64,000 nt of DNA from Flavobacteriales bacterium. Its GTDB lineage: Bacteria; Bacteroidota; Bacteroidia; Flavobacteriales_D; Sanyastnellaceae. A model generated the notes under the pieces. It made no database searches, had not been told where the DNA came from, and saw nothing but the letters and a program-made list of their open reading frames with translations. The stretch lies in NCBI GenBank assembly GCA_019694805.1, contig JAIBBG010000006.1, positions 1-64,000 of the forward strand, given 5' to 3'. Positions 1-64,000 of the stretch are shown here, piece by piece. The position numbers were made by a program, and so were the translations under genes. The first letter of the stretch is position 1, and every line of letters begins with the position of its first letter.

Positions 1-1236
1 TCATATCAGGCTATTGAACAAAGTCGTAATTCTCGCACGAGAAATAGCACCTCATTGGAAAGTCAGGTCGAAAATGTGAGCGTGATTGGTGTCAATGCCG
101 ACTTCTACAAAAAAGCTGGAAAACACGAAATTCGATACGGAGCAGAATTCAATACGAACGATGTGAACAGTAAAGCAACTGCTGCCAATATTAAAACCGA
201 TTCAACCTGGAAGATTCCTACCAGATATCCAGATGGAGGAAGTTCAATGCAAAACCTGGCGGTTTATGCTACACATACCTGGAGAGTTTCTCCTCAATTT
301 ATCGTAACAGAAGGCGTGCGGGGAAGCCATGTGCAATTGAAAGCACATTTTAACGATACCACTTTTTTCCCATTCCCATTCAAAGACATAGAACAGAACA
401 ATACTGCCTTGACTGGCAATATTGGTTTCATCTTGCAGCCTGGTCGTGATTGGAGATTTGTATTGAATGGCAGTACTGGTTACCGTGCCCCGAATGTGGA
501 TGATTTGACTAAAGTATTCGAATCGACTACTGCAGTGCGTGATTCCAATCACGTTTTGGTGAACCCAGGTAACTTGATTGTCCCCAATCCAGGCTTGAAA
601 CCAGAGTACACTTATAACGTTGACTTTGGTATTTCAAAAACCATAGAGCATGCTGTTACTTTGGAAGGGACCGCATTTTACACTTGGTATCAAAATGCAT
701 TGACGACAGGCGCTTCCACGCTGAATGGCGATAGCCTTGTACTGTACGCGGGCGATACAGCCATGGTAAGCACCACCATCAATAAAGATAAGGCCTACTT
801 GTATGGATTCAACGGACAAATGATTGCACGTGTGAATAAGAACTTTGAAATCACCAGTGCCATCAATTACACTTATGCCCGAATTATAGAGGCCAACGGC
901 AAGGAAAGCCCACTGGACCACATCCCGCCGGTTTTCGGCAGGACCAGCTTTAACCTTCAATTGAAAAAGTTTCGTGGAGAATTTTGGGTGATGTACAACG
1001 GCTGGAAACGAATTGAAGATTATAGGCTGAATGCTGAGGACAATGAAGCTAATGCCACAGCGCAGGGAATGCCCGCTTGGTATACCCTCAATGTCCGAAC
1101 CTCCTATCAGGTGAATTCTTACCTCACGGCTCAGGTGGCATTGGACAATATACTCGATCAGAATTACAGGATGTTTGCCTCAAACATCAGTGCTCCAGGT
1201 CGTAACTTGATGGTGACCTTAAGGGCGAGATTCTGA
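1..1236 (+). CDS. TonB-dependent outer-membrane receptor, C-terminal part
   Basis: The frame is open from base 1 to a TGA at 1234-1236, so 411 residues of a longer receptor are visible; the 5' part with signal peptide and plug domain lies outside the window. What is seen is beta-barrel: many short strands of alternating aromatic and polar residues, the motif STGYRAPNVDDL near visible residue 158, and a last strand NLMVTLRARF ending in Phe, the usual recognition signal for barrel assembly. Such receptors import iron complexes, vitamin B12 or oligomers across the outer membrane with energy from TonB-ExbBD. The substrate cannot be told from this part. The TTG at 55 is in frame but is not a believable start because homology-like sequence runs through it. 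Confidence 0.85.
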   Translation, partial: SYQAIEQSRNSRTRNSTSLESQVENVSVIGVNADFYKKAGKHEIRYGAEFNTNDVNSKATAANIKTDSTWKIPTRYPDGGSSMQNLAVYATHTWRVSPQFIVTEGVRGSHVQLKAHFNDTTFFPFPFKDIEQNNTALTGNIGFILQPGRDWRFVLNGSTGYRAPNVDDLTKVFESTTAVRDSNHVLVNPGNLIVPNPGLKPEYTYNVDFGISKTIEHAVTLEGTAFYTWYQNALTTGASTLNGDSLVLYAGDTAMVSTTINKDKAYLYGFNGQMIARVNKNFEITSAINYTYARIIEANGKESPLDHIPPVFGRTSFNLQLKKFRGEFWVMYNGWKRIEDYRLNAEDNEANATAQGMPAWYTLNVRTSYQVNSYLTAQVALDNILDQNYRMFASNISAPGRNLMVTLRARF

Positions 1237-1273
1237 TTTGAACCGCTTAATTCTGTAGATTAATCTCCTGTCC

Positions 1274-1308
1274 AAACGGGGTTTGCCATGATGCAAACCC
1301 CGTTTTTG
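1274..1308 (+). terminator. Rho-independent terminator after the TonB receptor
   Basis: A perfect 13-bp stem (1274-1286 with 1293-1305) closes a 6-base loop and runs into a T-rich stretch. It lies about 40 bases after the receptor stop codon. Confidence 0.85.
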
Positions 1309-1367
1309 TTGGGACCCAGTGATTTGAGTCGGGTTTTATGTCATTCGGAGGTATTGCTAACAAGACA

Positions 1368-1397
1368 TTTGGAACTTGATCATTCCTGTTACATTTG
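1368..1397 (+). promoter_or_regulatory. Bacteroidota-type promoter of the M43 protease gene
   Basis: TTTG at 1368-1371 and TACATTTG at 1390-1397 match the -33 (TTTG) and -7 (TAnnTTTG) elements of the phylum, with 18 bases between them. Transcription would start near 1403, leaving a leader of about 25 bases before the ATG at 1428. The -7 box covers a possible upstream TTG start at 1395 and so argues against it. Confidence 0.6.
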
Positions 1398-1427
1398 TCA
1401 CTCCAAAATTTATTTTCAGGAATCAAC

Positions 1428-4202
1428 ATGAGAAAACTTCTACTTGCCGTTAGTTTCTTTCTTGCACTTGCAAATTTCGCTGATGCTCAGTATCTTAATT
1501 GCGGTACTGATATCGAATACAACAAGGCGAAAGCCCGTAACCCATTCTTGGCTCAAGCCCGTTTGGATTATGATCGAATGATCGAAGAAAAAATGCTTGA
1601 AATGCGTCAGAACCGTGATGGTGAAACTGAGGCAGTTTTGGTCATTCCTGTGGTTTTCCACGTCATTCACAACAATGGTCCTGAAAATATTTCCGATGCC
1701 CAGATTTGGGATCAAATGGAAGTATTGAATCGCGACTACAATAAATTGAATGCTGATACTATTCAGGTAGTTGAAGGTTTTGATACAATCATTGCCAACG
1801 TGAGATTGGAGTTCCAACTTGCACAGCTCGATTTTGAAGGCAACTGCACCAATGGTATCGACAGGATTCAGTCCATCGAAACTTATGTCGGCGACAATGG
1901 TTCTAAGCTCAACCAATGGCCACGTGAACGTTACCTCAACGTGTGGACTGTGGCCAGCATGGAAAATGGAACTGCTGGTTACAGCCAATATCCATCTTCT
2001 GTGATCGATATCAACTCGGCCAGAGCAGATGGAGTGATTATTCGTCACAATTACATCGGACGAATCGGCACGGGTAATGAAGCATACTCTCGTGCTCTTA
2101 CCCACGAAGTTGGTCACTACCTCGATCTTCAACACCTTTGGGGCAGCACCAATAGCCCTGAAGTAGAATGCGGCGATGATGGCGTTCAGGATACACCTCC
2201 AACTGAAGGTCACTTGAGTTGCCCTTTGTACGATATGGCTTGTTTCCCTCAGAACATGAATGGCAATGCCATTGAAGATTTGATTACTTCATACACTTTT
2301 GATGACATAGAGACCAACGACGGCACTTTTGATCCAACTGTTGTTCCACAAGGTATATACACTGATGATGGATTAGAGAGATTGAATTTCGGAAGCTTCC
2401 ATGCAAGCGGAGTTTCTTCTGCTACAGAAAACAATGGTCATTTTGAATTCTCAAACTGGACCACGGGCGCACCTGATCATGCAACACTTTTGACAGAGCT
2501 TACCGGCACATTGTCTACTGCGAAATATTATGAGTTCACACTCACTCCTAGTCCTGGTAGCTTGATGAACCTGACCAATATTCTCTTCGATGTGAAAAGA
2601 AGTGAAACTGGACCACGTACATACGCTGTTCGTTCTAGTTTGAATAACTACGGAACTAATCTTGGCGTTTCTGCTGTTGGTAATACTCCTTACATCAGCC
2701 ATGTTCCTGCGAACAATTCTGCGACTTATTACTTTATCAATACAGACACTACTTTGGTTCTGGAAGGAAGCAAAGTGAATCTGGGAAGTGTGTTCACCAA
2801 CCTTCAGCAACCAGTTACCTTCCGTATTTATGCATGGAATGCAGAGGATACAGATGGTAGTTTTGAAGTTGACAATGTAGTAGTGCAAGGTTCATTCGGT
2901 TTGAGTGCTAACGTGCAGAACTACATGGAGTATTCTTATTGCTCAGTGATGTTCACTGAAGGTCAGAAAGCAAGAATGCGTGCTGCTCTTGCATCTTCAA
3001 TCAGTAGCCGTAACAACCTTTACTCTGATACCAATCGTGCTCTAACCGGAACTGATGGTCAACCTCACCCATGTTCACCTATCGCAGATTTTTATCCTGA
3101 ACATCGTTTCCTCTGCATTGGTGATGAAACAACCTTCAGAGACAATTCAACACGTGCCACTCCAACTTCATGGCTGTGGACTTTTGAAGATGGAAATCCT
3201 GCTACAAGCACTGAACAATACCCACAGGTGTCTTTCAATTCATATGGTCGCAAAACAGTTACTTTGACTGTCGGTAACGATAATGGATCAGATTCTAAGA
3301 CCATTGAGCAATGCGTAATCGTTGCTCCTGACGGCACTGAATTCGCAGGTGGTTTACTTCAGGAAGGTTTCGATAGCTATGATGAATTCTACAACCACTG
3401 GATTCCTGGTAACTATGATAACAATGGTTCTTTCTTCCATCAGGTAAGCAATGTTGGATATTCCAATAACACATGCGCGAAATTGAATGCGTTTGATATG
3501 GATGTGACCTCAATTGACGAAGGTGGATTCGATATCGATGAATTGGTATCCCCAGTGATGAACCTCAGCAATATTTCAAGTAATGCAGTGTGTACTTTCA
3601 AATGGTCTTATGCCACACAGAGTACTGACCTTGCTGGTATTTTGGATAGATTGGATGTGTTGATTTCAAATGATTGTGGTAAGACATATTCAACCAATCA
3701 ACTGATCAATCCTCGTATTAGTTTGTCCAGCACAGATCTCGTTACGGCTGGTAATGTGAATCAGTCCTTTGTTCCTACATCTTCAGCAGAGTGGGAAGAA
3801 ACAAGCTTTACCATTCCTAATTCATACCTCACCAATGGTTTTAGAATGAAATTCATCTACTACGCTGGTATGTATCCAAACAATCTTTATCTTGACGATA
3901 TCAACATCACTGGTTCAGTGAATGTAGACGAAGTAGATGCAGATTTCTACGGTGCACAACTGTTCCCAAATCCAACGGTAGATGGAACCACTACGCTGAG
4001 CTACTACAATCCGGGTGGTGTTGCCATGGAAATCACACTTACTGATATGAGTGGCCGTGTGGTAGAAAAATGGAATCCAAACAACAATGCTCCTGGTAAC
4101 CGTTATGTAGAAATTGCTACATCACAATTGCCTAAAGGCATGTACCTCGTGAGCTTGAAATCTGAGCGCAACGCAGAGACTTTGAAACTGATCGTGAAAT
4201 AG
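1428..4202 (+). CDS. Secreted M43 (pappalysin-type) zinc metalloprotease with T9SS type A sorting domain
   Basis: The protein has 924 residues. A signal peptide (about 1-20, MRKLLLAVSFF...) is followed by a propeptide and an M43 catalytic domain with the zinc motif HEVGHYLDLQH (His226 first) and the Met-turn NYMEYSYC (Met500). The distance between the two is about 274 residues; in compact family members it is far shorter. The intervening segment (about 280-495) looks like an inserted beta-sandwich. A PKD-like domain (about 550-625), a second jelly-roll-like region (about 650-835) and a C-terminal sorting domain (about 838-924, starting LFPNPTVDG) follow. The sorting domain sends the protein through the T9SS to the cell surface or medium. 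The family cleaves extracellular proteins. The start at 1428 was chosen because the signal peptide begins there and the promoter lies just upstream. Confidence 0.9.
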   Translation: MRKLLLAVSFFLALANFADAQYLNCGTDIEYNKAKARNPFLAQARLDYDRMIEEKMLEMRQNRDGETEAVLVIPVVFHVIHNNGPENISDAQIWDQMEVLNRDYNKLNADTIQVVEGFDTIIANVRLEFQLAQLDFEGNCTNGIDRIQSIETYVGDNGSKLNQWPRERYLNVWTVASMENGTAGYSQYPSSVIDINSARADGVIIRHNYIGRIGTGNEAYSRALTHEVGHYLDLQHLWGSTNSPEVECGDDGVQDTPPTEGHLSCPLYDMACFPQNMNGNAIEDLITSYTFDDIETNDGTFDPTVVPQGIYTDDGLERLNFGSFHASGVSSATENNGHFEFSNWTTGAPDHATLLTELTGTLSTAKYYEFTLTPSPGSLMNLTNILFDVKRSETGPRTYAVRSSLNNYGTNLGVSAVGNTPYISHVPANNSATYYFINTDTTLVLEGSKVNLGSVFTNLQQPVTFRIYAWNAEDTDGSFEVDNVVVQGSFGLSANVQNYMEYSYCSVMFTEGQKARMRAALASSISSRNNLYSDTNRALTGTDGQPHPCSPIADFYPEHRFLCIGDETTFRDNSTRATPTSWLWTFEDGNPATSTEQYPQVSFNSYGRKTVTLTVGNDNGSDSKTIEQCVIVAPDGTEFAGGLLQEGFDSYDEFYNHWIPGNYDNNGSFFHQVSNVGYSNNTCAKLNAFDMDVTSIDEGGFDIDELVSPVMNLSNISSNAVCTFKWSYATQSTDLAGILDRLDVLISNDCGKTYSTNQLINPRISLSSTDLVTAGNVNQSFVPTSSAEWEETSFTIPNSYLTNGFRMKFIYYAGMYPNNLYLDDINITGSVNVDEVDADFYGAQLFPNPTVDGTTTLSYYNPGGVAMEITLTDMSGRVVEKWNPNNNAPGNRYVEIATSQLPKGMYLVSLKSERNAETLKLIVK

Positions 4203-4223
4203 AGATGAGTTGAAGAAAATAAG

Positions 4224-4257
4224 AAGGGCCGCATCGAAGATGCGGCCCTTATTTTTT
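4224..4257. terminator. Bidirectional terminator between the M43 protease and tpx
   Basis: A perfect 12-bp stem (4224-4235 with 4239-4250) has a GAA loop and a T-run on the plus strand. The A-rich left flank gives a weaker T-run on the minus strand. It serves both convergent genes. Confidence 0.85.
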
Positions 4258-4276
4258 GCATGAATTCAAATGGCAA

Positions 4277-4780
4277 TTAACCTAGCACTTTTGCCACGGC
4301 ATCATAATTTGGTTCTTGAGAAATATCCGATACCAGTTCTGAGTGAATGATTTTTCCTTGCTCATCTATCACAACGACAGCGCGCGCCATCAATCCAACA
4401 AGCGAAGATCCAGATTCAATACGCACGTGATAACCACGGCTGAAAGAATCGTCCTTGTACTCTGAAAGACATTCCACCTGATCAATTCCTTCTGCTCCAC
4501 AAAATCTTTTTTGCGCGAAAGGAAGGTCCTTTGAAATGCATAGAACTTGTGTATTGCTGAATGATGCGGCGAGTTTGTTGAACTCTCTCACACTTTTTGC
4601 ACACGTGCCAGTATCAATGCTTGGAAAAATATTCAAGACAATTCTTTTCCCTTCATACGAGCCAAGCATGGCATCGCTTAGGTCCGTTTTTGTGAGTCTG
4701 AAATCAGGAGCCGTTTGTCCTGGTATGGGCAGATCTCCATTGGTATTCGCAGTATTTCCGCGGTGAATGAATTGAGTCAT
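4277..4780 (-). CDS. tpx: Thiol peroxidase (atypical 2-Cys peroxiredoxin)
   Basis: The product is 167 residues, the normal length for Tpx. The peroxidatic Cys lies in FPSIDTGTCAKSVREFN (about residue 60) and the resolving Cys in RFCGAEG (about 94); both signature cysteines are present. The enzyme reduces hydrogen peroxide and organic hydroperoxides in the cytoplasm using thioredoxin. The ATG at 4780 shares one base with the TGA of valS (TGATG), so the two genes are translationally coupled and form one transcript with valS upstream. Confidence 0.95.
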   Translation of the reverse strand: MTQFIHRGNTANTNGDLPIPGQTAPDFRLTKTDLSDAMLGSYEGKRIVLNIFPSIDTGTCAKSVREFNKLAASFSNTQVLCISKDLPFAQKRFCGAEGIDQVECLSEYKDDSFSRGYHVRIESGSSLVGLMARAVVVIDEQGKIIHSELVSDISQEPNYDAVAKVLG

Positions 4781-7404
4781 CAGTTCAATGTTGCAAGTTT
4801 TTCTTCGAGTAATTTGATTTTTGAAACAGCATCAGCCTGCTTCTTTCGTTCTGTTTCTAACACCTGAGCGGGCGCATTGTTCACGAATCTTTCATTGCTC
4901 AACTTGGCATCCACAGATTTCAAGAAACCCTTGGTGTATTCAAGTTCTTCTGCAAGCTTTTTCTTCTCACCTTCAACATCCACATTGGCTGTGAATGGGA
5001 TGAAATATTCATCACTTTTCAAGACGAATGAGAAGGAGTTTGCTGGTTTGTCCTGAATGGTTTCAATCTTATCGAGGTTGCACAAATGGCAAATGACAGC
5101 GTCAAACTGATTGGAATTTGCACCTGTGCGGTTTGCTTTCAAAGTAAGTTGCTCTTTGTTCGGTATATTGTTTTCCTTTCGGATGTTTCGCACTCCAATT
5201 ACAACTTCAGAGAAATAGTCAAATGCATGAAGTATGTTTTGATCTGTTGATGCAACAGTTGGCCATGCCGCAACACAAATAGAACCTTTGCCTTCTTCAC
5301 GCTCACGCATGAGTTGCCAGATTTCTTCTGTCAGGAATGGCATAAATGGATGAAGCACCTTGAGGATATTTTCGAATACGGATACCGTAGCTTCATATGT
5401 CGCGCGGTCAATGGAAGAGCCATATGATGGTTTCACCATTTCCAGATACCACGAGCAGAAGTCATCCCAAACAAGTTTGTATGATGTCATCAACGCTTCA
5501 CTGATCCTGAAGCTGTCATATGCTTCGTGCAATTCGCCAAGGACATGGTTGAATTTGCTATTCATCCACATCACCGAAACCCTTGCTGATTCAGGTTGAG
5601 CTAAGGTATCGTCAATTTTTTCTTCCCAACTTTTTACCAACCTAAAGGCATTCCAGATTTTGTTGGCGAAATTTCTTCCTTGTTCACACAACGATTCATC
5701 AAACAGTAAGTCATTACCAGCAGGGGAGGAGAGGAGCATACCTACGCGCACACCATCTGCTCCATAGATCTTCATCAGATCGATTGGATCTGGTGAATTA
5801 CCCAATGATTTTGACATTTTTCTGCCTTGTTTATCACGCACGATACCTGTGTAATAAACATTTCGGAATGGCAATTCGTTGCGGTATTCATAGCCGGCAA
5901 TGATCATGCGTGCTACCCAGAAAAACATGATTTCCGGCGCAGTTACAAGATCATTGGTCGGATAGTAATACTTGATTTCATCCTCTGAATAAAAGCCATC
6001 AAATACGCTGATTGGCCATAACCAGGATGAAAACCATGTATCCAGCACATCGGGGTCTTGAGTGATGTCTGATGCTGTGATGGATGGATTTTCTTTTTGA
6101 AATAAAGCGAGGGCTTCATCTGCTGTCTTGGCTACCTGAAACGTACCGTCTTTGGCGTACCATGCCGGTATGCGATGTCCCCACCAAAGCTGACGAGAAA
6201 TACACCAGTCCTTGATATTTTCCATCCAGTTCCTGTAGCTATTCTTGAATTTGGATGGCCAGAACTGAATGTCGTCGTTCATCACATGATCAAGAGCTGG
6301 TTTGCTCAATTCTTTCATGTCAACAAACCATTGAAGAGACAGACGCGGCTCAACCACAGCATCACTTCTTTCGCTGAATCCCACTTTATTCAAATGCTCT
6401 TCTGTTTTCGCGAGAAGCCCAGCTGTTGCCAGATCTTCCGCAATTTTTGCTCGAACTTCAAAACGATCCATTCCAATGTACAACTCACCAGCTTCGCTGA
6501 TCGTTCCATTGTCGTTCATCATATTGATCACACGCAATTTGTGTTTCTCGCCAAGCATGAAGTCATTCATGTCGTGTGCAGGAGTCACTTTTAGACAGCC
6601 TGTACCGAATTCCATTTCTACATATTCATCCGTGATTACAGGTACTTCTCTATTGACAAGTGGAACAATTACTTTTTTACCGTGAAGGTGTTTGAAACGG
6701 TCATCTTTTGGGTTAACGCAAATCGCAGTATCTCCGAGAATTGTTTCCGGACGTGTGGTCGCAATGGTCACAAAATCTGGGGTTCCAACTATCAGATATT
6801 TTACGAAATACAGTTTAGAGTTGACTTCGCGGTAAATCACTTCTTCATCACTGAGTGCTGTCAAGGCAGCTGGATCCCAGTTGATCATGCGTTCACCACG
6901 ATATATTTTTTTCTTTTTATATAAATCAATGAAAGAGTCTATGACACTGTCATAATACTTCTCGTCCATCGTAAAACGTGTGCGGTCCCAATCACAGGAA
7001 GCTCCTAGTTTTTTCAGTTGTTCGAGGATGATACCGCCGTGTTTGCGTGTCCATTCCCAAGCATGTTCTAAAAATTCCTCTCTGCTGAGGTCACTTTTCT
7101 TGATACCTTCTTTACGCAGTTTTTGAACCACTTTGGCTTCCGTCGCAATGGAAGCATGATCAGTACCAGGCACCCATAATGCGTTTTTTCCCTGCATTCT
7201 GGCGCGACGGACCAACAAATCCTGGATGGTATTGTTCAGCATATGGCCCATGTGAAGCACGCCGGTTACATTAGGTGGCGGAATCACGATGGTGTATGGT
7301 TCGCGTTCATCCGGAACGCTTTTGAAAAGATTGTGCTTCATCCAGTAGGCGTACCACTTGTCTTCGGCGCCAACCGGATCGTATTTACTTGGAATTTCCA
7401 TCAT
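4780..7404 (-). CDS. valS: Valyl-tRNA synthetase
   Basis: The 874-residue class I aminoacyl-tRNA synthetase charges tRNA-Val with valine. The ATP-binding HIGH motif appears as HMGH (about residues 51-54) within [18 protein letters not shown]. The KMSKS motif lies in [16 protein letters not shown] (about 527). The editing domain sits between them, and a C-terminal coiled coil ends the protein. The length and motifs are standard. Two tandem ATGs (7404, 7401) are possible starts. The promoter box ends only four bases before the first, so the mRNA may be leaderless. tpx is coupled downstream. Confidence 0.97.
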
Positions 7405-7408
7405 GCGG

Positions 7409-7438
7409 CAAAAATAACCGCGAGGCTGAAACGATCAA
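7409..7438 (-). promoter_or_regulatory. Promoter of valS-tpx
   Basis: On the minus strand TTG (7438-7436) and TATTTTTG (7416-7409) are 19 bases apart, an exact match to the Bacteroidota consensus spacing. The -7 box ends four bases before the valS ATG, so transcription probably starts at or next to the start codon. Confidence 0.6.
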
Positions 7439-7448
7439 TGTTCGGATG

Positions 7449-8477
7449 TCAGAAGCCTTCAGAAGTTTTCACCCTTTTCCACAAGGAATTCCAGGCTTCC
7501 TTGAATTCTCCTTCTCCCCAGTCAGGTTCTACGGGTGCCGCTTTCCAGACTTCATTTTCCTTGAAAATTCGCCAATAGAAAACAAAGGCATCATGTTCTT
7601 CGGTTTTGGTGAAATCCGGTCTTCCCCATTTGCCAATGAAATAGTGGATTTCACCATTCACTTCGCGAACAAAAGTTTTTCCTTGTCCAAACCATTGCAG
7701 AACTTCAATTTCTCTCGATGCCGGGTGGTTATCGAGCAATTCCATGTGGCGCGCATAGCTAACCCATTTAACTTCCCCATTTTCCTGTAAGGTGGAAAAT
7801 TCTCCAAAACGAATGGTGTCCTGACTTACAGCAATTCCACTCCACAACCAGTTGTTGAACATGGAGGGTGAGGTGTATAGTGATTCGTAAGAAATATGTT
7901 GCCTTTCGAGCTCGGCTTTGAATTGCTGGTGAACATTGTATTTGTTGATTAGCGTGTAACCCATATACAGCATGGCATAGGTAACAGAAGCTATCGCCCA
8001 TCTCATTCGGTTTTTGTTTTCCCTCTTGTAAAAGAGACAGACTATAAGGATCAGCATGAACGGGATGGTCCAGAATGGATCCACCACAGCAATATTGTTG
8101 AATCCAATGAGATAATTCGTGAATGGAAGCAACAACTGCGTACCATAGGTGGTACAACAATCCAGTAAGGTGTGTGTGATGAAACCCAAGACCCATAGGC
8201 CATACCATTCCCTGAAATTGATTTTTCTTTTGAAGATGCGATAAGTAAGCCATGCAAATGGAATCGCCAGCAACAAATGGATGAACATGGAATGGGAATA
8301 ACTGCGGTGAATTTGCAGTTTGGTAATCTCATCTGTAAAAAAGGGATTGAGTAGAATATCAAGATCGGGAATCGTTCCTGCTATGGCTCCTATAAGCTGT
8401 GCTTTGTTGCCGATTTTTTTGCCAAGCGTCAATTCTCCAACTGCTGCTCCTAATACTATTTGACTAAGTGAATCCAA
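7449..8477 (-). CDS. DUF457 (YdjM-like) membrane-bound metal-dependent hydrolase
   Basis: The 342-residue protein starts MDSLSQIVLGAAVGE, the characteristic opening of the DUF457/YdjM family. It carries the family motifs GTIPDLD (about 34-40), HRSYSHS (about 58-64) and HTLLDCCTTYGTQ (about 103-115), whose His and Asp residues are the presumed metal ligands. Several membrane segments (about 65-82, 92-103, 136-152 and 165-180) are followed by a soluble C-terminal half of about 150 residues. The physiological substrate of the family is unknown. The start codon is TTG; no ATG is available nearby. The gene ends 45 bases upstream of valS, which has its own promoter. Confidence 0.85.
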   Translation of the reverse strand: MDSLSQIVLGAAVGELTLGKKIGNKAQLIGAIAGTIPDLDILLNPFFTDEITKLQIHRSYSHSMFIHLLLAIPFAWLTYRIFKRKINFREWYGLWVLGFITHTLLDCCTTYGTQLLLPFTNYLIGFNNIAVVDPFWTIPFMLILIVCLFYKRENKNRMRWAIASVTYAMLYMGYTLINKYNVHQQFKAELERQHISYESLYTSPSMFNNWLWSGIAVSQDTIRFGEFSTLQENGEVKWVSYARHMELLDNHPASREIEVLQWFGQGKTFVREVNGEIHYFIGKWGRPDFTKTEEHDAFVFYWRIFKENEVWKAAPVEPDWGEGEFKEAWNSLWKRVKTSEGF

Positions 8478-8707
8478 TGATCTGAATTTTTTGCGAAGAA
8501 AGGATAAAGCAACGCAGGTAGGTTGACCATCGGTACGAATTTGATGATGTCTTCACTTACATCAAAAGACTGTGAGCATAAGGAGTACAGCCAGACATTT
8601 GATGCGTTGGGAATGGAATTTTTACCGTTGGTCAGACTCGAGATTCAATGGCAGGCAATCTTTTGGTCATTTGCTGCGTCTTAGGATTTGAAGCGCCATA
8701 ACCTTAT

Positions 8708-11362
8708 ATGATACGCACCTTCATACTTTTCATCTTGGTGAGCTTGGGTTGGTCGTTGCATGCAACGCACATCGTGGGCGGATATATCCATTATGAACAA
8801 GTATCTGACCACGAATACCGAATAGTTCTTAAGGTTTACCGCGATTGCTTCAATGGCATCAGTGGCTTCGATGATCCTGCGAGTATCGGTGTTTATGATG
8901 TCAATGGCGTACTTTATGAAAACGTTGAAATTGATCTTGCCGATGCTGTAATAGTTGAATTGCCTGTTGTTCTTGATAACAATTGTTACTCCCCGCCTGC
9001 AGATGTTTGCGTGCAGGAATGTACCTATGAGAAAATTGTCTTACTGAATGTTCCGACTGGAGGATTCACCTTGGCGTACCAACGCTGTTGCAGAAACAAC
9101 AGCATTGTGAATACTGAAAGCAACGACAATATCGGAATGACTGTGAATGCTTTCATCCCAGGACCAGAAGTGGCGACCTGGAACAGCAATCCTGACTATG
9201 TGAGCTATCCTCCGATTTTTATTTGTCTCAATAACCCATTTGAAATGGATCACAGCGCCACTGATGCTGATGGCGATCAATTGGTTTATAGTTTTTGCAA
9301 TCCTCTTCTTACCAATGTCACGGGCAATTACATCAATCCTCCAGGTCCACCTCCATATCCGGAAATGCCATTTTATCCGGAATACAATGCGGGTTATCCC
9401 ATCGCCAGTGATCCTGCGTTCAACGTAAATCCAACAACCGGTTGGATGACTGGTACACCGAACATGCTCGGACAATTTGTAGTTGGCGTTTGTGTTGAAG
9501 AATATCGCAATGGTGTTTTGATCAGCTCATCTAATCGGGATTTCCAGTTTAATGTGACCATTTGCGAACCCAATGAAGCCGAGGCGATTCCTGTTCCAGC
9601 CGATAATTGCGCAGGGACACAAGTCACCTTTTCGAATGTATCTGAAAATGCCATCAGCTATCATTGGGATTTTGGAATTGATGGTAACGACACGGATACG
9701 TCTAATCTGGAAAATCCAACGTTCACATTTCCCATAGCTGGTATTTATGATGTCAGCCTAATTGTAAATCCCGGTCTTGATTGTGCGGATACGGCCGTTG
9801 TACAGGTAAATACCTTCCAAAATCCTGATGTCGGAATTTTGGTTGCGGACTACGCATGTATCGATGAGACGGATCATTACAATTTTCAAGTGACAGGAAC
9901 TATTCCGGATGATGCATCCATTGCTTGGACATTTGATGCCGGCAGCGACCCTGCATTTGCGGATGACGTCACCGTTTTTCAAGTTGGAATGAATGAATCA
10001 TTGGATCAATTCCATGTTTCGCTGATGGTGGAATCACACGGCTGTGTGGCCAATGTATCTACCGATATCAACAACCCGCCTGATCCGGTTGCGGTGATCG
10101 ATCCGCAGCAATCTTTTTGTGAAGGACTGACCTATGCTTTCACACAAAGTTCCACCAATGCGACAACATATTTGTGGGAGTTTGATGATCCATTTTTTGA
10201 TGATCAATCCACGGAAGAAAATCCTTCTTATACGTTTTCTGGTCAGGGAAGCTATAACATCAGTTTGGTAGCGTCTGCTTTAAATACATGCAGTGATACT
10301 GCATACATGGATTTTGAAATCTTCGGAGACCTTGATCCTTTTTTTAGTGCCCCTGATCCGCAATGCCTGGATGATAATTCATTCAACTTTGAAGCCGAAG
10401 GAAGCATCTCAACTTCACCTGTTTATTCATGGGAATTTCCAAATGCATCTGGTATGAATTCATCCAACGTGGCCAATCCACAACATATTCATTATACAGA
10501 TAGCGGTTGGTATCTCGTAACACTTACCATAGAAGATAGCGGTTGTATGGAGTCGTATACTGATAGCGTTCAGGTCATCGCGAACTTCATCAATACATTT
10601 CAGATCGACACAACCATGACTTGTCCCCCTGTTTCAGTGAATGGTTTTGCTTCCTCTATCGCAGAAGTCCCTGTATTTTATTCTTGGGATTTTGGTGATG
10701 GTACATACAGCACCGAACCCAATCCTTCGCACACATACGGCGAAGGGAATATGTTCGATATTACTGTAACCGCCTATACATTGAGTGGTTGTATCGAAGA
10801 GGAAACTGTATCATATCCTGATGCTGTACAAATTTTACCTCATCCCGTTGCGGCATTTCTGATTGAGCCACAAATCATGGACATTGCTTTGCCGTTCATG
10901 AATGTTACCGATGCATCCGTTGGAGCAGTCTATTGCTACTACGAATTGAGCGATGGAACGGTGATAGATGCATTTGACTTCTCACATCAATGGTCTTTGA
11001 CAGGAACTCAATCCATCACGCAATACGTCACCAATGCAAGTGGATGCACTACTTCAGTTGTAGGTGAAGTGATCATCAATGGATTTTCACTTTACGCACC
11101 TAATGCTTTTACTCCCGATGAAGATGGCATCAATGATGTTTGGAAACCCGTGATCACTGGCGCAAACCATTACCAACTCCAAATCTTTAACCGATGGGGA
11201 GATCTGATTTTTGAAACAGAAAACCCTGATCAGCCGTGGATGGGCGAAGTACATGATGGCGAATACTATGCGCAGGATGGGGTATACCAATACCGCATCA
11301 TCGCCGATGATTTATTGAATTTGCCTCATCACTTTACCGGCCATATCAATCTGGCTCGATAA
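8708..11362 (+). CDS. Secreted PKD-repeat protein with T9SS type B (gliding-motility-type) C-terminal domain
   Basis: The protein has 884 residues. A signal peptide (1-19) is followed by an N-terminal domain rich in paired cysteines (about 20-290) that is common in large Bacteroidota surface proteins. At least three PKD-type beta-sandwich domains follow, recognisable by WDFG or WEFD cores: about 300-360, 468-530 and 638-700. The final domain (about 795-884) starts APNAFTPDEDGINDVW and is the type B sorting domain used for T9SS export and surface attachment. No enzymatic residues were recognised, so an adhesive or structural role is likely but inferred. It is convergent with the next gene, 10 bases apart. 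Confidence 0.85.
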   Translation: MIRTFILFILVSLGWSLHATHIVGGYIHYEQVSDHEYRIVLKVYRDCFNGISGFDDPASIGVYDVNGVLYENVEIDLADAVIVELPVVLDNNCYSPPADVCVQECTYEKIVLLNVPTGGFTLAYQRCCRNNSIVNTESNDNIGMTVNAFIPGPEVATWNSNPDYVSYPPIFICLNNPFEMDHSATDADGDQLVYSFCNPLLTNVTGNYINPPGPPPYPEMPFYPEYNAGYPIASDPAFNVNPTTGWMTGTPNMLGQFVVGVCVEEYRNGVLISSSNRDFQFNVTICEPNEAEAIPVPADNCAGTQVTFSNVSENAISYHWDFGIDGNDTDTSNLENPTFTFPIAGIYDVSLIVNPGLDCADTAVVQVNTFQNPDVGILVADYACIDETDHYNFQVTGTIPDDASIAWTFDAGSDPAFADDVTVFQVGMNESLDQFHVSLMVESHGCVANVSTDINNPPDPVAVIDPQQSFCEGLTYAFTQSSTNATTYLWEFDDPFFDDQSTEENPSYTFSGQGSYNISLVASALNTCSDTAYMDFEIFGDLDPFFSAPDPQCLDDNSFNFEAEGSISTSPVYSWEFPNASGMNSSNVANPQHIHYTDSGWYLVTLTIEDSGCMESYTDSVQVIANFINTFQIDTTMTCPPVSVNGFASSIAEVPVFYSWDFGDGTYSTEPNPSHTYGEGNMFDITVTAYTLSGCIEEETVSYPDAVQILPHPVAAFLIEPQIMDIALPFMNVTDASVGAVYCYYELSDGTVIDAFDFSHQWSLTGTQSITQYVTNASGCTTSVVGEVIINGFSLYAPNAFTPDEDGINDVWKPVITGANHYQLQIFNRWGDLIFETENPDQPWMGEVHDGEYYAQDGVYQYRIIADDLLNLPHHFTGHINLAR

Positions 11363-11372
11363 TCATCAAACA

Positions 11373-12926
11373 TCATATTGCCGCTGCTGCAGCAACTGCT
11401 GCGCCGGCATTCAAATTTCCATATCCGGTCGAAGAGTTTGGATTCGGATAATATTGCGATGTGGTCGTTAGGAAATTCATAACTTCTTCGCGTGTCATAC
11501 TGGCATCAACTGACCAAACCGCTGCGGCAATTCCTGCGGCTATTGCAGTAGCTGCACTGCTTCCTCCAATGTACTTCGGTGTAAATCCGCTTGCAGGCAA
11601 TGAAAGAGAATTACGGTTTGCGTTGGAATTGCGCTCCATGGTCACGGTGAAGTCTACTTCAGGACCATCATGACATGAGTCGCAGGTGTTGAAGTTTTCT
11701 TTAACACCTGTCACTGCAACACATTTGGTCAATGCTGCCGGGTAAACAACACCCCACCAGCTGAGCCAGGAAAATGATGTGCCAGCGGCTGCCATAATCA
11801 TTTTGCCTTTGTTGTGTGCATAGTTCACTCCATCTTCCAAAACACTACTGTAAAATGGAGTGCCTATCGACATGCTGATCACTTTCACATCATTCTTGTC
11901 GCCCATTTTCACCAATGCATTTTTTACACCGGTTCTTTCAGAAGAAAGATCGAGCATAACATCCTCGCAAGCACGAATGAAATGAACATTTGACTTATAG
12001 GCTACACCGGTTGTTGCGCCGGAATTATTCTTAGGACCTGCTGCCAAACCGCACATGCTCGTGCCGTGTGTGCATGATGTATAGGCTGAATTGCCAAATG
12101 TTTTATCGGTTGTAATTACACGCCCCACATTGCTTTCACCTTCGTTGAACGCGCTGCCCAACAAAGTTTGTGATGAGCTGATACCGGCATCAATCACTCC
12201 AATGGTTATACCTTGACCTTGAGCAGTATTCCATGCACCGGCAATGTTCACATGACTAAAATTCCAAGGTAATTTGGCATTCGGAGTTGTTGTACTGTAG
12301 TCAGCAGTATTCAAAGCTTGAGTGGATGCAGAACATCCTGAGGTAGAGCGCGAGGCCATTTCACCATAGAAATAGTCCAATGGTTCCATGTATCTCACAT
12401 TTTCCAGATTGATCAAAGTAGTAAGGACATTCCTGTCGGTGAGTTTGAAGGTGATGATAGGTAGAACTTGATCGTCTTCAATGATGATGTCTTCTGGATT
12501 GATTTTAGTTCCAGTACTTTCACCAAGTTCTTTTACCACGAGGTCAATGAGATTATCGTGCACTTCTTTCCAGGCGCCTTCGTGAATGTTGATTTTTTCG
12601 ATAAAGTCATCAATGGCGCCAACTTGTGCAGGCTTATATCCGATAGCTACGGCATGATCGCCATACTGTATAGCACTCCAGCGAACCGAAAAATCTACCA
12701 TTTCCCAACGGAAATCTCCTTTGGAGATATAGGTCTCTTTTACAATTTCATCCACCCTGGCCTTATCCATGGGATTGCCCTGAGGGACATCAGTCAAAAG
12801 CGATTTTTGAACGAGGTCGCCTGTGAGAGAAGATGAAGAGTTGGCGTTGTCAACTGCAGATTCTTTCTGACATGAGGCCAGAATAAATACGAATGACAGT
12901 AAAGCAAAGGTTTTGATTGTTCTCAT
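11373..12926 (-). CDS. Lipoprotein subtilisin-family (S8) serine protease
   Basis: The protein has 517 residues. A lipoprotein signal (ILASC, lipid-bearing Cys19) points to membrane anchoring, unlike the T9SS-sorted proteases nearby. After a long N-terminal region (about 20-200, possibly a propeptide) comes the S8 domain with all three catalytic residues: Asp246 in GVIDAGIS, His287 in HGTSMCG and Ser457 in GGSSAATA. The serine motif reads GSSAA where GTSMA is usual; the catalytic serine itself is kept. The C-terminus ends in an alanine run with no sorting domain. The enzyme probably degrades proteins at the cell envelope. paaE lies 95 bases upstream on the same strand. Confidence 0.88.
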   Translation of the reverse strand: MRTIKTFALLSFVFILASCQKESAVDNANSSSSLTGDLVQKSLLTDVPQGNPMDKARVDEIVKETYISKGDFRWEMVDFSVRWSAIQYGDHAVAIGYKPAQVGAIDDFIEKINIHEGAWKEVHDNLIDLVVKELGESTGTKINPEDIIIEDDQVLPIITFKLTDRNVLTTLINLENVRYMEPLDYFYGEMASRSTSGCSASTQALNTADYSTTTPNAKLPWNFSHVNIAGAWNTAQGQGITIGVIDAGISSSQTLLGSAFNEGESNVGRVITTDKTFGNSAYTSCTHGTSMCGLAAGPKNNSGATTGVAYKSNVHFIRACEDVMLDLSSERTGVKNALVKMGDKNDVKVISMSIGTPFYSSVLEDGVNYAHNKGKMIMAAAGTSFSWLSWWGVVYPAALTKCVAVTGVKENFNTCDSCHDGPEVDFTVTMERNSNANRNSLSLPASGFTPKYIGGSSAATAIAAGIAAAVWSVDASMTREEVMNFLTTTSQYYPNPNSSTGYGNLNAGAAVAAAAAI

Positions 12927-13021
12927 TTGTGAAACGTTAAGGTGCGGTGAAAGTAAATATTTCTTTCAATCTCCACGCTTCCCGAATGAAAATTCTACGA
13001 AATGCCCGTTCAATCAAAGAA

Positions 13022-14107
13022 TCAATGACGATCGAAATCGACAGTAATCTTTTCGGTGGTTGGAACCGCCTGACAGGTCAAAACATAACCAGATTCCACT
13101 TCACCGGGTTCCAGGGCGTAGTTCACTTTCATATTCGCATGACCTTCGCTCACATGAGCTCTACAAGTGCAGCACATTCCTCCTTTGCAACTGAACGGAA
13201 TGTCCATACCACTTTTTTGAGCGGCATCCAGAATAGAGGTGCCGTTCATCGGCATGTAAAAATTGGTTTCTTGACCGTCATAGACAACTGTGACAGCACA
13301 TTTTGACTCCTTTTCTTCAGCCTGCACTGCAGGAGCTGCGGGGGCCGCCGGTTTACCATCACCTGGAGTCGCAAAAAGTTCGAAGTGAATCTGGGCATCA
13401 GGCATATGGTTTTCTTTCATAAAATCAACTACAGCCCTGATCATGGGTTCAGGTCCGCACACAAATACTTCATTGGTTTTTTCCAACTGAATAAATGTCT
13501 TGCAGAATCCCTCGATTTTTTGTTTGTCAATTCTGCCCGAGAAGAGTTCCACTTCATTGGGCTCTCCACTAAGAACATGAAATACCCGAAATCTTCCAAG
13601 GTATTGATCTTTCATGTCTTCCAGTTGATCGCGAAAAATGATGGAATGAAAAAGTCTATTACCAAAAATGATGGTGACTTCACTTTGTGGTTCTGTTTGA
13701 AGCACGCTTCTCGCAATAGACATGATGGGTGTAATACCACTGCCTGCAGCGATGAGTAAATAGTTTTTGGATTGATCAGGATTCAGTTCAGTGGTAAAAT
13801 GTCCCGTTGGCGTCATCACCTGCATCACGTGTCCGGGTTTCAACTCCTGGTTCACCCAACCGGAAAATTTGCCGTTTTTCACCTCTTTGATGGCTACGCG
13901 CAATTCCTGATCATGCACACCACTGCAGATCGAATAAGATCTTCTCAGGTCTTCTCCGTCAATGGTCTCGCGAAGTGTCAGGTATTGACCTTGTTTGAAT
14001 TTGTAAGATTCAGCAAGTTCTGCAGGTACTTCAAAAGCGACAGAAACACAATCACGTGTTTCTCTTCTGACATCGCTCACTTTGAGGCTGTGAAATTTCG
14101 GTCTCAT
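13022..14107 (-). CDS. paaE: Phenylacetyl-CoA 1,2-epoxidase reductase subunit PaaE
   Basis: The 361-residue protein has a ferredoxin-NADP reductase fold in its N-terminal two thirds: an FAD-binding RRSYSICS motif (about 55-62) and the NAD(P) motif LIAAGSGITPIMSI. A plant-type 2Fe-2S ferredoxin domain (about 268-361) follows, with the ligand run CKGGMCCTC and a distal Cys in LTCQAV. This order is that of PaaE, which passes electrons from NADPH to the PaaAC oxygenase that epoxidises the ring of phenylacetyl-CoA. It is transcribed away from paaA, with 148 bases between the two starts. The other subunits lie on the opposite strand. Confidence 0.93.
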   Translation of the reverse strand: MRPKFHSLKVSDVRRETRDCVSVAFEVPAELAESYKFKQGQYLTLRETIDGEDLRRSYSICSGVHDQELRVAIKEVKNGKFSGWVNQELKPGHVMQVMTPTGHFTTELNPDQSKNYLLIAAGSGITPIMSIARSVLQTEPQSEVTIIFGNRLFHSIIFRDQLEDMKDQYLGRFRVFHVLSGEPNEVELFSGRIDKQKIEGFCKTFIQLEKTNEVFVCGPEPMIRAVVDFMKENHMPDAQIHFELFATPGDGKPAAPAAPAVQAEEKESKCAVTVVYDGQETNFYMPMNGTSILDAAQKSGMDIPFSCKGGMCCTCRAHVSEGHANMKVNYALEPGEVESGYVLTCQAVPTTEKITVDFDRH

Positions 14108-14123
14108 ATCGTTTGAACGGCGG

Positions 14124-14131
14124 CAAAAATA
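14124..14131 (-). promoter_or_regulatory. -7 element of the paaE promoter
   Basis: TATTTTTG on the minus strand matches TAnnTTTG and lies 16 bases before the paaE ATG. No good -33 element is seen at the expected distance. The 148-base paaE-paaA interval must also hold the paaA promoter, for which no clear box was found, only the imperfect TAAAATTG at 14229-14236. Confidence 0.4.
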
Positions 14132-14255
14132 ACAGTACCGGCACCTCAGACATTGTGATTCTTATCAAACCATCCAGCTGTTTTGTTGTTTATAGCATAA
14201 ATCTCATCTGAAGAACCCGATTCAATCGTAAAATTGTATCGCCATTTCACGATCT

Positions 14256-15203
14256 ATGAACGAAGAAAAACTCCTGCAGGCATTTCAGCATTATGTGGAT
14301 GCCGAGAATAAAATAGAAGCCAAAGACTGGATGCCGGACGGATATCGCAAAACGCTCATCCGCCAAATCGCTCAGCATGCCCATTCAGAAGTTGTCGGGA
14401 TGCTGCCAGAAGGAAATTGGATTACCAGAGCTCCTTCTTTGCGCAGAAAGATGATTTTGATTTCTAAAGTGCAGGATGAGGCTGGTCATGGTTTGTATCT
14501 CTACAGTTCCTGCGAAACGCTTGGCGTTGATCGTGATACCCTGATTCGTGAGCTTCATTCAGGCAAAGCAAAATATTCTTCCATCTTCAATTATCCAACG
14601 GTTTCTTGGGCCGACATTGGTGCTATTGGATGGCTGGTGGATGGTGCTGCAATTGTCAATCAGGTTTCACTCCAGCGCACCAGTTATGGACCATACAGTC
14701 GTGCGATGATTCGCATTTGCAAGGAGGAGAGTTTTCACCAACGACAAGGCTATGAAATCATGATTGCTCTCGCGAAACATGGTAACGTCGCCCAGAAAAA
14801 AATGGCACAAGATGCTCTCAATCGCTGGTGGTGGCCATCGCTCATGATGTTTGGACCAAGTGATGTGTCTTCTGCACATAGTGCGCAGAATATGGCATGG
14901 AAAATCAAACGTCATAGCAATGATGAATTGCGCCAGAAGTTTGTCGACATGACCGTGCCTCAAGCCGAATACCTGGGACTCACCATTCCTGATCCGAATC
15001 TGAAATGGAACGAAAGCCGCGGCCATTATGATTTTGGTGAGATCGATTGGACTGAGTTCAATGAAGTCATCAAAGGCAATGGTCCATGCAACAAGCAACG
15101 TGTGGCTGCACGAAATGCAGCATATGACAACGGAGCCTGGGTGCGGGAAGCTGCAACTGCTCATGCTGCAAAACGAGCAGCTCGTAATTCTGATGCTGCG
15201 TGA
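14256..15203 (+). CDS. paaA: Phenylacetyl-CoA 1,2-epoxidase catalytic subunit PaaA
   Basis: The 315-residue product is the di-iron oxygenase subunit that inserts one oxygen atom into the aromatic ring of phenylacetyl-CoA. Family motifs seen are [21 protein letters not shown] (second half of the first helix pair) and [20 protein letters not shown], where Glu and His form the iron site. [19 protein letters not shown] and the [12 protein letters not shown] segment also match the family. Length and motifs are typical. paaBCD would normally follow directly; here a GNAT gene overlaps the stop codon and paaB is 4.7 kb downstream. Confidence 0.95.
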
Positions 15204-15766
15204 TACAGGGTGCCGAGTTTTCATTTGATCCATTTCCTGAATTAGAAACGGAAAGGCTGCTGTTGCGAAGAATTTCAAAACAGTATGCTGCAGATATGCT
15301 CAGATTGCGTTCTGATCAATTGGTGATGGAATATATCGAACGCCCTCGTCCTGCTTCAGAGCAGGAAGTGTGTGATTGGGTGGATAGCATGGATCAGCGC
15401 ATTGCGGAAAACGAAAGCATTGCGTGGATGATCATTCAAAAGTCTGATGCTCATCTTGTGGGAACCATAGGTTATTGGCGGATGAAGAAGGAACATTTCA
15501 GGGCTGAACTGGGCTACATGATGTTCCCTGAATTCTGGGGTCAAGGTTTGATGTCCGAAGCCATGCGACCTGTACTTCAATTCGCTTTTGATCATATGCA
15601 AATGCACAGCATTGAAGCTGACATCAATCCGGAAAACCTGGCGTCTGCAAGAATCCTTGAAAGAAACGGATTCGTTCGCGAAGCTTTTTTCAGAGAAAAC
15701 TTCTATTGGAAAGGGAAATTTCTGAATTCCGCTATTTATAGTTTACTCAAATCGGATTTTCAATAA
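15200..15766 (+). CDS. GNAT family N-acetyltransferase (RimJ/RimL type)
   Basis: The 188-residue protein has the usual layout of RimJ/RimL-like acetyltransferases: an N-terminal [11 protein letters not shown] strand, the central [19 protein letters not shown] acetyl-CoA loop (about 113-131, Q/R-x-x-G/A-type) and the C-terminal [19 protein letters not shown]. It transfers an acetyl group to an amine, often a protein N-terminus, but the substrate is unknown. The GTG start overlaps the paaA stop codon by three bases (GTGA), which indicates translational coupling, so it is co-transcribed with paaA. There is no known functional link to phenylacetate degradation. Confidence 0.85.
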
Positions 15767-15796
15767 AAAGAAACGGCCGTCGAAAGACAGCCGTTT
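15765..15796 (-). terminator. Terminator between the GNAT and Omp28-like genes
   Basis: An 11-bp stem with one mismatch (15771-15781 with 15786-15796) has a GAAA tetraloop. On the minus strand it is followed by CTTTTTATT, so it best serves the minus-strand gene. On the plus strand the tail is less T-rich. Confidence 0.7.
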
Positions 15797-15815
15797 ACAA
15801 TTATTCCGTTTTGGA

Positions 15816-17837
15816 TTATTCTTTCACAATGGTATACGAAGTCGCAATACCGTTGATCATCAAACGAACCTGATAAAGACCTGCAGACCATGCTGAGGTA
15901 TTTACCGGAAGGTGGTAAAGTCCATTGTATTCACCATAATATTTCGCATTCATCAGTTTGCCATCGGCACTATAAATTTCAATGCTTACTTCACTGTTGT
16001 TTTTCAAATCGAGATCGATGTAACAAACATCATTGGCAGGTACAGGATAAATAACAGCATCTGTTTTTGCACCCGCGATTTGTGCCACTGAAGTGACCAT
16101 ATTGCCGGATACATAACCCGCTGTTACAGCTTCATCAATGCTGCATGAGTACGCGTTGTCGATCGTTCCATCTGGAGCAATCACCATTGAAATGATGTGC
16201 ATGTTGTTTTCGTCCCAATCTGCTGGGAGCACAGCCATTGAATTGTAGGTTGTCGCATTACCGGCATTCATTGCACCTGTGAAGGCATTAGGTACTCCAT
16301 TGAATGAAGGTGCAAGAAATCTCGCTACATGGTCATAGACCATTTGAGCAGCTGGAACCGGATTCGGAAGATCTTCATAACCTCCCATATCTCCATTTCC
16401 TCCACCTGCATAAGCATTAGCTTGACTCCAATCAGCGCCTGTACCGGTTACATCATCTTCGGTCAACACAAAAGCAATTTTGTAGTTACCACTCACTGTT
16501 TCCTGGAAGGTCACTGTTGAGCTGATGTTTAATTCGCGTGTCGTCGCATCCCATGTCGCGCCATGAGTGATCAAAGCTTTAGGCGCGATTTGAATGCGCT
16601 CCAGGAATGGAATTTCAAATTGTGATGGGTCGTATTCAGGACCACGATCAACTACTCCACTTGGGTAACCTCCAATGAGACCAGCCATAGGTGTGTCGTA
16701 TGCAGTAACTGTCATCGGGTCATTGTTGTGAACTGCTACTCCAATGTAGAGTTCACCGTATTTATTGCTGAGTTCTTCCATGAAAACGGCACCACGCACA
16801 CACCAAGGACACCAAGTTCCGGTTGCTTCTTCTGCAACCACCGCCTTGCCTGGTGCCGGTACAATTGGATCGAGGGTCAGCACTTTGGTGTCATCATTCA
16901 TGTCATCATCACTTTCAAGACCATTCACATTGTAGATCATTGCTGTGATATCATTCATTCCTGCAAGCAGGGTGTAGGTGTCTGTGAAATTGACTGTGTA
17001 AAAAGCAAGTGAAGCAATGTTCACTCCGGTGATATCTTGAGTGAAAGTTTCACCATTGTAAGTGATCATCAAGCTGAAAGATGTGATGGCAGTAGAACCA
17101 AGGTTTCGCACCACAACAGCTGGTGTTGCGGTTTGTCCGGCCAAAACGCCATTCATATTGTTGATGCCTACTACAGCTCCATTGACATTAGGAACAACAT
17201 ATTCGGTGAACTCGTAGGAGAAATCATCCATGTAGAATTGATTGCCATTGAGTGGGAAAATATCAATGCTCGCAATTTGGGTTGATCCATTGGCATAAGT
17301 TCCTTGTGATACATCGTCGATAAAAATTTCCCATGTATTTGTGCTCAGGTTGTTTTCCATGCGCAGTTTGAACCACGCATCTTCCGGATAGCTCGCAGAA
17401 AGTAATAAAGAACCTCCGCTTGTAAACTGAGCAAGTCCACCGTCCAAGAAATAGATATCTGCAGCCCATGCTGTGCCTATTGCTGCAGCCTCTTGGAGGT
17501 TGAAGTAGGCTCCGGTACCTGTATTGATGTATAGCCACATTTCGAGATTGAACTGACCAACTTCAAGTTCTCCAGGAAATGGCATCACAAGATCAGTAGG
17601 GCCTCCATTGGTACTCGTAGAAGCGAAATAAATAGAATTGCTGCCGCTGTGGGCGTTGGCATTGCTTACCGCTACATCGTCAGCGCCGCCGTTGGCTGAA
17701 GACCAAGTCTCCCAATCAGGGCTTGTTGCGGCCAACATGTCGCCGGCAGTGTAGGATTCAAAATCGTCTGAAAACGATTGGGCATTTGTACCAAGTACTA
17801 AACACCCCGCGAGAAATGCAAGTAGAATTCTTTTCAT
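15816..17837 (-). CDS. Secreted Omp28-like thioredoxin-fold protein with T9SS type A sorting domain
   Basis: The protein has 673 residues. A signal peptide (1-19) is followed by a jelly-roll domain (about 22-210, opening FSDDFESYTAG), an Ig-like linker (about 215-320) and an Omp28-type thioredoxin-fold domain (about 325-560) with a CPWC motif at 343-346. A C-terminal sorting domain (about 592-673, starting VIYPVPANDVCY) completes it. The CxxC motif suggests thiol-disulfide chemistry or a structural role outside the cell; the biochemical role of Omp28 proteins is not established. It sits on the opposite strand inside the split paa region. Confidence 0.85.
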   Translation of the reverse strand: MKRILLAFLAGCLVLGTNAQSFSDDFESYTAGDMLAATSPDWETWSSANGGADDVAVSNANAHSGSNSIYFASTSTNGGPTDLVMPFPGELEVGQFNLEMWLYINTGTGAYFNLQEAAAIGTAWAADIYFLDGGLAQFTSGGSLLLSASYPEDAWFKLRMENNLSTNTWEIFIDDVSQGTYANGSTQIASIDIFPLNGNQFYMDDFSYEFTEYVVPNVNGAVVGINNMNGVLAGQTATPAVVVRNLGSTAITSFSLMITYNGETFTQDITGVNIASLAFYTVNFTDTYTLLAGMNDITAMIYNVNGLESDDDMNDDTKVLTLDPIVPAPGKAVVAEEATGTWCPWCVRGAVFMEELSNKYGELYIGVAVHNNDPMTVTAYDTPMAGLIGGYPSGVVDRGPEYDPSQFEIPFLERIQIAPKALITHGATWDATTRELNISSTVTFQETVSGNYKIAFVLTEDDVTGTGADWSQANAYAGGGNGDMGGYEDLPNPVPAAQMVYDHVARFLAPSFNGVPNAFTGAMNAGNATTYNSMAVLPADWDENNMHIISMVIAPDGTIDNAYSCSIDEAVTAGYVSGNMVTSVAQIAGAKTDAVIYPVPANDVCYIDLDLKNNSEVSIEIYSADGKLMNAKYYGEYNGLYHLPVNTSAWSAGLYQVRLMINGIATSYTIVKE

Positions 17838-18021
17838 TGATGATGGGTTTAAAAAGTGATGCTAATGTAAAGGTTTATGAATTCAAGCCACAGGCTTTTT
17901 TGGACATGATTTGATTCCTTTTCATCTCACATTCGTCAAACTGAAAGGAAAATTGACGGTGAGTCCATGTGCAGAGTTCCGCCGTGCATTCATTTTTTGT
18001 CACGATTTAAACCATGAACCT

Positions 18022-19845
18022 ATGAGAAAAATGCTCGTCTTTGTAATGTTTATTGCGCTATCGCTTCCTGATGTGATGGCACAACCATGTAAAACCGTGA
18101 TCGGTTATTACCCCAACTGGCAATGGTACGATCGTAACGGTTTGGTTGCCCCGTCAACCATTCAGTATGAAGATTACAGCATTATCAATTATTCGTTTTT
18201 CGCTCCGCAGGAGGACGGATCTGTTGCGGTGACAGATCCATGGGCCGATAAAAATTTGTTGTTGGGACAAATCAATTGGTCTGTTGCACCGGCTGGATAT
18301 GATACCGAATGGAATTATGGCAATGCAGCCTATCACTATACCAACACGTCTTTGATCTCTCATGCTCACAATGCTGGTACCCAAGTGTTGATCTGCATCG
18401 GGGGATGGACATTATCAAACTTGTTTCCTGCCATCGCATCCGATCCGACAAAAAGAACCCAATTCGCTCATTCGTGTTGTGATATCGTGAGGACCTTTTC
18501 GTGTGATGGAATCGATATCGATTGGGAATATCCGGGATTTGCTGAACACAACGGTACTCCTCAGGATGGCGAACACTATGCTTTGCTGATCACCGAATTG
18601 AGGGATTCTTTAGATCAGTTAGAACAACTATCAGGAAGCGAATTATTGCTGACTGCCGCTTGTGGAGCTTCTGCAACACATATGCAAAATGTCGATTGGA
18701 ATGTGATGGTGGACAAACTCGACTATATCAATCTCATGACGTATGATTATTCCGGCACTTGGGATAGCATGACCAATCATCACACGCCGTTATTTCCAGA
18801 TCCCAACGGAATGGCAGAAAACTGTGTTTCCTGGTCTGTAACTCATTTGATGGATGTGTACAATGTCCCTTCAACCAAAATCAATATTGGAGTGGCTTAC
18901 TATGGTAAGTCAATAGTGACTACGGGATCTCCTGATCTCCATGTTACTTCTGCCGGTTATGCGGATGGGGTAACTTTTTCAGCAGATGAAGGAACTCCTC
19001 TATATTATAATATCTTGAATCACTTAGACGAGTTTGAATATCATTGGGATAACGATGCACACGCGCCATACCTCACTGGTACCAATGGACTGAACACGTT
19101 TGTGACCTATGATGATGTGAATTCTACCACAGATAAAGCGAACTTTATTCTCGAGCATAATCTGGCCGGAGCCATCATCTGGGAAATTACAGGTGATTAT
19201 GTGGAATCCCAACCAGGATCCGGCATCATCGGATCAACGCCGTTGTCCGACGCTTTGAATGAAACCTTGTGTCAAAGTGTTGCTGTGGATTTGGATTGCG
19301 AAAATATTTGTGTCACTTCGATAGCCATGAACCCTGAAGGTGGACTATTGGACGTGACCATTGCAAATGGCAACGCTCAAATCAACTATCCTGTGGTCAT
19401 GGTTGTTTTGAATGGCGATACCGTTGCCAACGAAAATGGTGAATTCATTTTCTTCGCTCAATTACCAGGACAAACTGTGACTCATACCATCAGCACCACA
19501 TTAACGGAAGTGCCGAATAATTTTACTTGCGAAGTGATCCTTTATGATGCCCTGTATGATGAAGCGTGTGTACTCGATTATCCATGCATTACGAATGGAA
19601 TTGCAGAAATGTCAAAAGAATTCACCGTTTTTCCAATTCCTACACAAAACGAATTGCATGTGGTGTCAGACAAGATCATTGCTCATGCTACCATTTATGA
19701 TGCTATGGGAAGAATGATCATGCAAAGAAGTGTTTGGGATATGTCTTGTGTCATGGATGTTTCTTCTTTGAATCCTGGAATTTATTTTGTGGATTGTGAA
19801 GAAAGTCTTGGTGAACATACCATCTTCAGGTTTGTTGTTGAATGA
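18022..19845 (+). CDS. Secreted GH18 chitinase with T9SS type A sorting domain
   Basis: The product has 607 residues. A signal peptide (about 1-21) leads directly into a glycoside hydrolase family 18 domain (about 24-430). The catalytic signature DGIDIDWE ends in the proton donor Glu169, and GGWTLSN and YDYSGTWD add substrate-cleft residues. These enzymes cut beta-1,4 bonds in chitin or related GlcNAc polymers by substrate-assisted retention. A beta-rich region (about 440-530) and a sorting domain (about 535-607, FTVFPIPTQNELHV) follow. The open frame extends upstream to 17911, but the signal peptide fixes the start at 18022. The paaB promoter overlaps the last codons. Confidence 0.93.
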   Translation: MRKMLVFVMFIALSLPDVMAQPCKTVIGYYPNWQWYDRNGLVAPSTIQYEDYSIINYSFFAPQEDGSVAVTDPWADKNLLLGQINWSVAPAGYDTEWNYGNAAYHYTNTSLISHAHNAGTQVLICIGGWTLSNLFPAIASDPTKRTQFAHSCCDIVRTFSCDGIDIDWEYPGFAEHNGTPQDGEHYALLITELRDSLDQLEQLSGSELLLTAACGASATHMQNVDWNVMVDKLDYINLMTYDYSGTWDSMTNHHTPLFPDPNGMAENCVSWSVTHLMDVYNVPSTKINIGVAYYGKSIVTTGSPDLHVTSAGYADGVTFSADEGTPLYYNILNHLDEFEYHWDNDAHAPYLTGTNGLNTFVTYDDVNSTTDKANFILEHNLAGAIIWEITGDYVESQPGSGIIGSTPLSDALNETLCQSVAVDLDCENICVTSIAMNPEGGLLDVTIANGNAQINYPVVMVVLNGDTVANENGEFIFFAQLPGQTVTHTISTTLTEVPNNFTCEVILYDALYDEACVLDYPCITNGIAEMSKEFTVFPIPTQNELHVVSDKIIAHATIYDAMGRMIMQRSVWDMSCVMDVSSLNPGIYFVDCEESLGEHTIFRFVVE

Positions 19846-19861
19846 TGAATGGCTAATTTTG
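19831..19861 (+). promoter_or_regulatory. Promoter of paaBCD
   Basis: TTTG (19831-19834) and TAATTTTG (19854-19861) are separated by exactly 19 bases, a full match to the Bacteroidota consensus. It overlaps the 3' end of the chitinase gene and ends 18 bases before the paaB ATG, so paaBCD can be transcribed independently of paaA. Confidence 0.7.
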
Positions 19862-19879
19862 CCGTAAATCATTCACGAC

Positions 19880-20167
19880 ATGAGCAACAAAGACTGGCCT
19901 CTTTGGGAGGTTTTTATTCGCAGTAAAAGCGGATTGGCGCATAAACACGTTGGAAGCCTTCACGCTGCTGATGCGAAAATGGCCGTCGAAAATGCACGGG
20001 ATGTGTACACACGCCGTATGGAAGGTGTGAGCATTTGGGTGGTGAAAAGTGCAGATATTGTTGCGTCTTCCCCGGCTGACAAAGACTTCATGTTTGATCC
20101 CGCCAATGACAAAGTATATCGTCATCCAACGTTCTACGAAATACCACCTGAAGTAGGTCATATGTGA
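19880..20167 (+). CDS. paaB: Phenylacetyl-CoA epoxidase subunit PaaB
   Basis: The 95-residue protein matches PaaB from end to end: WPLWEVFIRSKSGLAHKHVG, then SLHAADAKMAVENARDVY and the RRMEGVSIWVV segment. PaaB is a small non-catalytic subunit that holds the PaaAC heterodimers in the epoxidase complex and is thought to help electron transfer from PaaE. It opens the paaBCD run, with its own promoter just upstream. Confidence 0.95.
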   Translation: MSNKDWPLWEVFIRSKSGLAHKHVGSLHAADAKMAVENARDVYTRRMEGVSIWVVKSADIVASSPADKDFMFDPANDKVYRHPTFYEIPPEVGHM

Positions 20168-20208
20168 ATTAACCGGATGTGAAGTATCACATCCATCATC
20201 CGTCGAAC

Positions 20209-20967
20209 ATGGCAAAAGATCAGAAAAAACTGGAATATGTGCTGCGCATTGCTGACAATGCGCTCATTTTAGGACAACGTTTGAGTGAATGGTGTGGACA
20301 TGGTCCTGTTCTCGAAGAAGATATCGCTCTATCCAATATCAGTCTCGATTATTTCGGTCAGGCTTCTCACTTATTGAAGTATGCCGCGGAAATTGAAGAG
20401 GCAGGAAATGACGAAGACCATTTGGCTTTTCATCGCGATGATACTGAATTCAGAAACTTGCTCATGGTTGAATTGCCCAATGGTGACTATGCATTTACCA
20501 TAGCCAGACAGTTTTTCTTTTCTGTTTGGTATCAGTTATTTCTGGAGGGTTTGCTGAAATCCCAAGACGAATTCCTTCGTGGATTTGCTGAAAAATCGCT
20601 GAAGGAAGTGAAATATCACGTGCAACATGCTTCGGATTGGGTCATCAGAATGGGTGATGGTACCGAAGAAAGTCGTCGTCGTATCATACAAGCTTTTGCC
20701 GACCTCGCAGATTTTATTCCTGAGTGTTTTACCACAGATGAACTGGATCTGTATGCAATTCAACATGGTTGGGGCCCGGATGCTTCTCATTTGAAGGAGT
20801 CATGGCAAAAAAATGTTGCTGCTGTATGCACAGAAGCAGGATTGGAAATGCCGGCAGAAGGCTGGGGACAACGTGGTGGTAAAATAGGCAAGCATACCGA
20901 ATACCTCGGATTTATTCTGGCAGAAATGCAATATTTACAAAGAGCGCATCCCGGCGCAAAATGGTAA
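20209..20967 (+). CDS. paaC: Phenylacetyl-CoA epoxidase structural subunit PaaC
   Basis: The predicted product has 252 residues, the usual PaaC length. Family features are RIADNALILGQRLSEWCGHG near the N-terminus, LDYFGQASHLLKYAA, and KEVKYHVQHASDWVIRMGDG in the second half. PaaC shares the ferritin-like fold of PaaA but lacks a working di-iron site; it pairs with PaaA. The frame is open from a GTG at 20179, but that adds ten residues not typical of the family, so the ATG at 20209 was preferred. Neither site has a clear ribosome binding sequence. Confidence 0.93.
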   Translation: MAKDQKKLEYVLRIADNALILGQRLSEWCGHGPVLEEDIALSNISLDYFGQASHLLKYAAEIEEAGNDEDHLAFHRDDTEFRNLLMVELPNGDYAFTIARQFFFSVWYQLFLEGLLKSQDEFLRGFAEKSLKEVKYHVQHASDWVIRMGDGTEESRRRIIQAFADLADFIPECFTTDELDLYAIQHGWGPDASHLKESWQKNVAAVCTEAGLEMPAEGWGQRGGKIGKHTEYLGFILAEMQYLQRAHPGAKW

Positions 20968-20971
20968 TATC

Positions 20972-21472
20972 ATGAAAGGGAAAGATCGTCCCGGTGAAGA
21001 AGAAGTTTTGCAGTGGCTGAGTGAAGTCAGCGATCCTGAAATTCCTGCACTAAACGTGGTGGAAATGGGAATTGTGAGGAATGTAAAATGGAATGGCGAT
21101 GTTGTTGAAGTTACCATTACTCCAACGTATAGCGGATGCCCTGCTATGCGAACTATTGAAGAGGATATCGGCGAAGTTCTTCGCGAAAAATTTCTGGATA
21201 AATACACCGTCATCACTTCTCTTTCTCCAGCTTGGACCACAGACTGGATGACGGATGATGCCCGAGAAAAATTGGTGAAAGAAGGAATTGCACCACCTCA
21301 GAAGGGTAGTGCTGACAAAGGTTTGCTGATGGGTAAACTTCGTGATGTGAAATGTCCACGATGTGGTTCTTTTGATACCATGATGGTTTCGCAATTTGGA
21401 TCAACAGCTTGCAAGTCTCTTTATAAATGCAATCAATGTCTGGAGCCTTTCGACTATTTCAAATGTATTTGA
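20972..21472 (+). CDS. paaD: Phenylacetyl-CoA epoxidase maturation protein PaaD
   Basis: The 166-residue product begins with a MIP18/DUF59 domain (about 8-100) carrying the DPEIP motif and the TYSGCPAM cysteine. It ends with a zinc-ribbon-like cluster, CPRCGSFD (about 129-136) and CNQC (about 156-159). PaaD acts in iron or iron-sulfur centre assembly of the epoxidase; it is needed for activity but is not part of the oxygenase core. It starts four bases after the paaC stop codon. No terminator was seen downstream. Confidence 0.94.
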   Translation: MKGKDRPGEEEVLQWLSEVSDPEIPALNVVEMGIVRNVKWNGDVVEVTITPTYSGCPAMRTIEEDIGEVLREKFLDKYTVITSLSPAWTTDWMTDDAREKLVKEGIAPPQKGSADKGLLMGKLRDVKCPRCGSFDTMMVSQFGSTACKSLYKCNQCLEPFDYFKCI

Positions 21473-21619
21473 TAACCTTCACGGGCTGTCTTTGGGTCAT
21501 CTATGAACCAGCATGAAACAGAAGGCAAATACAAATGAAGTTGGATAAAAGTCACCTTTATTTCAATCTGTGTTTCTGACTGATGACATATAGTTTGAAA
21601 ATTGAAAAGTGCTTGTGAA

Positions 21620-22927
21620 TTATATCAATCCTCTTGATTTCAACTCAAGGTATTTGTTCACTGTATTGATGGACAAATCTTCAGGTCTGCTAAGAATTGT
21701 CTGAATACCATATTTTCTCAATTTCGCAACAATCTGTTTTTTGTCATTCAATAATTTCATAGCTATAGTCTGAGCGTAAATATCGCTGACAAACTCTGGT
21801 TTTTTGTGACTATAACTTATCAATTCGGTGTTCTCAAAAATCATCACCACCAACAGGTGCATGTGGTTGATTTTTTTCAACACGGGTAATGCCCTTTCCA
21901 TGGCATACATGCTTTCGAAGTTGAGATAGATGAAGATAAGACTTCTGGAATGAATCACATTCTTTACCGCTCTGTACAACAAATCAAAATTGGCCTCGAA
22001 GGATTGCGGTTTTTCATGGTAAAGTGCATTGAGGATTTTTTTCAATTGCATTTCCGATCGTTCCGCCGGAAGAGTTGTGCCTATCCGGTGTGAATATGTA
22101 ATCAAGCCTGTCTTGTCGAATTTCTGCAAGGCAATATTGGAGATGACCAAACTGGTATTGATGGCATAATCCAACAGACTTAACTCATGAAATGGCATAT
22201 GCATCGATCGACTTTTATCAATGATGCTATAAACCTGCTGCGATCTTTCATCTTCATATTGATTCACCATGAGCTGATTTCGCCTGCTGGTCGCTTTCCA
22301 ATTGATGCTCCTTAAATCATCGCCCTGATTGTATTGTCGAATTTTCTCGAATTCATAGCTATGACCAATCTTTCGTACTTTTTTGATTCCTTCAAATGTG
22401 CTAATACGCGCAAATGCAAGAAGTTCATATTTCTTCATTTGAATGATGCTCGGATATACCGGAACCATTTTGGGCTCAGCAATCATGACCCTGCGCGATG
22501 CCAGACCAATGACAGTGGATGTGATAGCATTCACAACTCCAAAATCATATTCGCCACGCACAACAGGCCTGAGGTGATAAGTTACGGTCTCTTCCTGTCC
22601 GGGCTCAAGTTCCAAATGCAGAAAAAAATTGCGCATTTGAAATTGATAGGGAATTTCATCATATATATCCGAGAAAATCTTATAACCGCCTTCATTGATG
22701 ATATGCAGCGTTACCGGGTTTTCGTCACCAAGTGACATCATTCGCGATGTCGTTCTGCTGCCGCGGAGAGCAAGCCGCCCACTGTATAATAAAACAACAT
22801 CTGTAGCAGCAGCACTCAGGAGTACAATAAGTGCTACCCATGCTACTGGCTCGACCATAGCAAACGGAAAACTCAGGACGAACAAAAAGGACACGACTCC
22901 TGAAGCGATAAAAAATCGCTGTCTCAA
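21620..22927 (-). CDS. DUF58 domain membrane protein
   Basis: The 435-residue protein has two close membrane segments at the N-terminus (about 5-50), an Ig-like region, and the DUF58 core with FEKIRQYNQGDDLRSINWKA-type sequence (about 197-216). A vWA-like fold follows (SIIDKSRSM at about 238-246, a degenerate MIDAS-like start). DUF58 proteins occur next to MoxR ATPases and are thought to be assembly or quality-control partners. No ATG is available: the best start is TTG at 22927. An in-frame CTG lies at 22969, and the only in-frame stop upstream is the moxR TAA itself. The true N-terminus may therefore be up to 14 residues longer. Confidence 0.85.
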   Translation of the reverse strand: MRQRFFIASGVVSFLFVLSFPFAMVEPVAWVALIVLLSAAATDVVLLYSGRLALRGSRTTSRMMSLGDENPVTLHIINEGGYKIFSDIYDEIPYQFQMRNFFLHLELEPGQEETVTYHLRPVVRGEYDFGVVNAITSTVIGLASRRVMIAEPKMVPVYPSIIQMKKYELLAFARISTFEGIKKVRKIGHSYEFEKIRQYNQGDDLRSINWKATSRRNQLMVNQYEDERSQQVYSIIDKSRSMHMPFHELSLLDYAINTSLVISNIALQKFDKTGLITYSHRIGTTLPAERSEMQLKKILNALYHEKPQSFEANFDLLYRAVKNVIHSRSLIFIYLNFESMYAMERALPVLKKINHMHLLVVMIFENTELISYSHKKPEFVSDIYAQTIAMKLLNDKKQIVAKLRKYGIQTILSRPEDLSINTVNKYLELKSRGLI

Positions 22928-22978
22928 TTGAAAACTGCGTAAAGCGGATATGTATTTATTCTGATTCAGGGTTGAGGA

Positions 22979-24037
22979 TTAACGAGGTACTTCCACTTTT
23001 TTCAAAATGTCCGCAATGATCTCTTCAATGGTGTGACCTTCCATTTCACGTTCGTGGCTTAATACAATACGGTGATTAAGGACGGCCGGGGCCACTGATT
23101 TGATGTCATCTGGCGTCACAAAATCTCTGCCTTGTATTGCGGCCATGGCTTTGCTGGTTTTCATCATAGATAGCGTTGCTCGAGGCGATGCGCCAAGGAA
23201 TAGGTCGCCGTTGTTGCGTGTATTGTGGACTACTGCTGCGATGTAGTGTAGCAATTCTGGTCGGATGTAGACTTTTTCAATGAGCTTTCGGTATTCATCC
23301 AATTGCGCAGGTGTGACGACTTTTCCCACATCAGCACTTTGCTTCTGCGAAAAATCGGTGTGAAATCTCTCCACGATCATTTTTTCCTCTTCCAGCGAAG
23401 GGTAAGTCATTTTTATCCTGAATGTAAACCTGTCCAATTGCGCTTCTGGAAGTGAATATGTGCCTTCCTGCTCCACTGGATTCTGCGTAGCGATCACAAA
23501 AAATGGAAATGACATGGGGTAGGTAACTCCATCATATGTGATTTGTTTTTCTTCCATCACTTCCATGAGTGCCGCTTGTGTTTTGGCAGGAGCTCGGTTC
23601 ACCTCGTCAATCAATATAATATTCGAAAAAATCGGTCCTTTCCTGAAATAGAAGTTCGACTCTTTCATGTTGAATACAGATGTTCCCGTAACATCGGTAG
23701 GCATGAGATCCGGGGTGAACTGAATTCTACTGAATCCGGCATCGATCGTTTTAGCCAGAAGTTTTGCCGTGAGGGTTTTGGCAATACCGGGAAATCCCTC
23801 GAGCAATACGTGTCCGCCGGTGAGGATTGCTGCAAACAGTAAATCGATGGTTTGCGTCTGGCCGATGACCACTTTGGATAACTCTCGTTGAATCGCATCT
23901 GCAGTTTCCGCCAGAGGATTTACATTCACACGTTCATGTATGCCAATGTTCATCCATGGGCTGTGTTCACTGCGGGTAACAACAGGATTGAGGTTTTCCT
24001 CGCTGTTCGATACTTCAGGGTTATTCTGGTCTGTCAT
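22979..24037 (-). CDS. MoxR-family AAA+ ATPase
   Basis: The 352-residue protein has a Walker A motif GFPGIAKT (about 80-87), a Walker B motif IILIDEVNRAPAKTQAALM (about 140-158), sensor-1 IATQNPVEQEGTY and the AAA lid domain. MoxR ATPases act as chaperones in the maturation of protein complexes, typically with vWA/DUF58 partners encoded beside them, as here. The gene ends 51 bases before the DUF58 start and begins 9 bases after DUF4350. Confidence 0.93.
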   Translation of the reverse strand: MTDQNNPEVSNSEENLNPVVTRSEHSPWMNIGIHERVNVNPLAETADAIQRELSKVVIGQTQTIDLLFAAILTGGHVLLEGFPGIAKTLTAKLLAKTIDAGFSRIQFTPDLMPTDVTGTSVFNMKESNFYFRKGPIFSNIILIDEVNRAPAKTQAALMEVMEEKQITYDGVTYPMSFPFFVIATQNPVEQEGTYSLPEAQLDRFTFRIKMTYPSLEEEKMIVERFHTDFSQKQSADVGKVVTPAQLDEYRKLIEKVYIRPELLHYIAAVVHNTRNNGDLFLGASPRATLSMMKTSKAMAAIQGRDFVTPDDIKSVAPAVLNHRIVLSHEREMEGHTIEEIIADILKKVEVPR

Positions 24038-24046
24038 GTTGCTTGA

Positions 24047-25420
24047 TTATTTGCTGAGAGAATAAAATTTTTCAGTGAGCTGATGAAACTCCAACATTTC
24101 CTTCGTTTCTACAATCACTATGCTTGATAATATTTTGTGCTTTTCAAAAATACTTCTGATCAGTTCTATTTGTATGGATGATTTCTGTGCAATTTGAGCA
24201 TAAAGTGCTTCGTCTTCTTCTACCATATTCAATGGTAATCGTATGCCATATCTGTCCCGAATAAATGATCTGAGCAGGTCCATTTTCATCACCACCAGTT
24301 TTTTGTGGTCCTGTTGATTCATAAACATTTGTGAAATGACCTGGGCATATTCAATGGATGTGTTTTCCATGTTTTCAGTTGTAGCAATGATGCGCTGCTT
24401 TCTTTTTGCACCGAAGAAAACATAAAGCAGTGTGGCAGCGAGCAATGTATACCATGCTATTTTGAGTACTTTTTCTGATAAAATAAATTCCAATGGACCT
24501 TCGCCTGGTTTGCTGGGTTTGATATCAGAGGTCTGACTGATACCTCTTGTGTCGTATGTTCTATTGTCTTCATCCCAATAGATTTTACCGTTTCCAAAGT
24601 AGGAGAGAGCCTGACGAGAATATTTCATGACAGAGTCATTGCGCATGAAATAATTGGTAAATACTATGGGTGTTGAATGGAAATAAATTTCCCCCTCTCC
24701 ATATTTTAATCTGAAGTAGTTGTTATAGCCTTCATTGAAATGAGCAAGCATTTGGGTATTTTCTCCATGATGCGTGAGCAAGCTGTCTTTATAATAAACC
24801 CAACTGTATTTGATGGTTTCAAAGTCTCTCACATAAGATATTTCACAATCCGTTTCTTCATTTGCATTCAGGTCATGCTTGAGATAAAGGGTGTCTTCAA
24901 TGGTCTCATAAACGCGGTTTGAATAATAGGACATGGAATGCGATGGTTCTGCAGAATAATCTTCTATAGGATATACTCCTTCCTCGTCATAATAATATTC
25001 TCCCGCATATGGATCGTAGGGTGCGCGAACAAGACTATCAAACACAAGATTGGATTGGTTCATGCAGCAGAAAAAGGCATTGTTGCCGCGTTCTACAAAT
25101 TCCAAAATCGATTCTACATCTTGTTGATCACCATAAAAATCGTTGCCGATAAAGATGTAAGTGTCCTTTTTATCAGTAGGATCGACCGGCAGCTCTGTAT
25201 TGACACTATCCTTGATGGTGATGAATTCCTGATTCGAACGTATAGACTTCATCAATTCAAATATCATGCTGGTGCCATATGGTTCTTTATCTTCAGGACT
25301 AAACGACAATGACCATGAGTGCCGATTGCGCATGTTGAAGAAAATGATCACCAACAAAATGATGACAATCAAACCAAACAATGTTGGCAGCCATAGATTA
25401 GTTTTCTTGGGTGCTGCCAT
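24047..25420 (-). CDS. DUF4350 membrane protein
   Basis: The 457-residue protein has an N-terminal membrane segment (about 10-30), then an extracytoplasmic domain starting SWSLSFSPEDKEPYGTSMIF that matches the DUF4350 opening. A second membrane segment (about 317-333) precedes a cytoplasmic tail of about 120 residues. The family is uncharacterised but is a constant partner of moxR and DUF58 in Bacteroidota. Its start overlaps the preceding DUF4129 gene by 23 bases, evidence for a tight operon. Confidence 0.8.
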   Translation of the reverse strand: MAAPKKTNLWLPTLFGLIVIILLVIIFFNMRNRHSWSLSFSPEDKEPYGTSMIFELMKSIRSNQEFITIKDSVNTELPVDPTDKKDTYIFIGNDFYGDQQDVESILEFVERGNNAFFCCMNQSNLVFDSLVRAPYDPYAGEYYYDEEGVYPIEDYSAEPSHSMSYYSNRVYETIEDTLYLKHDLNANEETDCEISYVRDFETIKYSWVYYKDSLLTHHGENTQMLAHFNEGYNNYFRLKYGEGEIYFHSTPIVFTNYFMRNDSVMKYSRQALSYFGNGKIYWDEDNRTYDTRGISQTSDIKPSKPGEGPLEFILSEKVLKIAWYTLLAATLLYVFFGAKRKQRIIATTENMENTSIEYAQVISQMFMNQQDHKKLVVMKMDLLRSFIRDRYGIRLPLNMVEEDEALYAQIAQKSSIQIELIRSIFEKHKILSSIVIVETKEMLEFHQLTEKFYSLSK

Positions 25421-26255
25421 TCAGATTATTTTGATAATTTGAAAACATATCGGAAACCTTTTGGTAGTCATGACCTCCAATTTCCTGGTCACCATACCAA
25501 ATGACTTCATAGATGAGTGTGAGATCGCGGAATGAACGATAAGTGGATTTTGTCCGCATCTCATTCAGGTAATCTCTGTTGGTTTTATCTTTCTGCCATT
25601 GAATGAATTTAGATTCCGAAAGTTGTCTGATGAGTTTTAAGTATAATATTCGTACAGCCGTTTTGTGGTCGCCTTTCTCTATAGCAATCCTGAGCAGTCT
25701 GTCTAATGTGTCTTCTTCTGGTAGTTCTTCCGGATTTTCTAGATCGATTTCCTGAAGCACTTTGATCTTTTTATTGAAGCCTAAAGGTTTGCCCGAAATG
25801 AGTTTTAAGATAAGTAGAATGAGTAATGAAGCAGCCACTACTATGGCTACCATTTTACCCAATGGTGTATTGAAGAATGTATTCAAAGATTCTATGAATG
25901 AATCACCGTTGTCTGCGGTTTCAGGCTCAGATTGATCGTCTTCATCTTCTTTGTCCGGCTTTTCTTCTTCTTTTGGATCTGGATCGTAGTGATATTCCTT
26001 TTTGACCTTGTTCCATTGATCATCTTGCCAAACAGGAGTTGGATTGTTTTCCGGATATTCCTGAACAGCTGGAGTTTCTTCAAATGTTGGTTCTGATAGT
26101 TCTTGTTCTATTTCGGTAGAATCCATCATTTGATCGATGTAGTATTGAATGCTGTCTTGATCAATCAATACTTGTGAGTGCGCGAAACAAGTCACCGACA
26201 ATTGAATCAGCAAAAACCAAGATATTTTTTGTTTGATGTTATGATTCCTTTTCAA
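25398..26255 (-). CDS. DUF4129-type membrane protein
   Basis: The product has 285 residues: a signal peptide (about 1-27), a very acidic, Glu/Pro/Asp-rich extracytoplasmic stretch (about 30-125), a membrane segment (about 134-153) and a cytoplasmic domain. The domain contains DYLNEMRTKSTYRSFRDLT and YEVIWYGDQEI, which fit DUF4129 (about 210-250). The function is unknown; the domain is found beside transglutaminase-like and moxR-cluster proteins. The start is TTG at 26255 and overlaps the stop of the SpoIIM-like gene by 17 bases. Confidence 0.7.
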   Translation of the reverse strand: MKRNHNIKQKISWFLLIQLSVTCFAHSQVLIDQDSIQYYIDQMMDSTEIEQELSEPTFEETPAVQEYPENNPTPVWQDDQWNKVKKEYHYDPDPKEEEKPDKEDEDDQSEPETADNGDSFIESLNTFFNTPLGKMVAIVVAASLLILLILKLISGKPLGFNKKIKVLQEIDLENPEELPEEDTLDRLLRIAIEKGDHKTAVRILYLKLIRQLSESKFIQWQKDKTNRDYLNEMRTKSTYRSFRDLTLIYEVIWYGDQEIGGHDYQKVSDMFSNYQNNLNGSTQEN

Positions 26256-28104
26256 GTCCGTAAGCCCTTGTTTTAATACCTACCTGATCAATCTCTGATT
26301 TGAGGTGATTAGCCTCATTGATTTCTTTTGCTGAATAATAACCGAGTACAGTGCCGGCCAGTGATAGCGACAATGTGAAGCCAGGAACTACGAAAAGAAA
26401 AAAGATGTATATGGCATAGGTGATTTCTTCTGAATATGCCGCATTGTGCGGGAAGTTCATGGTGATGAACTCTGCAAGGATCCAAATCAGTGAGGTTGAA
26501 AAGATGAAGGTGCACAAGTATTGTATGATAAATGTGCTCAGAAAAAAACCGGTGATTCGGATGTAATTCCCGCTCATCAGCCTCATGGTCAATGGCAATG
26601 CACTCAAGAAAAATTTGTTGTGCTTCTGGGTGACAAATAACCACATCAATCCGAAAGGCAAGAGTAGTATAAACACCAATGCTGTTAATCCGTATGGGAA
26701 CAACAGTGGCAAAGCACAAAATGCTGAGATAAAAATGGTATTGAGAAAATTGTTGAAGAAGCGAAGCGGTTGTGGCTTTTGCGTAACTTCCTCATCAAAT
26801 TTCCTGAAAAGTATATTGGAATACAAAGTAAAAAGAATTACGATGATACCAAAAACCAATGGATATGAGCCGAAATTTCTCAATGGATTGTATTTCATCC
26901 ACGGATAAATAAATTCAATTTCCTCCAATTCGTTGAATGTATTGAACAAAGCATGGTAGTCTCCCGAAATCGTCAAACCATAGGAAAGGGTAATTAAAAT
27001 GGCGGAGAGCAATCCAATTATGGAAATCGTTCTGATATGTGATGAGAATAATATAAATGTTTCAGTAAAAACAGTGCCTGCATTTTTGATTTTATGCAGC
27101 ATAAAATTAGGAATCGGACGTGGAATATTTTCGTCGTTCGATGCTGGTTTTACCAATCCGCGTTTGTATCGGCGAGCAGGATACCAAACGAAATAACCAT
27201 AAACTACAACAGCTGAAAGAGCGATCAGGCCACCGCGAACAACATCCGGCAAATCGGTATGTCTCGTAGCGAATGACTCAATGAATGCAGCATAAAGTAA
27301 TAATATGGTGACTCCACATAAAATCTTGATGCCATTTCTGGCAGAATGGATCAGTGCAAGACCACGAGAAAATGTACCTGGAAACAGCACGCCTTTGGCT
27401 AAAGCAAATCCTGCACAACCAGCCATAACGATCATAGAAAGTTCCAACGTGCCGTGCAGCATGATGGCAAGAAAACTCTCTTTGAAAAGTCCGCGTTCAA
27501 TGAAGAAGTAGATAAAGGTGCCAACCATGATGGCATTGTAGAATATCACATAGATGGTACCAATTCCAAAGAATGCACCGAGTACAAAAGTGCCAAATGC
27601 AATTTTGATATTATTCCAGGCAATCATCAGAAACATACCCACCGCTTCTGAATCTTTATAAACGGCCATGGGATCACCTTTGGCGATATTGGCCTCGGTC
27701 ATGCTGATGTACTGATCACCAAGAATGATTCTTGCAAAGTCAGGGTAATAAATACTGCTGACAATACCCACAATCAAACCAGCTACAAAAAGTGAAAACG
27801 ATAGCAACAACGATTTACGGCTATGCCACATGGCATCAGGTAAATCCTCAAGCCAAAACCGACGCATGAATCTTTTCTCATGACTCTTGTTCTTATATAT
27901 GGCTTGATATACTTGTTGGGATATGTTATTGAGATAGACCCTAACAGACCTGTTCGGATAATAGGTTCTGGAAAATGAGAGGTCGTCAGTTGTTTCAATG
28001 AAAAGATCGGTAAGCCGCTCAGGATCTTTATTGTTCGATTTCAGCACTCCTTCAAATTCGCGCCACTTATCTTTGTTCTGCTGAATAAATTCTGTTTCCT
28101 GCAT
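26239..28104 (-). CDS. SpoIIM/DUF95 family polytopic membrane protein with extra C-terminal membrane half
   Basis: The predicted protein has 621 residues. The first half (about 1-300) is a SpoIIM/DUF95 unit: a soluble helical N-terminus, then membrane segments including WNNIKIAFGTFVLGAFFGIG and the HGTLELSMIVMAGCAGFALA core. The second half (about 340-600) adds several more membrane segments and no domain I can name. SpoIIM-like proteins shape or remodel membranes in sporulating Firmicutes; in Bacteroidota they belong to the moxR cluster and do not imply sporulation. The open frame extends to 28221, but ATG 28104 begins the conserved region. It faces the divergent RDD gene 184 bases away. Confidence 0.8.
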   Translation of the reverse strand: MQETEFIQQNKDKWREFEGVLKSNNKDPERLTDLFIETTDDLSFSRTYYPNRSVRVYLNNISQQVYQAIYKNKSHEKRFMRRFWLEDLPDAMWHSRKSLLLSFSLFVAGLIVGIVSSIYYPDFARIILGDQYISMTEANIAKGDPMAVYKDSEAVGMFLMIAWNNIKIAFGTFVLGAFFGIGTIYVIFYNAIMVGTFIYFFIERGLFKESFLAIMLHGTLELSMIVMAGCAGFALAKGVLFPGTFSRGLALIHSARNGIKILCGVTILLLYAAFIESFATRHTDLPDVVRGGLIALSAVVVYGYFVWYPARRYKRGLVKPASNDENIPRPIPNFMLHKIKNAGTVFTETFILFSSHIRTISIIGLLSAILITLSYGLTISGDYHALFNTFNELEEIEFIYPWMKYNPLRNFGSYPLVFGIIVILFTLYSNILFRKFDEEVTQKPQPLRFFNNFLNTIFISAFCALPLLFPYGLTALVFILLLPFGLMWLFVTQKHNKFFLSALPLTMRLMSGNYIRITGFFLSTFIIQYLCTFIFSTSLIWILAEFITMNFPHNAAYSEEITYAIYIFFLFVVPGFTLSLSLAGTVLGYYSAKEINEANHLKSEIDQVGIKTRAYGLEKES

Positions 28105-28288
28105 ATTGAAAACCGGCTCAGTTTCACCGCGTGCCGAATGTAAGCAGGATTCTTTTCGGGCAAAACGAATTTTTTGGACCCGAATTAAAATTCCGACTGG
28201 TATATTTACCCCTGTGCTCAACGCATCTCGTTGGTTCGTTCGACTTCGAAGTGTTATGCGAACAATGAGTTAAGTTGATTTTTTTCTG

Positions 28289-29023
28289 ATGAAAACTATC
28301 GATATACGTACAACTCAGAATGTGACCATTACCTATGAATTGGCAGGTGTGCAGGAGCGCATCCTGGCATTCATTCTGGATATCGTTATCAAAGGTTTGT
28401 TTACAGGTTTGTTGGCATTTGTGGTGGCGATGATGAGCAGTGCCAATGAAAATGTGATGATGGCATTTATGTTTTTGATTGTTTTACCGGTCAATACTTT
28501 TTATACCCTGGCTTTCGAAGTGCTCATGAATGGCCAAACTCCGGGCAAAAGGATGATGAAAATCAAAGTGATCAGGATGAATGGAAAACAGCCTGTTTTT
28601 TATGATCACATGATTAGATGGACATTCCGAATCTTGGATGTGTTTCTGAGTGGTGGCGTGTTGGCCACTATGCTGATCGTCTCTACTGATAATGCACAAC
28701 GACTAGGAGATATGACGTCAAATTCGACAGTGGTGAAAATTAATTCCCGCAGCGTCATCTCACTGGCTGACATTCTGAAAATTGACACAATACAAAACTA
28801 TGAACCTCGATTTCCCGGAATAAGAAAATTCAGTGAATCAGATATCTTGTTGATCAAGGAAACCATTGAACGATATCAGAAATATAAAAATGACGCACAC
28901 AAAGAAGCAGTAATTCAGCTTTGTAACAATATATCCAAAAAACTGGATGTCGGTGAACATGGGATGGACAAAATCACCTTTCTAAAAACCCTCATCAAAG
29001 ATTATATTGTACTGACCAGATAA
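28289..29023 (+). CDS. RDD family membrane protein
   Basis: The 244-residue protein has three membrane segments (about 25-48, 56-80 and 113-130). The family-defining charged positions are in VQERILAFILDIV (Arg and Asp) and NGQTPGKRMMKIKV. A cytoplasmic helical tail of about 90 residues follows. RDD proteins are poorly characterised and may be transporters or scaffold proteins; this one is the usual divergent partner of the SpoIIM-moxR-DUF58 cluster. Its last 22 bases overlap the 3' end of aroB on the other strand. Confidence 0.87.
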   Translation: MKTIDIRTTQNVTITYELAGVQERILAFILDIVIKGLFTGLLAFVVAMMSSANENVMMAFMFLIVLPVNTFYTLAFEVLMNGQTPGKRMMKIKVIRMNGKQPVFYDHMIRWTFRILDVFLSGGVLATMLIVSTDNAQRLGDMTSNSTVVKINSRSVISLADILKIDTIQNYEPRFPGIRKFSESDILLIKETIERYQKYKNDAHKEAVIQLCNNISKKLDVGEHGMDKITFLKTLIKDYIVLTR

Positions 29024-30099
29024 TCGATGGTCGATGTTTGATCTGTTCTATTATATTTGGTCAAATGTTCATAACATGACTTGGCCGTTTCTGAACCCAC
29101 GGAAATATTATATTCTATATGGCCAATAGCAGTGGGTAAAGACATGCGCAATTCCTTGCCATTGTTCTTTTTGTCCTGGCTCAAATAACCTTTAATTTGA
29201 TCGTATTCGGGTAAATCGAATTGCTCAGGATGATACCATGCCAAAATCAACTGAAGAATGCGTTTGGCTTCTTCTTGATCGATCAAGCTCATTTGTTGTG
29301 CAATCATAATTTCGCAAATCATGCCGAATGCAACAGCTTGACCATGGGACATGATCTGGTTGATGGCCAGAAAATGTGATTCAATGGCGTGGCCTATAGA
29401 ATGACCGAAATTGAGTTTTTTTCTGGGGCCTGATTCAAATGGATCAATAGCTGTTATGGAGTCTTTGATGGATACTGCGCCTTCAATCAAAGGTGCCACG
29501 GAAGCGGAGGAGATTTGATTGACTTCGGAAATACGCTGCCAATATTCGTTTCCAGCAATGATTCCGTGTTTAATCATCTCCGCAAAACCCGATTGGAGTT
29601 CCACATCGGGTAATGTCTCTATGAAACCGGGATAAATCAAGATCTCCGATGGTGATTTTATGATTCCAATGGCATTTTTAACCACACCGAGATTAATACC
29701 GTTTTTTCCGCCATTAGCGGCATCAACCATTCCCAGTAGCGAAGTGGGAATGTGGATGAAGTTCATTCCCCTTTTAAAAGTGGATCCGATAAATCCGCCT
29801 AAGTCGGTTATCATCCCACCACCCAGACAAAGCAAAAGATCATCTTTACCAGCACCACATTCGGCCAAATGTTCGCAGATGTGTTCATATATCTGAATGG
29901 ATTTGGAAGTTTCACCGGCTTCAACTTCGATGATCTCAATCTCAGGCTCCGTTTCGAATGATTCGAGTAATCGGCTCAAACAATGTTGATGCACATTTTC
30001 ATCCGTGAGTACAAACACTTTCCTTGCCTCAATTTTTTCAAGGAGATGGGCGGCCAGTTGTTCGGACGACTCGAAAAAATATGTCGGTGTAGTTACCAT
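29002..30099 (-). CDS. aroB: 3-dehydroquinate synthase
   Basis: The 365-residue enzyme catalyses the second step of the shikimate pathway, cyclising DAHP to 3-dehydroquinate with NAD and a divalent metal. The NAD-binding GGGMITDLGGF (about 93-103), the FIHIPTSLLGMVDAANGGKNGIN-type core and the metal ligands in SGFAEMIKHG and NFGHSIGHAIE are present. The frame is open to 30132, but the ATG at 30099 was chosen because the extra residues overlap the tRNA terminator. It is convergent with the RDD gene, overlapping it by 22 bases. Confidence 0.95.
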   Translation of the reverse strand: MVTTPTYFFESSEQLAAHLLEKIEARKVFVLTDENVHQHCLSRLLESFETEPEIEIIEVEAGETSKSIQIYEHICEHLAECGAGKDDLLLCLGGGMITDLGGFIGSTFKRGMNFIHIPTSLLGMVDAANGGKNGINLGVVKNAIGIIKSPSEILIYPGFIETLPDVELQSGFAEMIKHGIIAGNEYWQRISEVNQISSASVAPLIEGAVSIKDSITAIDPFESGPRKKLNFGHSIGHAIESHFLAINQIMSHGQAVAFGMICEIMIAQQMSLIDQEEAKRILQLILAWYHPEQFDLPEYDQIKGYLSQDKKNNGKELRMSLPTAIGHIEYNISVGSETAKSCYEHLTKYNRTDQTSTIDYLVSTI

Positions 30100-30117
30100 G
30101 AACAGGTGCAAAAGAAC

Positions 30118-30148
30118 AAAAGCCGCCTCCAATCAGGAAACGGCTTTT
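30118..30148 (-). terminator. Terminator downstream of tRNA-Phe
   Basis: An 8-bp stem (30118-30125 with 30141-30148) with a 15-base loop ends the tRNA transcript on the minus strand. It is A/T-rich on both sides. It sits between the tRNA and aroB. Confidence 0.55.
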
Positions 30149-30154
30149 TTTGCG

Positions 30155-30227
30155 TGGTGCCACCAGGAATCGAACCGGGGACACAAGGATTTTCAGTCCT
30201 TTGCTCTACCAACTGAGCTATGGCACC
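30155..30227 (-). tRNA. tRNA-Phe (anticodon GAA)
   Basis: The gene is 73 bases long on the minus strand. The acceptor stem GGTGCCA/TGGCACC is perfect, the D arm is AGCTCAGTTGGTAGAGC, and the anticodon arm AAGGA-CTGAAAA-TCCTT has GAA at 30194-30192. The T loop is TTCGATT. The discriminator base is A. The T stem has one C-T mismatch in the middle (CCCGG against CCTGG). CCA is not encoded and must be added after transcription. Confidence 0.95.
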
Positions 30228-30243
30228 AATTTTTTTGAGGGCG

Positions 30244-30251
30244 CAAATCTA
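30244..30251 (-). promoter_or_regulatory. -7 element of the tRNA-Phe promoter
   Basis: TAGATTTG on the minus strand matches TAnnTTTG and ends 16 bases before the tRNA 5' end. No clear TTTG is found 19-21 bases upstream of it. Confidence 0.45.
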
Positions 30252-30552
30252 AACAGTTTTTCTTGAATTCTACGTGGTTCGATTTTTTTTTCAAGAAAAA
30301 TCGTTGGCTTGACATCAATATTCTGGTAATCAAAAGTCAACAATATTCTGACGTCTTTTTTTTGTTATCTCGTGGCCACCTCAACTGATAAATGTCGTCT
30401 TCTATGAGCGAAAAAATTGAATTTATTGACTCACAGTTTGTTATGTTGATAAACTAAGGTTCGGTTAGATGGATTGGTGATTAGTTTCGATGACTCGTGC
30501 CAATTAATCGATACTTAACCAAAGTTTTTCTTCTCAATGTGAAAAAGTAGAT

Positions 30553-30560
30553 TAGATTTG
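30553..30560 (+). promoter_or_regulatory. -7 element of the giant surface-protein gene
   Basis: TAGATTTG matches TAnnTTTG. Only T-runs (about 30524-30529) lie upstream where a -33 TTTG would be. Transcription would start near 30566 and give a leader of about 50 bases. Confidence 0.45.
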
Positions 30561-30618
30561 TCGCCGACTTGCTTTAACAAAGGCACTTTAATTATTTAAT
30601 TAACCAAATCTCTTAATC

Positions 30619-33600
30619 ATGGGTAAACTATTACGTTCACTCAAGTTTGGCGATGATTCGTGTTGTTGGCGCAACACTATTTCGTCAGGGTTGAAAGCTA
30701 CCATTACGGTGGCTATGTTTGTTTTCTGGGGTGTAGGTCAGTCCTACGCTCAATCCGAGTTCCCTTGCGAACTCTCTATCAATTGTCCTGCTAATGTTGT
30801 TTTGGATTGCGGTAGCGATGTGGAAGACCTCGGTCTTACTGGCGCTCCTGAAGTATCTGATTTCAACTGTCAGGGTGATCTTATTGTTACGCACGCGGAT
30901 GAAGTGCTTTCTGGTGATAACAATTGCCATGTCGTGATTTCACGTACTTGGACAGTTTCAATCATCGGTGGTCCATCTCAAATGTGTACACAAATGATCG
31001 AGATCGTTGATACAGACGGTCCGGTATTCGTTGACGAACCTGCTGATGCTTCTTATCAGTGTGTCGGTGACATTCCTCCAATGCCAACATTGGAAGCTAC
31101 CGATTGCAACATGGTAGAAGAAATTGTAGGATTCGACGTGCAGACTGGTTTCGATACCTTGTTCTGCACACTGACCACTCCTGTGGGTCCTGGACCAGAC
31201 TGGGCTGTATGGCTCAATGGTTTGACTTCACTCGGTCTCGCTTCTAATGACTATTATACCTGGATTCCTGGTACTGCTACCATGCATTACTACGTAGATG
31301 GAACAGCTTATCTCACTGGTGACGTTCGCAACATGTCGAACCCATCTGAAACTTGGACTGTTCACTTCTGGATGGAAAACGGTAAGAACTGGGCAGATTG
31401 GAGTGCAATGGGCCGCAGCTATAAAGATGACCTCGGTTTCGGTGCTGCTACTCACACTGCTTGGACATATTATGAACTCGTTCCAGTGTTCTCTCACTTT
31501 GTTGGAACTGGTGATAACGCAGGTAACAGCCTTTACCTCTCTCACCAGCCTTCTAACTATTACTTCGGTTTCCAATTCGGTGAAGGTGCTAACAACCGTA
31601 ACAACCACGATGGTGGTTCTGGTTGGTTCTACTACTGGGGTTGGGTTGAAGGTGAATACGTGAGCAATCACGGTGACTTGACCGTTGACAAAGTTTGTGT
31701 TCCAGTTGAGCATCCAGATGTAAACTGCGAAACAACTTATACTCGTTTCTGGAGAGCGGTGGATGAGTGCGGTAACGTAACATTCGCTGATCAAAATATC
31801 ACTGTTGAGGATACTACTCCTCCAGTATTTGAAAACTGCTACGACGATATCACTATTGAGTGCGGTGATGAAATTCCTGCTCAGCTTCCAGCTGAAGGTT
31901 TGATCGCTGTTGACAACTGTGGCGGCGCAGTAACCATCTCTGCTATTGATCCAGTTGTAGTTGAAGGTTCTAATGACTGTCACTACATGTTGGAATATGG
32001 TTACGTTGCGATGGATTCTTGTGGTAACATCGGTCGTTGCTCTTATATCGTAAATGTTGTTGATACTGAGTATCCAACACTTACAGTACCAGCAAATCAG
32101 GTTGTTGAATGCAACACTGATATCGACTGGGGTACAGCTAGCGCTTATGATGTATGCGCTGGTGAACTCGAAGTTTCTGTGAGCGAACCTATGTTCTACG
32201 AAGATGATTGCTATGGTTACTGGGTAGTTACTTACACTACTGACGATGGTTGCGACCACGTGGTAACTGCAACTCAGACTGTAGATATCGTTGATACTAC
32301 TGATCCAGTTTTCGATCCATACACTGTTGATGTTTACGTTGAATGCGACCAGGTTGAATCAGTAGAAGGTCTTACTGCTACTGACAACTGCGACCTTGAA
32401 GTAACCATCGATTTGGTTGAAATTACCAACTCTGGTGGTTGCCTCGGTGTGATCATGCGCACTTACACTGCTACTGATGACTGCGGTAACACTGCTGAAG
32501 CAATTCAGTACATCCACGTTCAGGATACTACTCCTGCCGTGATCGATGAGCCAGCTGATATGGATGTTGAATGTGACATGGTTCCAGAAGCACCAGGTGC
32601 TGAAGGTGCTGATGTTTACGACAACTGTGGTTATGATGTAACTGTTGAATTCCACACAGAAGTAGTGGAAGGCGACTGCCCAGCTAACTACTCTATCCTC
32701 TGGATTTGGGAAGCTTGGGACTACTGCGAAAACTATTCTACTGACACTACAGTGATCAATGTGAGCGATAACACAGCTCCTGGTCTTTGGGTTCCACAAG
32801 GCGGTGTATACAACTGTGATGAAGAAATCATCTACGGTGAAGCATCTGCTGAAGATAACTGCGACGACATGGTTGAAATCAGCCATTCTGATACCATCAT
32901 CGCTGGTGAATGTCCACAAGAATATTCAGTAATCCGCACTTGGGTTGCTGTTGACGATTGCGGTAATTCTTCTACTGCTTCTGCTACTTATTGGGTAGTT
33001 GATGAAGTTGCTCCAAACTGGAACGAACAACAGTACGCTTACTCTTATGAGTGCGACGAAGAAATTCCTGTTATCCAACCAGAAGCTTGGGACAACTGCT
33101 CAGAAAACATCACTTATGATCACTCTGATTTTTGGTACAACGAATCTGATTGTAATGGTTATTTGGCACGTACATGGTCTGCTACTGACGAATGTGGTAA
33201 CACAAGCTATTTCTATCAGTACATCAGTATCTATGATGAAACTGCGCCAGTAATCAGCTACGAACCAGAAATCGAACTTCCTTGCGATAACTACGGTGGA
33301 GTTTATGCAACAGCTACTGACAACTGCGACGAATTCGTTGCTGTAGAGTGGTTGAATGATGAACTCGTAAGTGGTGGTTGTCAAGGTAGAATCATGCGTA
33401 CTTATGGTGCATGGGATGATTGCGATAACTACTCTGAAGTAGTTCAAATCATTACACTTACTGATGATGTTGATCCTTGGGTTACTGAACAGACTCCAGA
33501 TCAAACTATCGAATGTGGTGATGACATGCCGGAAGTATTTGTTTCTTTCGACGACAATTGTGATGATGAACTTAGCATCGTTTCTGGTGTATTCGTTGAA

Positions 33601-36600
33601 ACCATCGATTGTATCGTTTATTACACCTACACTTTCACTGCAACTGACAACTGTCAGAACAGCATTTCTGAAAACGTTGTGATCACTGTTGAAGATACTC
33701 AGGACCCATGGTTCGAACAACTTCCAGAGAACATGACCATCAATTGTGATGATGAAGTTCCAGCGATCACTTATCCGAATGCATACGATGTATGTGATGA
33801 AGATGTTGATGTTGAAGTAGCTGATGAAGTTCTTCCAGGTGAGTGTCCACAGGAATACACCATCGTTCGCACTTACCGTGCTTATGACGACTGCGGTAAC
33901 GAAGCTGTAGAATCACGCACGATCACTGTTGTAGATAACGAAGCTCCATCTTTCGACGGAGAATCATTCCAATACTCTTACGAGTGTGATGAAGAAATCG
34001 AATTGATTCAACCTGTTGCTACTGACAACTGCTCAGAAGTAATCGTTTACGATCATACCGATTTCTGGTACGTTGAATCTGATTGCTATGGTTCTATGGT
34101 TCGCACCTGGACTGCAACAGATGAGTGTGGTAACACTGGTTACTACTATCAGTACATCTCTATCTATGACAACACTGCTCCAGTATTCGCTGGTGAAATC
34201 GAAATCGATATGCCTTGCGATCAGATCAGCAACGAAATCCTCGTGACTGCAACTGATAACTGCGATGAAGAAGTGTATATCGAAATCCTCAGCGACGAAC
34301 TCGCTAGTGGTGGTTGCGCTGGTCGTATCATCCGTACTTACCGTGCTTGGGATAACTGCGAAAACTGGTCAGACTTCACTCAATTCATTACATTGATTGA
34401 CAACGTTGCTCCAGTTGCTAGCATGGATCCAGAAGATGCTTCTTACGAATGTGACGAAGAATGGTCTGCTCCACAAGTAACTTTCACAGACAACTGCGAT
34501 GAAGAACTCACCCTGTTGCCTGACCTGTTTATTGCTACTGATGGTTGCACAACAACTTATCACTACATCTGGACTGCCATTGACCATTGCGATAATGCAA
34601 CGACTGTTGAAGCTACTTACACTGTAAGTGACTACACTGCTCCAACAGCAGTTGAATATGACGATATCACTGTTGAGTGTGGTACTGAATATATCGTACT
34701 GGTTCCAAGTTTCTCTGACAACTGCGACATGGAACTTGACTATGACAGCGGTTCTAGTGAAGAAATGGTTGATTGCAACCGTGTAATCACATATTGGTGG
34801 ACTGCTACAGATGATTGCGACCACACTACTTATGTTGATTGGGTTGTAACCATCGAAGACACTACTCCTCCAATGCTTTACACTCCATTTGGTGGTGAGT
34901 ACAGCTGCGATGAAGACATCGTTTACGGTGAAGCTCAGGCTTATGACTTGTGTGACGAGGATGTTGTTCCGACTTACACAGATTCTTTGATCCCAGGAAG
35001 CTGCCCACAATCTTATACACTCATTCGCACATGGACAGTATCTGATGATTGTGGCAACACTTCAACAGGTTCTGCTTGGTACTACGTATATGACAACGAA
35101 GCTCCTGAGTTTACTTCAGTACCTGAGTCAGTAACTATCGAGTGTAGCGATGATATCCCTGCAAGCGAAGCTTCTGCTGTTGACAACTGCGACGAACTCG
35201 TAGATGTTACTCAGGTAGATAACTACTACTATCAGTCTGAGTGCTACAGCATCATCATCCGTACTTTCACAGCTACTGATGACTGCGAAAACAGCAGCAC
35301 TGCAGAACAGTGGATCTATATCCAGGATACAACAGATCCAATCATCACTGGTGAATTCGAAATCGAAATGCCATGTGACGATATCTCTGAAGGTATCTTC
35401 GTTTCTGCAACTGATAACTGTGATGATGACGTGTATATTGAAATCGTAAGCGACGAAGTTGCTAGCGGTGGTTGCGCAGGTCGTATCATCCGTACTTACC
35501 GTGCATGGGACAACTGTCAGAACTACGCTGAATTCGTTCAGTTTATTACTCTGATCGACGAAACTGCTCCTGTTGCTAGCATCGATCCTGAAGACATGAC
35601 CATCGAATGTGGTATGGACTGGATCCCTGCTATGGTAACCTTCGAAGACAACTGTGACGAAGAACTCATCATCATCGATGATCTCTTCATGACTCAGGAA
35701 GCTTGCACTACTTCTTATCACTACATCTGGATTGCTACTGACCATTGCGACAATTCTACAACTGTAGATCAGTGGATCCACGTAGTTGACACAACTGCTC
35801 CAGTTATCGACGATCAGGATTCTGAATCTACTGTTGCTTGCAACGTGATTGTTGATTTCGTTATTCCAATGGCTTCTGACCTTTGTGATGAGTCTGTAGA
35901 AGTAGTTCCTTCTTACGAAAGCATCCCAGGCCAGTGCCCAGGTGAATACACTGAAGTAATAACCTTCACTGCAACTGACGATTGTGGAAACACAAGCTCA
36001 GTAACACACACAGTTCATCACGTTGATGAAGTTGCTCCAACACTCACTGATATTCCAACCAGCATGGAATTGGAATGTGACGAAGAAGTTCCATCTTCTG
36101 AGCCAGGTGCTTATGACTACTGCAGCGATGCTACAGTAATGAGCAACGAATGGATCGAAGAAGGATGGTGCGCTAATAGCTACACTATCGTTCGTGAGTT
36201 CTGGGCTGTTGACGAATGCGGCAATGAATCAGAACCAGTTTACGTTTACTACTGGATTTATGATGCTACTGCTCCTGTATTCGAAACAGAATTCAATGAT
36301 GAAAACTATGAGTGCATCGATTGGGCTTCATACGAACCACAAGCTGCTAGCGCAGTTGATAACTGTGGTGAAGTAACCATTACCGTTGAAATCTCTGAAG
36401 AGACTTCTGACGAATGTGGTAACGGTTGGTGGTATGTTGGTTATGTTGCAGTTGATGACTGCGATAACTACTCAAACTCTGGCTATTGGATTCACGTTGA
36501 CGATACACAAGCTCCTGAACTCAGCGAGTACCCAGCTAGCGTTGTGTTGGATTGCGGTGATGAAATCCCTGCTGCTCCAGAAGTTAGTGCTACTGACAAC

Positions 36601-37653
36601 TGTGATGAAGTTACGGTGACTATGACAGAAACTTGCATAGGCGATTGTCCTGAAGAAGGAAATACTGATTGTGACCTGATCACTCCAGTACGTCCTGCTG
36701 GCAACATCTGTAACTATCCAGTGGATTGGGCTATGGCTCTCTTCGCTATGCCACAAGCTCACAAATGGTATCAGTTGGTTCCAGGTACTGGATCACTCAC
36801 CAACAACGGTGATGGAACAGTTTCTATCTCTGGTACTCTCGTGAACGCTTACGATGCAAACTGCGGTTTCTACTTCAGTGTGAACTTCGGTAGCGAAATG
36901 GATTGGAATGCATGGAGTGCACAAGCTCTTCCTCATGGATTCAAAGATGACTGCGGTGGTGTAGGTGCTAACCACGAAGATTGGTTGTACTACATCCTTC
37001 AGGCTGGTGAAGGTGCTGAACTTATCGGTTGGGGAACTTATTCTGGTTCTTCTATCGATCTGACTCACGCTCCAGTGAACCAGTACTTCGGATTCCAGTA
37101 CGGTGAAGGCGCTAACAACTATAACGCTGAGAATGGTTTTGGTGGTTGGTTCAACTACCACGGTACATTCCTCGTGAATGGCGAGCCTATCATGAGCGGC
37201 TTTGCTGCTGGTGCTGGTGACTTCGCATTCGAAGTTGACTGTTGCCCAGACTATCAGATCGTTCGTTGCTGGACTGCAATGGATTGCTCTGGTAACGAAA
37301 CCAGCTGGTGTCAGACTATCACCTTCGGTGACCTGATTGTTACTGCTCCACAAGTTGCTGCTCAACCAGAAATTGAAGCTGACAAAGGCGAAATCGCTAT
37401 CGTTAGCATCATGCCTAACCCAGCAACTGACAGATCAATGATTTCTTTCATGAGCAAGCAGTCTGGAAGACTTTCTCTCCAGATCCTTGATATGACTGGA
37501 AGAGTTGTTGCTGACCTCTACAACAACAATGTAGAAGGTGGTGTTGTTTACAATGCTGAATTCAATGCTGATCAACTTTCATCTGGTATGTACATGGTTC
37601 GTTTGAACTCAGGTACTGAAGTTGACATAGATCGCGTTCAGATTGCTAAATAA
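30619..37653 (+). CDS. Giant cysteine-rich HYR-like repeat surface protein with T9SS type A sorting domain
   Basis: The protein has 2,344 residues. A long-n-region signal peptide (about 1-45) is followed by about 22 beta-sandwich repeats of 75-85 residues, each ending in a linker such as VEDTTPP, VDNEAP or IDETAP. Each repeat carries four cysteines in the pattern ECxxE, DNC, a mid-repeat Cys and DxCxN. The repeats resemble HYR/Ig-like adhesive domains and are strongly acidic, which suggests calcium binding; this is inferred. Two related, Trp/Tyr/Gly-rich domains frame the array (about 190-350 and 2030-2191). A type A sorting domain (about 2263-2344, VSIMPNPATDRSM) directs T9SS export. The codons are those of a highly expressed gene. 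A surface adhesin or S-layer-like structural protein is the best guess. It stands alone between a promoter and a strong terminator. Confidence 0.9.
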   Translation: MGKLLRSLKFGDDSCCWRNTISSGLKATITVAMFVFWGVGQSYAQSEFPCELSINCPANVVLDCGSDVEDLGLTGAPEVSDFNCQGDLIVTHADEVLSGDNNCHVVISRTWTVSIIGGPSQMCTQMIEIVDTDGPVFVDEPADASYQCVGDIPPMPTLEATDCNMVEEIVGFDVQTGFDTLFCTLTTPVGPGPDWAVWLNGLTSLGLASNDYYTWIPGTATMHYYVDGTAYLTGDVRNMSNPSETWTVHFWMENGKNWADWSAMGRSYKDDLGFGAATHTAWTYYELVPVFSHFVGTGDNAGNSLYLSHQPSNYYFGFQFGEGANNRNNHDGGSGWFYYWGWVEGEYVSNHGDLTVDKVCVPVEHPDVNCETTYTRFWRAVDECGNVTFADQNITVEDTTPPVFENCYDDITIECGDEIPAQLPAEGLIAVDNCGGAVTISAIDPVVVEGSNDCHYMLEYGYVAMDSCGNIGRCSYIVNVVDTEYPTLTVPANQVVECNTDIDWGTASAYDVCAGELEVSVSEPMFYEDDCYGYWVVTYTTDDGCDHVVTATQTVDIVDTTDPVFDPYTVDVYVECDQVESVEGLTATDNCDLEVTIDLVEITNSGGCLGVIMRTYTATDDCGNTAEAIQYIHVQDTTPAVIDEPADMDVECDMVPEAPGAEGADVYDNCGYDVTVEFHTEVVEGDCPANYSILWIWEAWDYCENYSTDTTVINVSDNTAPGLWVPQGGVYNCDEEIIYGEASAEDNCDDMVEISHSDTIIAGECPQEYSVIRTWVAVDDCGNSSTASATYWVVDEVAPNWNEQQYAYSYECDEEIPVIQPEAWDNCSENITYDHSDFWYNESDCNGYLARTWSATDECGNTSYFYQYISIYDETAPVISYEPEIELPCDNYGGVYATATDNCDEFVAVEWLNDELVSGGCQGRIMRTYGAWDDCDNYSEVVQIITLTDDVDPWVTEQTPDQTIECGDDMPEVFVSFDDNCDDELSIVSGVFVETIDCIVYYTYTFTATDNCQNSISENVVITVEDTQDPWFEQLPENMTINCDDEVPAITYPNAYDVCDEDVDVEVADEVLPGECPQEYTIVRTYRAYDDCGNEAVESRTITVVDNEAPSFDGESFQYSYECDEEIELIQPVATDNCSEVIVYDHTDFWYVESDCYGSMVRTWTATDECGNTGYYYQYISIYDNTAPVFAGEIEIDMPCDQISNEILVTATDNCDEEVYIEILSDELASGGCAGRIIRTYRAWDNCENWSDFTQFITLIDNVAPVASMDPEDASYECDEEWSAPQVTFTDNCDEELTLLPDLFIATDGCTTTYHYIWTAIDHCDNATTVEATYTVSDYTAPTAVEYDDITVECGTEYIVLVPSFSDNCDMELDYDSGSSEEMVDCNRVITYWWTATDDCDHTTYVDWVVTIEDTTPPMLYTPFGGEYSCDEDIVYGEAQAYDLCDEDVVPTYTDSLIPGSCPQSYTLIRTWTVSDDCGNTSTGSAWYYVYDNEAPEFTSVPESVTIECSDDIPASEASAVDNCDELVDVTQVDNYYYQSECYSIIIRTFTATDDCENSSTAEQWIYIQDTTDPIITGEFEIEMPCDDISEGIFVSATDNCDDDVYIEIVSDEVASGGCAGRIIRTYRAWDNCQNYAEFVQFITLIDETAPVASIDPEDMTIECGMDWIPAMVTFEDNCDEELIIIDDLFMTQEACTTSYHYIWIATDHCDNSTTVDQWIHVVDTTAPVIDDQDSESTVACNVIVDFVIPMASDLCDESVEVVPSYESIPGQCPGEYTEVITFTATDDCGNTSSVTHTVHHVDEVAPTLTDIPTSMELECDEEVPSSEPGAYDYCSDATVMSNEWIEEGWCANSYTIVREFWAVDECGNESEPVYVYYWIYDATAPVFETEFNDENYECIDWASYEPQAASAVDNCGEVTITVEISEETSDECGNGWWYVGYVAVDDCDNYSNSGYWIHVDDTQAPELSEYPASVVLDCGDEIPAAPEVSATDNCDEVTVTMTETCIGDCPEEGNTDCDLITPVRPAGNICNYPVDWAMALFAMPQAHKWYQLVPGTGSLTNNGDGTVSISGTLVNAYDANCGFYFSVNFGSEMDWNAWSAQALPHGFKDDCGGVGANHEDWLYYILQAGEGAELIGWGTYSGSSIDLTHAPVNQYFGFQYGEGANNYNAENGFGGWFNYHGTFLVNGEPIMSGFAAGAGDFAFEVDCCPDYQIVRCWTAMDCSGNETSWCQTITFGDLIVTAPQVAAQPEIEADKGEIAIVSIMPNPATDRSMISFMSKQSGRLSLQILDMTGRVVADLYNNNVEGGVVYNAEFNADQLSSGMYMVRLNSGTEVDIDRVQIAK
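32782..35802 (+). repeat. Four-unit super-repeat inside the giant surface-protein gene
   Basis: Repeat units 6-9, 10-13 and 15-18 (counting linkers from the N-terminus) are three copies of the same ordered block of four unit types. Equivalent cysteine codons lie 933 bases apart between copies 1 and 2 (32911/33844, 33052/33985, 33283/34216) and 936 for the fourth unit (33514/34450). Between copies 2 and 3 they are 1,158 bases apart (33844/35002, 34216/35374, 34450/35608), the difference being one extra 75-residue unit (about 34645-34872). Confidence 0.85.
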
Positions 37654-37958
37654 TCGTGTAGTCAATTAACTATCTAATATTGAAACGCCCCCTGGTTTAC
37701 CAAGGGGCGTTTCTTTTTTTTACAGAATCCTCAGGATCTCTTTTTTCATGTATGAAAAGGAGGTTAAAATTCCCTGCTGATGTTCAATATGGAGGATTTG
37801 AAGATATGCTTAAACTTCAATAAATCAGTGCTTTAGGTTTTGTTTGGGCTGATTCACCTGGATTTGGATCGCTAATCTGCATTTTAAAGAGGGGCTGTCA
37901 GCCAACCTTTACCATATTTGCCACATCTTAGCTATTGAATCTTAATTGTACTGTTGAA
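37654..37958. other. 305-base region between the giant gene and the next secreted-protein genes
   Basis: It contains the terminator at 37682-37721 and, near the far end, CATATTTG at 37913-37920, one base off the -7 consensus and a possible promoter for the next gene. Nothing else was recognised in it. Confidence 0.4.
37682..37721 (+). terminator. Terminator of the giant surface-protein gene
   Basis: A 10-bp outer stem (37682-37691 with 37704-37713), extended inward by three pairs after one mismatch, is followed by a run of T. It is strong and lies 28 bases after the stop codon. Confidence 0.9.
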
Positions 37959-38336
37959 ATGAAGAAATCTTTTTTAACCTTAATGATCCTCGTTGCTTCT
38001 GTTTGCGCTTTTGCTCAACACAAAGTTTCGGTGAGTGCTGTTTCTGACTTCAAAACCATTCGCAACGGAATGGTTGAATCCACTTTTGTATTTGATCATG
38101 AACTTAGCGCTTCAGAATTGGCTGAATTTTCGGAATGGACCGGTAGTAACGCTGCTGTGGGTACTTTCAATCTTTCAGGTCGAACGCTGGTAACAAGCAT
38201 CAAAGCTGACATGAATAACAGCCACATTTATGGTAAAATGTTTCACCTTTTAGGCGTAGAAAGCCTCGAAGTCATGGTTGGCGGTCAAAAGAAGGTGATG
38301 GATATTGATGCGTTTTTTGCTCATTTCCAACTTTAA
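37959..38336 (+). CDS. Small secreted protein of unknown function
   Basis: The product has 125 residues: a signal peptide (about 1-19, MKKSFLTLMILVASVCAFAQ) and a mature domain of about 105 residues, with no domain I recognise. It has no sorting domain and no lipobox, so it is probably periplasmic. The start at 37959 was chosen over a TTG at 37935 because the signal peptide begins there. It ends 18 bases before the 1,110-residue type B protein, so the two are probably an operon and may work together. Confidence 0.75.
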   Translation: MKKSFLTLMILVASVCAFAQHKVSVSAVSDFKTIRNGMVESTFVFDHELSASELAEFSEWTGSNAAVGTFNLSGRTLVTSIKADMNNSHIYGKMFHLLGVESLEVMVGGQKKVMDIDAFFAHFQL

Positions 38337-38354
38337 TCTTAAAAACCCGGCTTC

Positions 38355-41300
38355 ATGAAATATTTGATCATTCTGGCAATATTTGCCGGAACAGCCTTTG
38401 GTGCGTTTGGCCAAATCTCTTGCTCAAATGCAGTTTATAGGGATACCACCGTGTACACGAACGGTGCACCTTCTGACAGTTTGTTTTTCATATGTGCTGG
38501 TCAGACAGCATCGCTCACTGCTACGCCTTCCTCGGGTAATCCTGGATGGACTTTTCAATGGTCTTCGTTTGTAGCGGCCAGCAATTCTTGGACACCTCTC
38601 ACAACGGAGAACAATGTACCTACCAGCACCCAAACTGTCGCAAATGGTGGGTATCGCGTACAGATTTTCGATGGTGATAATAATCTCGTCGATACGGACA
38701 TTGTATGGGTTTGTCGTGTTCAGACGAATCCAACAGTAAACGTCAATACCATCCCCGCTGGTTGTGGTGCGGTTAATTTGTCTGCCGTTTTCATCACCGG
38801 GAATATTACTGGCTATTACAATCCACCAACAGATACAGGTGTAATACCACAATTGATCGTGGATGCCAACACGGAAATCAGCATTTGCTATACAGCAACG
38901 CACACTTGGGTCTCTGACTTGGCGTTTTATGTGGTTGGCCCTGCTTCCTGCGGCAGTCCTACACTTCTTTTGTCACCGAATCCTGGTGCCAATGGCCAAG
39001 GCAATGTCTGCAACAGTGGTAATAACGTTACCAATCTTTGTTTTTCGACTGAGTCAACTGCCAATTTGGATGTTTGCACTGGAGCACCATTTACGCTTTC
39101 TGGTACTTACGGTTCTTATGGCCTTACCGCAACACCCATCAATTGGAGCCAATTGTATGGCTGTGACGCCAATACAACAGGATGGGCAGTTCAAATTTAT
39201 GACTGTGTTGGTGGAGACGTAGGTAGCCTTACCGATGCTACTTTGACATTTACAGGAACAAATAGTCTCGGAGATCCGATGACATCAACCTATACCACAC
39301 CAACTGGTTTCAATTCACCCATTGCGGATAATAGTTGCTCAGCAGCCAGCGCTTCCATATTTCAGGTAGGAGCAGTAGTCACACCAGCTACTCAAATTCT
39401 GCACAATTTCACGTATGAATGGACAGCGAATCCACCATTTCCAATTCCCAATAGCACATCGGCGTTGAACATTACCCTCAATCCGGGACCAACTGTTGAT
39501 ACCTATTTTACATTGACAATGGGTGGACCCAATCCAGGTGCAGCATGTGGAGGCAATGAGTCAGATACTGAGTTGTTCGACTATATTGATCCAACTACAG
39601 CCGTCATAACAACAACGGATACAGTTTACTGCGAACAGGAAAATGCATTCAATCTGACTTCAGATCAGAATGGTGGTACATGGAGTGGTACTGGTATCGT
39701 CAATGCGATTTTTGGTACATTCAATCCTGATGTTGCCGGTGAAGGAACATGGACCGTGAATTATATGCCTGCATCTGGTTGCGTGAATGGCACCAGCATA
39801 GACATTACTGTAATCGACCAACCGGTTGCTGCAATTACTCCGGTGCCTCCGGTCTGCAGTTCTGCCGATCCTTTTGATTTGGTGGTAGACATCCCCGGAG
39901 GTATTTTCTCTGGAGATGGAATCACTGATGGTAATGCTGGTACTTTCGATCCTTCTGTTTTTGGTCAAGGTACTGCAAACATCAATTATGAAATCGGTGG
40001 TGATTGCCCGGTAAGTGGCACGACCAGTATTGAGGTTGTTTATCAGGAACCACTGCAATTGGGATCTCCACAAACTGAATTTTGTATTGATGCAGACAGT
40101 GTTCAACTTTCTGCCAACGTACCTGGTGGTGTCTGGTCCGGCGACGGTATCACTGACGCTTTGAATGGTTGGTTCAATATTTCAGTTGCTGGACTTGGTG
40201 ATCATTCAATTACATATTCTTATAGTGGTGTATGTCTCGATGAATCTTCTATCACACTTTCTGTTGTTGATTCTACTTTAAGCATTGATCCTGTGAATGA
40301 CTTGTGTTTGAGCTCTAATCCAGTGGTATTGGTGGCATCATATTCCGGCGGAGTTTGGTCTGGTCCTGGAATTACCAATGATGTAGTTGGTGTCTTTAGT
40401 CCTTCTACCTTAGGTGCTACTGGTAATTATACTGTTTATTATACAAGCAATAATGCATGCAATGCTGTTGACAGCTTGACCATTTTTGTAGATGGAGTAC
40501 CATCTTTGAGTATTACCGTTCCTGATCAGGTTTGTTCGGATGAAGGCTTGATACAATTGCAAGCCAGCGAACCTGGCGGTGTATGGAGTGGTGACGGAAT
40601 CGTTGATGCAGTGAATGGAACATTTGATCCGGCCTCTGCTGGTTCAGGATCGGCTGACGTTACTTATACAATCAATGCAACGTGTATCTATTCTGCAGAA
40701 GACGTCATCAATGTCAATGCGGTACCAACAGTGAATGCAGGCGCAGATGTATCTATTTGTCCGGGTGAAGGTGCTTCACTACTTGGCAATGGTGCACAAA
40801 CTTATGTTTGGTCACCATCTACAGGATTGAGTTCTCCAAATGCGGCAAGCACTGCAGCTTCACCTGCAACTACGACAACGTACACTTTAACAGGAACCAC
40901 TGCAGCTGGCTGTTCAGACAGCGATCAGATCACTGTAACAGTTTATCCGGCTGCAAATATCAATGCGATGTCACCACTCTATGTGTGTGAAGGCGAAGAT
41001 GTTGAATTGAACGCAACTGGCGGTGTTACTTATACATGGACTGGACAAGGTGTAGCCAATCCAAATGCAGCGACTACTTCTGCATCACCAGGTGAATCTA
41101 CAACCTATGTCGTGAATGCAACAGATGCAAATAGTTGTGATGGATCTGCAACCGTAGAGGTCATTGTGATTGCACCGCAGGCGTATTTCATTCCTTCAAC
41201 TACGGAAGGAATGGTTCCGTTGGTGGTGAATTTTGACAATGAGTCCGAGGGCGACAACTTTACATGGGATTTTGGGAATGGATCAACTCTGCAGACTTCT

Positions 41301-41687
41301 GATGTAAACCAGGGTGTAGTGGAAGATTACACACAAGAAGGTGTATACACTGTAACACTTACCGCTGAAGAAGATGGATGTATTTCTACCTATTCAGTCG
41401 ATATCCATGCATACTATGTAAGCGGAATTTCTAAGGTACCTAACATTGTTACTTTGGGTGGCGATGGAAAAAATGATGAGTTCAGAATTGAATCTACCAA
41501 TATCAGAACCATCGAAGTGAATATTTTTGATAGATGGGGTAAACACTTGGGTAAGATTGACAAACCAGGTGGATCTTGGGATCCTTCTGAATTTGGTACT
41601 GGAACGTATTACTATGTGCTAAACGCACAGGGTTACGATGGTATGAACTACGAAAGATCTGGTTACGTCACAGTTATTTCGCAATAA
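38355..41687 (+). CDS. Secreted multi-domain protein with T9SS type B C-terminal domain
   Basis: The protein has 1,110 residues. A signal peptide (about 1-20) is followed by an Ig-like domain, then a region resembling a proprotein-convertase P-domain (about 150-300, ICYTATHTWVSDLAFYVVGP). Five repeats of about 80 residues each carry a core such as PGGVWSGDGI (about 435-780). Two further Ig-like units with AGADVSICPGEG- and YVCEGEDVELNA-type openings, and a PKD domain (about 950-1020), come next. The last domain (about 1025-1110, SGISKVPNIVTLGGDGKNDE) is the type B sorting domain. No catalytic site is visible. It is probably a surface adhesin exported by the T9SS. Confidence 0.85.
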   Translation: MKYLIILAIFAGTAFGAFGQISCSNAVYRDTTVYTNGAPSDSLFFICAGQTASLTATPSSGNPGWTFQWSSFVAASNSWTPLTTENNVPTSTQTVANGGYRVQIFDGDNNLVDTDIVWVCRVQTNPTVNVNTIPAGCGAVNLSAVFITGNITGYYNPPTDTGVIPQLIVDANTEISICYTATHTWVSDLAFYVVGPASCGSPTLLLSPNPGANGQGNVCNSGNNVTNLCFSTESTANLDVCTGAPFTLSGTYGSYGLTATPINWSQLYGCDANTTGWAVQIYDCVGGDVGSLTDATLTFTGTNSLGDPMTSTYTTPTGFNSPIADNSCSAASASIFQVGAVVTPATQILHNFTYEWTANPPFPIPNSTSALNITLNPGPTVDTYFTLTMGGPNPGAACGGNESDTELFDYIDPTTAVITTTDTVYCEQENAFNLTSDQNGGTWSGTGIVNAIFGTFNPDVAGEGTWTVNYMPASGCVNGTSIDITVIDQPVAAITPVPPVCSSADPFDLVVDIPGGIFSGDGITDGNAGTFDPSVFGQGTANINYEIGGDCPVSGTTSIEVVYQEPLQLGSPQTEFCIDADSVQLSANVPGGVWSGDGITDALNGWFNISVAGLGDHSITYSYSGVCLDESSITLSVVDSTLSIDPVNDLCLSSNPVVLVASYSGGVWSGPGITNDVVGVFSPSTLGATGNYTVYYTSNNACNAVDSLTIFVDGVPSLSITVPDQVCSDEGLIQLQASEPGGVWSGDGIVDAVNGTFDPASAGSGSADVTYTINATCIYSAEDVINVNAVPTVNAGADVSICPGEGASLLGNGAQTYVWSPSTGLSSPNAASTAASPATTTTYTLTGTTAAGCSDSDQITVTVYPAANINAMSPLYVCEGEDVELNATGGVTYTWTGQGVANPNAATTSASPGESTTYVVNATDANSCDGSATVEVIVIAPQAYFIPSTTEGMVPLVVNFDNESEGDNFTWDFGNGSTLQTSDVNQGVVEDYTQEGVYTVTLTAEEDGCISTYSVDIHAYYVSGISKVPNIVTLGGDGKNDEFRIESTNIRTIEVNIFDRWGKHLGKIDKPGGSWDPSEFGTGTYYYVLNAQGYDGMNYERSGYVTVISQ

Positions 41688-41704
41688 AAGAGTGATATGA
41701 TATC

Positions 41705-41732
41705 AAAAAGGGTTGCCACGGCAACCCTTTTT
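41705..41732. terminator. Bidirectional terminator
   Basis: A perfect 12-bp stem (41705-41716 with 41721-41732) with loop CACG has A-runs on the left and T-runs on the right, so it can end transcription from both the type B protein gene and the convergent mini-protein gene. Confidence 0.85.
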
Positions 41733-41751
41733 TATTGATTCTTTGGAGAAA

Positions 41752-42009
41752 TTATTTCTTACCTGGTTGAACAACTGGTCCATTCGGTACAGGCACGGTA
41801 GTAACCCGTGAAGTATCTGGTTGAGGCTTCGTACATGGTATGATGTTGAACAACGAAAAGTAACCTTTGCTCAGACTGAAAGTGGGTTGCTGCTGTTGTT
41901 GCTGTTGTTGCTTTTTAGGGTCACCCGGATCGGACAATACCTCATTGCCAGCGGCATAGATGAGACTGCTGAAAGAAATGAAAATAGATGCAATCAGGAT
42001 TTTTTTCAT
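41752..42009 (-). CDS. Small exported protein with a polyglutamine tract
   Basis: The 85-residue product has a signal peptide (about 1-19), then a run of eight glutamines (about 34-41, mixed CAA/CAG codons) preceded by DPGDPKK. A Pro/Val-rich tail ends the protein. No domain was recognised. Its own terminator and clear signal peptide support a real gene, but the function is unknown and the glutamine count may vary between strains. Confidence 0.6.
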   Translation of the reverse strand: MKKILIASIFISFSSLIYAAGNEVLSDPGDPKKQQQQQQQQPTFSLSKGYFSLFNIIPCTKPQPDTSRVTTVPVPNGPVVQPGKK

Positions 42010-42053
42010 AGGTAGATTTGCGAAAGGATAAACGAATATCCTGAAAACTTACT

Positions 42054-42806
42054 TTGTCTCAACACTCATTAACAACTTTTAGTCCTGAAACCACGGACCA
42101 AGCGAAAATCTTCGACGCATTGTTGATTTCGGGATTCCTGATTGCACTGTGTTGGATACCTTTTCTGATGGAAGAGTATCTTGATTTTCACCTGAAACAA
42201 TTCGGAATGCTGCCGCGCACATTGGAGGGCCTTAGGGGCATCGTGACGATGCATTTTCTGCACAGCGATTGGAAGCATATTGGTCAAAATTCACTTGGAA
42301 TTCTCGTACTGAACTCCTTTTTGTTTTACTTCTACCGCAGCATTTCCTTCAGGGTATTTGCCTGGATATTTTTTCTTTCCCCTGTAATTCTTTGGTTGGT
42401 AGGCCGCCAAAACAATCATATTGGAGCCAGTGTGATACTTTATGGCGAATTTGCTTTTCTGTTTATCAGTGGTATGATTCGCAAAAATCCAATCTTGCTG
42501 AGAGTGGCCCTTGTGGTGATCCTTTACTACGGTTCACTGGTATGGTATCTATTTCCTATTGACCAAAGGGTTTCATGGGAAGGACATGCATGTGGATTTT
42601 TGGCAGGCCTCTTGGCAGCCATCATCTACCGAAATCGAGGGCCACAGCGGAAGAAATATCGTTTTGAAACAGAGCCTGAATTACCGGATGATGAAAACGC
42701 CTATTGGAAAATCCCTGAGGAAAAAACCGATGTCACACCTACCGAAACCACAGTTACCGTGCGGTATCACTTTAAGGAAAACGACAAGAAATCGGAAATC
42801 AACTGA
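42054..42806 (+). CDS. Rhomboid-family intramembrane serine protease
   Basis: The product is up to 250 residues with about six membrane segments. The rhomboid dyad is visible as Ser in HIGASVILYGE (about 123-133) and His in GHACGFLAGLL (about 177-187). The first-loop motif HFLHSDWKHIGQN (about 67-79) is also typical. The usual GASG reads GASV; the catalytic serine is present. Rhomboids cleave membrane proteins within the bilayer. A C-terminal cytoplasmic tail of about 50 charged residues follows. The start is uncertain: TTG at 42054 is the only candidate that keeps the whole first membrane segment, and it sits in a promoter-like TTACTTTG. It abuts ugd with no gap. Confidence 0.82.
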   Translation: MSQHSLTTFSPETTDQAKIFDALLISGFLIALCWIPFLMEEYLDFHLKQFGMLPRTLEGLRGIVTMHFLHSDWKHIGQNSLGILVLNSFLFYFYRSISFRVFAWIFFLSPVILWLVGRQNNHIGASVILYGEFAFLFISGMIRKNPILLRVALVVILYYGSLVWYLFPIDQRVSWEGHACGFLAGLLAAIIYRNRGPQRKKYRFETEPELPDDENAYWKIPEEKTDVTPTETTVTVRYHFKENDKKSEIN

Positions 42807-44135
42807 TCAATGCTCTGACGTCACTTCTGCGACAGTCTCGCGACCAATGCTTTTATAGAAATATCCGAGTTCCTTCATTTTATCCAAATCATAAAGATTA
42901 CGTCCATCAAAGATGACTTTGTTTTTGAGCAATTGTGCCATCTTCTCAAAATCCGGATTGCGGAATGCACTCCATTCTGTAGAGATCAATAAGGCATCGG
43001 CACCTTCTAGCGCACTGTATTGGTCGTTGGCATAGCTGATGTGATATCCTTTTTGTTTTTTTACATTATCCATCGCTTCGGGATCGAAAGCCACAATTTT
43101 TGCTCCGGCCTCTAAAAGATGTTCGATCATATAGAGTGCTGGTGCTTCGCGAATATCGTCTGTGTCTGGTTTGAAAGCCAAGCCCCACATGGCAATGGTG
43201 ACATTGCTAAGACTTCCACCAAAATAGTCCAGGATGCTTCCAAGTAGAATAGTCTTTTGTCTTTCATTCACCTTCATCACACTTTTCAGGATCTTGAACT
43301 CGTAGCTGTTTTCTACTCCGCTGTGATAAAGAGCTTGTACATCCTTCGGGAAGCAACTACCGCCATAGCCCATTCCAGGAAAAAGAAATCTCTTGCCAAT
43401 TCGGGTATCTGTGCCAATTCCGATACGAACCGCATCAACGTCAGCACCAACCTTTTCGCAGAAGTTAGCAATTTCATTCATGAATGAAATCTTCGTTGCA
43501 AGAAATGCATTGGCGGCATATTTCGTCAATTCAGCACTGCGCTCATCCATGAAAATAATTGGATTGCCCTGTCGTGTGAATGGCTTGTACAACTCCTCCA
43601 TGAGTTTGCGCGCTCTTGCGCTATTCGTGCCGATAACAACACGATCAGGCTTCATGAAATCATCCACGGCGAAACCTTCGCGAAGGAATTCAGGATTGCT
43701 CACCACGTCGAACTGCACACTGGTGCGCGCTGCAATGGCATTATGAACTTTTTCCGCTGTGCCAACCGGTACCGTGCTTTTGTCTACAATGATTTTATAG
43801 TCTGTGATGATTTGTCCGAGATCATCGGCAACCTTCAGGACGTAGCTGAGATCAGCGCTGCCATCTTCACCTGGAGGCGTAGGCAAGGCCAGGAATATGA
43901 TCTGCGCATCCTGAATGGCTGCAGCAAGATCTGTGGTGAAATGAAGTCTGTTTTCCCGAATATTTCTTTCGAAAAGAACATCGAGATGTGGTTCATAAAT
44001 TGGGATTTCCCCATTTTTCATGCGTGTCACCTTGTTGGCATCAATATCCACACAAGTGACGTGGTTTCCGGTTTCTGCAAAGCAGGTTCCTGTGACCAAT
44101 CCAACATATCCTGATCCGACTACGGCAATATTCAT
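42807..44135 (-). CDS. ugd: UDP-glucose 6-dehydrogenase
   Basis: The 442-residue enzyme oxidises UDP-glucose to UDP-glucuronate with two NAD, supplying precursors for capsule, exopolysaccharide or LPS. The NAD motif GSGYVGLVTG (about 7-16), the catalytic Cys in GYGGSCFPKD (about 263) and the GLAFKPDTDDIREAP motif are all present. Length is typical. It is convergent with the rhomboid gene (stop codons adjacent) and stands alone; no polysaccharide genes are nearby. Confidence 0.96.
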   Translation of the reverse strand: MNIAVVGSGYVGLVTGTCFAETGNHVTCVDIDANKVTRMKNGEIPIYEPHLDVLFERNIRENRLHFTTDLAAAIQDAQIIFLALPTPPGEDGSADLSYVLKVADDLGQIITDYKIIVDKSTVPVGTAEKVHNAIAARTSVQFDVVSNPEFLREGFAVDDFMKPDRVVIGTNSARARKLMEELYKPFTRQGNPIIFMDERSAELTKYAANAFLATKISFMNEIANFCEKVGADVDAVRIGIGTDTRIGKRFLFPGMGYGGSCFPKDVQALYHSGVENSYEFKILKSVMKVNERQKTILLGSILDYFGGSLSNVTIAMWGLAFKPDTDDIREAPALYMIEHLLEAGAKIVAFDPEAMDNVKKQKGYHISYANDQYSALEGADALLISTEWSAFRNPDFEKMAQLLKNKVIFDGRNLYDLDKMKELGYFYKSIGRETVAEVTSEH

Positions 44136-44303
44136 ATTTCTAGATTTGAGCGAGCGAATTTAGTGCATTTGCTGTGGTTGAGCGGAATTCTCAAGGGGCT
44201 GCCCATGAAAAATCTTCATGGGAATAGGGGGATAACAATGCTTTGTTGTCTAAAATACAGAAGACCATAGAAAATTGGAGTTGTACGGCGCATTTTTGCC
44301 CTG

Positions 44304-44876
44304 TTGGATCTGAACGACGCACATATCCTGAAGGCAATTCGCGACGGTAAGAAGGAGGAATTTGAGATGTTGTTTCGAAGACTATACAGACCGTTGTGTA
44401 TCCACGCCAGGGCCTACCTTCAAAGCAGGGAAGAGGCCGAGGAAGTCGTGCAATCTGTTTTCATGGTATTCTGGGAAAAAAGGAATCAGTTGGACATTGA
44501 ATCCAGTCTGACAAGCTATTTGTACCGTTCGGTGCGCAACCACGCACTGAATGTGATCAAACATGAAACTGTCAAAAGGAAACATTCCGGGTACGTAATA
44601 AATCATACCTCTGAAGAATCGCATGATCACGATACCATAGAAACCTCTGAATTAGAACATAAAATCGCAACAGCACTGGAGACGTTACCGGAACAATGTA
44701 GGTTGGTCTTCACGATGTCGCGATACAAGGAAATGAAATATGCGGAGATCGCTGCCGAATTGGGTATCTCTGTCAAAACAGTTGAGAATCACATGGGCAA
44801 AGCCTTGAGGCTCATGCGCGAACAATTGAAAGATTATCTGCCTATTATACTGGTCATCATGAAAGGATTTTTATAG
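44304..44876 (+). CDS. ECF-type RNA polymerase sigma-70 factor
   Basis: The 190-residue protein has sigma region 2 (about 20-90, with LYRSVRNHALNVIKHE at its end) and region 4 (about 125-180, with ELGISVKTVENHMGKALRLM as the DNA-binding helix-turn-helix). It belongs to the Bacteroidota ECF group that works with FecR-like anti-sigma factors and outer-membrane receptors. The start is TTG at 44304; no ATG fits, and a -7-like CATTTTTG ends five bases before it. The FecR gene begins five bases after its stop codon. Confidence 0.9.
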   Translation: MDLNDAHILKAIRDGKKEEFEMLFRRLYRPLCIHARAYLQSREEAEEVVQSVFMVFWEKRNQLDIESSLTSYLYRSVRNHALNVIKHETVKRKHSGYVINHTSEESHDHDTIETSELEHKIATALETLPEQCRLVFTMSRYKEMKYAEIAAELGISVKTVENHMGKALRLMREQLKDYLPIILVIMKGFL

Positions 44877-44881
44877 AAAAA

Positions 44882-45880
44882 TTGATTGAAGAAAACGAAC
44901 ATATTGATATTCTGATCGGGAAGATCCTTACTGGTGAAGCTTCTGAGAAAGAGCTCCAGGAGTTTGACCATTGGATCAACTTGGCCCCACAAAATGCTGA
45001 TTATTTCCGGCAAATGGGATCGTTGTATCATGGAATAAGTGGTCAATCAAATGCGGAGGAATATGATGTAGACAAAGCATGGAATAAAATCAGTGATCAT
45101 ATTCAATCAGGTGGAAAGGTGATCCAAATGAAATCTTCTCCATGGCGGATATGGGAAATGGCGGCGGTGGTGATGGTATTGCTGGGGTTGGGTGTCATGG
45201 TTTATTTGTTCAGAGGTAAAGAGAATGTTGAGTTTGCTGTAAGAAGCTCAGATTCCGTGATTACGGACACACTTCCTGATGGCAGCAGCATCAAGTTGAA
45301 TGCTCATTCTGATCTGCAGTTTACTTATCATCGTGAAAAACATGAGCGAAGAGCCACATTGAAAGGAGAAGCCTATTTCCAGGTAGTGCATCAGGAAACC
45401 GAGGCTTTCATTGTGGATGTTGGAGATGATGTTTGGGTAAAGGATATTGGCACTGCTTTCAATGTAACTGCACTGCCGGGTGACGATTCTGTGAAAGTAT
45501 TTGTGCGAGAAGGTGTGGTGCAATTTGGTTCTGAGCATCATCCAGGTATTGAATTACACGCCGGAGAAGCAGGACTTTATTTGCGAAGCACCGGTCAGTT
45601 TAGTTTGCTTACAGAACAAGATGAACAACTGGAACCATCATGGGCCGATCATGAATTCAATTTCAGAAATGCTCCACTAAGACGCGTGATCAGAAAGATC
45701 AATAAAGTGTATGGCGATAAAATCGAACTTGATCACGAAGCATTGGGTGATTGCAGAATCAGTGTTCATCTGATGAACGATGATGCTGAAACCATTGCGG
45801 ATGTCATCGCTGAAACCATGGGCTGGAAGGTTTCGCGCAAAGGAGATAAATTGATTTTGCAAGGAGAAGCTTGTCAGTAG
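44882..45880 (+). CDS. FecR-family anti-sigma factor
   Basis: The 332-residue protein has a cytoplasmic N-terminus (1-85, anti-sigma region), one membrane segment (about 91-110) and a periplasmic FecR domain (about 120-225, TLPDGSSIKLNAHS and GEAYFQV). A C-terminal STN-like DUF4974 domain (about 255-330) follows. In the known systems it receives a signal from a TonB receptor and controls the cognate sigma factor. No TonB receptor or SusCD pair follows here; the next gene is a beta-lactamase-like hydrolase. The start is TTG at 44882. Confidence 0.9.
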   Translation: MIEENEHIDILIGKILTGEASEKELQEFDHWINLAPQNADYFRQMGSLYHGISGQSNAEEYDVDKAWNKISDHIQSGGKVIQMKSSPWRIWEMAAVVMVLLGLGVMVYLFRGKENVEFAVRSSDSVITDTLPDGSSIKLNAHSDLQFTYHREKHERRATLKGEAYFQVVHQETEAFIVDVGDDVWVKDIGTAFNVTALPGDDSVKVFVREGVVQFGSEHHPGIELHAGEAGLYLRSTGQFSLLTEQDEQLEPSWADHEFNFRNAPLRRVIRKINKVYGDKIELDHEALGDCRISVHLMNDDAETIADVIAETMGWKVSRKGDKLILQGEACQ

Positions 45881-45998
45881 TTTCGTAGATATCCTTCCAC
45901 CACTCCGAATTTTTCTATTCAAGGTTTTTCACGAAAGGCTTTTTACAAGTCGCTTTTCGATCTCAGACATTCGTTATCTGAAAAGTTATCTTGCACCC

Positions 45999-47201
45999 GT
46001 GATACTTTCTATTCGATACATCATGATGGCTGCTGTCAGTGTGTTTTGCACTGCTGGAGTTTATTTCTCGGAAGAGAATGATAGCACAATGTCAATGAAT
46101 ACCGGATTGCCTACACCGGAAGAAATTCATATCGATCGATTTGCACATTACTACGAAAAGGTTTTTGAAAAAGGGTTCAAAGCTTCAGGTTGTCCTGGTG
46201 CTATAGTCACTATCGTGCAAGATACCAACGTGATCTATATGCGCGGGTTTGGCGTGAATAAAGCTGGTACAAAAGACAGTGTTTCTTCATCGTCACTCTT
46301 CAGAATTGGAAGCTTGTCCAAAGGCTTCACGGGTGTTCTATGTGGTATACTGGTTGAACAAGGTATCATCCATTGGGAAGATAAGATCATGGACATCATT
46401 CCGGAATTCCGATTGAAGGACATGGAACAGGCTAAACGGATCACGATCGCTCATCTACTTTCACATAGCGTTGGTTTGCCCAGACATACTTTCACTGATT
46501 TGGTGGAAGATGGTATGACCATTACGGAAATCATGGATCGATTAGATGAAGTGGATTTGTTAGGTGAAGAAGGGAAATTTTTCGCCTATCAAAATCATGC
46601 ATATTCAATCATCGAGGAAGTGCTTTGGAGAAAAACCGGATTGAAATATCAGGAGTTACTTTCAAAGTACCTTCTCAATCCTGCTGGTATGCGCAATGTT
46701 TCTGCTGATTTGAGTTCATTCATGGCATGTGATAATAAGACCTGTCCACATAGAGGTGGTAAAAAAGGCTATACAGCAGTTCCATGGAATGGTAAATATT
46801 ATAATGCAGCTTCATGTGGTGGTATCAATGCCACAGGAAGTGATATGGCAGAGTGGCTCAAAGTATTGTTGGGACATCGCGAAAATGTGATTGGCGACTC
46901 AGCCTTGATGCAAGTTTTTACGCCATATATTGATATCCAGGATAACGATTATTACCACAATTGGTATGGGGTACAAAGTGTGGGTTATGCCATGGGTTGG
47001 CGGGTTTTGGAATGTGGCGACCATCAGATTGAATACCACGCAGGTTCAGTGAATGATTACCGCAGTGAAATTGCCATCGATCATCAAAACAACATCGCCA
47101 TTTGTGTACTCTTCAATGCACAGAATAGCTATGCGCGCAACGTGGTTCGCGACTTTTTACTCACCTACAAGGTGTATGAAAAAGTGGTGAGTCAAATCTG
47201 A
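45999..47201 (+). CDS. Secreted serine beta-lactamase-family hydrolase (class C/PBP4*-like)
   Basis: The 400-residue protein has an N-terminal signal or anchor (about 1-25). The beta-lactamase fold shows SLSK (Ser105, Lys108), YQN (about 202-204) as the YxN motif and HAG (about 347-349) in place of KTG. These three motifs mark class C-like esterases and peptidases, many of which are not antibiotic-resistance enzymes. The substrate is unknown. Start GTG 45999 keeps the n-region of the signal peptide; ATG 46023 is the alternative. It follows the sigma/FecR pair by 118 bases on the same strand. Confidence 0.85.
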   Translation: MILSIRYIMMAAVSVFCTAGVYFSEENDSTMSMNTGLPTPEEIHIDRFAHYYEKVFEKGFKASGCPGAIVTIVQDTNVIYMRGFGVNKAGTKDSVSSSSLFRIGSLSKGFTGVLCGILVEQGIIHWEDKIMDIIPEFRLKDMEQAKRITIAHLLSHSVGLPRHTFTDLVEDGMTITEIMDRLDEVDLLGEEGKFFAYQNHAYSIIEEVLWRKTGLKYQELLSKYLLNPAGMRNVSADLSSFMACDNKTCPHRGGKKGYTAVPWNGKYYNAASCGGINATGSDMAEWLKVLLGHRENVIGDSALMQVFTPYIDIQDNDYYHNWYGVQSVGYAMGWRVLECGDHQIEYHAGSVNDYRSEIAIDHQNNIAICVLFNAQNSYARNVVRDFLLTYKVYEKVVSQI

Positions 47202-47220
47202 ATTGTTTCTGAGGTGATCA

Positions 47221-47247
47221 TTTTCTGAATCATATCACTTCAGAAAA
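47221..47247. terminator. Possible terminator hairpin between two convergent genes
   Basis: A 9-bp inverted repeat (47221-47229 with 47239-47247) has a 9-base loop that contains the stop codon of the minus-strand gene. There is no clear T-run beyond the stem, so the role is uncertain. Confidence 0.3.
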
Positions 47248-48323
47248 ATATCGAAAACCACATCATGATAAATCGTGCTGCCTACTGGGTGGGCTACGCC
47301 ATTGATCCAATAGACTCCGCGTAGACTGGTTGCATCATCCAGATATAATCCACCAGCGTAGATATCATGGCCATCAGCAATGATACTCCAAAGAATTTCT
47401 GAACTCGGTGCAAAGGGATCTGGTGGTACGAGCGCTGTATAGTTGCCATTGGTCCAATAACCTGAATGTATTGAGGCTGCTGCATTTGAACCCGCGACAA
47501 AAGCGACACCGTCAGAAACACTTAAATCCATGCCCATTGATTCAGCAGGAGATTCTGCGATAGTTTCTGGCACACCGTTGATCCAAACCATCTTGTTGTA
47601 TGTACCTGAGGATGTTTGAATGGTTCCCGAAACATAAACATCGCCATTCACCACTTCAATGTCTGAAGCCTCAGCACTCGGTACGCCGGTTGTGAGGTTA
47701 ACCTCGACACCATTTTTCCAATATTTCGCCACCGACATACCTGCGGAGGTGAGGTTCTCATATCCACATACATATATATCATTACCGTCCACAAACACAC
47801 CTGTGGCTCGGGCGTCTTTGGTGCCATCAGTGAGGTCTATGGCACCTGGGCCATCGATCCAGAGTTTAGCCACATGTTTGAAGTTCGGACCATATTGGAA
47901 TCCTGAAATATAAATATGGTCATTCGTTACGAAAATGTCTGTTGCATTATCTAATGCGCCTCCAGTATTGGAAAGCGGCGTTTCAACACCATTCAACCAA
48001 TAAGTGGGCACGTTCAAATTGGAGTTCACTTGATCGAGCGCTCCCACCACATGAACATCATGACCATCTACCCAAATGGCCTGTGCCATGGCATCGCGTT
48101 GACCATCGGTCAATGAAACTTCCTGGTCATTGTACCAATACTTGGCTATATTTTTTCCAGAAGATGTAGCTTCGTAACCACAAGCATAGAGGGTTTTAGG
48201 AGAAGTCTGGGCATCGCCGTTAGACTGATTTTGCGGATTGACTTCCTCGGATTTTTTGCACCCAACAAGCAACAAAAAAAGAAGTGCGAGGTGTCTGTAT
48301 GTTTGGTAAGGAATGGTCTTCAT
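47235..48323 (-). CDS. Lipoprotein with seven propeller-like repeats
   Basis: The product has 362 residues with a lipoprotein signal (LLVGC, Cys about 22). The mature part is seven repeats of about 45 residues, each with a YWxNG(V) strand followed by a DI-V-G-DxYVxG strand: YWYND, YWLNGVE, LWIDGPG, YWKNGVE, VWINGVP, YWTNG and YWINGVA. Seven such repeats suggest a closed seven-bladed beta-propeller; this is inferred. No catalytic residues were recognised, so a binding role at the outer membrane is likely. The ATG at 48323 was chosen because the lipoprotein signal starts there; the frame is open to 48365. Confidence 0.8.
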   Translation of the reverse strand: MKTIPYQTYRHLALLFLLLVGCKKSEEVNPQNQSNGDAQTSPKTLYACGYEATSSGKNIAKYWYNDQEVSLTDGQRDAMAQAIWVDGHDVHVVGALDQVNSNLNVPTYWLNGVETPLSNTGGALDNATDIFVTNDHIYISGFQYGPNFKHVAKLWIDGPGAIDLTDGTKDARATGVFVDGNDIYVCGYENLTSAGMSVAKYWKNGVEVNLTTGVPSAEASDIEVVNGDVYVSGTIQTSSGTYNKMVWINGVPETIAESPAESMGMDLSVSDGVAFVAGSNAAASIHSGYWTNGNYTALVPPDPFAPSSEILWSIIADGHDIYAGGLYLDDATSLRGVYWINGVAHPVGSTIYHDVVFDIFLK

Positions 48324-48512
48324 GAGTTTGTGACAACATTTTGTTTTGATCATAACGAATGGCATGAGTGATTGGCGATGGAAAGATCAATGAACCGTCA
48401 GACATTGCACATTGACATTGAGCGTGCGGTTGTGTTATTGATTGAATGGAATCTTCGATGAAAAGATAAAATGTGGATGAATTTTCGAAGATACTTTCCC
48501 TACGGATACTGT

Positions 48513-48520
48513 TATATTTG
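48513..48520 (+). promoter_or_regulatory. -7 element for the SBBP-repeat gene
   Basis: TATATTTG matches TAnnTTTG and lies 120 bases before the ATG at 48641. No TTTG is found at the right distance upstream. The 317-base divergent interval 48324-48640 holds nothing else that I recognise. Confidence 0.35.
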
Positions 48521-48640
48521 GACTGAGAACCTTTAAACCCAATTTATGCATTCGATTTTGTCAATGAGATGCCGAGGTGTTTTGAATCGGAATAGAAATA
48601 CCACAGCATGAATTGGGTTAAACAACTTTATTACACGACC

Positions 48641-50344
48641 ATGAAAAAATTAAACCTTTTGCTATTCTTTTTACTGACTACTTCTCCAATAATGTGGTCA
48701 CAAAGTTTCCAATGGGCTTTTGGAATGGGAACTCCAGTGCAAGATGAAGGCAGGGCCTTGATCACCGATGCGGATAACAATATTTACTCGGTTGGTAGAT
48801 TCCGTGGAAGTGCCGACTTTGACCCCGGAGAAGGCATTATTGAACTCACTTCTGACAACAATGATGAAATTTATGTTCAGAAAGTGAACTCCCTTGGTGA
48901 ACTGGTTTGGGCAAAACAACTTGGAGGAACTTCATGGGATGTTCCTCATGATATGGCTATAGATGGAAGCGGTAATGTGTACATTGTTGGATCATTTAGT
49001 GGAACGGCGGATTTTGATCCCGATCCAGTGAATACCAATGAAATGACTTCTTATGGTATAGATGATGCCTTTGTATGCAAGTTAAACTCAGATGGGAATT
49101 TTGTGTGGGCATTACAGTTTGGCGGTGAACAAACGGATGAATGTATTGCGATTGATATCGATCCTTCCGGCTATGTTTATACAACCGGTCGATTCCAAAC
49201 CATTGCCGATTTTCAACCTGGAGAAGGTAGTGCCATCATGAATGCGAGTGGCTTTCTGGACGACGAAATTTTTCTTTGCAAACACACATGGGATGGTGAT
49301 TTGGTTTGGGCAAAACAAATGGGCGGTTCACTCAATGAGCAACCAACTGATATATGTGTGAACGATGCCGATAAGATTTTTCTTACCGGGCTTTATTATG
49401 GTTCCGGCGACTATGATACTGGTAGCGGAACGGCAACACTCATCGCCCAAGGTTATTCGGATGGATTTATTGCTTGTTATAATAGCGATGGAAATTATCA
49501 ATGGGCTCACACCATTGGCAGCAACGGATACGATATTGGTCACGCAGTTGTATGCGATGCAGATGCATCTGTTTATGTGGCTTCTCGTTTTGAATCGACG
49601 ATTGATGCCGATCTGGGCACAGGTGAGTTGAACCTCACTGCCGCGTTGCAGGATATTGCCATCATGAAGTTGGATGTCGGCGGGAATTTCATCTGGGCGA
49701 AACAACTTGGTGGCAGTGGGGCGGACATGCCACAATCTTTAGCCATGGATGATATGGGATTTATTTATTGCACGGGATATTTTCAAGGCACCGCTGATTT
49801 CGATGGCGGTACATCCACCCAGAATTTGACCTCTGCGGGTGGTGATGATATTTTCTTATGCAAACTCAATCCTGATGGCGCTACAACTTGGTGCGGTTCG
49901 ATGGGAAGCCCAGATGCCATGTTTGGTGATGTGGGAAAAGATGTAACCATTGACAACGCAGGCGATATCATCCTGACCGGTTGGTTCTACGATACCACTG
50001 ACTTCGACCCTTCTGATGCCATAGATTCTCTCGTGGTGAGTCAAGGTAGTTTTGATGCCTTTGTGCTAAAACTAGATCAACCTGATGTGAGCGTATCAGA
50101 AGATGTTGTTTGGAGTTTTGAAGTGTTTCCCAATCCAACCAGTGATGGGGTGAGTTGGAATGTTCCGATGTTTCAAGGAAGTGGTTTGATGTCGATTTAC
50201 AATGCTCAGGGGCAACTTGTATGTTCGCAAAACATCATCTCGGGTTATCCAACCATTACGCTTCCATCTGCTTCAGGCATGTACACGCTGCGAATGACGG
50301 ACCAGCGCGGAAATGTTTGGTTGAGTGGGGTGGAGAGGAGGTAA
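48641..50344 (+). CDS. Secreted SBBP-repeat (propeller-like) protein with T9SS type A sorting domain
   Basis: The product has 567 residues. A signal peptide (about 1-20) is followed by seven repeats of about 65 residues, each containing an FxGTADFDPG-type core (RFRGSADFDPGEG, SFSGTADFDPDP, RFQTIADFQPGEG, LYYGSGDYDTGSG and others) and a LVWAKQLGG-type strand. This is the SBBP pattern of predicted beta-propellers. A type A sorting domain (about 490-567, FEVFPNPTSDG) ends the protein. It is probably a surface-exposed binding protein. The start at 48641 was chosen by the signal peptide. It is divergent from another seven-repeat protein. Confidence 0.88.
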   Translation: MKKLNLLLFFLLTTSPIMWSQSFQWAFGMGTPVQDEGRALITDADNNIYSVGRFRGSADFDPGEGIIELTSDNNDEIYVQKVNSLGELVWAKQLGGTSWDVPHDMAIDGSGNVYIVGSFSGTADFDPDPVNTNEMTSYGIDDAFVCKLNSDGNFVWALQFGGEQTDECIAIDIDPSGYVYTTGRFQTIADFQPGEGSAIMNASGFLDDEIFLCKHTWDGDLVWAKQMGGSLNEQPTDICVNDADKIFLTGLYYGSGDYDTGSGTATLIAQGYSDGFIACYNSDGNYQWAHTIGSNGYDIGHAVVCDADASVYVASRFESTIDADLGTGELNLTAALQDIAIMKLDVGGNFIWAKQLGGSGADMPQSLAMDDMGFIYCTGYFQGTADFDGGTSTQNLTSAGGDDIFLCKLNPDGATTWCGSMGSPDAMFGDVGKDVTIDNAGDIILTGWFYDTTDFDPSDAIDSLVVSQGSFDAFVLKLDQPDVSVSEDVVWSFEVFPNPTSDGVSWNVPMFQGSGLMSIYNAQGQLVCSQNIISGYPTITLPSASGMYTLRMTDQRGNVWLSGVERR

Positions 50345-50461
50345 GCAGATTGACTGGGGTTTCAAACATGGTGAATTCGATTTAGATATGATTATTGTGA
50401 AGTTGGAGAATAGCAATTTCCTCTCGAATGGGGTATTGTAATGGATTAATGGGTTCAACGG

Positions 50462-50989
50462 ATGAATAGAATGGTACTTTATCTAGCTCTGACTATTTTG
50501 TGTTCTTGCAAGCAGTGTAAGGATGATATTCCGAATGAACTATGCAGTAAGAAGACACCGATGAGTTTAGGTTCTCTGCGGACCGACGGATATTATTTTA
50601 GACAAATAGATGAAGCTCCGGCCAGAAGAGAAATTCTCTTCTTATACAATGACGGGGTACTGTTATATGGTGGACTAGTTTATATGGAGGATTTGGGTCA
50701 AAAGGAGCAAGAATACTCCAGTGGTGAGTATTACAATTTTGCTAAATCTAATCAGAATCTGTGGGGAAACTTCAGAATAGTTGATTCTGAAATATCATAT
50801 GAAAGGTGGCATCCTTCAACCAATTATCAGTTGGCTTTTGTTTCCAAAGGTTTTCTTTTGAATGATAGCTCATTCAGAATGGTTATGACAAGTAGATGTG
50901 ATGGAACTGAATGGCATTCCAACCAAGATGATTTTCAGTTCAAATCATTCACATCAAAACCAGATAGCACCAATCAATTTGTACAATGA
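50462..50989 (+). CDS. Hypothetical lipoprotein
   Basis: The 175-residue product starts with a lipoprotein signal (LTILCSC, Cys about 16) followed by several early cysteines (CKQCKDD and LCSKK). The rest is a beta-rich domain with no family I recognise. The stop codon lies four bases before the next small lipoprotein, so the two are co-transcribed. The codon use and A/T richness look slightly different from the T9SS genes upstream. Confidence 0.65.
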   Translation: MNRMVLYLALTILCSCKQCKDDIPNELCSKKTPMSLGSLRTDGYYFRQIDEAPARREILFLYNDGVLLYGGLVYMEDLGQKEQEYSSGEYYNFAKSNQNLWGNFRIVDSEISYERWHPSTNYQLAFVSKGFLLNDSSFRMVMTSRCDGTEWHSNQDDFQFKSFTSKPDSTNQFVQ

Positions 50990-50993
50990 AAAC

Positions 50994-51206
50994 ATGAAAA
51001 AAATATTTTACTCAATAATTGCAATAAGTCTCATCAGTTTTACTTCTTGCGAACGTTGCCAAACTTGTAAATGCTACAAAAATGGACAGCAATTTGAAGA
51101 GCATGAATGTGCGAAGAGTACCGATCACAATGATTATTTCAGACATTGGCAAAACCAAATCATTGAGGAAAATAACTACTCAAGCTGTGATTGTTCGTAT
51201 GATTGA
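50994..51206 (+). CDS. Small cysteine-rich lipoprotein
   Basis: The 70-residue product has a lipoprotein signal (ISFTSC, Cys about 19). A mature part of about 50 residues has six or seven cysteines in CxxC-type spacing: CERCQTCKCY near the start and CDCSYD at the end. Such a density suggests disulfides or metal binding. The function is unknown. It begins four bases after the preceding lipoprotein's stop codon and ends 22 bases before the convergent ABC ATPase gene. Confidence 0.6.
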   Translation: MKKIFYSIIAISLISFTSCERCQTCKCYKNGQQFEEHECAKSTDHNDYFRHWQNQIIEENNYSSCDCSYD

Positions 51207-51228
51207 GAAATTAGTGGATTGGTGGTTA

Positions 51229-51867
51229 TCACCCCACCTCCACCCACCTTTCCATCACTCCCACATCATGACTGGAAACCAAAATCGCTTTTCCGGTTTC
51301 GCGGCATAGGGTGGACATCAAAGTATAAAACTCTTCACGGGCTACATAGTCCAGGAATGCTGTGGGTTCGTCCATGATGATCAAAGGTGTGGCCTGAGCG
51401 AGCGCACGTGCAATCATAGCTTTCTGAAGTTCGCCATCTGAGATGTCAGACAATGATTTTTCGGCGAGGTGGGTGATGCGCATGCGCTCAAGACTTTCTT
51501 GCACGGCTTCCGTCTGGTCTTTGGATTTGAAATGCAATGTTCCTTCTGTGGGATAAAGTCCCATCTCTACCAAATCGCGCACACGAAGTCCTCGAAGACG
51601 AATGCGTTCCGTAAGCACAATGCTTACCAACGTGGCTCTTGTTGCCATATCTGTCTTGTGGATGTCTTTTCCCTGGATCAATACTTGTCCTGAAATAGGT
51701 GGTTGAAGTCCGCTTAGGGTGCGGAGTATCGTAGTCTTGCCTGATCCGTTTAACCCTTTTAACCCGATAAAATCTCCTTGTTGCATAGTGAGCGAGAATT
51801 TATCCTGTACTACCTTACCTTGGTAACCCACTGCTAAATCTTCGGTTTGTAGAATGTTCGCGCTCAT
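51229..51867 (-). CDS. ABC transporter ATP-binding protein (FecE-like), shortened at the C-terminus
   Basis: The 212-residue ATPase has Walker A GLNGSGKTT (about 38-46), a signature region SDISDGELQKAMIARALAQ (about 139-157, SDGE form), Walker B LIIMDEPTAFLD (about 161-172) and the H-loop SSHDVG (about 198-203). The usual FecE family protein continues for about 40-50 residues after the H-loop; here it stops within ten (ERWVEVG). All nucleotide-binding motifs are kept, so it may still work. It would power uptake of an iron complex, heme or vitamin B12 with the FecCD permease two genes upstream. A RhuM-Fic gene lies between them. Confidence 0.85.
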   Translation of the reverse strand: MSANILQTEDLAVGYQGKVVQDKFSLTMQQGDFIGLKGLNGSGKTTILRTLSGLQPPISGQVLIQGKDIHKTDMATRATLVSIVLTERIRLRGLRVRDLVEMGLYPTEGTLHFKSKDQTEAVQESLERMRITHLAEKSLSDISDGELQKAMIARALAQATPLIIMDEPTAFLDYVAREEFYTLMSTLCRETGKAILVSSHDVGVMERWVEVG

Positions 51868-51907
51868 AGAAAATATGTGGTTGTGCTGTTTTTGGAGGGG
51901 CTACAAT

Positions 51908-52903
51908 TCATCCGATGGTTTGACTATTGCTGATGAGGTTAATAATAAGTTTTATGATCAATTCCTTGTCCTCTGGTCTGCTTTGAGCGACCAATAAAGC
52001 CATTATTGTGAGGCCGTTGTCATTAATTTTTAGTTCACCATTGGGTTTAAAGCGATGTTTGTTTTTTTCTAAGAACCAAATAAACAGAAAAGCTCCAATC
52101 CTTTTGTTGCCATCTACAAATGAGTGATTCTTAATGACAAAATACAACAAGTGAGATGCTTGTTCTTCAATACTGGAGTATAAATATTGTCCTTCAAATG
52201 TTTGAACAATGGCCTGAAGTGAACTTTTGAAACTTTCGTCTTTTTCTTGACCGAATAATTCTGATGCTTGGTTTTGTGCGCCTAGTTGAAGTTTTAGTTT
52301 TGTAATGGCAGCTTTGGCTTCGGCATATGTGATCTCAAATGTTATCTTTTCATTTCCCTTTTCAGATGTCAGATTTTGGTTGTCAAATTGACTAAGCAAA
52401 ACAAAACTTCTTGTATATTGAGTGAGGATATCAAGTAATCCTTTGGTTTCATTCAATTGTAAAGTTTCAGCCTTGGTTGTTTGTTCTATTAACTGAACCA
52501 TTTTCCCCAATTCATCAATTCGTTTTTGATTGATGGAATATCCCTTAATAAGGTATTCGTTGAGACGAACTGTTGCCCATTGTCTAAATTGGGTTCCTCT
52601 CTTCGAATTCACCCTATAACCTACGGCAAGAATTACGTCCAAATTATAATGTTTAATGCTCTTTTCTTGAGTTTTACCCCTAATTGCTCCATGTTTTGTG
52701 GTGTGTGCAAAATTTGCACATACCACTTTTTCATCAAGTTCTTCTTCTTTGAAAATGTTACGGAGGTGCTTAGTGATGACGGTTCGGTCGCGATCAAATA
52801 ATTGAGCAATCTGTTCCTGTGTTAACCAAAAGGTTTCGCCCTCGAACTGCACATCAACGTGAGTCTGTTGGTCGGGTGTTTGATAAATGATAATTTCACT
52901 CAT
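51908..52903 (-). CDS. RhuM-family protein with C-terminal Fic/Doc domain
   Basis: The 331-residue protein has an N-terminal RhuM-type DNA-binding-like domain (about 1-120; FWLTQEQIAQLFDRDRTVI, then NLDVILAVGYRVNSKRGTQF). A helical linker and a Fic/Doc domain (about 190-320) with the motif HSFVDGNKRIG (His260) follow. In Doc-type proteins this motif phosphorylates or otherwise modifies a target such as EF-Tu; in Fic proteins it transfers AMP. No Phd-like antitoxin gene is next to it, so regulation must be internal or in trans. It is inserted between an ABC permease and its ATPase, 39 and 40 bases from each, and looks AT-richer than they do. Confidence 0.88.
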   Translation of the reverse strand: MSEIIIYQTPDQQTHVDVQFEGETFWLTQEQIAQLFDRDRTVITKHLRNIFKEEELDEKVVCANFAHTTKHGAIRGKTQEKSIKHYNLDVILAVGYRVNSKRGTQFRQWATVRLNEYLIKGYSINQKRIDELGKMVQLIEQTTKAETLQLNETKGLLDILTQYTRSFVLLSQFDNQNLTSEKGNEKITFEITYAEAKAAITKLKLQLGAQNQASELFGQEKDESFKSSLQAIVQTFEGQYLYSSIEEQASHLLYFVIKNHSFVDGNKRIGAFLFIWFLEKNKHRFKPNGELKINDNGLTIMALLVAQSRPEDKELIIKLIINLISNSQTIG

Positions 52904-52942
52904 GCTGATGTGCTTTTATCGACTTCGTGCGGTTCTGAATCT

Positions 52943-53971
52943 TCAAAATATGGTATTGTTGCGTTGTCCTTTGATGATGATCCAAATGACTACCGGCGCG
53001 CCAAGTGCCGATGCTACAGTATTCAATGGTAAATTGAGCAGGAGTGAAATGAGGTCACAAACCATGGCTAAGATGGCTCCGGTAAGCGCAATGGCGATCC
53101 ATATTTTACGATGGATCATGGTACTGAACCATGAACGGATGAGATGAGGAACCGCCAATCCAATGAAGGCGACGGGTCCGCAATATGCGGTGGCCACTCC
53201 GGCGAGAAGCCCGGTGATGAGGATGAGAACCAACGAAGTGCGCGATGGATCTATACCCATGCTTTGAGCGTAGGATGTTCCCATCAGGAAAATATCGAGT
53301 TTGCGGAGTTGAGGCACGATGGCCATCAAACCTATGGCAGTCGCACCGGCCATGATGGCAATTTCTCCGGTGGAGGTTCCCGAAAAACTTCCCAATCCCC
53401 ACGTGATGTATTTGCGCAATGAGTCGTTGGTGGAATGAAATTGCAGTGCGTCGACAATCGCTCCGGTGAAAAAGGACAGCATCACCCCAAAAATGAGGAG
53501 TGTTGTGTTGTCGCTGAGTCGTTTCGAGGCAAAGGTGATGACCAATAGCACCAACAAAGCTCCGAAAATCGCTGCCAAGGCTATGGCTGCAGGTGTTAAG
53601 CTGGTGCCGGCCATCCAGCCGCCTGACAAAAGGAGTATGGCTACGCCCAGCGAAGCACCAGACGAAACGCCCAGTACTGAAGGCCCGGCGAGCGGATTAC
53701 GGAAGAGGGTTTGCATGAGCATGCCGCCAAGGGCTAAGCTGCTTCCCGCGAATATGGCAGTGAGGGCGCGTGGTAATCTAGATTGCAGGACAATCATCCG
53801 GATGTTTTCATCGGACATCTCTGGGTGGGTAAGGCTCACCCATACTTCACCCAGAGATATGTCCACTGTGCCAAATACCAATTCGGCGATGGCGACGATG
53901 AAGAGCAATATGATGAGGATGCCGTTTTTCAAGGGCTGCAAAAGTGGAGATGGATTGGTGAATGTCCTCAT
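52943..53971 (-). CDS. FecCD-family ABC transporter permease (iron complex/B12 type)
   Basis: The 342-residue permease has about ten membrane segments. The BtuC/FecCD motifs LFRNPLAGPSVLGVSSGASLG (first part about 84-100), GPVAFIGLAVPHLIRS (about 255-270) and GLLAGVATAYC are present. It moves an iron-siderophore, heme or cobalamin across the inner membrane. The start ATG 53971 gives the normal length; the frame is open to a GTG at 54043 with ATG 53992 between. The partner ATPase is downstream after the RhuM-Fic gene. No substrate-binding protein is in the window. Confidence 0.92.
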   Translation of the reverse strand: MRTFTNPSPLLQPLKNGILIILLFIVAIAELVFGTVDISLGEVWVSLTHPEMSDENIRMIVLQSRLPRALTAIFAGSSLALGGMLMQTLFRNPLAGPSVLGVSSGASLGVAILLLSGGWMAGTSLTPAAIALAAIFGALLVLLVITFASKRLSDNTTLLIFGVMLSFFTGAIVDALQFHSTNDSLRKYITWGLGSFSGTSTGEIAIMAGATAIGLMAIVPQLRKLDIFLMGTSYAQSMGIDPSRTSLVLILITGLLAGVATAYCGPVAFIGLAVPHLIRSWFSTMIHRKIWIAIALTGAILAMVCDLISLLLNLPLNTVASALGAPVVIWIIIKGQRNNTIF

Positions 53972-54079
53972 TCTCTGTGTTTCCACCTGCATTTTATTCC
54001 ACTGACCGCCAAAAATCGCCTTGGTATGGTGCAGAACTGTCACCGAATCACGACTTTTGCGCGCCTTTTTTAACTCGAA

Positions 54080-55993
54080 ATGAAATTTGATAAGAATACA
54101 GTGATCGGCTTCACCCTGATGGTGGTGTTGCTGATTGGATTCGCTTGGTACCAGAACGGTGAACTCAAGAAGCAGGCTGAAGCCGAACAGGCTCGCCTGG
54201 ATAGTCTTGCGAAAGTGGAAGCTTCACAGCCGAAGCCGGCAGAACAACCTCAAGTAACCTCAGAGAATACTGCGACAATGGCCGCAGCGCCGAATGACTC
54301 GCTTTCTGCTGTTGCGGTATCAGATGCACTCAACCAGAAATATGGCATTCTTTCTTCCGCTGTTCAGGGTGAAGGTCGCGATGTGGTGATTGAAAACAAT
54401 CGCATCAAAGTGACGCTGAATACCAAAGGCGGGATGGTGAAAATGGCCGAACTCACCGATGGCTATAAGACTTACCACACCAAAGAAAATATCAAACTTT
54501 GGAGCGATAGCCTTTCGGCCATGAAACTGTTGTTTAACCTTTATGGAAAAGGCAGTTTCAAGAGTGATGAATTTGTTTTTACGCCTTCTACAGATTATGC
54601 TGACGCAAAAGGAAGTGCTCAGTCTGTGAGCATGAAATTGTTGTCGGCTGATCCTTCTAAATACCTCGAATTGATATACAGTCTTACACCAGATTCATAT
54701 CAGGTGGGTTTGAAGATCAACGTCGTGGGAATGGGTGATGATCTGGAATTGGGCAGCAAACCGATGAATTTGGAATGGTTTGCGGCAGGTCTTTCTAATG
54801 AAAAGGGGATCAGCGCAGAACGTGCGAGATGTTCTATCTACTACCGCGAAATGGAAGAAGATCGCGATTACCTGAGTGAAACCGCAGGCGATGAATATGT
54901 ATCTGAAAAGAAGGTGAATTGGATGTCCTTCAAACAGGATTATTTCTCGGCTGCCATTGTTTCTCAGCAGGGTTTTAATGCAGGGTCTTTATTGCAAGTC
55001 AATATTCCACAAGATTCTTCCAGGACAAAATTCTACTTCGCAAATCTGGGTATTCCGATGAATGGCGGCGCCTCAACATCCGGCGACCTCACTTTTTACT
55101 TCGGACCGAACGATTACCGCGAATTGAAGATGGTGAACGCGGAAGAATTCGACCGTATCATTGACTACGGTTGGAGCATCATCGGAACAGTAAACAGATG
55201 GTGTATACGCCCATTGTTCTGGTTCTTCTCTTCTTTCATCGGGTCATGGGGATTGATCATCCTGCTGGTAACACTGGTGATCAAAACCGTTCTTTTCCCG
55301 ATTACGTGGAAGAACTTCATGAGCAGTGCTAAAATGCGCGTGCTTAAACCTGAGATTGACGAAATCAATAAGAAGTACGAAGGCAAAGATGCCGTTCAAA
55401 AGCAACAGGCGACTATGGCTTTGTACCGTCAGACAGGAGTTAATCCATTTGCCGGTTGTATTCCAGTGTTGCTGCAAATGCCAATTCTGTATGCGATGTT
55501 CCGATTCTTTCCAGCAGAGATTGTATTGCGCGGTAAGAGTTTCTTGTGGGCAGATGATCTCGCAGCTTATGACAGTATTTTCTCTTGGTCGCAGAACATT
55601 CCAATCCTGAGTTCTATCTATGGTAACCACATCAGTGGATTTACCATCCTCATGGCCGCTTCTACCTTCCTCTATTCGCAAATGAGTATGGGTGCACAGC
55701 CTCAAATGGCTCAGCAGCCTGGTATGCCGAACATGAAAGTGATGATGAACCTGTTCACAGTGATGATGTTGTTCTTCTTCAACAATCAGCCTTCTGGTTT
55801 GGCATTGTATTATTTCATCGCGAACATGGTAAGTATCGGACAGATGTGGGCAATCAAAAAGTACTTCATCGATGAGGATGCGATCCGCGCGAAAATTGAA
55901 GAGAACAAAAAGAAGCCGAAAACGAAGAGCAGTTTCATGCAACGTTTAGAGGAAGCTCAAAAGTTGCAACAGCAGCGCTCAGGTAAGAAGTGA
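54080..55993 (+). CDS. yidC: Membrane protein insertase YidC
   Basis: The 637-residue protein has the Gram-negative YidC layout: an N-terminal membrane anchor (about 5-25), a large periplasmic beta domain (about 60-350) and a C-terminal core of five membrane segments. The core contains TLVIKTVLFPITWKN (with the conserved Arg/Lys region) and QTGVNPFAGCIPVLLQMPIL. A basic C-terminal tail ends the protein. YidC inserts membrane proteins alone or with SecYEG. It is divergent from the permease gene by 108 bases. An imperfect -7 box GACTTTTG lies at 54052-54059. Confidence 0.96.
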   Translation: MKFDKNTVIGFTLMVVLLIGFAWYQNGELKKQAEAEQARLDSLAKVEASQPKPAEQPQVTSENTATMAAAPNDSLSAVAVSDALNQKYGILSSAVQGEGRDVVIENNRIKVTLNTKGGMVKMAELTDGYKTYHTKENIKLWSDSLSAMKLLFNLYGKGSFKSDEFVFTPSTDYADAKGSAQSVSMKLLSADPSKYLELIYSLTPDSYQVGLKINVVGMGDDLELGSKPMNLEWFAAGLSNEKGISAERARCSIYYREMEEDRDYLSETAGDEYVSEKKVNWMSFKQDYFSAAIVSQQGFNAGSLLQVNIPQDSSRTKFYFANLGIPMNGGASTSGDLTFYFGPNDYRELKMVNAEEFDRIIDYGWSIIGTVNRWCIRPLFWFFSSFIGSWGLIILLVTLVIKTVLFPITWKNFMSSAKMRVLKPEIDEINKKYEGKDAVQKQQATMALYRQTGVNPFAGCIPVLLQMPILYAMFRFFPAEIVLRGKSFLWADDLAAYDSIFSWSQNIPILSSIYGNHISGFTILMAASTFLYSQMSMGAQPQMAQQPGMPNMKVMMNLFTVMMLFFFNNQPSGLALYYFIANMVSIGQMWAIKKYFIDEDAIRAKIEENKKKPKTKSSFMQRLEEAQKLQQQRSGKK

Positions 55994-56040
55994 TTTGCAT
56001 TCTGGCAGGCATATTGTCTTGTCAGCAAAAAATGAATCCT

Positions 56041-56577
56041 ATGAAAACACCTTTCGTCATCCTGATTTTTCTGGCCTTGTTTGTTGGATCATGCGCCAAA
56101 AAGAAATCTGTAGCCGTGAAGGAAGAGCCTGTGACGCAGAACAAGGAAGAAGCGAAGTTGCCACCTGTTTCAGATGTAGATCCCGATAAAGACACTTTAT
56201 TGTTTTATCAGCGCGGGGCTTGTTTTGGAATGTGTCCGATTTTCGATTTGGTGGTTTATCAAAGTGGTCGGGCGGTTTATAACGGAAAAAATTACGTGGA
56301 TCGCATTGGAATTTACCAGACAACCATTGATCCTACCGCTCTTCAAAAAATCAGGTCAACTGCCGACGGCATTGGCTATTTTGGCCTTCAGGAAAGTTAT
56401 GACAATCCGCATGTGACAGATTTGCCGACGACTGTAACCATGATCGCCAATCAGGATAGTGAGTTGAAAGTAGTGGCAAATCGATATAAAGGGCCGGCTG
56501 GACTGAGGGTATTGTATGATGAGCTGGACAAAATGATCGAAGCACAAGATTGGAAACTGATCCAAACGAAACAATGA
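56041..56577 (+). CDS. DUF6438-type lipoprotein
   Basis: The product has 178 residues with a lipoprotein signal (LFVGSC, Cys about 17), a short Lys/Glu-rich linker and a domain starting LLFYQRGACFGMCPIFDLVV. The two cysteines (CFGMC) in that opening fit the DUF6438 family, whose function is unknown. The start at 56041 is fixed by the signal peptide. It begins 47 bases after the yidC stop codon and ends 41 bases before the S46 peptidase, so all three may be co-transcribed. Confidence 0.7.
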   Translation: MKTPFVILIFLALFVGSCAKKKSVAVKEEPVTQNKEEAKLPPVSDVDPDKDTLLFYQRGACFGMCPIFDLVVYQSGRAVYNGKNYVDRIGIYQTTIDPTALQKIRSTADGIGYFGLQESYDNPHVTDLPTTVTMIANQDSELKVVANRYKGPAGLRVLYDELDKMIEAQDWKLIQTKQ

Positions 56578-56618
56578 ATTTTCATCAAAATCAATTCAAC
56601 AGATATCTAACAAGTAAC

Positions 56619-59108
56619 ATGAAACACCTGATTAAACTCTGTGTGGCAGCGGTGCTGATGTTCCCAAGCTTTGCGAAAGCAAACGAAGGAATGTGGCTCG
56701 TGAGCCTGCTGAACAAAATGAATGAAGCAGAAATGCGCGGCATGGGTCTCAACCTCACTGCTGAAGAAATTTACAGCATCAACAAAGCATCTTTGAAAGA
56801 TGCCATCGTTCGTTTGAACTATGGTATGTGTACCGGTGAAGTGGTGAGTGACAAATCTCTCATCTTTACCAATCACCATTGTGGATATGATGCGATTCAG
56901 ACACTTTCTACGGTAGAAAAAAACCTGCTTCGCGACGGATTCTGCGCAAAGTCACTGGCTGAAGAACTTCCTATTCCGGATTTCCACATCCAATTCCTGG
57001 TGCGCATCGATGATGTGACCAAACAAATTTTGGATGCTATTCCAAATGGCACTTCAGAAGCAGAGCGCGCAAAAATTGTTGCTGCTAAAACCAAAGAACT
57101 GATCAATGCCAATAGCGAAAATGGCAAATACGAAGTCGAATTAAAATCTTTCTACTACGGCAATGAGTATTACCTAATGGTTTATCAAACATTCAGCGAT
57201 ATCCGTTTGGTGGGTAATCCTCCCGAGAGTGTAGGTAAATACGGTGGTGACACTGATAACTGGATGTGGCCACGCCATACTGGTGACTTCTCCATGTTGC
57301 GTATTTACGCTGACAAAGACAATAACCCGGCTGCATACAGCAAGGACAACGTTCCTTACAAACCAAAACACTTCCTTCCTGTCAACATCGATGGAATCGA
57401 AGAAGGTGATTTTTCTATGATCATGGGTTTCCCTGGTCGCACCACCCGTTACCTCACTTCTTATGGTGTTCAGCAGGCAGTGGATGTGCGCAATCCTGCA
57501 CTCATCGCATGTCTCGGTACCAAATTGGAATCATGGAAAACAGTGATGAATGCTGATCCTGCAGTGGATCTCATGTACGCAGCCAAATATGCTTCTACCG
57601 CTAATGGCTGGAAATATTACATTGGTCAAACACGTGGTTTGAAAAGACTCAATGTGAAAGGTGATAAAGAAAACATCGAGAAAGAATTTACAACCTGGGT
57701 GAATGCCAACGATTCACGCAAACAGAAATATGGCCAGGCTTTGGGCATGGTGAAAGAATATTACGACGGATGGAATCCATATGTATTGAAATCAACTTAT
57801 GCCGGACTTTGTGGACTTGGCGGAGCTGAATTTGTGGGATTTGCATACGGCATGGGTGGCGAACTTCGCGCATACGCTGAAGAAAAAGATGCAGCAAAAC
57901 GCGATGAAATGAAGAAGGGTTTGATGGCTGAAATTGATGCATTCTTCAAAGAATACAATGCCGGAACAGATAAACTGGTGTTCGTGAACCTGACCAATTT
58001 GTACCGCGAACAAATGCAGGGTGCTGACAGAGCAACATGGCACACAACCCTCGATTCAAAATTCAAAGGAAATGTGAATGCATATGCAGAAAAACTTTTC
58101 GCTACATCCATTTTCACTGACAAGAAAAAATTGATGTTGTTCCTCGATAAGCCAAGCACCAAAGTTTTGGATAAAGACCTCGCGTTTCAAACAGCCAATA
58201 GCATGAAGGAACAAAGTGATTCTTACGCTGCGTTCAATCAGCAGGAAAAATTCAACATAGGTATGCGTTCATTCGTTGCCGGTTTGCGTGAAATGCATCC
58301 TGACAAAGCCTATGCGCCTGATGCGAACAGCACCATGCGTCTTACTTATGGTTTGGTAGATGATTACAAAGCAGCGGATGCAGTTCACTATGATTTCTAT
58401 ACCACTACTGTGGGTATTTTGGAAAAACGCGACGACAGCAATCCTGAATTTGTTGTTCCACAAAAACTTGCAGACCTCATCAATGCCAAAGATTTTGGCA
58501 AGTATGCTCCGAAAGGAAAAGATCTGGTTACATGTTTCCTCACCACACACGACATTACCGGTGGTAATTCTGGAAGTCCAGTAATTGACGGCGATGGTAA
58601 CCTCATTGGTATTGCATTCGATGGCAACTGGGAAGCCATGAGCGGTGATATCGCATTCGAGAAGAATATGCAGCGCACCATTTCAGTGGATATCCGTTAT
58701 GTGCTTTTCACCGTTGAAAAACTGATGGGTGGTAAAAACATCGTGGACGAATTGAAATACGCGAAGAAGAAACCAAAGCCTGCAGTAGCACCTGCAAGTG
58801 AATCTTCATCTGTTGCTCCTTCACCAGCTGGTCCACAAACTACACCTGGTCCTGCAGTGACTCCAGGTCCTGGTGGTCGTCCGGCAAACGCGGCTGACAA
58901 CAAGGCCAAAATGGACGAGCAGCGTAAAAAAGCTGAAGAAGAAGCCAAAGCAAAAAAAGCTGAGTTTGACAAGAAAAGAGCAGAATCAGAAAAGGTGAAG
59001 GCCGAAAATGCAGCCAAAGCGAAGGCAGCAGCTGACAAAGCAAAAGCCGCCAATGAAAAACAGAAAGCTCCTGCAAAAGCCGAAGAAAAAGCTCCTGTAA
59101 AGAAGTAA
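56619..59108 (+). CDS. S46-family dipeptidyl-peptidase (DPP7/DPP11 type)
   Basis: The product has 829 residues. After a signal peptide (about 1-21) come the S46 motifs: TNHHCGYDAIQ (His86/87), GGDTDNWMWPRHTGDF (Asp211/213) and GGNSGSPV (Ser651). The residue 18 positions after the serine, which decides P1 preference in this family, is Gly669 in FDGNWEAM. That matches the DPP7 form (hydrophobic P1) rather than the Arg of DPP11 (acidic P1); this is by position only. These periplasmic enzymes release dipeptides from peptides. The family is usually about 700-720 residues; here a Pro/Ser linker and an Ala/Lys/Glu-rich, helix-prone tail (about 725-829) are added. Confidence 0.93.
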   Translation: MKHLIKLCVAAVLMFPSFAKANEGMWLVSLLNKMNEAEMRGMGLNLTAEEIYSINKASLKDAIVRLNYGMCTGEVVSDKSLIFTNHHCGYDAIQTLSTVEKNLLRDGFCAKSLAEELPIPDFHIQFLVRIDDVTKQILDAIPNGTSEAERAKIVAAKTKELINANSENGKYEVELKSFYYGNEYYLMVYQTFSDIRLVGNPPESVGKYGGDTDNWMWPRHTGDFSMLRIYADKDNNPAAYSKDNVPYKPKHFLPVNIDGIEEGDFSMIMGFPGRTTRYLTSYGVQQAVDVRNPALIACLGTKLESWKTVMNADPAVDLMYAAKYASTANGWKYYIGQTRGLKRLNVKGDKENIEKEFTTWVNANDSRKQKYGQALGMVKEYYDGWNPYVLKSTYAGLCGLGGAEFVGFAYGMGGELRAYAEEKDAAKRDEMKKGLMAEIDAFFKEYNAGTDKLVFVNLTNLYREQMQGADRATWHTTLDSKFKGNVNAYAEKLFATSIFTDKKKLMLFLDKPSTKVLDKDLAFQTANSMKEQSDSYAAFNQQEKFNIGMRSFVAGLREMHPDKAYAPDANSTMRLTYGLVDDYKAADAVHYDFYTTTVGILEKRDDSNPEFVVPQKLADLINAKDFGKYAPKGKDLVTCFLTTHDITGGNSGSPVIDGDGNLIGIAFDGNWEAMSGDIAFEKNMQRTISVDIRYVLFTVEKLMGGKNIVDELKYAKKKPKPAVAPASESSSVAPSPAGPQTTPGPAVTPGPGGRPANAADNKAKMDEQRKKAEEEAKAKKAEFDKKRAESEKVKAENAAKAKAAADKAKAANEKQKAPAKAEEKAPVKK

Positions 59109-59126
59109 TTTATTTTTTTGGATATG

Positions 59127-59162
59127 AAAAACCGCCTTGTGATACAGGGCGGTTTTTTTTTT
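59127..59162 (+). terminator. Terminator of the S46 peptidase gene
   Basis: An outer 10-bp stem (59127-59136 with 59148-59157), extended by inner pairs to a GAT loop, is followed by a run of T. It lies 18 bases after the stop codon. Confidence 0.9.
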
Positions 59163-59208
59163 GAATGAATTGTGGGAAACCCTTTACTGTTGAGTCTTAG
59201 GTCATAGA

Positions 59209-59216
59209 TATTTTTG
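59209..59216 (+). promoter_or_regulatory. -7 element of the lipoprotein hydrolase gene
   Basis: TATTTTTG matches TAnnTTTG and ends five bases before the ATG at 59222, which suggests a leaderless or nearly leaderless mRNA. A -33 element is weak (ACTG at 59186-59189 with a 19-base gap). Confidence 0.5.
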
Positions 59217-59221
59217 CCTGC

Positions 59222-60172
59222 ATGAAGCCATGGCTTTTTCTCATTCTTCTGTCGATTGGCACCTTTTCATGCAATGTGCTGAAAGTTGTTGATCGGAAAC
59301 AAGAGAAACGATTCTCCAAAGAAGAAATGCCATTGGTGCAATTTCGGGATGGTCGCGTGATCCGTTCTGTTCATGTACGAAATACGGGGCGTCCTAAAAT
59401 CATGCTGTTGCACGGTTATGGTGCAAGCGGAATTGGTCAGTATTATCGCACAGCTCTTGATCTGAATGCTGATTATGATTTGATACTTCCTGATTTGTTG
59501 TATTGCGGTAAAAGCAGAGGTGATGAATCAGAGGAAAGTTATACCATAGCAGCACAAGTCGAGCACTTGAAGATTATGCTGGATTCTTTGAATGTCCATG
59601 AACCAATGCTGGTCATTGGCAATTCGTATGGAGGCATTGTTGCCTCTTATTTCGCGGAAAAATATCCTGAATGGGTGAACAAATTGGTCATTTACGATTC
59701 ACCGGTGAATGAGTATCGCTTAAGTTATGCCGACAGTTTGGCTCATCGCATGGAAGTACCTTCAGTGTTGGAGTTATTGTCACCAACCAATATTCATGAG
59801 AATCGAAAATCATTGGACATTGTGTTCTATGATCAGCCTTATATCCCAAGGTTTCTGCGAAGACAAATGGTTAAATATGGAAGTGTACCTGCCCGCCCGT
59901 CGCAACTAAAACTACTGGAGCATCTTATTCAACATGAAACAGCATACAACGAACATTTTTTTCAATGGAAAATGCCGGTCTATGTATGTTGGGGTCAATA
60001 CGATGAATTGATTCCTATGCAAACTTGTCGCGCTGTCATGAAACGTTATCAAATTCCTGAGCATCGTTTGCATGTGTTTCCCCATACAGCGCACGCCGCA
60101 AATGTTGAATATCCTGAGGCTTTTATTGAATATGTGAGATCATTGATGAATGAAATGGCTATAGGCAAATGA
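59222..60172 (+). CDS. Lipoprotein alpha/beta hydrolase
   Basis: The 316-residue protein has a lipoprotein signal (IGTFSC, Cys17) and an alpha/beta-hydrolase fold. The oxyanion loop LLHGYGASG (about 63-71), nucleophile elbow GNSYGG (Ser about 139), the acid in GQYDELIP (about 260) and catalytic His in PHTAHAAN (about 286) are seen. The substrate, an ester or amide, is unknown. A transcript start directly at the ATG is likely. The last 14 bases overlap the 3' end of the convergent gene. Confidence 0.85.
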   Translation: MKPWLFLILLSIGTFSCNVLKVVDRKQEKRFSKEEMPLVQFRDGRVIRSVHVRNTGRPKIMLLHGYGASGIGQYYRTALDLNADYDLILPDLLYCGKSRGDESEESYTIAAQVEHLKIMLDSLNVHEPMLVIGNSYGGIVASYFAEKYPEWVNKLVIYDSPVNEYRLSYADSLAHRMEVPSVLELLSPTNIHENRKSLDIVFYDQPYIPRFLRRQMVKYGSVPARPSQLKLLEHLIQHETAYNEHFFQWKMPVYVCWGQYDELIPMQTCRAVMKRYQIPEHRLHVFPHTAHAANVEYPEAFIEYVRSLMNEMAIGK

Positions 60173-61028
60173 TCATTTTGATTCCCCAACCTGAAAGGTT
60201 CTTCTTGTAAAAAAGATCTTCGTTGTCGGTATCCAATTGTGTCGAACTGGTGAGGTATTCTCCATTGAACAGCACTTTGTTTCCTTCGAATTTTTTAATG
60301 TCGTCGTACAATTGGATCGTTGGTACATGCTCCCAATTGAATCCGATATACATGACTTCATTCAACCGATAGCCAAGGCCAAGGCCCCCTTCAATACTTT
60401 TATTGAATGCCAGTTCCTTCTGTCCATTTGAAAAATCGAGAATATTCAAATTGGAAACTACACAAAGTCTATCAATGGATTTTTGAAAGAAGCGACCTGC
60501 TGTTGTTCGGTATAGTCTAATGTCTTTCGAGGTTTTGTGTTTGGTCATTCGTTTACTATTGATATTCTCTTGACGTTTGAGCCTTTTAGCCCTAAATGCT
60601 TCTTCAGTAATGGGCGAACGTAATTTCCCAAGGTTTAAATCGAAAATGACAGAAGTAGAGAACAGATAACTCGATCGATCTAATGTTGTCAAACGAAGTG
60701 TGCTGTCAATAGGAGAAACACTTGCGAATTCATTTTCCATGGTGCTGTTGCCGGTGAGCCATCTGTAACCCAAGCTCAAACCAAAGTGAACGAATTTCTT
60801 TTTCACGTCGTTGTTTTCTTCCTTTTCATATTCACTTAATGAAGATAACTGTTCACTGATTTCATCCAATTCCGATTCCATGATGGTTATTTTCTGGAGC
60901 ATTAAGCTATCACCGCAAACTTGTAAGCTATCATGAATGAGTGTGTCACAACTCAGCAGAATGAAATTGGAAAAACAAGGTAGGGTAGTCCATAGGTAGG
61001 CAATGAGGAAGGTCAATGTGGCTCTCAT
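60159..61028 (-). CDS. Envelope protein of unknown function, probable beta-barrel
   Basis: The 289-residue protein has an N-terminal signal (about 1-20), a short coiled-coil-like stretch (about 45-75, ITIMESELDEISEQLSSLSE), then strands of alternating residues (VHFGLSLGYRWLTG, YLFSTSVIFDLNLG, GLGLGYRLNEVMYIGFNWEH). These look like an outer-membrane barrel. No family was recognised. The last strand ends SGWGIKMIICL. It is convergent with the hydrolase, overlapping it by 14 bases. No operon partner is visible. Confidence 0.65.
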   Translation of the reverse strand: MRATLTFLIAYLWTTLPCFSNFILLSCDTLIHDSLQVCGDSLMLQKITIMESELDEISEQLSSLSEYEKEENNDVKKKFVHFGLSLGYRWLTGNSTMENEFASVSPIDSTLRLTTLDRSSYLFSTSVIFDLNLGKLRSPITEEAFRAKRLKRQENINSKRMTKHKTSKDIRLYRTTAGRFFQKSIDRLCVVSNLNILDFSNGQKELAFNKSIEGGLGLGYRLNEVMYIGFNWEHVPTIQLYDDIKKFEGNKVLFNGEYLTSSTQLDTDNEDLFYKKNLSGWGIKMIICL

Positions 61029-61362
61029 ACAATGCAGGTAATTTGGTTGGTTGCAGAATGGCAGTAAGAGGGAGCCTGGCAGCGCGTGGAGAACGCAAAT
61101 GCTGCTTCGAAAATTGTATTTGATTGTATTGGGTGTTCAGCCGATGAATCTTTGTGACCTATAGCATTATTCCGGCTTCGAGAATGAGGATCAATGTGCG
61201 ACCCACAGGGGGCGCAACATCATTCGAAAATACTTTCTTTTATTCAAATTAAAACATCATTCATATGACATGGATAATGGATGGTGTCAAGAAGTTTGAA
61301 TGTATCAAAACCTATCAAGCCCGGAGAGGTCGAATATGACTCAAACGAAATTCGTTGAAATA
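61029..61362. other. 334-base gene-free region before the mdh terminator
   Basis: No convincing open frame, RNA gene, repeat or promoter pair was recognised here. It lies upstream of the minus-strand envelope-protein gene and must contain its promoter, but no TAnnTTTG box is evident. It ends at the mdh terminator. Confidence 0.4.
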
Positions 61363-61390
61363 AAAAAGGCCTTCAAACGAAGGCCTTTTT
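61363..61390 (-). terminator. Terminator of mdh
   Basis: A perfect 12-bp stem (61363-61374 with 61379-61390) has loop AAAC and A/T runs on both sides. It lies 19 bases past the mdh stop codon and can act in both directions. Confidence 0.9.
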
Positions 61391-61408
61391 TAGCATGGTG
61401 TCATGCAC

Positions 61409-62380
61409 TTATGCTGAAACAGCGTTATTCATTTTGTCCAATACATTCATCACTTCTTTTACTGCTTTAGCAGATGAATCAAGAAGTGCTTTTTCAGCGT
61501 CATTCAATTTGAGTTCGATGATTTTTTCTACACCATTTTTACCCAATACCACTGGTACGCCGAGGTAGATGTCTTTCAGGCCATATTCACCTTGAAGCCA
61601 CACGCAACAAGGGAAAATGCGCTTCTGATCACGAACCACCGCTTCAACCATTTGTGCAGCTGCGGCACCTGGAGCATACCATGCTGATGTTCCCAAGAGG
61701 TTTACGATTTCGCCACCACCGGTTTTTGTGCGCTCAACGATGGCGTTGAGTTTATCCTCAGCAATCAGTTCTGTTACAGGAATTCCACCTACTGTTGTGT
61801 ATCGAGGCAGTGGTACCATGGTATCGCCATGTCCACCCATCAATACAGCCTGAATGTCTTTTGGAGAACAATTCAAAGCTTCAGCGAGGAAGGCACGATA
61901 ACGCGCGGTATCGAGGATACCTGCCATACCGAATACTTTGCTGCTGTCAACCTTCGCTGTGAGGTAAGCGCAATAAGTCATCACGTCGAGTGGATTGCTC
62001 ACCACGATGATTTTTGCGTTGGGTGAATATTTGATCACATTTTCAGTTACCGTTTTCACGATACCTGCATTGGTAGCGATCAAATCGTCGCGGCTCATCC
62101 CCGGTTTGCGAGGAAGACCCGATGTGATAACCACCACTTCAGAATCAGCAGTTTTGCTGTAATCGTCCGTGCTGCCGATCGTACGCGTGTCATAAAGATT
62201 GATCGGCGCAGTCTGCCAGATATCCAAAGCTTTTCCTTCAGCGAAGTTTGGTTTGATATCTACGAGCACAACTTCATTGGCGATCTCACGGTGAGCCAAA
62301 ACATCAGCACAGGTTGCGCCCACATTGCCTGCACCTACTACGGTAACTTTCATTTTTTTCGAAGATTTATTTGACGCCAT
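61409..62380 (-). CDS. mdh: Malate dehydrogenase
   Basis: The 323-residue NAD-dependent enzyme interconverts malate and oxaloacetate in the TCA cycle. It shows the Rossmann motif VVGAGNVGA (about 14-22), the mobile-loop RKPGMSRDDL with malate-binding arginines (about 90-99), DTARYR and the catalytic His in GGHGDTMVPL (about 186-195). It belongs to the LDH-like group. ATG 62380 gives a nine-residue lysine-rich extension; ATG 62353 is the more usual start of the family. A consensus promoter lies upstream. Confidence 0.95.
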   Translation of the reverse strand: MASNKSSKKMKVTVVGAGNVGATCADVLAHREIANEVVLVDIKPNFAEGKALDIWQTAPINLYDTRTIGSTDDYSKTADSEVVVITSGLPRKPGMSRDDLIATNAGIVKTVTENVIKYSPNAKIIVVSNPLDVMTYCAYLTAKVDSSKVFGMAGILDTARYRAFLAEALNCSPKDIQAVLMGGHGDTMVPLPRYTTVGGIPVTELIAEDKLNAIVERTKTGGGEIVNLLGTSAWYAPGAAAAQMVEAVVRDQKRIFPCCVWLQGEYGLKDIYLGVPVVLGKNGVEKIIELKLNDAEKALLDSSAKAVKEVMNVLDKMNNAVSA

Positions 62381-62420
62381 CCAAATAGTTTCGAGATTTG
62401 AATGTCTATTGGAAGGCGCG

Positions 62421-62451
62421 CAAAATTAAAAAGCAATTCACTCGTTCCAAG
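62421..62451 (-). promoter_or_regulatory. Promoter of mdh
   Basis: On the minus strand CTTG (62451-62448) and TAATTTTG (62428-62421) are 19 bases apart, in good agreement with the Bacteroidota consensus. The predicted start near 62415 gives a leader of about 35 bases to ATG 62380. Confidence 0.6.
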
Positions 62452-62546
62452 GGTTGTTCTTTTGCACAAATTGACTGGAATTACACACAGTTGTGATACT
62501 TCGGTACCCAGGCACCATCTTTGCAAAAGGCCAAAAAAACACCTGC

Positions 62547-63596
62547 ATGCGTTATTTACTACTGACATTTGTCTTATTGACTTCAATTCTGATGTTTTCC
62601 CAGGAAAAACCTGGTCAAGTTTATCCTGCCGGTAAACCTGGTGTAGACTACAATAAACTGAATGCAAAAGGTAAAAAGGAGGGGCTTTGGATCCGTCAAT
62701 GGGAATCTACCCGCAATGTTTTTACCCGAGGTGAATACAAAAACGGTGTACCTCATGGGATTTGGGAAAGGTATTATCCGGAAGGCGAATTGATGCAGAA
62801 GATGAATCACATTCAGGATACCACCATTGTTGATGTTACCCATTATTTCCCGGATGGAAAAACTGTGATGTCTGAAGGTCGATACATCAAAAAAAAGCGT
62901 GAAGGGGTTTGGAAATTGTACAACGAAGCCGGCGCGATGCTGGCAGAAGAATCATTCAAGGATAGTCTTCTGGATGGTGGTAGCAAGTATTTCTATCCGA
63001 ATGGAAAACCACTGAAAGTGGAGCAATATGTTCGTGGTGAAAAACACGGAGATGCCACTGAATATTACGACAACGGTAAAAAGCGATCTGAAGGAAAATT
63101 CGCCAACGGTGAACATGAAGGTCCTTACAAAGCGTGGTTTGCTAATGGTGTTACTGATTGCGAAGGTCGCTATGTGAAAGGTTTGCAAGATGGCAATTGG
63201 CGCTATTACCACGAAGATGGAAAAATCAAGGTGAACGTGCTTTTTTCAATGGGTAAGGAAGTCAAAAGGAAGTATGAAAATGGCACTTTCAAGGAGTATT
63301 ACGACAGCAGCATCCCCAAAAGTGAATACACCTATGAAAACGGACTCAAGGAAGGTCCATTTACAGAATGGTATGATAAAGGCGAATACGTCGCTGTAGA
63401 AGGCTCACCTGAAGACAAAGCCGCGGGCATCGTTTATCGGGAAAAGCTGATGAATACTCAGGTTAAGATGCAGGGTGACTACGTCAATGACAAATTAGAA
63501 GGCGAAGTCATCTATTTCCGTGAAAATGGTTCTATTGACCGCGTCGAAGAATGGACCGATGGCGTCCTCATCAAGGTCCGTCAGGGGGTTAAGTGA
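62547..63596 (+). CDS. Secreted MORN-repeat (YwqK-like) protein
   Basis: The product has 349 residues: a signal peptide (about 1-19) and about ten MORN-type repeats with a G-x-W-x-x-Y-(x)n-G core, for example GVWKLYNEAG, GDATEYYDNGKKRSEG, GPYKAWFANG and GNWRYYHEDGK. The annotation 'YwqK toxin-antitoxin' is often attached to such proteins but nothing here supports an antitoxin role. MORN repeats bind membranes or other proteins. The start at 62547 was fixed by the signal peptide. An imperfect -7 box CATCTTTG lies at 62516-62523. Confidence 0.85.
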   Translation: MRYLLLTFVLLTSILMFSQEKPGQVYPAGKPGVDYNKLNAKGKKEGLWIRQWESTRNVFTRGEYKNGVPHGIWERYYPEGELMQKMNHIQDTTIVDVTHYFPDGKTVMSEGRYIKKKREGVWKLYNEAGAMLAEESFKDSLLDGGSKYFYPNGKPLKVEQYVRGEKHGDATEYYDNGKKRSEGKFANGEHEGPYKAWFANGVTDCEGRYVKGLQDGNWRYYHEDGKIKVNVLFSMGKEVKRKYENGTFKEYYDSSIPKSEYTYENGLKEGPFTEWYDKGEYVAVEGSPEDKAAGIVYREKLMNTQVKMQGDYVNDKLEGEVIYFRENGSIDRVEEWTDGVLIKVRQGVK

Positions 63597-63707
63597 CCAT
63601 TATCACATTCCACTATTCCCGTTCAGGGGCATTTTTGGACTATCGGTCGCAGGGTGTTGTTCATTCCGAAAGAAATGCCTATTTTCGCCCTGAGACCTTA
63701 ATAAGTG

Positions 63708-64000
63708 ATGGCCCGGCAGGTATTACTCATATGTGTGGTTCTATTTCTTGCTTCCTGTAAAAAGGAGGATGATTTGTCGTCTATAGATCTCGGATACGAC
63801 TATTTCCCAAACAAAGTTGGTTCTTACATCATTTATGATGTGGATTCAACCTATTATGGCGTGAATACCGAAGAATACAGTTTTCAAATCAAGGAAGAAC
63901 TGATTGATGAATTCGTAGACAACACCGGTCAACCCACGGTGAGAATCCATCGATTTTATCGTCCTGCAAACAATACGCCATGGGTGTTGATCGATGTTTG
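63708..64000 (+). CDS. Lipoprotein, 5' part only (runs off the window)
   Basis: The frame starts at ATG 63708 and stays open to the end of the window, giving 97 visible residues. It opens with a lipoprotein signal (MARQVLLICVVLFLASC, Cys17) and continues with KKEDDLSSIDLGYDYFPN and strands such as VGSYIIYDVDSTYYG. No domain was recognised. The last visible codons encode WVLIDV. It begins 112 bases after the MORN-repeat gene on the same strand. Confidence 0.8.
   Translation, partial: MARQVLLICVVLFLASCKKEDDLSSIDLGYDYFPNKVGSYIIYDVDSTYYGVNTEEYSFQIKEELIDEFVDNTGQPTVRIHRFYRPANNTPWVLIDV

Follow-up and report, generated by a model that had tools for sequence, protein, structure and literature searches.

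We identified, within the window (the whole 64,000-nucleotide stretch of Flavobacteriales DNA analysed here), a giant ORF whose product carries two homologous copies of an unnamed domain, one near each end of a long repeat array and each inserted into a repeat unit. With a probability of roughly 0.6, we interpret this product as a fibrillar adhesin anchored through the type IX secretion system (T9SS), whose distal and surface-proximal binding modules belong to one new domain family. The features on which this interpretation is built are the following.

30619..37653, plus strand: giant ORF of 2344 aa, with a signal-peptide-like N terminus, an HYR_4C array, two inserted domains and a type A T9SS tail.
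31018..31149, plus strand: HYR unit split by copy 1, first half (residues 134-177), delimited by the AlphaFold2 model; both flanks jointly match single PDB Ig domains.
31150..31698, plus strand: copy 1 (N-type) of the inserted domain, residues ~178-360, delimited by the BLASTP pair and the AlphaFold2 model.
31543..31641, plus strand: most conserved stretch of copy 1, with H309, P311, YFGFQ319, G321, N325, N328, W336 and G341.
31699..31824, plus strand: HYR unit split by copy 1, second half (residues 361-402), delimited by the AlphaFold2 model and structural comparison.
31825..36507, plus strand: HYR_4C repeat array between the two split units, from Pfam.
36508..36654, plus strand: last HYR unit, split by copy 2, first half (residues 1964-2012), delimited by the AlphaFold2 model; the Ig matches use both flanks.
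36655..37242, plus strand: copy 2 (C-type) of the inserted domain, residues ~2013-2208, carrying the C-type-only cysteines C2031 and C2112.
37066..37164, plus strand: most conserved stretch of copy 2, with H2150, P2152, YFGFQ2160, G2162, N2166, N2169, W2177 and G2182.
37243..37338, plus strand: last HYR unit, second half (residues 2209-2240), delimited by the AlphaFold2 model and the Ig matches.
37408..37635, plus strand: type A T9SS C-terminal sorting domain, residues 2264-2339 (Por_Secre_tail PF18962, E 4.8e-10; TIGR04183, E 5.6e-8).

By sequence, the giant ORF is both an HYR_4C repeat protein and type A T9SS cargo. Pfam analysis revealed HYR_4C (PF23237) in 20 stretches over the whole protein, at 246 bits and above the curated cut-off, and the tail exceeded the thresholds of both PF18962 (40 bits versus a cut-off of 27) and TIGR04183 (32.7 bits versus 23). 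Searches of Pfam and NCBIfam returned no match to RTX families or to SprB, and this outcome, together with the type A tail, led us to reject both an RTX adhesin and an SprB-type gliding adhesin as identities for the protein. The product of the gene next downstream (window 38355-41687) is 1110 aa long and has a PKD domain and a T9SS tail of type B (CHU_C).

The two inserted copies are homologous, sharing 35% identity over 199 aligned positions (BLASTP 90.5 bits, E 5e-27), and each measures about 190 residues. The earlier note, made from the letters of the DNA, had proposed this kinship on the strength of common motifs, and all of them are indeed present in both copies: the W-A start, PGT...DG, W..WSA...KDD, YFGFQ(F/Y)GEGANN and GWF.Y.G. 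Its placement of the two segments at residues ~190-350 and 2030-2191 was right as to location, the true limits being slightly wider (~178-360 and ~2013-2208). Each segment had also been said to interrupt a repeat unit; we found that both copies split an HYR unit at the identical place, after the D-N-C strand and before that of Y-x-A-x-D-x-C-G-N. Consistent with the description of the segments as unlike the HYR-type units, Pfam places HYR_4C elsewhere in the protein and nothing on either of them.

The label "uncharacterised" likewise holds, as the domain is without a name in Pfam, NCBIfam, PHROGs or PDB sequences, and neither copy is an ordinary known domain of the first three collections. Profiles of Pfam and NCBIfam gave no match to the window copies even at E 10, PHROGs gave none at E 0.01, and a profile of 24 relatives retrieved no PDB chain up to E 10. 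In the papers searched on HYR and T9SS, we found no description of the inserted domain. On these comparisons, the insert lies outside every named family tested and is an unnamed domain family.

To the sequence comparison we added AlphaFold2 models of both copies with their flanking repeat halves, each built on an alignment of relatives. Both were of high confidence (copy 1: 59-row alignment, pLDDT 95.7, pTM 0.90; copy 2: 116-row alignment, pLDDT 95.1, pTM 0.86) and gave the two inserts the same ten strands, arranged as a beta-meander with one short helix after strand four. The structural similarity that the earlier note had proposed to look for is therefore present at the level of prediction, as one fold common to both copies. 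In VIA-align comparisons, single Ig domains aligned to model residues 1 to ~264-277 (for copy 1, 1 to 264-269), that is, to both flanks with the insert skipped, and beta-barrel structures aligned to the insert alone in both models. This division suggests that each copy buds, in the same loop, from a single Ig-like HYR unit predicted to close around it, which is the split-domain layout of an insert within one Ig-like unit folding from both flanks.

The best structural neighbours of the insert were up-and-down beta-barrels, namely CarO, PloI4, AbyU, HtaA, HtaB, streptavidin, PsbO and GID4. For copy 1, the closest was the CarO barrel (VIA-align Z 8.9 over 128 residues at 3.7 A), and for copy 2 every neighbour scored below Z 7 (2q03 6.8, PsbO 6.7, streptavidin 6.4). 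Such low values may reflect a common arrangement only, and we did not accept the VIA-align matches as kinship, either of the flanks with Ig domains or of the insert with assorted beta-barrels. Foldseek yielded no convincing match for either model and, against viral proteins, no match. The FrhA and MpAFP peptide-binding structures headed its results (E 4e-4 and 4e-3), but at TM 0.15-0.19 and rmsd >20 A; with TM <0.2, no membership of their fold is claimed.

The functional interpretation is drawn from RTX adhesins, in which ligand-binding domains have been recognised by their budding from split Ig domains (PMC12077191, PMC10865825). Guided by this rule, a study of one Aeromonas protein found three domains of this kind and solved two of them (PMC12077191), and the layout had been described earlier for a sugar-binding domain of FrhA (PMC10865825). 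Because the layout in the giant ORF is the same, we take its inserts as putative binding modules, by a rule derived from type I-secreted RTX adhesins and not from T9SS proteins. By sequence, no known binding domain matches the insert, and by fold the resemblance is only loose (best Z 8.9, CarO, in one model). Of the sugar-binding role suggested in the earlier note, binding is the best-supported part, by analogy with split-domain placement, with sugar as no more than a possible ligand.

Under this interpretation, the gene product would be a type IX-secreted, probably surface-anchored fibrillar adhesin with a stalk of ~20 HYR_4C Ig-like units. Two of the stalk units would be split, each by a ~190-residue beta-barrel-like insert that projects sideways from the same loop and, by analogy with RTX adhesins, may serve as a ligand-binding module. 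PorU cleaves type A tails, and the protein is then either attached to A-LPS through its new C terminus or set free (PMC10202324). With a tail of this type, the C terminus would be the anchored end, so that copy 1 would lie far from the cell and copy 2 near the outer membrane.

Among 60 relatives, 39 genomes carried the domain. Profile searches detected it in 40 of the 51 genomes from the Flavobacteriales family to which the window belongs and in 51 of 199 across the order (40 of them from that family); phylum-wide, 6 of 296 genomes carried it, comprising 2 in the window's family and 4 weak distant matches. The domain is thus common in one Flavobacteriales family, rarer in the order and very rare beyond it. 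Nearly all named genome loci belong to Flavobacteriales MAGs of lake, pond or marine origin.

In one distant relative (L120), reading by eye places the domain still inside an HYR-like unit. Loci from other Bacteroidota families (L118, L121) hold single distant relatives of the domain beside DUF7467 (a weak match in L118), outside HYR arrays. An ORF in a MAG labelled Roseivirga (L100:1-7005) combines three domain copies with SprB repeats. A viral contig of 174,942 bases (IMGVR_UViG_3300008267_000005) encodes a 567-aa protein (L041:4266-5969) in which HYR_4C units accompany a single C-type copy; its T9SS tail is weak (20.9 bits, below the Pfam cut-off of 27). Given its matches to Gp23 capsid (E 2e-39) and terminase (E 8e-22), this contig looks like a real tailed phage with a host-type surface protein.

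The earlier note had asked whether the same bracket occurs in other giant proteins, and it does. Among 56 complete domain-bearing ORFs, 39 have at least 1800 aa, and 35 of these 39 carry exactly two copies, counts that do not give the share of two-copy proteins among giant HYR proteins at large, since the loci were fetched for carrying the domain. In all 38 complete two-copy ORFs, whatever their length, 116-143 residues lie between the end of the second copy and the C terminus, and a T9SS C-terminal sorting domain is present in many relatives. Within the window's genome, the giant ORF is the only one with two detected copies; others have one, and some giant HYR ORFs have none. Single-copy proteins mostly retain the C-type position. 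One protein (L049:4622-11014) has a C-type copy only and an N-terminal choice-of-anchor L domain, which hints that the first module may be replaceable; in another (L027:3266-9286), which has one C-type copy, a C-terminal GC-type dockerin-like domain replaces the T9SS tail.

Phylogenetic analysis of 92 copies from 46 two-copy ORFs revealed that one change suffices to divide the N from the C positions (1 versus ~31 for shuffled labels), with 73% support for the separating branch; among 162 copies, partial ORFs included, the separation has a few exceptions. Identity between N and C copies is 29% within a protein and 28% between proteins, N copies share 38% with one another and C copies 39%. The tree separation and the equal within- and between-protein identities point to one old duplication without homogenisation, and the same results rule out recent duplication or gene conversion inside each protein. 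The pair is accordingly best described, at the sequence level, as the product of one ancient duplication whose N-type and C-type sequences have been distinct since.

Two separate ancient lineages, always at opposite ends, lend some appeal to an alternative in which an N-type copy binds a C-type copy, either on a different molecule or on its own, so that fibres become joined head to tail in a surface layer or a cell-cell mesh. The distances of N and C copies do correlate (r = 0.85), and a partial correlation of 0.46 persists after the tail and neighbouring repeats are removed. However, the secretion tail correlates nearly as well with both copies (0.79 with N, 0.81 with C) and the other partial correlations reach 0.44-0.45, so that gene history explains most of the N-C correlation. 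We therefore did not accept this covariation as proof of contact, the partial value of 0.46 not being decisive. Many proteins, the phage version included, moreover have only one copy, and we regard subunit joining as unlikely. That the two ancient specialised forms at opposite ends recognise each other, with molecules assembling head to tail into a surface mesh or bridging cells, is quite unlikely.

Across the 162 copies, the H, P, Q and G of H-x-P...FQ-x-G (H2150, P2152, Q2160, G2162) are invariant, and W2099, N2166, G2173, W2177 and D2201 are nearly so. Conservation of YFGFQ as an artefact of the pattern used for fetching loci was rejected, because 69 of the 162 copies do not match that pattern and H, P, Q and G stay invariant in them. 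Each type also has its own signature, a cysteine pair in C-type copies (C2031, C2112) and a conserved G, F, A and G in N-type copies. Cysteines at the two insert ends co-occur (both in 87, neither in 22, one in 7), as would fit a disulfide at the insert neck.

The many glycines and aromatics among the most conserved residues, and the constant position of copy 2 in the last unit before the T9SS tail (38/38 two-copy ORFs), would also suit inserts that bind nothing and instead protect or stabilise the array ends or aid T9SS export. Against such a cap or stiffener, 80-1200 residues precede the first copy in complete proteins, which in many of them is not at the physical end, and the HYR unit is closed around the insert rather than ended by it; on these two grounds, the capping role put forward in the earlier note is unsupported. 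The window's genome further encodes HYR_4C ORFs of 3639 and 3079 aa without a detected copy, and we give a purely structural role a low probability. A small-molecule carrier or enzyme, with the barrel holding a ligand or cofactor (compare streptavidin, HtaA and AbyU-type cyclases) and displayed by the stalk, is very improbable: the up-and-down barrel neighbours and the invariant polar residues (H, Q, N, N, D) favour it, but Z 6-9 is a usual score among beta-barrels, the neighbours have no function in common, and no catalytic or haem motif was recognised in the insert.

The preferred reading, a T9SS-anchored adhesin with a binding module near each end, invites comparison with the split-domain modules of RTX adhesins (the FrhA/MpAFP peptide-binding domain and the AhLap CBM and RTX domains). 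Common to both is a beta-rich insert, here a predicted one, in one Ig-like unit of a giant repetitive protein, with the unit closing after the insert. The RTX adhesins, however, use type I secretion and gather their binding modules at the C-terminal distal end, whereas the giant ORF combines T9SS, an HYR_4C stalk and one module near each end, and its insert is unrelated by sequence to the known RTX modules and aligns to them at TM <0.2.

Other known systems share single elements of the architecture. HYR_4C proteins (PF23237) have the same stalk units, although the Pfam model neither includes nor describes the inserted domain. The sorting domain is common to the giant ORF and type A T9SS cargo (PF18962, TIGR04183); most known cargo of this type are enzymes, and we found none described with a two-copy bracket in the literature searched. 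SprB-type gliding adhesins are likewise giant, repetitive, T9SS-secreted surface proteins of Flavobacteriales. They are characterised by SprB repeats, type B tails and PorP/SprF partners (in part PMC10202324), whereas the giant ORF has a type A tail and HYR_4C repeats, with no PorP/SprF match in the six neighbouring genes scanned. The up-and-down beta-barrels (CarO, streptavidin, AbyU/PloI4, HtaA) share the antiparallel meander at Z 6-9 but no sequence similarity or function, which probably reflects a common arrangement only.

Collectively, these comparisons point to one more family of probable binding modules in giant bacterial surface proteins, unnamed and well delimited. The split-domain layout, worked out on type I-secreted RTX adhesins, would thereby reach Bacteroidota proteins secreted by the type IX system. 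Being two-ended and non-homogenised, the pair allows a clean test for a difference in job between the distal and the surface-proximal module of one fibre, and its clear limits offer constructs for work on the attachment targets of aquatic bacteria.
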